Shown one piece after another: positions 1 through 21,861 of a stretch of DNA of 21,861 bases. The notes under the pieces were generated by a model. The model was not told where the DNA came from, did no database searches, and saw only the letters and a program-made list of their open reading frames with translations. The stretch covers positions 1-21,861 of the IMG/VR virus record IMGVR_UViG_3300042305_000635; one strand, given 5' to 3'. A program made the translations under genes and the position numbers. This DNA comes from a virus. Position 1 is the stretch's first letter; each line of letters opens with the position of its first letter.

Positions 1-2
1 TG

Positions 3-734
3 CTCATCACGCAGTGGGAGCAAGGCTCGATTCCGGCTGATCCTGGCAGGCTGGAAATGGCTTCGCCGGGTATTTCTGGGTGCTGGGAATTGCTCTCCCA
101 GAAGTTCCCTCCCAGCGAAGACGGCTTGAGGCGTAACAGGCGATTGGAGGAGCATCGAGCCAAGGCATCCTCCCTCTCCCAGGCCCGCGCAGAGAAAGCG
201 GCAAGGGCTGCCAGAGCCAGATGGGGGAAGGATGCTCCAAGCATTGCTCAAGCATCTCCCCAAGCAATGCTCAAGCATGAGAACGCGGCAAGTGGCGTGA
301 AGGGGGCGAAACAGGGCGAAGGCGCGAAACGCGAGGGAAACGCGGTTTCCGATGCTCCAAGCAATGCTCATGCAATGCGTGGAGCAATGCTTGGAGCAAT
401 GCTTGAGCAATGCCCTCCATCTCCATCTCCAATAGATAAGAAAGAAGAACTGCGTTCTTCTTCTTGCGAGAGTGGGCCGATTCCAGAGTTCGCCTGCGAG
501 TCTGGCACTTGGAAACCCACCCGTGAGATGATCGAGGAGTGGAAAGCAACCTACCCTGACCTCGACCTCATGGCTCAACTGCGGCGAGCGAGGCAGTGGT
601 GCATCGACAACGTGGATCGACGCAAGACCCAGAGAGGCATGCGGCGATTCATTGGTAGTTGGTTGGCGAACGTAAAGGTCTTGCCGAAGCAGACCTCGCC
701 TAGCAAGAAGGTTTTGGCTTCATTGGAGGATTGA
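3..734 (+). CDS. DUF1376-type phage replication protein, 5' truncated by window edge
   Basis: The frame is already open at base 3, so the first internal ATG (57) is not the real start. The visible N-terminus (QWEQGSIPADPGRLE, then KFPP..DG.LRRNRRLEEHRAKA) fits the end of a DUF1376 (YdaU-like) domain. The usual Ala/Arg-rich 'RAEKAARAARARW' segment follows. A low-complexity linker (about 228-420) repeats 'AMLK/AMLG/AMLE' units and ends in PSPSP. The C-terminal block (WKPTREMIEEWKATYPDLD...RRARQWCIDN...MRRFIGSWLAN) resembles the C-terminal domain of phage replication or helicase-loading proteins. Such proteins usually sit at the front of early replication operons, as here, with DUF3310 and RusA genes downstream. 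The family call is from recalled consensus. The exact biochemical role (origin binding or primosome loading) is inference. Confidence 0.75.
   Translation, partial: LITQWEQGSIPADPGRLEMASPGISGCWELLSQKFPPSEDGLRRNRRLEEHRAKASSLSQARAEKAARAARARWGKDAPSIAQASPQAMLKHENAASGVKGAKQGEGAKREGNAVSDAPSNAHAMRGAMLGAMLEQCPPSPSPIDKKEELRSSSCESGPIPEFACESGTWKPTREMIEEWKATYPDLDLMAQLRRARQWCIDNVDRRKTQRGMRRFIGSWLANVKVLPKQTSPSKKVLASLED
228..420 (+). repeat. Direct and inverted short repeats in the DUF1376 linker
   Basis: GATGCTCCAAGCA-type units recur at 231-250 and 351-370 (19 of 20 identical). A 15-base inverted repeat joins 241-255 to 399-413. Variants of GCAATGCT occur several more times. The repeats encode the 'AMLK/AMLE' linker of the DUF1376 protein and the spacing is irregular. 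Confidence 0.75.
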
Positions 735-736
735 CC

Positions 737-1366
737 GTGGACAAGAATGAGTTCAATGCTTGGCTCCAGACGCACCAGAAGGCGTATCCGGCACTGGCCG
801 ATTGGTTCGCATCGCTCCCAGACCAGCGAGGAACACTCGCCCTGTGGTTCGACGTTCTGCGGAAGGTGGACAAGGATCATGGTCGCGAGGCCACGATCCG
901 CATGATGAAAGGCGTTGAGCCATTGGTGAAGTATACCAACTGGCACGATACGCCACGGTTTGTGGTCGAACACGCAGACGCCATCAGGCGAGAGAGCAAG
1001 TCGAGCCGCGAGTTCCTCTCGCATCTCGTCGATGGGGAACTGACATACGCATGCCGAGAGTGCTTCGACACTGGCATCGTTGACGTTTACCACTCTCGCC
1101 ATGTGAAGGAGATCCGCAAGGGCAAGTTCCGTGGTAGGTGCGTCCACAGGGCCGCACGGGCCTGCAACTGCGATGGAGGCAGGGCGAGGTATCGAGGGAT
1201 CATCGAGAAGAAGATTCTGCCGATCTATAACGCAGTCGAGGACGTTCGCGTGCCTCACGATAGGTCTGCCTGCTCGGCTGCGTCACTGGACACAGACATC
1301 AACACCATCATGGACTTCGTGGTCGGCGGCGCGGTGTCGCTCGATGCGTGGGCCGACAAGCAATAG
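737..1366 (+). CDS. Cys-rich hypothetical protein, possible helicase-loader-type replication partner
   Basis: This is a 209-residue protein from GTG 737, which lies 7 bases after GGAGG (725-729). An in-frame TTG at 731 overlaps the upstream stop but is too close to that ribosome binding site. The N-terminal half is helical (WLQTHQKAYPALADWF..LW..VLRKVDKDHGREATIRMMKG). The second half carries a zinc-ribbon-like set, C106-x2-C109 followed by C135, C143 and C145, in a CREC..DTG context. Phage replication accessory proteins often join a short helical helicase-binding domain to such a Cys cluster. Its place directly after the DUF1376 gene supports a role in replisome loading, but I do not recognise a named family. 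The open frame is secure; the function is inference. Confidence 0.7.
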   Translation: MDKNEFNAWLQTHQKAYPALADWFASLPDQRGTLALWFDVLRKVDKDHGREATIRMMKGVEPLVKYTNWHDTPRFVVEHADAIRRESKSSREFLSHLVDGELTYACRECFDTGIVDVYHSRHVKEIRKGKFRGRCVHRAARACNCDGGRARYRGIIEKKILPIYNAVEDVRVPHDRSACSAASLDTDINTIMDFVVGGAVSLDAWADKQ

Positions 1367-1374
1367 GAGCAGGC

Positions 1375-1620
1375 ATGTTCCCGAAGATGACAAGGCAGGG
1401 CGCTCATGCACCTCTGCCGAATGACGTAGTCAACCATCCAGCGCACTACACCTCGCATCCAAGCGGCGTGGAATGCGTGCAGATCGCCGAGGCTTTCTGC
1501 TTCAATCTGGGCAACGCCATCAAATACATCTGGCGGGCAGGGCTGAAGGGGGACGGCATCGAAGACCTGCGCAAGGCAGCGTGGTACATCAACCGAGAGA
1601 TCGAAAGGAGAACGAAGTGA
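1375..1620 (+). CDS. DUF3310 family protein
   Basis: This 81-residue protein starts at ATG 1375. The ribosome binding site AGGAG (1365-1369) overlaps the TAG stop (1364-1366) of the upstream gene. The sequence matches the DUF3310 pattern: 'VVNHPAHY', then a Glu-rich start of helix, 'GNAIKYIWRAGLKGDGIEDLRKAAWYINREIERR'. These small helical proteins are widespread in phage replication and nucleotide-metabolism clusters and are sometimes annotated as nucleotide kinase-like, but no reaction is established. A longer in-frame start at 1348 would lie inside the upstream gene and has no ribosome binding site. The family call is firm; the role is unknown. Confidence 0.88.
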   Translation: MFPKMTRQGAHAPLPNDVVNHPAHYTSHPSGVECVQIAEAFCFNLGNAIKYIWRAGLKGDGIEDLRKAAWYINREIERRTK

Positions 1621-2252
1621 ACTGCAACATCCCGAAGTTCGATTGCTGGGTCAGGCCAGAGTTTCTGTATGCCGAAGTTGGCGTTCATCAGCCGGAGAAG
1701 GCGATAGCGTTCGCAGTCTGCGGACTCTACGGTCAGGCCCTGTTGTTCCACGTTCTCCTGGAGAGCGGAGCGCAGCGAGGCAGGCTTCCGATCCATGCGC
1801 TGATGCAGAGCAAGTGTACGAACCCAACGCTCGGCCTCACCGACCTTGAGTTGTGGGATGCAATGTCCTACAACCCGTGCGTGATCGAGTACGACTGCTT
1901 GGCGCAGATGCGAGTGCGAGCGATCCTTCGCGACGGCAAGTGGTACGGCGGGGAGTATATGTTCACTGTGGATTGGCACGGCTCGAGCGAGGCTGAGAGC
2001 GCGGGCGAGAACGGATGGAAGTGCCATCACATCATCGCCCTCGATAATGGTCAGTTCGCAGCGCAGCCGAACAACAGGCTGCTCTGGTTCGACCCCGCAT
2101 TCACATCGACAGGCGAACCTCCCAAGTACGCAACCGCAGACAAGACCTACAAGTGCGAGAACGAAGGCAAGTGGCGCACGGTAGGCGATGGCGTCATGTT
2201 CTACGGAATCGAAAACACGCCGCACGGCCCGTTCGCCGCGCAGCCAGACTAG
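1617..2252 (+). CDS. Hypothetical protein of the early operon
   Basis: This 211-residue protein starts at GTG 1617, overlapping the last codon and stop of the DUF3310 gene. AAGGAG at 1605-1610 gives a 6-base spacing. The open frame extends back to 1473, but that part lies inside DUF3310 and looks like a shadow. The protein is rich in Cys and Trp (starts VNCNIPKFDCWVRPEF). It has a hydrophobic helix near residues 20-50, and its C-terminal third has several aromatic turns (WFDPAFTSTGEPPKYATADKTY). I see no signal peptide, nucleotide-binding loop or known catalytic motif. Tight coupling to neighbours suggests an early-expressed phage protein. I do not recognise the family. Confidence 0.75.
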   Translation: MNCNIPKFDCWVRPEFLYAEVGVHQPEKAIAFAVCGLYGQALLFHVLLESGAQRGRLPIHALMQSKCTNPTLGLTDLELWDAMSYNPCVIEYDCLAQMRVRAILRDGKWYGGEYMFTVDWHGSSEAESAGENGWKCHHIIALDNGQFAAQPNNRLLWFDPAFTSTGEPPKYATADKTYKCENEGKWRTVGDGVMFYGIENTPHGPFAAQPD

Positions 2253-2260
2253 GAGCAGTC

Positions 2261-2422
2261 ATGCCGTTCCGAGAGTTCATCCCAAGGGTGCAAGCGTGGC
2301 AAAGAAACATGGCGGGCATCCCGCAGGACACGAAGGAAGATCGAGACGCGGAGGAGGTGGCTCGCGTTCGACGCGAGGAGAGGATGACCCAGAAGCCGCA
2401 GGCCAACTCCGAGCAGCCCTAG
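2261..2422 (+). CDS. Small charged hypothetical protein (53 aa)
   Basis: ATG 2261 follows AGGAG (2251-2255) with 5 bases between, and the upstream stop TAG (2250-2252) overlaps that ribosome binding site. The same stop/SD arrangement precedes the DUF3310 gene, which supports the start. The protein is highly charged and probably helical (REFIPRVQAWQRNM, then EDRDAEEVARVRREERM) with a polar tail. Codon choice looks coding (many NNC/NNG codons). It overlaps the 5' extension of the RusA reading frame, and of the two this frame looks more protein-like. No family is recognised. It could couple translation to the RusA gene that follows. Confidence 0.6.
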   Translation: MPFREFIPRVQAWQRNMAGIPQDTKEDRDAEEVARVRREERMTQKPQANSEQP

Positions 2423-2448
2423 GGCTTCGCTCCGAATACCGGCCGTGG

Positions 2449-2877
2449 GTGGAGTTTGTGGCGCATGGGCCTCCAGCACCGCAGCCCCGCCCGCGCATCT
2501 CGATGAGGGGAGGGTTCGCGCGGGCCTACACGCCCGCCGACCATCCCGTCGTTGCCTTCCGGCGAGCCGTGGGTGCTGCCGCAATGCGCAAGATGACCAA
2601 GGCCGAGTGGCAGCGAAGGCTGGGAGGGCTTCGTGTCAGGATTCAAGTCTGGTGCTGTTTCGTCAGGCCGCCATCGCACCTCCTGGCGAGCGGATTGCCC
2701 AGAAAAGACGCACCGCTAATGCCTCGACCCGACACGGACAACCTTGTGAAAGCCGTGATGGATGCGCTCACGGACGCTGGCGTCTGGGATGACGATACGG
2801 TGGTGGTCAATGAGGGTTGTCGCAAGCGATACGTCAGCGCGCGTGTCGGCGCGCACACGGTGGTGCGCGTCCGCTAG
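2449..2877 (+). CDS. rusA: RusA-like Holliday junction endodeoxyribonuclease
   Basis: RusA resolvases cut four-way DNA junctions during phage recombination and before packaging. The N-terminus (VEFVAHGPPAPQPRPR) matches the RusA start, which has a Gly-Pro turn and a basic patch. The core RPDTDNLVKAVMDAL...VWDDDTVV holds the acidic residues. Counting from GTG 2449 these are D95, D97, K101 and D116. Their spacing (2, 4 and 19 residues) equals that of E. coli RusA D70, D72, K76 and D91, so the enzyme looks intact. The start is uncertain. The frame stays open back to 2188 and GTG 2296 has an AAGGG before it, but that extension is Gly/Arg-rich and overlaps the 53-residue gene, so I chose 2449. The length (142 residues) suits the family. 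Confidence 0.85.
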   Translation: MEFVAHGPPAPQPRPRISMRGGFARAYTPADHPVVAFRRAVGAAAMRKMTKAEWQRRLGGLRVRIQVWCCFVRPPSHLLASGLPRKDAPLMPRPDTDNLVKAVMDALTDAGVWDDDTVVVNEGCRKRYVSARVGAHTVVRVR

Positions 2878-2907
2878 TTGGCGCACAGGCGCTGCGCGCG
2901 CTACACT
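2878..2907 (+). promoter_or_regulatory. Sigma70-like promoter, predicted leaderless transcript
   Basis: TTGGCG (2878-2883) and TACACT (2902-2907) are separated by 18 bases, immediately after the rusA stop. The ATG of the next gene lies only 7 bases after the -10 box, about where transcription should begin. No Shine-Dalgarno sequence precedes that ATG. Box matches are seen in the sequence; promoter activity and leaderless translation are inference. Confidence 0.5.
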
Positions 2908-2914
2908 CTTCGTT

Positions 2915-4165
2915 ATGAAAGTCGAGATGCTGCCGGTCGCGGAAGTCTCTCCATACGAGAAGAATCCGCGCCGCAACGAGAAAGCCGTTGACGCAGTCGC
3001 TGCGTCCATTCGCCAATTCGGTTGGCGTCAGCCGATTGTTGTTGACGCCAAGAAGGTCATCATCGTCGGCCACACTCGATACCTTGCCGCGCTCAAGTTG
3101 GGCGAGGAGAAGGTGCCGGTGCTGGTCGCGAAAGACCTCAAGGCAGATCAGGTCAAGGCTTACCGCATCGCAGACAACAAGACCAACGAGATCGCAGAGT
3201 GGGACGTTGGCCTGCTGTCCGCTGAACTCAAGGCCCTCTCTGACCTAGGCTGGAATGACTTCAGCGGCCTCGCGTTCGACACTCGCGAGATCGACGCCCT
3301 GCTGTCGCCGCTGGCCGAGAAGGTGTTTGAGGCTGATAGGCCAACGCTGGCAACCGCCACTGAGGAGCAGGCTCCAGAACTTGCTCCGGCGGTGCGAGGC
3401 GAGGAGCCAAGGAACTACCTAGAGGAAGAGGTTGAGGAGGACGATGAGCCGCAGGAGCCAGACACCTCGCAGAGCATCACGACGTACCGTGACGATGCGA
3501 AGTTCTCGTCGAGCAACTGGCTAGGCTTTCCAGACCTCCTGCCGCACATGCTGTGGGACGGAGACATTCGTCGCGTCTACATCAAGGACGAAGACACGGC
3601 ACCAACGCAACTGATCGTCTGGAGCGCTGTCGGAGTTGACGAGCGCATGCGGGGCCACGTTGTCACGTTCTACGCGAGCGACGAGCGATTCGAGCATGCG
3701 ATCTGGGACAAGGCCGTAGACTTCCTCGACAAGATGGCGATCATCAAACCGGGCGCTCTGGTGATGCCAGACTTCTCAACGTGGACAGACGAGCCGACCG
3801 CGTTCAACATCTGGAACACGTTCCGCGCTCGCTGGTGCGCACGGTACTGGCAGGAGGCCGGACATAAGATCATCCCGAACGTCAACCTCTGCGACGAAGC
3901 CAGTTGGGAGTGGATCTTCCTCGGCTATCCGAAAGAGGTTCCCTGTGCGATGTTCCAGTGCCGCCAGGGCTACAACGACAACGAGAAGTCAAAGCAGACG
4001 CTCATTCGCGGACTGCACGAATGGTGCAAGCGAGTCACGACGCGAAAGATGTTTCTCTACGGAGGCGAGCATCGCGAGTGGCTTGAGCCGCATCTGCCGA
4101 AGGGGCCACAGTATGTGTGGTTCCCGTCGTACCACAAAGCAAGGAAGGACGCTGGTCTTTTCTGA
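2915..4165 (+). CDS. ParB-like domain / DUF4417 fusion protein
   Basis: This 416-residue protein starts at ATG 2915; the open frame back to 2762 lies inside rusA. Residues 1-97 form a ParB/sulfiredoxin-like domain: LPVAEVSPYEKNPRRNE, the nucleotide-binding box GHTRYLAA (52-59), and DNKTNEIAEWD (87-97). An acidic linker (about 150-187) follows. Residues about 189-416 match DUF4417 as I recall it: FYASDERFEHAIWD near 252, MPDFSTW near 284-290, RARWCARYWQEAGHKIIPNV near 305-323, and a YGGEHREW end. Phage ParB-like domains are more often fused to DNA methyltransferases; here DUF4417, of unknown function, takes that place. A DNA-associated role is plausible, as nuclease, CTPase switch or replication factor. 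It seems to start a new transcription unit. Confidence 0.85.
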   Translation: MKVEMLPVAEVSPYEKNPRRNEKAVDAVAASIRQFGWRQPIVVDAKKVIIVGHTRYLAALKLGEEKVPVLVAKDLKADQVKAYRIADNKTNEIAEWDVGLLSAELKALSDLGWNDFSGLAFDTREIDALLSPLAEKVFEADRPTLATATEEQAPELAPAVRGEEPRNYLEEEVEEDDEPQEPDTSQSITTYRDDAKFSSSNWLGFPDLLPHMLWDGDIRRVYIKDEDTAPTQLIVWSAVGVDERMRGHVVTFYASDERFEHAIWDKAVDFLDKMAIIKPGALVMPDFSTWTDEPTAFNIWNTFRARWCARYWQEAGHKIIPNVNLCDEASWEWIFLGYPKEVPCAMFQCRQGYNDNEKSKQTLIRGLHEWCKRVTTRKMFLYGGEHREWLEPHLPKGPQYVWFPSYHKARKDAGLF

Positions 4166-4174
4166 ACTGCATGG

Positions 4175-4193
4175 CTGCTGTCTCGGGCAGCAG
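4175..4193 (+). other. Small hairpin between the ParB-DUF4417 and histone-like genes
   Basis: CTGCTG (4175-4180) pairs with CAGCAG (4188-4193) around a 7-base loop, 10 bases after the upstream stop. No T-run follows, so it is not a classical intrinsic terminator. It may act as an mRNA 3'-end stabiliser or a weak attenuator before the next ribosome binding site. Confidence 0.3.
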
Positions 4194-4229
4194 TAGTCGT
4201 GCAACACCATTGCCCGAACGAGGTGAACG

Positions 4230-4430
4230 ATGTTGGTTTCTTTCGAGGGTGACGATGTCATCGGCTGCAAGCCGACGACCAAGCGCGGCAGCGGCGGCAA
4301 GAAGCGTGGCGGTGGCGCCCGCACCGGCAAGGCCGCGAAGAAGAAGGCCAAGTCGAGGGCCGGAACCAAGAAGAAGGCCGCGAAGAAGAAGGCCCCCAAG
4401 AAGGCCGCGAAGAAGGGCAAGAAGCGCTAG
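4230..4430 (+). CDS. Lys/Ala-rich histone-like basic protein
   Basis: This 66-residue protein starts at ATG 4230 after GAGGTGA (4219-4225). A short ordinary head (MLVSFEGDDVIGCKPTTKR) is followed by a Gly-rich hinge and a tail of 'AAKKK' and 'APKKAAKK' repeats. I count 21 Lys and 5 Arg, about 39% basic residues, concentrated in the last 45. This is the composition of histone H1 C-terminal tails and of bacterial H1-like proteins such as Hc1 and AlgP-type tails. The likely role is charge-based binding and compaction of DNA, but it could also be an RNA-binding or virion-internal protein. The AAG-rich repeats resemble replication-slippage products, so length may vary between relatives. It sits between a DNA-associated fusion gene and the packaging module. 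Confidence 0.7.
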   Translation: MLVSFEGDDVIGCKPTTKRGSGGKKRGGGARTGKAAKKKAKSRAGTKKKAAKKKAPKKAAKKGKKR

Positions 4431-4460
4431 TCTCTATCGCTGACCGGCCGGCAGCAGAGT

Positions 4461-4491
4461 CCCGGCCGCCTGCTCAACGCGGGCGGCCGGG
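4461..4491. terminator. GC-rich hairpin between convergent genes, candidate bidirectional terminator
   Basis: CCCGGCCGCC (4461-4470) and GGCGGCCGGG (4482-4491) form a perfect 10-bp stem with an 11-base loop. The rightward histone-like gene ends at 4430. The leftward gene has its stop codon inside the loop (4474-4476). The position suits a shared terminator, but neither strand has a T-tract after the stem, so termination may be factor-dependent or inefficient. Confidence 0.5.
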
Positions 4492-4902
4492 CTCGCTGCC
4501 GCACAGAACGAACCAGCGAACGATCTTCCATCGTCGCTTGCGATAGGCGCTCCACGACACCGGCCTTTTAGCGCCTGGGTCGTAGACTCTCTTGCCATCA
4601 AAGGCAACGTAGTGTCCGACCGGTGGAGTCTTGCTGCCCTTGCGTGGGAATCTGCGAACCAGCATGGCACAGCATTTCTCGGGTGGCTCTGCATTTCGGA
4701 GGTGCAGTTTGCCGCTAGCCTTTATCATGCCAACCCTCAAGCCGAGGCGAGAGAAGATCATGAGCAGTTCCTTTGTCGTGAGGCCCTTCGATGAGTGCGG
4801 CTTGGGGTCTGCCTCATTGACCAACTCGCGAGACTTCCTGCTCACCATCGCGGCAACGCAGTGTCCGCAGTCCACCTCATTCCATTGCTTCATGTGACGC
4901 AC
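4474..4902 (-). CDS. C39/papain-like cysteine peptidase-like protein
   Basis: This is the only convincing leftward gene (142 residues). It starts at GTG 4902, 5 bases after AAGGAGG (complement of 4908-4914). An ATG at 4893 is too far from that site. The N-terminus QWNEVDCGHCVAAM has the C39-style oxyanion Gln (Q6) and nucleophile Cys (C12, in DCG). 'GLTTKELLMIFSRLGLRV' resembles the helix-turn region of C39-like domains. 'GHYVAFDGKRVYDPG' supplies H97 and D108, so a Cys-His-Asp triad is visible. C39-like domains cleave double-glycine leaders or act as stand-alone peptidases. There is no transporter or signal peptide here. As an oppositely oriented single gene with its own promoter it looks like phage cargo (a 'moron'). 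The substrate is unknown. Confidence 0.7.
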   Translation of the reverse strand: MRHMKQWNEVDCGHCVAAMVSRKSRELVNEADPKPHSSKGLTTKELLMIFSRLGLRVGMIKASGKLHLRNAEPPEKCCAMLVRRFPRKGSKTPPVGHYVAFDGKRVYDPGAKRPVSWSAYRKRRWKIVRWFVLCGSEPGRPR

Positions 4903-4935
4903 GGCATCCTCCTTGATGAAAAACCCAAAAGGGCC

Positions 4936-4944
4936 ATTCTAGCA
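4936..4944 (-). promoter_or_regulatory. Extended -10 promoter for the leftward C39-like gene
   Basis: On the minus strand TGCTAGAAT reads as an extended -10 element (TGN followed by TAGAAT, one base from consensus). It lies about 35 bases upstream of GTG 4902 in the AT-rich gap between the divergent genes. No good -35 box is seen at standard spacing, which is normal for extended -10 promoters. The match is seen; activity is inferred. Confidence 0.4.
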
Positions 4945-4948
4945 CATC

Positions 4949-5176
4949 ATGCAAGATCCAACCTTGCCAAACGAAAAAAATGAGTCGATAAATCTGGCCT
5001 CCCTTACGCCGCAGCAAATGGCGACGATTCTTGCGAAGGCGAGCGGCGTGACGATTGACGTATGTCAAATCGAGGAAGACATCAAGGCAGGCGCTCCGGT
5101 TGACCAAGACGGGAACCTCAACATCCTTTCATACGCGGCGTGGCTTGCCAAAGACGCACAGGCGATGGGGCATTGA
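4949..5176 (+). CDS. Small DNA-binding-like protein, candidate small terminase subunit
   Basis: This 75-residue protein starts at ATG 4949; no strong ribosome binding site is visible. The core 'SLTPQQMATILAKASGVTIDVCQIEEDIKAGAP' looks like a short helical DNA-binding module in which the second helix ends before a Gly. It is followed by 'DGNLNILSYAAWL'. The same arrangement recurs at the N-terminus of TerL encoded immediately downstream ('SVPEAARVL', an 'RAG' turn, 'DGRTLHLVRYAAWL'). The position directly before TerL, small size and overlap (its TGA lies within a possible TerL TTG start) suit a small terminase or packaging-site recognition protein. TerS proteins are usually longer and oligomeric, so this is a candidate only. 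I recall similar small YAAWL proteins from planctomycete genomes. Confidence 0.7.
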   Translation: MQDPTLPNEKNESINLASLTPQQMATILAKASGVTIDVCQIEEDIKAGAPVDQDGNLNILSYAAWLAKDAQAMGH

Positions 5177-7509
5177 GACTCGATCTGCAACAACTGTCGG
5201 TGCCGGAAGCAGCGAGAGTGCTGAACAGCACGCCCGTTGGCGAGGTCATCGCGCCTCGCGTAGTGTATCGCCACCTCAACCGTGCTGGGCTAAAGATTGG
5301 CGATGGCAGGACGCTGCATCTGGTTCGCTATGCCGCCTGGCTATTTCGCGTTCGCAGCGAAGCCAAGCCAGAGCCAGGGAGCGAGCGGAGCGACTACGAG
5401 AAGGTCAAGGCCAGCGCAGCCCAACGCGCTCGCAACATATCCGAGGCTGGCCGCGATATAGCGGGCGACGATTGGGTGCGACCGGCCAAGGATCAGGCCA
5501 GAAAAGACGCGGCGACTATGGGGTTTCGTGCCTTCTGCGACTCATACTTTCCGCAGTTGTTCCATCTGCCGTGGTCAGAGGATCACCTTCGCGTCATCGC
5601 AAAGATCGAGCGAGCCGTGCTGGAAGGCGAGTTGTTTGCGATGGCAATGCCTCGCGGAAGCGGCAAGACAACGCTGTGCGAGATGGGATGCCTGTGGGCG
5701 ATGATGATCGGTGCGCATGAGTTCGTCGTGCTGATTGGATCTGACGAGAGCCATGCCGCTGATATGCTCGACTCGATCAAGAGCGAACTAGAGAACAACG
5801 ATCTTCTTGATGAGGATTGGTCCGAGATCACAGGCCCCATCAGAGCATTGGAGGGCATTCACCAGCGGGCCAAGGGTCAGTTGTTCAATGGTGATCGAAC
5901 GCACATCGGCTGGACATCCGGCGAGGTGGTGCTGCCTACAGTCCCAGGCTCGATGGCGTCTGGCGGAATCATTCGCGTAGGCGGCATCACTGGTCGAATC
6001 CGTGGCATGAAGTTCAAGAGGCCAGACGGTCGCAGCGTCAGGCCGTCGCTCGTGCTTGTGGACGATCCACAGACGGACGAATCGGCCAAGTCTCCGAGCC
6101 AGTGCGCGACGCGAGAGTCGATCCTCTCCGGTGCGATCCTCGGCCTCGCAGGCCCAGGCAAAAAGATCGCAGGGCTGATGACCGTCACTGTTGTGCAGCA
6201 GGACGATATGGCTGATCGCATGCTCGACCGCACCAAGCATCCAGCATGGCAGGGCGAGCGTACCAAGATGGTGTATTCGTTCCCGAAGAACGAGGTTCTT
6301 TGGGCGAAGTATTTCGACCTCCGCAGATCCGGGCAGGCGGAAGGCACAGGGACGATGGCTGCAACGCAGTTCTATGTCGAGAACCGCGATGCGATGGACG
6401 AAGGATCGGCAGTGTCCTGGCCCGAGCGTCACGATCCAGGCGAACTATCTGCCATCCAGCACGCGATGAACATTCGCTGCGACCGTGGAGACAACGCCTT
6501 CTACGCGGAGTATCAGAACGAGCCTCTGCCGTCGCTCACGGATCACATGGAGGTGCTGAGCGCCGAGGTCATCAACAAGAAGCGAAACGGCTACAAGCGA
6601 GGAGTCATTCCAGCCAAGGCCACGCGACTCACGGCATTTATCGACGTTCAGCAGACGATTTTGTATTGGATGGTCTGCGCCTGGGAAGACGATTTCAGCG
6701 GTGCGATCATCGACTACGGGACGCATCCAGAGCAGGGCCGTGCGTACTTCACGATGCGTGACGCCCAGAGAACGATCCAAGTCGAGCACCGAGAGTCTGC
6801 GTTTGAGGCCAACTTGTATGCTGCCCTGGAGCGGTGCGTCACGATGCTCTGCACTCGCGAGTACCGATTCGACGATGGTACGACGCAGCGGCTCGAGAGG
6901 ATGTTTATTGACGCAAACTGGGGAGCATCGACCGACATCGTCTACCAGTTCTGCCGAGCCACGCCATTCGCCAACATCGTGCTACCCTCTCACGGCCGCT
7001 ATGTCGGCGCATCGTCGCTACCCATGTCGGAATACGCGAAGCGTCTAGGCGACCGCATGGGGCCAAACTGGCGAATCCCAGGCACCGGAGGCAAGCGAGC
7101 CGTCAGGCATTGCCTGTTCGATACGAACTTCTGGAAGTCATTCGCCGTAGCACGATTCCAGACTGTGATCGGGGAGTCTGGGTGCTTGACGCTGTTTAGC
7201 GACTACGATCACGGCCTGCTGTGCGATCACTTGCTGGCAGAGGCTCCCGTGAGAACAGAGGCTCGCGGAAGGGTTGTCGATGAGTGGAAAACCAAGATAG
7301 TCGGCCAGGATAATCACTGGTTTGACTGCTTGGTGGGATGCTGCGTCGGAGCGTCTGTGTGCGGCGTGAGGACTGTCGGTGTCGAAGTGCAGTCAGGTCA
7401 GCGGAAGAAATACGCTGGAGGCTCTGCGGAAACAGCCAAGCCGCAAGTATCGCAGCGAAAAAGGTACGGCACGGCTGGCGTTGTGGATGATGCGAACCTA
7501 GTCGGGTAA
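5173..7509 (+). CDS. terL: Terminase large subunit (packaging ATPase/nuclease)
   Basis: TerL drives DNA into the prohead and cuts the concatemer. With TTG 5173 as start (778 residues), a small extra N-terminal module (about 1-55) precedes the ATPase. The Walker A-like AMPRGSGKTT is at 158-167, Walker B 'LVLVDD' ends at D297-D298, and a TVTVVQQDDM coupling segment follows. The C-terminal RNase H-like nuclease shows FIDVQ (D491), MFIDANWG (D580) and HWFDCLVG (D718) as its three acidic positions. All expected motifs are present, so it looks functional. The start is uncertain: TTG 5173 overlaps the upstream TGA, GTG 5200 is also possible, and GTG 5140 lies further inside the upstream gene. A gpW-position gene and a lambda-type portal follow, as in lambda-like packaging modules. 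Confidence 0.92.
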   Translation: MRLDLQQLSVPEAARVLNSTPVGEVIAPRVVYRHLNRAGLKIGDGRTLHLVRYAAWLFRVRSEAKPEPGSERSDYEKVKASAAQRARNISEAGRDIAGDDWVRPAKDQARKDAATMGFRAFCDSYFPQLFHLPWSEDHLRVIAKIERAVLEGELFAMAMPRGSGKTTLCEMGCLWAMMIGAHEFVVLIGSDESHAADMLDSIKSELENNDLLDEDWSEITGPIRALEGIHQRAKGQLFNGDRTHIGWTSGEVVLPTVPGSMASGGIIRVGGITGRIRGMKFKRPDGRSVRPSLVLVDDPQTDESAKSPSQCATRESILSGAILGLAGPGKKIAGLMTVTVVQQDDMADRMLDRTKHPAWQGERTKMVYSFPKNEVLWAKYFDLRRSGQAEGTGTMAATQFYVENRDAMDEGSAVSWPERHDPGELSAIQHAMNIRCDRGDNAFYAEYQNEPLPSLTDHMEVLSAEVINKKRNGYKRGVIPAKATRLTAFIDVQQTILYWMVCAWEDDFSGAIIDYGTHPEQGRAYFTMRDAQRTIQVEHRESAFEANLYAALERCVTMLCTREYRFDDGTTQRLERMFIDANWGASTDIVYQFCRATPFANIVLPSHGRYVGASSLPMSEYAKRLGDRMGPNWRIPGTGGKRAVRHCLFDTNFWKSFAVARFQTVIGESGCLTLFSDYDHGLLCDHLLAEAPVRTEARGRVVDEWKTKIVGQDNHWFDCLVGCCVGASVCGVRTVGVEVQSGQRKKYAGGSAETAKPQVSQRKRYGTAGVVDDANLVG

Positions 7510-7530
7510 CATGGCGGAGGAGGTGCCGCC

Positions 7531-7803
7531 ATGATTTCTCAAGAGCAGATCGACGCACTGGTGGCAACGCTGCTGGCGAATGCCGCAGGGCCTGCGAGCG
7601 CCAGCAACGATACCGGCAGCGTTACGCAGCGTAGCGTCACCGAACTGATCGAGGCCGTGAGGTTCATCGCATCCATGAAGGGCGCAAACAACGCCACTCG
7701 CGGGCTGCGGATGAACGCACTGCGTCCAGCGGGCTCCGTCTTCGGCCACGGCGAAATCGCCGCCATTTCAGCCGACGAATACTTCTACCGTAGGTTTGTC
7801 TAG
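7531..7803 (+). CDS. Small head-tail connector candidate (gpW position)
   Basis: This 90-residue protein starts at ATG 7531, 7 bases after GGAGGAGG (7516-7523), one of the strongest ribosome binding sites in the window. It has an N-terminal helix (ISQEQIDALVATLLAN), a polar stretch, and 'SVTQRSVTELIEAVRFIAS', which recalls the gpW pattern of a short beta hairpin with 'TQ.S..ELI' and a helix. A C-terminal tail is rich in Arg and aromatics. The gene lies exactly between terminase and portal, where lambda carries W (head completion, portal plug). It overlaps the portal start by one base (TAGTG). The gpW assignment rests mainly on position and size. Confidence 0.75.
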   Translation: MISQEQIDALVATLLANAAGPASASNDTGSVTQRSVTELIEAVRFIASMKGANNATRGLRMNALRPAGSVFGHGEIAAISADEYFYRRFV

Positions 7804-9593
7804 TGAGCATCATCGGACGCATCTTGGGGCGTAAGCCCGCTGCACGACCGGCTGCGCATATCCCAATTCAGCGTCTGCGCAGTCGGTACGATGCCGCGCA
7901 GACCACGAACGACAACTCGCTGCATTGGGTCATGGCCGATCCGCTGTCGGCGGATGCTGGAATGACTGCGGCCGTTCGCAGGACTTTGCGGAACCGCGCT
8001 CGCTACGAATCAGCCAACAACTCATACTGCCGCGGCATTGTGCTGACGCTTGCCAACGACACCGTGGGGACAGGGCCGCGTATCAAGGTAAACACCTCCA
8101 GCCCTTCCGCCGACCGCGTCATCGAGCAGAACTTTCACGATTGGATGGAGTCGATCTCGCTGCCGGATAAGTTGCGAACCATGCGTCAGGCCCAGTGCGT
8201 TGACGGCGAAGTGTTCGCAATGATGGTGACGAACCCGCTTCTGGAGGGAGTCCAACTCGATCTGAGGCTGATCGAGGCTGACATGGTGGCAACGCCCAGC
8301 CCGTGGCTCAGCCGTGAAGTTGACGGCATCGAGTACGACAAGGCCGGGAACCCCGTCATTTACCACCTCCTAACGTCCCACCCTGGCGCGCTCTATGCCC
8401 TGCCGAGCATGGAGTACAGTCGCATCGCTGCCGAGATGATGATGCACCTCTATCGCGCCGACAGGCCCGGCCAGAGTCGCGGCATCTCTGAACTGACATC
8501 GGCACTGCCGCTGTTTGCGATGTTGCGTCGATACACGCTCGCGACCCTGTCTGCTGCTGAAACGGCGGCTGACTTCGCGGCGGTGCTGTTCACCAACTCC
8601 CCGGCGAACGAACTGCCGGAAGTCGAGCCGTTTGTCCCACTGAACATCCAGCCTCGATCCATGATGGCTCTGCCGGAAGGCTGGCAACTGGGCCAGATGC
8701 AGAGCGAGCAGCCGACAACGACCTACGGCAATTTCAAGACGGAGATCCTCAACGAGATCGCCCGCTGCCTGAACATGCCTTTCAACATCGCTGCCTGCAA
8801 CAGCAGCGCGTACAACTACTCCAGCGGCCGGCTCGATCACCAGACCTACTTCAAGTCGATCCGCATCGAGCGCGAGAGCATGAAGGCTCGCGTTCTGGAC
8901 CGACTGTTTCGTGCATGGGTAGATGAGGCTTCCGCAGTCGCTGGATTCATTCCAGACGGTGCAGGCCCGTCCATGAACTGGAACTGGACTTGGGTCTGGG
9001 ACGGCAGCGAACACATCGACCCGCAGGCAGAGGCGTCTGCGCAGCAGACAAGGCTCGACGCAAACACCACTACGCTTGCTGCCGAATACGCGAAACTCGG
9101 CAAGGATTGGGAAACCGAACTTGAGCAGCGTGGTCGCGAAATCAAGAAGATGCAGGAACTCGGCCTGATTCCATCGCAGGCTGCCGCGCCAACGCCTGCA
9201 GCCGAGCCTGTGGAGCAGGGGACGGAAGACTACGAAGAAGAGGAGGATGAGGAAGACGCCGATCTGGCGGAAATGGCCGACGATGGATTCGTGCCGCCGC
9301 GGGCCGCTCGCGAAGAAGCGGAGCGAGGCTTGGCGTGGAGGCGAGAGTACGGTAGGGGCGGGACTGCTGTCGGCATTGCCAGGGCCAGGGACATTGCGGC
9401 CGGAAAGCCACTGTCTGCCAGCACGATCAAGCGAATGGTTTCGTTCTTCGCTCGGCACGAAGTAGACAAGCAGGGCAAGGGCTGGAGCCCCGGCTCCGAG
9501 GGATACCCTTCAAATGGCCGCATCGCATGGGCAATGTGGGGTGGGGACTCTGGCCGAGCGTTCGCAAACAAGGTCGCCAGGAAACTAGGGTGA
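7803..9593 (+). CDS. Lambda-family portal protein with extra C-terminal domain
   Basis: This 596-residue protein starts at GTG 7803, overlapping the upstream stop. The portal ring is the DNA entry channel of the prohead. The body matches the lambda gpB family: 'RRTLRNRARYESANNSYCRGIVLTLANDTVGTGPRI', 'GEVFAMMVTNP', 'LRLIEADMVATP', 'HLYRADRPGQSRGIS', then 'EIARCLNMPFNIA' and 'NYSSGRLDHQTYFKSIRIER'. After a helical stem, an acidic linker (about 470-494, EDYEEEEDEEDADLAEM) leads to a compact extra domain at about 500-596. It contains 'RARDIAAGKPLSASTIKRMVSFFARHEVDK' and 'IAWAMWGGDSGRAFANKV'. I recall this module from other phage proteins but cannot name it. The extension makes the protein longer than lambda gpB (533 residues). 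Confidence 0.92.
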   Translation: MSIIGRILGRKPAARPAAHIPIQRLRSRYDAAQTTNDNSLHWVMADPLSADAGMTAAVRRTLRNRARYESANNSYCRGIVLTLANDTVGTGPRIKVNTSSPSADRVIEQNFHDWMESISLPDKLRTMRQAQCVDGEVFAMMVTNPLLEGVQLDLRLIEADMVATPSPWLSREVDGIEYDKAGNPVIYHLLTSHPGALYALPSMEYSRIAAEMMMHLYRADRPGQSRGISELTSALPLFAMLRRYTLATLSAAETAADFAAVLFTNSPANELPEVEPFVPLNIQPRSMMALPEGWQLGQMQSEQPTTTYGNFKTEILNEIARCLNMPFNIAACNSSAYNYSSGRLDHQTYFKSIRIERESMKARVLDRLFRAWVDEASAVAGFIPDGAGPSMNWNWTWVWDGSEHIDPQAEASAQQTRLDANTTTLAAEYAKLGKDWETELEQRGREIKKMQELGLIPSQAAAPTPAAEPVEQGTEDYEEEEDEEDADLAEMADDGFVPPRAAREEAERGLAWRREYGRGGTAVGIARARDIAAGKPLSASTIKRMVSFFARHEVDKQGKGWSPGSEGYPSNGRIAWAMWGGDSGRAFANKVARKLG

Positions 9594-9602
9594 GGTGATG
9601 AG

Positions 9603-9674
9603 ATGCCGCAGTTCATCGCCGCAGAAGAGTACGAAGACGATGACGAATGCGATCCGTTCATCGAGTTCCTATAG
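9603..9674 (+). CDS. Acidic 23-residue small ORF
   Basis: ATG 9603 lies shortly after AGGTGA, which spans the portal stop (9591-9593). The peptide is very acidic (AEEYEDDDECD within 23 residues) with a hydrophobic end (FIEFL). It is too short for most gene finders. Support comes from the ribosome binding site and from position in an otherwise unexplained gap before the capsid promoter. It could be a genuine microprotein, a leader peptide or chance. Confidence 0.35.
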   Translation: MPQFIAAEEYEDDDECDPFIEFL

Positions 9675-9703
9675 GCCGCACGCGGCTCCGCACATCTAAG
9701 GTG

Positions 9704-9732
9704 TTGTATTTTTTTCTTGGAGCGGTTACACA
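9704..9732 (+). promoter_or_regulatory. Candidate promoter before the capsid gene, predicted leaderless
   Basis: TTGTAT (9704-9709) and TACACA (9727-9732) are 17 bases apart in an AT-rich gap with a T7 tract. The capsid ATG (9740) is 7 bases after the -10 box, the same geometry as the promoter at 2878-2907. The closest GGAG is 17 bases before the ATG, too far to act as a ribosome binding site. Box matches are weak (3 of 6 each), so confidence is limited. Confidence 0.35.
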
Positions 9733-9739
9733 AGATCGT

Positions 9740-11620
9740 ATGAGCGACACGCTGAAAGTGACCGCCGACATCTGCTTTGAGGGCGAGGCCGTGCAGGCCG
9801 CCGCCAGCAATGCTGAAGGCTTGATGCAGCCGCAAGGGCCGCGTCGATTCAAGGTCAATGCGTACACTGGTGGTGCAATCAGCCAGCCCTGGTCGCGCGA
9901 GCCGGTCATCGTTGATTTGCAGGGCATGACTTGGACGAACAAGCGGCGTCCGATCCTGCTTCAGCACTCGTACGAACTCGATTCAATTCTCGGCCAGACC
10001 ACCGACGTTCGCGTCGAGGGTCGCAATCTTGTCGTGGAAGCCGAGATGATTGGCGGCAACGCCAGTTCCGACAAGGTCATCGCGTTGGCCGAGCGCGGCT
10101 ACCAGTGGCAGGCGTCGATTGGTGCGGATGTCCTCCGTGCCGAGAAACTGCCTGCTGGCGAAACCGCGATGGTCAACGGTCAAGCGATCACTGGGCCAGC
10201 GCGAATCGTTCGTGCTTCCCGGCTGCGTGAAGTTTCTGTAGTCACCCTAGGCGCGGACGATAATACGTCCGCTTCTCTCGCCGCCACGGCGGCACAACCA
10301 GAGGAGAGTTCCATGTCGGACGAGAGCCGCGAAGCCGTTGAAGCCGTCACCGAGGTCGCCACGCCCGTCGCTGCCACGGCTGCGATCAACGAAGACGCCA
10401 TCGCGGAAAAGGTCGCCGCCAAGCTTCTCGCCGCGCAGTCGGCGCAGAAGGTGGAGTCGATCCGCGCCGCTCGTCCCTCCGCTCCCGCCGTGCATGTGGA
10501 GCAGAATCGCGAGGCGATCAGCGATGTGCTGAAGGCCGCGATCTGCCAGAGCGCTCGCCTCGCCAACGTCGAGAAGGAGTTCTCGCCGCAGGTGCTGGAG
10601 GCCGCCCAGAAGAAGTACAAGGGCGGCATCGGACTCGGCGAACTGCTCGTCGAGGCGGCCCGCGCCAACGGCTACGAAGGTCGCACCACGTTCCGCGACG
10701 AGTCGTACTCGCGTCCGATCCTGCGAGCGGCGTTCGCCACGCACGACATCTCCGACATCCTGTCGGCGACCGTCAACAAGTCGCTCCTCCAGGGCTTCAC
10801 CACGGTCGACAACACTTGGTCGCGCGTCAGCACCACGCGATCCGTGGCCGACTTCAAGACCGTCACCTCCTACCGTCTGACGGGCGGCTTCAAGTTTGAA
10901 GAGATGAGCGGCAAGCACGAGTTCAAGCTGGCGGCTGCCGGGAACGTCAAGTACCAGAACTCCGCTCGCACCTACGGCATCTCGACGAACGTGACCCGCG
11001 AGGACATCATCAACGACGATCTCGGTGCGATCACGGCGGTGCCTTCCCGTATCGGGCGAGGTGCGGCTCTGAAACTCAACGAGGTCTTCTGGACGGCCTT
11101 CCTCAACAACTCGACGTTCTTCACGAGCGGCAACAAGAACCTCGGCAGTGGCTCTGGCTCGGCGTTCGGGATCGACGGCCTCACTGCCGCCGAGATCCTG
11201 TTCCTCGACCAGACGGACGATGACGGCTACCCGCTCGCGGTGTCGCCTTCGATCCTGCTGGTGCCGACGGCGCTCAACGCCAAGGCCCTGCAACTGCGGA
11301 CTGCCACGGAGATTCGCGACACGAACTCCAGCACGAAGTACCCGACCGCGAATCCGCACGCCGGGAAGTACGAGATCATCACGACGCCTTACCTGTCGAA
11401 CTCGTCGTTCACGGGCAACTCGACCGCTGCCTACTACCTCCTTGCCTCGCCGCAAGACCTGTCCACTATCGAGGTGGCGTTCCTCAACGGGGTGCAGCAG
11501 CCGACCGTCGAGCAGGCTGACCTCGACTTCTCGCTGCTCGGCATCCAGATGCGTGGTTACTTCGACTTCGGCGTGGCGATGGTCGAGCCGCGTGCCGGTG
11601 TCAAGATGGCCGGTTCGTGA
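9740..11620 (+). CDS. Prohead protease-major capsid protein fusion
   Basis: This 626-residue protein starts at ATG 9740; the frame open back to 9647 has no support there. Residues 1-190 fit a prohead protease of the HK97/Mu-like fold: 'RRPILLQHSYELDSILG' gives H76 and 'YQWQASIGAD' gives S126, a plausible His/Ser pair, followed by 'LREVSVVTLGAD'. Residues about 192-290 are Ala/Glu-rich and helical, like a scaffold or delta domain. From about 310 the major capsid protein follows ('THDISDILSATVNKSLLQGF', 'DFKTVTSYRLTGGFKFEEMS', 'TREDIINDDLGA', 'NEVFWTAFLNN'), similar to Mu gpT-type heads. A strong internal start (M192) could yield capsid without protease. No separate protease or scaffold gene is present, consistent with fusion. 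Codons in the capsid part favour C/G in third position, as expected for an abundant product. Confidence 0.9.
   Translation: MSDTLKVTADICFEGEAVQAAASNAEGLMQPQGPRRFKVNAYTGGAISQPWSREPVIVDLQGMTWTNKRRPILLQHSYELDSILGQTTDVRVEGRNLVVEAEMIGGNASSDKVIALAERGYQWQASIGADVLRAEKLPAGETAMVNGQAITGPARIVRASRLREVSVVTLGADDNTSASLAATAAQPEESSMSDESREAVEAVTEVATPVAATAAINEDAIAEKVAAKLLAAQSAQKVESIRAARPSAPAVHVEQNREAISDVLKAAICQSARLANVEKEFSPQVLEAAQKKYKGGIGLGELLVEAARANGYEGRTTFRDESYSRPILRAAFATHDISDILSATVNKSLLQGFTTVDNTWSRVSTTRSVADFKTVTSYRLTGGFKFEEMSGKHEFKLAAAGNVKYQNSARTYGISTNVTREDIINDDLGAITAVPSRIGRGAALKLNEVFWTAFLNNSTFFTSGNKNLGSGSGSAFGIDGLTAAEILFLDQTDDDGYPLAVSPSILLVPTALNAKALQLRTATEIRDTNSSTKYPTANPHAGKYEIITTPYLSNSSFTGNSTAAYYLLASPQDLSTIEVAFLNGVQQPTVEQADLDFSLLGIQMRGYFDFGVAMVEPRAGVKMAGS
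10301..10315 (+). promoter_or_regulatory. Internal ribosome binding site and start inside the protease-capsid gene
   Basis: GAGGAG (10301-10306) stands 6 bases before an in-frame ATG (10313), exactly at the protease/scaffold boundary. It would give a 435-residue scaffold-capsid product. A small GC hairpin (GCCGC/GCGGC, 10280-10293) lies just upstream. The spacing is better than at the gene's own start, which has no ribosome binding site. Confidence 0.6.
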
Positions 11621-11665
11621 TCGACACCAATTCATCAGAAACCCTCACGGTAAGGAGAAAGTAAA

Positions 11666-11995
11666 GTGGCTTCCCCCATCGCTCCAGGCTTCCGCGTCGA
11701 TTACACGCCCGGCTCCGACGTTGCGCTCGGTGCCGTGGTCGTGCAGGGCGACCTCGTCGGAATCGCGGATCGTCCGCTCCCGGCCAACAAACTCGGCGCT
11801 CTCGCCATCGCTGGCATCTTCTCGATGCCCAAGGCGACCGGCACCGGCACTGCCCTGACCGTGGGCGCGAAGGTTTACTGGGACGCTTCGACCAGCAAGG
11901 TGACTGGCACGGCCTCCACCAACGTCTACGTTGGCAAGGTCGTGGCCGCTGCTGGGACGAGCGACTCAGCCGTCCAAGTTCTGCTCACCCCGTGA
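11666..11995 (+). CDS. DUF2190-like capsid decoration protein
   Basis: This 109-residue protein starts at GTG 11666 after AAGGAG (from 11653). It is small, all-beta and rich in Gly/Ala/Val: 'DVALGAVVVQGDLVGIADRPLPANKLGALAIAGIFSMPKATGTGTALTVGAKVYWD', then 'VYVGKVVAAAGTSDSAVQVLL'. This is the DUF2190 pattern, a family that sits next to major capsid genes and includes capsid cement or decoration proteins. Codon use is as strongly C/G-ending as in the capsid region, suggesting high copy number. The position right after the capsid gene supports decoration (lambda gpD role). The family call is recalled consensus; the virion role is inference. Confidence 0.82.
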   Translation: MASPIAPGFRVDYTPGSDVALGAVVVQGDLVGIADRPLPANKLGALAIAGIFSMPKATGTGTALTVGAKVYWDASTSKVTGTASTNVYVGKVVAAAGTSDSAVQVLLTP

Positions 11996-12010
11996 AGCAA
12001 AGAGTGAGCC

Positions 12011-12391
12011 ATGTCAGACATCCTTGCGGATGGTGCTGCATGGCTCGACGGGATGCGGCGGGCGCATCTGTCGCGCCATGTGTCCTACAAGCGTGATGGC
12101 GTAACCTCGCCGTGCCTCGCCACCATTTCGTCGAGCGTCTTTGAGACGCAGACAGAGATGGGCGTCGTTGAACGCTGGGAAAGCCGCGACTTTATCGTGT
12201 CTGCTGGCGATATGCCAATGGACTATCCAGAGCGCGGCGACTACATTACCGACACAATCGGCGGCGTTGCGGTAACATATCAAGTGTCTGCTCCGCGAGG
12301 CGCCCCGGTGTGGAAGTGGGCTGACGCAAGCAGGACCGCAATGAGAATCCACACCACAGCAATCGTCGATCCAAGCCTGCCGCAGGAGTAA
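12011..12391 (+). CDS. Head-tail joining / head completion candidate (gpFII-like position)
   Basis: This 126-residue protein starts at ATG 12011. An N-terminal helix (ILADGAAWLDGMRRAHLSRHVSYKRDG) is followed by a beta-rich body: 'FETQTEMGVVERWESRDFIVSAGDM', 'PERGDYITDTIGGVAVTYQVSAPRG' and a terminal 'MRIHTTAIV'. The layout (helix, strand, 'RDFIV', 'RGD.I', 'Y.V') resembles lambda gpFII and related head-closure proteins of similar length. Its place after capsid and decoration genes fits head completion. I see no motif that proves the family, so the function is mainly positional inference. Confidence 0.75.
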   Translation: MSDILADGAAWLDGMRRAHLSRHVSYKRDGVTSPCLATISSSVFETQTEMGVVERWESRDFIVSAGDMPMDYPERGDYITDTIGGVAVTYQVSAPRGAPVWKWADASRTAMRIHTTAIVDPSLPQE

Positions 12392-12394
12392 GTC

Positions 12395-12670
12395 ATGGTC
12401 AATTCTATTGCGGTTGAGGAAGCTCAGGTGACAGTGCTTGCGCCTCGCTCTCCTGGCTATCGCTTCATAGCCATCTCAAACAACGGCAGCAGCGCAGCGT
12501 ATCTCATGCTTTTCCAGGACGATAGCGCGCTGACGACCAGCAACGGCATCGTCTTGCAGCCCGGTTCCGCGATCCTGCTCGACCAGGATGACTCGCCAAT
12601 TCTGAACAACGGCATTTACGCGATCTGCGCGGAAACTCAGTCCACTACTCTCGCCGTCCAGGCGTACTGA
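12395..12670 (+). CDS. Small beta-rich virion-like protein, hypothetical
   Basis: This 91-residue protein starts at ATG 12395, after GGAG about 8 bases upstream. The sequence suggests a small beta sandwich ('YRFIAISNNGSSAAYLMLFQDDSALTTSNGIVLQPGSAILLDQDDSP', 'GIYAICAETQSTTLAVQAY'). This style, with a 'NGIVL.PG' turn and closing 'TLAVQAY' strand, is common in small phage decoration or fibre-base domains, but I do not recognise a named family. It is the first of four small genes between the head and tail modules. Confidence 0.7.
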   Translation: MVNSIAVEEAQVTVLAPRSPGYRFIAISNNGSSAAYLMLFQDDSALTTSNGIVLQPGSAILLDQDDSPILNNGIYAICAETQSTTLAVQAY

Positions 12671-12682
12671 TCGAAGAGACTC

Positions 12683-13303
12683 ATGAGCATTACGATCATC
12701 GGCAGCGCGTCTTCTGGCGGCGGCTCGTCCTACGACCAGAGCCTCAACACGACCGACGATGTGACCTTTGCCAGCGTGACGCTGCCCAATAGTACGCAGA
12801 TCACGGTTGGCTCGTTCGACAATCTGACCGGCGGGGCGAGCGGCATCTCGCTTCACTGCGCCGTCGGCTACGAACTGAACTGGCAGGGGGGCAGGCTCCG
12901 TAGCGTCATGCTTGGCGATGAAACGGCCGCGCCGCAGACGATCACTTTCGACTCGCCTGTCCAGTTCGTCGGCGGCGTGCTGCCGCACGTCACCACCCTC
13001 ACCTACGCCGCCACCGTCACCACCGACGCCAGTGCAGGCGACATCTTCGACCTCACGCTCACCGGCAACGTGACGCTCGCTGACCCGACGAATCCGGTGG
13101 ACGGCAAGACGATCCGCTGGCGGATCAAGCAAGACGGCACTGGCTCGCGGACTGTGACGCTGGGCAACAAGTTCGTCATCCCGTCGTCTGCAACTTCGCC
13201 GCTGCCGTTCAGCACGGCGGCAAACAAGATGGACATCCTCGCCGCCACCTACCACGCTGGCCGCGACAAGTGGGACATCATCGCCTTTGTGATGGGGTAC
13301 TGA
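12683..13303 (+). CDS. Fibre/appendage-like protein with a 'SLNTTDDVTF' repeat
   Basis: This 206-residue protein starts at ATG 12683; the ribosome binding site is weak. After a Gly/Ser-rich start, 'YDQSLNTTDDVTFASVTLP' is the signature found near the bases of many phage tail fibres and receptor-binding trimers. 'TIRWRIKQDGTGSRTVTLGNKFVIP' and 'NKMDILAATYHAGRDKWDIIAFVMGY' form a C-terminal beta domain also seen in virion appendages. Fibre genes of siphophages normally follow the tape measure. Here the gene lies beside head-completion genes, so it may encode a head fibre or decoration. Family membership is pattern-based; location in the virion is inference. Confidence 0.72.
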   Translation: MSITIIGSASSGGGSSYDQSLNTTDDVTFASVTLPNSTQITVGSFDNLTGGASGISLHCAVGYELNWQGGRLRSVMLGDETAAPQTITFDSPVQFVGGVLPHVTTLTYAATVTTDASAGDIFDLTLTGNVTLADPTNPVDGKTIRWRIKQDGTGSRTVTLGNKFVIPSSATSPLPFSTAANKMDILAATYHAGRDKWDIIAFVMGY

Positions 13304-13305
13304 CT

Positions 13306-13974
13306 ATGGCAACATTTTACTTCAACGGCGCCGACGATATTGCGAACAGCGTAGACCCGCCGGAGTGGCCGAAGCTCGGCAACTGGTGGATGAACAGTGG
13401 ATTTACCGTGCCTGCCACAGCATTGCCGACGAGTTCAGACAGCGTGGTGGCGTCGGTCGGGCTTGCCACTGACGCGCCGAGAACGGTGGTAAACTTCATA
13501 ACGAACGCGCGATTTAGCGGCGACCTGACCGTTACGGGCGTTGCGACGTTCAGCGGCTATGCCAACAACGGCGGCACCATCACTGGCGACTGCATTTTCA
13601 ACGACAACTCGTATCATCATGGAGCCATTTCGGGCAACTGCATTTTCAACGACAGTTCGTGGATATCCTTCTGGGCTTCGTTCAACGGCACCATCACTGG
13701 CAACTGCACGTTCAACGACAATTCGTACAACGGCGGCACCATCACTGGCGGCGACTGCACGTTCAACGGCAATTCGAGCAACGGCGGCACCATCACTGGC
13801 GACTGCACGTTCAACGACAGTTCCTACAACCAAGGAACCGTAGCTTATGATGCGACGTTCAACGACAGTTCCTACAACCAAGGAACCGTAGCTGGCACCC
13901 GCACATTCCAAAACCGCACGCCCTATCCGATTCCGCGTGGAATCAACGGCTCATCCATTCTAGGAGTCATTTAA
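13306..13974 (+). CDS. Repeat protein with 16-residue beta-solenoid-like repeats
   Basis: This 222-residue protein starts at ATG 13306, three bases after the upstream stop; GGGG lies 8 bases before it. Residues about 75-200 consist of imperfect 16-residue units of the form GTITGDCTFNDNSYNG, in which 'TFND.S' and 'GTITG' alternate as short strands and turns. The pattern is compatible with a right-handed beta-solenoid (pentapeptide-like). One 39-base stretch is duplicated exactly (13807-13845 and 13855-13893, period 48), so the repeat is recent or kept uniform. The C-terminus 'PYPIPRGINGSSILGVI' is not repetitive and may be the attachment or trimerisation end. The likely role is a surface appendage; a target is unknown. 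Confidence 0.72.
   Translation: MATFYFNGADDIANSVDPPEWPKLGNWWMNSGFTVPATALPTSSDSVVASVGLATDAPRTVVNFITNARFSGDLTVTGVATFSGYANNGGTITGDCIFNDNSYHHGAISGNCIFNDSSWISFWASFNGTITGNCTFNDNSYNGGTITGGDCTFNGNSSNGGTITGDCTFNDSSYNQGTVAYDATFNDSSYNQGTVAGTRTFQNRTPYPIPRGINGSSILGVI
13807..13893 (+). repeat. 48-bp tandem repeat with a perfect 39-base core
   Basis: The core at 13807-13845 recurs without mismatch at 13855-13893, offset 48 bases (16 codons). More diverged copies extend leftward to about 13560. Because the period is a multiple of three, copy-number changes keep the gene in frame. Confidence 0.85.
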
Positions 13975-13975
13975 C

Positions 13976-14278
13976 ATGAATCTTTTATCACCAGTTACTA
14001 TTCAGCCTCCGGCGATCACCCGCGCCAGCGGCGAGGTTCGCACGCTTCAGCCAATCACGCTGACCGAACTAGATGTGACGATCCTCGACAACGCGAAGCG
14101 GAGGTCTTGCGTGGCGCGGATTGGGCCCTGCCCGCAGGCAATCGTCCTGTGGGAAGGCGCCGCCTACGACACGGCTGGCGACTACACGCAGGCGCAGGTT
14201 GAAGCCCGCGTGCTGGAGGTACTGGGCAGCGATGTGAAGGCGGGGCTGGAGGCTCTGTTCGTCAGGCTAACCAAGTAA
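13976..14278 (+). CDS. Hypothetical protein (100 aa) between appendage and tail genes
   Basis: This 100-residue protein starts at ATG 13976; AGGAG lies about 9 bases upstream within the end of the previous gene. It has an extended N-terminal part (LLSPVTIQPPAITRASGEVRTLQPITLTELDVTILDNAKRR). A compact domain follows ('VARIGPCPQAIVLWEGAAYDTAGDYTQAQVEARVLEVLG...LEALFVRL') with a C-terminal helix. No family is recognised. Being last of the small cluster after the repeat protein, it could be a chaperone or adaptor for it, but the sequence gives no direct evidence. Confidence 0.7.
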   Translation: MNLLSPVTIQPPAITRASGEVRTLQPITLTELDVTILDNAKRRSCVARIGPCPQAIVLWEGAAYDTAGDYTQAQVEARVLEVLGSDVKAGLEALFVRLTK

Positions 14279-14293
14279 CGGTGATGCGTGGGA

Positions 14294-14722
14294 ATGCTGC
14301 GCACTGTAGTTGATGCGGTTGCCAGTGCCATTGCTGGCATTGACTCATTGCCAGCGTACAGCGTGGCGGTTGGTCACATGCACGAATGGCACGCGCAGAA
14401 ACTCCGCACTATCAAGGTTGCCGTGTCTCCTCGCGGCGCTGATACAGACAATGTCGGCCGCGGCGTGATCGGCGTTGACTACAGAATCGGCATCGTTGTC
14501 GGCAAGCACTGTGAGACGGAGGCAGAGGCCGATGCTGTGTTCTTGGTTTCGGAAGGCATTCTGGATGCCATACGCGGAACGCTGACGTTCGATCTCCCAG
14601 AGGCTGTTGGCCGCGTTGCATTGACGAGTGCCACAATGGATTTGGCGACAGAAGAGTCGCTGAACGAGCAGAACATCTACCGTGCCAGCATCGAGGCAAC
14701 GTATCGCCTGCTCAAGGGGTAG
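14294..14722 (+). CDS. Tail terminator / tail completion candidate
   Basis: This is a 142-residue protein from ATG 14294. GGTGA (14280-14284) is 9 bases upstream, whereas the alternative GTG 14288 is only 3 bases from it. 'VVDAVASAIAGIDSLPAYSVAVGHMHEWHAQKLRTIKVAVSPRG' is followed by 'GVDYRIGIVVGKHCETEAEADAVFLVSEGILDAI' and a final 'NIYRASIEATYRLLKG'. This alpha/beta layout, ending in a strand, resembles the tail terminator (lambda gpU-like) fold found at this map position. Similarity is at the level of pattern only. The next gene starts four bases after its stop, consistent with coupled translation. Confidence 0.75.
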   Translation: MLRTVVDAVASAIAGIDSLPAYSVAVGHMHEWHAQKLRTIKVAVSPRGADTDNVGRGVIGVDYRIGIVVGKHCETEAEADAVFLVSEGILDAIRGTLTFDLPEAVGRVALTSATMDLATEESLNEQNIYRASIEATYRLLKG

Positions 14723-14725
14723 GCC

Positions 14726-15373
14726 GTGTTCACGATTGACACCAGATACTTTCTCGACCGTGCGAATGTCCGCAAGAAAATAGGCGAGGGAAGGGCGAGG
14801 GCTCTAACCAAGGCCGGTGCGATGGTGTATCGCAGCGCACAGAACCAACTTCTGCGCGGCAGGCCGTCTCCGCGAGGAAGCAACAGGACAATCGGAGAGT
14901 ATCGCGGACTGCCGCTTGTCGAGAGGCGCAAGCGGAAGCCAAAGCCTGGGAGGGTTACGAGTTATAGGACGGCGAGGAACGCCAACGGATTCCTGCGATC
15001 CGCTATGGGATTCGCGTGGGACCCGCAGACAAATAGCGTCGTGATTGGGCCTCGACGCATGCAGAGCCGCTACTCTACGACGCTCAACATACTGCAAGAG
15101 AAGGGCGGCTCGCAGTCGCAGAGGATGTATCTCCGATATAGCGGCAGGCCGATTCCGCGTCAGGTTGCTTTCGGGCTGCGAAGGACGGGAGCGAGAAGCA
15201 ATCTCGTCTACGTCGGCACGTTCATGGCACCGCGTCCAACGACCTCAAACTTCCGGCCGATCTCGCTAGGGAGAACAGTCAGGGTGCCAGCCGGTCAGTA
15301 CCAGAAGAAGGGATTAGGCCGCGTCAGGAACAAGATTGCCCAAAAGTTCCGCAACCAGATATACGGGCCGTAG
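14726..15373 (+). CDS. Basic neck/minor tail protein candidate (HK97 gp10/gpZ position)
   Basis: This 215-residue protein starts at GTG 14726 after an AAGGGG-TAGG stretch that includes the upstream stop. It is strongly basic throughout ('RANVRKKIGEGRARALTKAGAMVYRSAQNQLL', 'RGRPSPRGSNRT', 'GLGRVRNKIAQKFRNQI'). The N-terminal helix with 'RARALTKAGAMVYRSAQ' resembles the opening helix of gp10/gpZ-type tail completion proteins, and 'VVIGPRR' and 'YVGTFMAPRP' are beta segments. At 215 residues it is longer than HK97 gp10 relatives. It lies between the terminator candidate and the tube genes, where the second neck/tail-completion protein is expected. The assignment is mainly positional. Confidence 0.72.
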   Translation: MFTIDTRYFLDRANVRKKIGEGRARALTKAGAMVYRSAQNQLLRGRPSPRGSNRTIGEYRGLPLVERRKRKPKPGRVTSYRTARNANGFLRSAMGFAWDPQTNSVVIGPRRMQSRYSTTLNILQEKGGSQSQRMYLRYSGRPIPRQVAFGLRRTGARSNLVYVGTFMAPRPTTSNFRPISLGRTVRVPAGQYQKKGLGRVRNKIAQKFRNQIYGP

Positions 15374-15376
15374 GCA

Positions 15377-15406
15377 TTGGCTCATTTTTATTTCATCTGA
15401 TAAACT
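15377..15406 (+). promoter_or_regulatory. Candidate promoter before the tail-tube paralogues
   Basis: TTGGCT (15377-15382) and TAAACT (15401-15406) are 18 bases apart, like the 2878-2907 promoter. An overlapping GATAAA at 16-base spacing is an alternative. The gap is AT-rich compared with its surroundings. The ATG (15435) follows about 20 bases after the expected start site with AGGAG in between, so this transcript would have a normal leader. Confidence 0.4.
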
Positions 15407-15434
15407 GACGGCATCACCTGACTAGGAGACTACG

Positions 15435-15767
15435 ATGGCAGTCACTTACACGCTCGGCAAAGACGCGACGATCAGCGGCATCAGCGGCTGCGTTCGCGAT
15501 GTGACCGCCAGCATCGAGGCCAGCCGCATCGACGTTACCTGTCGAGGCGATGACAAGCGCAAATTCAAGTCCGGCCTTCGCGAAGCCACCATCGAGGTCG
15601 AGGTTCTCGATGAACCTCCGGCTGCGGGCGACGAGATCACAATCTCTCACGCGAACAGCGGCCTCGGCGGAATCTTCATCGTGACATCTGTGGCTCGCAG
15701 CGAGCCGCTCGACGATGTCGTTTCGTACAAGATTTCCTGCAAGTATAAAGAACCCGGTGGCCCGTAG
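15435..15767 (+). CDS. Tail tube-like protein, paralogue 1 of 3
   Basis: This 110-residue protein starts at ATG 15435 after TAGGAG (15423-15428). 'LGKDATISG', then 'VRDVTASIEASRIDVTCRGDDKRKFKSGLREATIEVEVLDEP', 'GDEITIS' and 'SEPLDDVVSYKISCKY' describe a small beta barrel. The 'DVT..IE....DVT.RG...K...GLR.A.IE.E' section is the recurring pattern of phage tail-tube proteins, where a modified strand faces the lumen. It lies between tail-completion and chaperone genes, exactly where the major tail protein belongs. Of the three copies this is closest to the tube consensus, so it is my first choice for the true tube subunit. Confidence 0.8.
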   Translation: MAVTYTLGKDATISGISGCVRDVTASIEASRIDVTCRGDDKRKFKSGLREATIEVEVLDEPPAAGDEITISHANSGLGGIFIVTSVARSEPLDDVVSYKISCKYKEPGGP

Positions 15768-15782
15768 TCAGGAGCGAAAAAC

Positions 15783-16094
15783 ATGGCGAAGGTTCTCGGC
15801 AAAGATGTTGTTTCCTCGATCACGGGAATCAACAACGACAACATCATCAGCGTCACCGACACCAGCGAGTGCGAGACGATTGACATCAGCGCTCGCGGCA
15901 ACGCTGGCGGCACGAACGGCTTCAAGTCGTATGCCGCAGGCTACGTTTCGCAGACCATTGAGGTCGAGTGCCTGTCGCACTCCTGCACGGTCGGCCAGCA
16001 GTTTGGCGATTTGGAGTGCATCTCCATCAGCGTCAACGAGCCGCTCGACGGCCCGGTAACGTATACCATCACGTTCGGGCCGGGCGCTGACTGA
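15783..16094 (+). CDS. Tail tube-like protein, paralogue 2 of 3
   Basis: This 103-residue protein starts at ATG 15783 after AGGAG (15771-15775). It shares with its neighbours the opening 'LGKD', the central 'IDISARGNAGGTNGFKSYAAGYVSQTIEVECL' and the closing 'NEPLDGPVTYTITFG'. It retains a 'DISARG..G..GFK' segment matching 'DVTCRG....KFK' of paralogue 1. Length and order suggest a tandem duplication followed by divergence. It may be a second tube or tube-tip subunit, or a decoration of the tube. A small hairpin (16082-16099) covers its stop codon and could set the expression ratio to paralogue 3. Confidence 0.78.
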   Translation: MAKVLGKDVVSSITGINNDNIISVTDTSECETIDISARGNAGGTNGFKSYAAGYVSQTIEVECLSHSCTVGQQFGDLECISISVNEPLDGPVTYTITFGPGAD

Positions 16095-16099
16095 CGCCC
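16082..16099 (+). other. Hairpin between tube paralogues 2 and 3
   Basis: GGGCG (16082-16086) pairs with CGCCC (16095-16099). The 8-base loop contains the end of paralogue 2, including its TGA (16092-16094). It sits two bases before TAGGAG, the ribosome binding site of paralogue 3, so it could dampen translation or transcription of the third copy. No T-run follows. Confidence 0.3.
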
Positions 16100-16113
16100 A
16101 ATAGGAGCGTCAA

Positions 16114-16458
16114 GTGCCTGCTCTCAACATAGTTCTCGGCAAAGACTGCGTACTCACAGGCAGTCACATCGAGAACGACTACGTTCGCAATGTGTCTTAT
16201 CAGCAGTCGGCAAAGACTGTTGAGTATCAGCCTTTCGGCCAGCGAGCGGTCTGCGTCCACAACGCCGGCTACGACTGCACCATCGAAGTCGAGATGCTCA
16301 AGGACACGGGAGCGCAGGCCAAGTTGCAGACCGGCGACGAAATCACGATCTCCGGTTCCGGCTATTCCGGTTCTTTCGTTATAGTCAACGTCAATCGCGA
16401 TGAGCCGCTGGATGGAGCAGTCAGCGTGCGAATCACCGCGAAACTCACCTCTCTCTAG
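16114..16458 (+). CDS. Tail tube-like protein, paralogue 3 of 3
   Basis: This 114-residue protein starts at GTG 16114 after TAGGAG (16102-16107). The 'LGKD' start, 'YDCTIEVEMLKDTG..AKLQTGDEITISGSGYSGSFVIVNVNRDEPLDGAVSVRI' follow paralogue 1 closely in the C-terminal half ('AAGDEITIS...GIFIVTSVARSEPLDDVVSYKI'). The central 'DVT.RG' segment is lost here (replaced by VEYQPFGQRAV), so this copy may have a different role, such as a tail-tip or tube-initiator subunit. The stop TAG overlaps the AGGAG of the next gene, coupling it to the tail chaperone. Confidence 0.78.
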   Translation: MPALNIVLGKDCVLTGSHIENDYVRNVSYQQSAKTVEYQPFGQRAVCVHNAGYDCTIEVEMLKDTGAQAKLQTGDEITISGSGYSGSFVIVNVNRDEPLDGAVSVRITAKLTSL

Positions 16459-16466
16459 GAGCGTCG

Positions 16467-16949
16467 ATGAAGGAGTTCAAGGATGACATGGGGCGAACGT
16501 GGACGGTGCATCTGTCGTGCGCCAGCCTCAAGCGTGTCGCGGCCCATGCAGGGTTTGACATCGCAGACATCACCAACGGCAAGGCCCTAGATCTGTTTGG
16601 CGGAAACACTACGCACCTCCTCGACATCCTCTGGCCGCTCGTCAAGGCCGATGCCGAGAAGAGGGAGATCGACATCGACTCTTTTGGCGACGGCCTGCGT
16701 GGTGATTGCATGGCCGATGCCGCCGCAGTTCTCCAGGAGGAACTGCTAACTTTTTTCCCGAGCCAGCGGCGAGCGCTAATGCAAAAACTGCTGGCAAAGA
16801 TGGAAAAGGTGGTGGCGGAAGCGTCAGTCGAACTGGAGAAGGAAATCGAAAGCGTCCAACTCCATACGGTTCGTGGTGGGAACTCGCCTACCAGTGTGCA
16901 GGAATCCTCGGAGTCAACCCAGACGAATGGACTCTCAGGGAACTCGTAG
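16467..16949 (+). CDS. Tail assembly chaperone, gpG-like zero-frame product
   Basis: This 160-residue protein starts at ATG 16467 after TAGGAG (16456-16461). A small folded N-terminal domain ('FKDDMGRTWTVHLSCASLKRVAAHAGFDIADI', then 'LDILWPLVKADAEKREIDIDSFGDGLRGD') is followed by a helical, charged tail. Pairs of chaperones (gpG and its frameshift extension gpGT in lambda) coat the tape measure and recruit tube subunits. The gene lies directly before the tape measure and carries a -1 slippery site at codons 96-97 (16751-16757). Continuing in frame zero gives this shorter, presumably more abundant form. The downstream part of this frame is low-complexity Ser/Glu/Thr, as is common for the gpG tail. 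Confidence 0.85.
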   Translation: MKEFKDDMGRTWTVHLSCASLKRVAAHAGFDIADITNGKALDLFGGNTTHLLDILWPLVKADAEKREIDIDSFGDGLRGDCMADAAAVLQEELLTFFPSQRRALMQKLLAKMEKVVAEASVELEKEIESVQLHTVRGGNSPTSVQESSESTQTNGLSGNS

Positions 16950-17155
16950 CGGCAAAGGACTCTAGGCTCGACAACGAATGGCTTCAGACCGCTTCGCTTG
17001 AGGCCCTGATAGCAAACGTCAATCGAGGCAAAGGCCAGCCGCCATACGATGTTTATCACTTCCATCCATACATGAAGAGGCCGGCGAAGACGTTGACAGC
17101 GGAAGAGTTCTTCCAGTTGTTAGGAGGTAACGGTGGCGGGCGCAGCGGCGATTAG
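16467..17155 (+). CDS. Tail assembly chaperone gpGT-like product made by -1 frameshift
   Basis: This product shares residues 1-97 with the gpG-like protein (16467-16757). It re-reads base 16757 and continues in the -1 frame to a stop at 17155, for 229 residues in total. The extension begins 'PEPAASANAK', passes a Gly/Lys/Arg-rich linker and ends in a folded C-terminal domain: 'GSWWELAYQCAGILGVNPDEW', 'LRELVAAKDS' and 'PYDVYHFHPYMKR'. That pattern, with a final aromatic/Pro 'FHP', is typical of the T part of GT chaperones. The -1 frame has no start codon with a ribosome binding site that would explain it as a separate gene. The extension overlaps the tape measure start by 23 bases. Confidence 0.82.
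16735..16795 (+). promoter_or_regulatory. Programmed -1 ribosomal frameshift cassette
   Basis: Three elements are visible. AGGAGG (16735-16740) is an internal Shine-Dalgarno-like stimulator. Ten bases later lies TTTTTTC (16751-16757), read T-TTT-TTC in frame zero. Four bases further, GCCAGC (16762-16767) pairs with GCTGGC (16790-16795), with a smaller AGCG/CGCT hairpin possible in the loop. Both Phe tRNAs can re-pair after slipping one base back. The layout parallels the dnaX -1 frameshift signal. Confidence 0.85.
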
Positions 17156-20114
17156 AGGTGGTGGAGTAGCGATTGAGATCGGCGCTGATACGCGCCGATT
17201 CTTCGCCGCCTTGAATGCCATGCAGGCGCGCATGAGGGCGCTGGGATCGACGATCAACTCAATCGGCGCTCGAATGACGGCAATGGGCGCTGCCGCTACT
17301 GCGCCGTTTGCTCTTGCCGCAAGGCAGTCTGCTGCGTTTCAGGACACGATGTCCGCTGTCGGTGCTGTCACTGATGCAACTGGGGCCGACTTCCAGGCTC
17401 TCAAAGACAAGGCGATGGCTCTCGGGGCATCGACAAGTTTCACGGCACAGCAAGTGGCAGAGGGCATGCAGGCTCTCGGCCAGGGTGGCTTCACTGTGCA
17501 GGAGACTCTTGGCGCAATTGACGGCACGCTTCTGCTCGCGCGTGCTGGAATGCTCGACCTTGGCGCGGCGACAGAAATCACGGTCGCCACGCTGCGATCA
17601 TTCAAGATGCCAGCCCAAGAGGCCGGGAAGGTAGCCGACATCCTGGCTATGGCTGCGAACTCGTCGAACGCCACGGTGCAGGGCCTTGGCGAAGCCCTCT
17701 CGACCATTGGCGGAATCGCGTCCACCGCCGGTGCCAGCCTCACGGAGGTCACCGCAGCCATCGGCCTGCTGGCTGATCGCGGCATGCAGGGCAGCGAGGC
17801 AGGCACTGCACTTCGTCGAGTGCTTATCGGCCTTGCCCAAGAGCAGAAGGCTCTGCGAAATATGGGCGTCGAGGTCAAAGACCCGAAGACCGGCAAACTC
17901 AAGCCTCTCAAGGTGATCCTGGCCGAACTGAAGACGGCTATGGCTGGCATGGACGATACGGACCGTATCGCCAAGTTGTCCAAGATCTTCGACGTATTCG
18001 GTGCGAATGCTGTTCTCCAGTTGATGAATGCCGGTGATTCTCTGGAGACGCTCGACCAGAAGTTGCAGAACAGCGGAGGATCTGCTGCTCGCGTTGCTAC
18101 GCAGATGGATGACAATCTTGGCGGCAGCATGCGAATGCTCTCGTCAGCAATCGAGTCCGTTGCACTGGCAGTCGGAGAGGCTCTGACGCCCGCGCTGCGA
18201 AGCATCATGGACTATATGTCGCAACTGGCGGCAGGAATTGCTGAAGCAGTCGCCAGGAACCAGGGCTTCATTGTAGCCATTGCTGGCTCTGCCGCTGCCG
18301 TCACTGCTGCCGGAACTGCATTCCTCGGCCTTGGAACGACGCTGCAAGTTGGAGCGTTCGCGCTAGGTGGATTCACCAAGACGCTCGGCCTAGTGATTGC
18401 CCCGGTGTCGATGCTCGTTGGAACTGCCAGCGGCATCACGTCTTCGTTTGCTCGTGTCGTTGGTGCAGTCGCAAGCATCACGACGCCGCTCATTACTGCT
18501 TCTGGAGCGATGGTGGCATTCGCTGCGAGATCGGTAGCAGCCGCCGCAAACTACATCGCATCACTCGTCGCCATGACTGCCGCCACGTTGACGAACATGG
18601 CTATCGTTGGAGCGTCATGGATCGGAGCGGGCATTGCGGCCACGGGGGCCTTCCTGGCTCACATCAAGGCCCTCATCACCTATTACACGGGCCAACTGGC
18701 CTTTATGACCGCCATCACGATTACGCGGCTAGGCCAGACGGCTGCTGCGTGGGCGTCTCAGGCAATCGCCGGAATGGCCGCTTGGCTTGGAGCCACCGTG
18801 GTGGCAGTGGCCGGATACCTTGGGCAACTCGCCCTGGCAGTAGGTGGCACAGTGGCTGCAGCCGCTTCTATGGCTGCTGCGTGGCTCGCCCCTGCTGCGC
18901 CCTTCCTGGCAGTGGCAGCAGCCGTATACGGGCTTGGGAAGGCCCTCCAGAGCGTCGGAGGAAGCGGTGGTTCCATAGCATCGTCGCTCACCTCGATGTT
19001 CCAGCCCATCAGTGCCGGGTTCCAGCAAGTGCTGGCAGATGCCACCATCGTTTTTTCAGACCTGTGGAATACGGCCACAACGACGTTCGCAGGCATCTCC
19101 GACGCGATCATGGCCGGTGATATGTCCCTGGCATTTGAGGTGCTGTGGGCGGGATTGCAGGCCGCATGGCTGCGCGGGCAGCAGGCAGTGATGGGGTACA
19201 TCGACGGCTTCGTTGAGTACCTCCAGAATCGCTGGGGCGATATGTCAACGAGCCTAGCCGTCCTCATAACGCAGGCCCTAGGTGCAGTCGAGAGGGCCTG
19301 GATATACACGACCGGTGCCATGTTTTCCGCGTGGGACTCGGCGGTCAGCGGCATCCTCAACGTCTGGGACACGGCAATCGGCGCGATTCAGAAAGCAATC
19401 GCGTATATCCGCTCGTTCTTTGACGAGACAATCGACTACGAAGCCATCGAGCGGCAGATCGACGAGGCCAACAAGGCTCGCAAGGAGGGCCGCGAATCTT
19501 CTGCGAGGCAACGCGCCGGGAAGCGTCAGGAGCAGATCGACCAGAGCGTAAAGAAAGAGGAGGACACGGTCCGCATTCTCGTTGAGGACAACGCAAGCAA
19601 TCAGAGAGACAGGGCGGAACGCACGGCACAGCGAGCAGGCGACAGGGAGTACGGTGTCCAGCAGGCAGATGCCAATCTTGGCAACGCCAGGGCAAGGGCC
19701 GAAGCAGCGCGCGAAGGGGCAGACCTCATCAAGCAGGCCGCTGAAGCCAGCAGCACAGAAGACCTTGCTGCCTACTATCAGCGGGCGAAGCAGTTGCTGG
19801 AGAAGGGCCTCATAACGCAGGAGCAATTCGACCGCATCGAGGCTGCCGTTGACGCCGGTGCGGAGAAACTCGATGACAAGCGAGTGCGCGACGCCAACAC
19901 GGCAGAGCGAGAGGCAGAGGCCAAGGCAGCGAATGAGGCTGCTGCTGGCGTTGCTGCCGAGACATCCAAGGCAGAGGTGGCTGGCACGTTTAGTGCGATG
20001 GCGGTTGGCGGCCTTTCGTACGGCTCCAATCTCGCAGAGAGAACCGCCAAGGCATGCGAAAAGATCGCTGAAAACACAAAGCCTGGGCGCAACGGGGCAG
20101 AGGTGCAGGCATGA
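17133..20114 (+). CDS. Tail tape measure protein (TP901 family core)
   Basis: This 993-residue protein starts at GTG 17133, 5 bases after AGGAGG (17122-17127). The tape measure fills the tail tube, sets tail length and is ejected with DNA. Residues about 60-370 match the TP901-type core: 'FQDTMSAVGAVTDATGADFQALKDKAMALGASTSFTAQQVAEGM', 'LLADRGMQGSEAGTALRRVL', 'IFDVFGANAVLQLM'. Residues about 378-620 are Ala/Gly-rich hydrophobic segments that could insert into a membrane during DNA entry. Residues about 770-960 are charged, coiled-coil-like helix (EANKARKEGRES, DRAERTAQRAGDREY). By the usual 1.5 angstrom per residue rule its length suggests a tail of roughly 150 nm (inference). No lysozyme or peptidase domain is evident. 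Confidence 0.93.
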   Translation: MAGAAAIRGGGVAIEIGADTRRFFAALNAMQARMRALGSTINSIGARMTAMGAAATAPFALAARQSAAFQDTMSAVGAVTDATGADFQALKDKAMALGASTSFTAQQVAEGMQALGQGGFTVQETLGAIDGTLLLARAGMLDLGAATEITVATLRSFKMPAQEAGKVADILAMAANSSNATVQGLGEALSTIGGIASTAGASLTEVTAAIGLLADRGMQGSEAGTALRRVLIGLAQEQKALRNMGVEVKDPKTGKLKPLKVILAELKTAMAGMDDTDRIAKLSKIFDVFGANAVLQLMNAGDSLETLDQKLQNSGGSAARVATQMDDNLGGSMRMLSSAIESVALAVGEALTPALRSIMDYMSQLAAGIAEAVARNQGFIVAIAGSAAAVTAAGTAFLGLGTTLQVGAFALGGFTKTLGLVIAPVSMLVGTASGITSSFARVVGAVASITTPLITASGAMVAFAARSVAAAANYIASLVAMTAATLTNMAIVGASWIGAGIAATGAFLAHIKALITYYTGQLAFMTAITITRLGQTAAAWASQAIAGMAAWLGATVVAVAGYLGQLALAVGGTVAAAASMAAAWLAPAAPFLAVAAAVYGLGKALQSVGGSGGSIASSLTSMFQPISAGFQQVLADATIVFSDLWNTATTTFAGISDAIMAGDMSLAFEVLWAGLQAAWLRGQQAVMGYIDGFVEYLQNRWGDMSTSLAVLITQALGAVERAWIYTTGAMFSAWDSAVSGILNVWDTAIGAIQKAIAYIRSFFDETIDYEAIERQIDEANKARKEGRESSARQRAGKRQEQIDQSVKKEEDTVRILVEDNASNQRDRAERTAQRAGDREYGVQQADANLGNARARAEAAREGADLIKQAAEASSTEDLAAYYQRAKQLLEKGLITQEQFDRIEAAVDAGAEKLDDKRVRDANTAEREAEAKAANEAAAGVAAETSKAEVAGTFSAMAVGGLSYGSNLAERTAKACEKIAENTKPGRNGAEVQA

Positions 20115-20950
20115 GTCAGTTGCAGTGGTTGGAGGATGCCGGTTCGCGTAGCGCAAAGATCACGCGGCTAGGCACGAAGGACAAGGCCACGCTTCAGGTC
20201 AAGTTCAAGTGCTTCGGCACGTTCAGCGACACAGAGGTTCACGACCAAGCGGCCATCTTCTTCAATGCAAATCGACTCTACACTGCCGCCGGGCATATCT
20301 TTCTCGTACAGACATATGAAATCGAACATCTAGGCGGTGACGCCTGGGAGGTGGTCGCACACTACGAGTCGATGGGGACTGACGGCGACGAGCCCGATCC
20401 GCTCAAGAGGTCGCGATCGTTCGACACAACTGGGCAAACCACCCACATGAACGCCGCCTACGCAGAGCGACGTTATGGGGAGAACGCGCCCGATATGAAG
20501 GGCGCAATCGGAGTGGATGCCGACAGTGTCAAGGGCGTCGATGTCATAACGCCCGCGCTGCAATGGCAGGAGCAGTACGATGTGCCGTCGCAGTTTGTCG
20601 GCGACTCCTACATCCGTGCCGTCGCAGACCTGACAGGCAAAGTCAACAGTGGAGCGTTTCGCGGATTTGATGCCGGGGAGGTGCTGTTCGCCGGATGCAG
20701 CGGCTCGCAGCAGTGGGACTCCGAAAAGGGCGATGGTCCGTGGAGCCTCGCGTACAAGTTTATCGCCTCGCCAAACGCAACCAACCTGTCAGTCGGCGGC
20801 ATCGGTGGCATCACCAAGAAGGGTCACGAGTACCTCTGGGTGCGGTACGAAGATGATGTGGCACAGAATACGCTGCTTCGCAAGCCCAAGGCCGTGTACG
20901 TCAACGAAGTGTATCGTTCCGGCGACTTTGGCTCTCTGGGGCTAGGGTGA
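20111..20950 (+). CDS. Distal tail-type structural protein, hypothetical
   Basis: This 279-residue protein starts at ATG 20111, sharing ATGA with the tape measure stop. The N-terminal third is a beta domain ('ITRLGTKDKATLQVKFKCFGTFSDTEVHD'). The middle contains 'FDTTGQTTHMNAAYAERRYGENAPD'. The C-terminal part has 'GFDAGEVLFAGCSGSQQWDSEKGDGPWSLAYKFIASPN' and 'KGHEYLWVRYEDDV'. The 'GEVLF.G..G.......W....F..S.N' pattern recurs, as I recall, in phage tail-tip proteins. The first gene after the tape measure normally encodes the distal tail protein, which supports that role. No enzymatic motif is seen. Family membership is not established. Confidence 0.78.
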   Translation: MSQLQWLEDAGSRSAKITRLGTKDKATLQVKFKCFGTFSDTEVHDQAAIFFNANRLYTAAGHIFLVQTYEIEHLGGDAWEVVAHYESMGTDGDEPDPLKRSRSFDTTGQTTHMNAAYAERRYGENAPDMKGAIGVDADSVKGVDVITPALQWQEQYDVPSQFVGDSYIRAVADLTGKVNSGAFRGFDAGEVLFAGCSGSQQWDSEKGDGPWSLAYKFIASPNATNLSVGGIGGITKKGHEYLWVRYEDDVAQNTLLRKPKAVYVNEVYRSGDFGSLGLG

Positions 20951-20953
20951 GCA

Positions 20954-21697
20954 ATGCGCGCAGATGGCCGCATAGAGCAAGGCGACTTGCTCCGCAATGC
21001 AATCTCGGCCAGGGCGTGGAATCGCGCCCAGGAAGCGGCCGACATAGTGCTAGGGACTCACCAGAAAGGCAGCGGCGTCGATTTCTGGGGAGCGCCCTAC
21101 ATTCGCGTCTATGCTCGCAACTCAAGCGGCGTCGATGTTCCGCGATGGGGAGTGCTTGAGATAGGCGGCGTTGAGGTTGACCCCGGAACCGGGCCGGGGA
21201 CTCCGGGGAAGGCGCAGTTTGAGGCCATGCCGGTGCTGGTTGGCAATAAGCCAACGTCGAGCGCCGATTCCAAAATCATGATTGCGGTTGAGCCAATCGC
21301 AAGCAACGCTGTTGGCCGCGTGGCCGTTGCAGGCGTCGTGCAGTGCAAGATTTCCGGCGGCGAAGGCTCCAACGTCAAGGCCAAGGCAGACGATGTCGAG
21401 GCGCTAGAGAAGTCGCCAGACGGCCCAGGTGTCATTCTCTGGAGCAATGACGAGTGGGCCTTGATCCGCTTTGGTGGAGGTGGAGGCGGTGGGCTGCGTG
21501 TTGGCACCGTTTCCTCATCTTGGATGAAGGGATCGACGCGCAGCATCGACGAATGCGACGAAGACTTTTCGCCGCTTGACGAGACTTTCGACGCGACCAA
21601 CTACTTTGCGGACGTGATCTTCACAAGCGGAACCCGCAAGGTTGCTTGCGGCAAGGTTGGGCAGAAGTGGATTCTGATCGCAGCGGAGTGCGCGTGA
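20954..21697 (+). CDS. Tail-associated hypothetical protein
   Basis: This 247-residue protein starts at ATG 20954; GGTGA, within the upstream stop region, is just before it. The N-terminus 'RNAISARAWNRAQEAADIVLG' is an amphipathic helix I recall from planctomycete phage-like proteins. A beta-rich domain follows ('YIRVYARNSSGVDVPRWGVLEIGGVEV', 'IMIAVEPIASNAVGRVAVAGVVQCKI', 'EWALIRFGGGGGGG'). After the six-Gly hinge comes a small C-terminal domain with 'DECDEDFSPLDETFDATNYF' and 'VACGKVGQKWILIAAECA'. The position suggests a tail-tip component. I cannot assign a function; it is probably structural. Confidence 0.75.
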   Translation: MRADGRIEQGDLLRNAISARAWNRAQEAADIVLGTHQKGSGVDFWGAPYIRVYARNSSGVDVPRWGVLEIGGVEVDPGTGPGTPGKAQFEAMPVLVGNKPTSSADSKIMIAVEPIASNAVGRVAVAGVVQCKISGGEGSNVKAKADDVEALEKSPDGPGVILWSNDEWALIRFGGGGGGGLRVGTVSSSWMKGSTRSIDECDEDFSPLDETFDATNYFADVIFTSGTRKVACGKVGQKWILIAAECA

Positions 21698-21861
21698 TGC
21701 TTGAGTTGCTGGCGACAATCGCATCGGACCCGCTCGGCCTGGTCGTGGGCGGCGTCTTCCTGCTCGCGGCCGGCATGTTCCCGGTTGGCTTGATGCTCGG
21801 CGGCAGTTGTTCGCCGTGCTGCGGGTGCAGTGCCTGCACGGAAGGCACGCTGCCGGAAACG
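21697..21861 (+). CDS. Cys-rich membrane-anchored protein, 3' truncated by window edge
   Basis: ATG 21697 overlaps the upstream stop (TGATG); the in-frame GTG 21694 is an alternative. The 55 visible residues contain one hydrophobic segment (about 14-37, LVVGGVFLLAAGMFPVGLML), then a Cys cluster in 'GGSCSPCCGCSACTEGTLPET', with Cys in a CxxCCxCxxC spacing. The frame is open at the window end. I recall this membrane helix plus CSPCC..C..C.EG.LP signature from planctomycete phage or prophage proteins, but no function is established. Its place after tail genes suggests a virion or host-surface-associated product. Confidence 0.7.
   Translation, partial: MLELLATIASDPLGLVVGGVFLLAAGMFPVGLMLGGSCSPCCGCSACTEGTLPET

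Follow-up and report, generated by a model that had tools for sequence, protein, structure and literature searches.

Here, we describe a phage gene that joins a ParB-like module to DUF4417, a domain for which structure prediction well supports a TIM barrel, and we tentatively suggest that its product is a two-module DNA-modifying enzyme in which ParB would act as the NTP-dependent module and DUF4417 as an uncharacterized catalytic module. The gene lies in a viral DNA of 21,861 nucleotides (hereafter the window; IMG/VR record IMGVR_UViG_3300042305_000635). The closest relatives of its ParB module are fused to, or lie beside, phage DNA-modifying enzymes, which is our reason for thinking that the uncharacterized half may well be an enzyme of this kind.

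The fusion of ParB to DUF4417 is not new. PHROG 940 covers the whole protein, and the survey of ParB-fold proteins by Kaljevic et al. (2025, PNAS; PMC12704722) names DUF4417 among the domains more often fused to phage ParB, describes such fusions as strongly enriched in prophage regions, and suggests roles of phage ParB fusions in anti-defense or phage-host interaction. The survey assigns DUF4417 no function, and in its text DUF4417 is among the fusions sampled and absent from the named NTP binders. Two further papers list DUF4417 in gene tables only, one of them for a streptococcal phage in which the gene lies downstream of RusA and shortly before terminase. What is new here is the TIM-barrel model of DUF4417, a swap of conserved carboxylates within it, and the kinship of the ParB module with those of DNA methyltransferases. 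DUF4417 is among the commonest phage ParB partners, and no function is proposed for it in the papers found; as a hypothetical enzyme, it can now be tested at specific residues and in cultured phages (Streptococcus phage MM1 and Gordonia phages). The features of the locus are collected in Table 1.

Table 1. Features of the ParB-DUF4417 locus, in positions of the window.
Feature	Position	Strand	Basis and remarks
RusA-like resolvase gene, directly upstream of the fusion gene (conserved slot)	2299..2877	+	PF05866, E 1.5e-19; similar order in MM1 and jlb1
Putative promoter region, TTGGCG-N18-TACACT	2880..2915	+	Just before the ATG; conserved in L004 and L005, not in L027
ParB-DUF4417 fusion gene	2915..4165	+	416 aa; Pfam PF02195 and PF14386; PHROG 940 full length
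ParB/sulfiredoxin-fold N-terminal module (residues 1-137)	2915..3325	+	Profile, fold; GHxR motif (R55)
Acidic disordered linker (residues 138-196)	3326..3502	+	Composition, pLDDT
DUF4417 domain (residues 197-416)	3503..4162	+	Pfam; predicted TIM barrel
Invariant Asp256 (FYxxDxRFE motif)	3680..3682	+	Conservation
Asp286 (PDFS motif), one half of the carboxylate swap	3770..3772	+	Conservation
Asn322 (IIPN), other half of the swap	3878..3880	+	Asp in every member with PNFS/ANFS
Lys-rich, histone-H1-tail-like ORF, 66 aa	4230..4430	+	Counterparts in L004, L005 and L027, there too right after the fusion gene
Terminase large subunit gene (GpA type), downstream	5140..7509	+	PF20454, E 1.3e-19; PHROG 38, terminase large subunit

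The domain layout agrees with the original prediction, which had placed a ParB-like domain at the N-terminus, DUF4417 at the C-terminus and an acidic linker between them. In Pfam, ParB_N (PF02195) matches residues 2-85 with an E-value of 2e-8 in the whole protein and 4e-9 in the N-terminal part alone (34.5 bits vs. a curated cut-off of 26.3), and DUF4417 (PF14386) matches residues 223-388 with E-values of 5e-32 in the whole protein and 1e-32 in the C-terminal part alone (111 bits vs. a curated cut-off of 28.9); each half is therefore recognized when searched separately. The PHROG 940 profile, which is labeled "nuclease," aligns residues 2-411 with its positions 5-362 of 388 (E 3.5e-70). The linker has 19 Asp/Glu among its 59 residues vs. 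5 Lys/Arg, and residues 152-187 have a pLDDT below 50 in the full-length AlphaFold2 model, which predicts disorder. Both domains evolve as under purifying selection, with dN/dS values of ∼0.08 to 0.2 in comparisons with three diverged relatives, and the start methionine is common to the fusion gene and relatives of the same architecture; on these two grounds, the ORF is a real gene. In one related record (L060:3172-4405), the fusion is split or frameshifted, with ParB and DUF4417 encoded by separate ORFs that overlap in different frames.

The predicted fold of the ParB module matches ParB 7bnr (Z 14.2, rmsd 1.6, 89 residues aligned) and R55 of the GHxR motif (here GHTR) is kept in 59 of 60 relatives. 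The canonical ParB HTH and C-terminal domain have no match in the N-terminal module, and the profile for full partition ParB proteins (TIGR00180, parB_part) aligns with residues 3-90 only, at 33.8 bits vs. a cut-off of 58.45. The nearest ParB relatives outside the clade of the window are the ParB modules of N6/N4 DNA methyltransferases: identity is 61% over 131 residues to a methyltransferase-fused ParB and 61-62% to the ParB modules of phage DNA methyltransferases, and at most 44% to the ParB modules of DUF4417 fusions outside its own clade. The DUF4417 domain of the window is 40% identical to that of one fusion outside its ParB clade. The ParB trees and the partner counts both derive from short domains gathered in a quick search: fusion to an N6/N4 methyltransferase is seen in 27 related ParB ORFs, and the tree needs at least four changes between methyltransferase and DUF4417 partners, compared with a mean of 12.7 for shuffled labels. 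The number of changes being lower than for shuffled labels, partners appear to have been inherited for a while and exchanged repeatedly. Fusions of ParB to DUF4417 are present in each of the two main clades of DUF4417. The original prediction rightly drew the analogy to ParB-methyltransferase fusions and rightly took the fusion as a clue to the role of DUF4417.

Residue conservation points to a candidate active site in a non-redundant set of 80 DUF4417 domains drawn from contigs of viruses and bacteria. Asp256 is an Asp in all 79 members that have a residue at this position. Positions 286, which follows strand 4, and 322, at the end of the next strand, are D/not-D in 74 members and N/D in six, and other combinations occur in 0 of the 80. 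The six swapped members are mutually 24-35% identical, and several of them are nearer to non-swapped members than to one another. In a tree built without columns 286 and 322, parsimony gives at least three changes for the swap, and in two independent comparisons on well-supported branches both sites change together; an AU test of a single swap origin gave p 0.07 and, thus, a single origin is not formally rejected. An active-site residue would be expected to behave in this way, with one carboxylate required at one or the other of two neighboring strand ends, and this sequence pattern looks catalytic.

The full-length AlphaFold2 model (pLDDT 85.6) consists of a ParB/sulfiredoxin-fold N-terminal domain, a disordered linker and a barrel, and DUF4417 modeled alone forms a TIM barrel with a pLDDT of 93 and a pTM of 0.91. 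The top solved-structure matches to this model are archaeosine and bacterial tRNA-guanine transglycosylases (TGTs; both Z 9.1, rmsd ∼4.0, 189-195 residues aligned). However, the same list has nearly as high scores for a TIM barrel designed de novo (Z 8.7) and for FBP aldolase (Z 8.3), amounting to a tie, and kinship to the transglycosylases is for this reason only suggestive. Foldseek matches of the model to solved structures have E-values of 4e-3 and above, and when the C-terminal part was compared with the sequences of solved structures, only chance matches were obtained (E 0.11 and above). Among the viral models in BFVD, two strong matches and one partial match are followed by weak matches that include several phage queuine tRNA-ribosyltransferases (DpdA-type), which are among the first viral matches after the family of DUF4417 itself.

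These structural matches raise a more specific version of the DNA-modifying reading, which we consider unlikely, namely that DUF4417 is a TGT/DpdA-like base-exchange enzyme that would replace a DNA base by a 7-deazaguanine; the ParB module would then correspond to DpdB, the ParB/DndB-like partner in the bacterial dpd system. The conserved carboxylates of DUF4417, which follow neighboring strands, fit such an enzyme. However, neither Asp256 nor the 286/322 carboxylate was matched to TGT residues in a comparison made short of a coordinate-level superposition, the last strand of DUF4417 is without a conserved Asp, and hhalign of DUF4417 against phage DpdA and against bacterial TGT gave a probability of 0.1, i.e., no profile similarity. 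A TGT match in Pfam was found neither in the DUF4417 proteins scanned nor in the window record. Moreover, QueC was detected in 0 of 35 DUF4417 virus records while it was found in the 9g control; these records may be fragments, and precursor salvage from the host is possible. Because of the lack of QueC in the 35 records and of sequence kinship to DpdA, base exchange stays a sub-case, and 7-deazaguanine chemistry for DUF4417 is possible but unsupported.

The original prediction had also pointed to nucleases and Rep proteins for comparison with the C-terminal domain. This part did not hold, the model being a TIM barrel with TGTs as nearest matches, while the domains, the linker and the methyltransferase analogy stood. 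An NTP-regulated nuclease or nickase, as the label of PHROG 940 says, is rather improbable: nicking or DNase activity is reported for ParB-fold proteins, one example being the ParB part of a ParB-methylase from Bacillus cereus (cited in PMC5512222), but the label probably derives from the naming of ParB-like nucleases, and no invariant His or Cys is present among the 80 DUF4417 members, unlike in metal-dependent TIM-barrel nucleases such as endonuclease IV. The lack of an invariant His or Cys also led us to discard a metallo-nuclease or a radical-SAM enzyme as readings of the barrel.

The genomic position of the gene is shared with DNA-modifying enzymes. The slot between RusA and terminase is occupied by ParB-DUF4417 in the window and in phage MM1, and among annotated phages the fusion fills the pre-terminase slot in MM1 and Javan394; in the slot before TerS, phage jlb1 carries ParB and a glycosyltransferase, and CR191 carries a ParB-methyltransferase. 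Because a single Pfam family detects TerL in only 12 of 35 records, our view of terminase linkage relies on annotated phages and on tallies of PHROG families. Some DUF4417 genes are distant from terminase (e.g., 22 kb in G032). Among named phages, no DNA-level relatives of the window were found. The stand-alone relatives of the ParB module also have companion genes. They directly precede a TAGT (TET-associated) glycosyltransferase gene in Lactobacillus phage jlb1 and in three further records (L235, L277 and L253), a C5-cytosine methylase gene in L239, and a PAPS-reductase-like gene in L244 and L287, and for several others terminase genes come directly next, with no modifying enzyme. In line with these pairs, ParBc genes are described beside the DNA cytosine carboxymethyltransferase CmoX in many contigs (PMC12783734), their function being unknown there. 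In L244:3590-4648 and L287:3584-4648, three genes are arranged head to tail, namely ParB, the PAPS-reductase-like gene and another ParB-type ORF, which is divergent; this is reminiscent of IbrA/IbrB or DndC-type pairs. The observations support a general rule, namely that a phage ParB module of this type is a marker of DNA-modifying enzymes, and more such enzymes could be found with it. One candidate under this rule is L229:4069-5028, a gene of 319 aa that comes shortly behind a stand-alone ParB gene and matches neither Pfam nor PHROG families; it may encode an unclassified DNA-modifying enzyme.

Two neighboring features had been part of the original prediction. A promoter of the gene's own is plausible: the window, L004 and L005 share a TTGGCG-N17/18-TANACT element that ends 7-9 nt before the start codon and is absent in L027, and although a consensus promoter scan upstream of the fusion gene found none, this element suggests a putative promoter serving a leaderless mRNA. 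The histone-like neighbor is a conserved Lys-rich ORF, and no Pfam or PHROG match was found for it. Elsewhere in the window, three adjacent genes (15435-16458; 110, 103 and 114 aa) with common LGKD, IEVE and EPLDG motifs resemble tandem paralogs, a head-maturation protease and the major capsid protein are apparently fused in one ORF (9746-11620; PHROG 4523 and 133), and an ORF at 1473-2252 matches PHROG 3704, labeled ferredoxin (E 2e-48).

In the window, MM1, Javan394 and other phages, the gene lies shortly before terminase; this location, together with the conserved Lys-rich gene, would also suit an accessory factor of packaging or late replication that marks or loads DNA beside terminase with no chemical modification. 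We regard this as improbable, since related phages carry methylases and glycosyltransferases in the same slot, the strand-end carboxylate swap looks catalytic, and some DUF4417 genes are far from terminase. DUF4417 stands alone in 51 of the 80 non-redundant members, and a recognizable ParB-type ORF lies within 6 kb in only two of the 51, one being a split fusion and the other a ParB-methyltransferase; because most sampled members stand alone in this manner, the ParB link does not span the whole DUF4417 family. An anti-defense or host-takeover enzyme that acts on a nucleotide, tRNA or signaling molecule rather than DNA, with ParB sensing NTP, would be in line with these stand-alone members and with the roles suggested in the PNAS survey (PMC12704722), but is very improbable given that the companion genes identified for the closest ParB modules encode DNA-modifying enzymes or terminase.

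Altogether, the reading of the fusion protein as a DNA-modifying enzyme draws on the two domains and the purifying selection on them, the TIM barrel, the carboxylate signature, the exchange of modules with methyltransferases, the companions, the shared slot and the CmoX study (PMC12783734), and is weakened by the mostly stand-alone occurrence of DUF4417, the distance of some DUF4417 genes from terminase and the ParB genes directly before terminase. We suggest that the protein would be made late in infection and that its ParB/sulfiredoxin-fold module, judged by its fold and GHxR motif, would bind NTP and bring the enzyme to, or license it on, phage DNA before packaging. DUF4417 would be the catalytic module, with a predicted active site at the C-terminal ends of the barrel strands composed of invariant Asp256 and a further carboxylate, either at residue 286 or at residue 322. 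This module may alter the bases, sugars or backbone of phage DNA, and this alteration may protect the phage from host nucleases. As an alternative catalytic module, DUF4417 would in that way take the place held in other phages by N6/N4 methyltransferases, glycosyltransferases, C5 methylases and PAPS-reductase-like enzymes, all of which are found with the same ParB module. A bolder extension, which we consider less likely than the enzyme assignment itself, is that DUF4417 is the founding family of an unrecognized class of phage DNA-modifying TIM-barrel enzymes that act via an NTP-dependent ParB in the fused members, possibly with a chemistry not yet described in DNA.

Among known systems, TGT and DpdA share with the DUF4417 model the TIM-barrel fold and acidic residues near strand ends, and differ from it in sequence and profile, in a structural deviation of ∼4 Å, in having an identifiable nucleophile Asp on the last strand, and in the QueC that is lacking from the DUF4417 phage records. 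The PHROG 940 fusions of streptococcal phages MM1 and Javan394 and of Gordonia phages such as ChisanaKitsune have the same two domains in the same order over their full length, and in MM1 and Javan394 they are likewise upstream of terminase; however, they are only ∼24-30% identical to the window protein over the full length, and its ParB module, unlike theirs, groups with methyltransferase-type ParB modules. The pairs of ParB with TAGT glycosyltransferase, C5-methylase or PAPS-reductase have a related ParB module, several of them in the same late-region slot, but consist of separate genes and different enzymes, whereas the window encodes a single fused gene. The phage fusions of ParB to N6/N4 methyltransferases (PHROG 498) share a 61-62% identical ParB module at the same N-terminal position and differ in the catalytic half, which is a methyltransferase in PHROG 498 and a predicted TIM barrel in the window protein.
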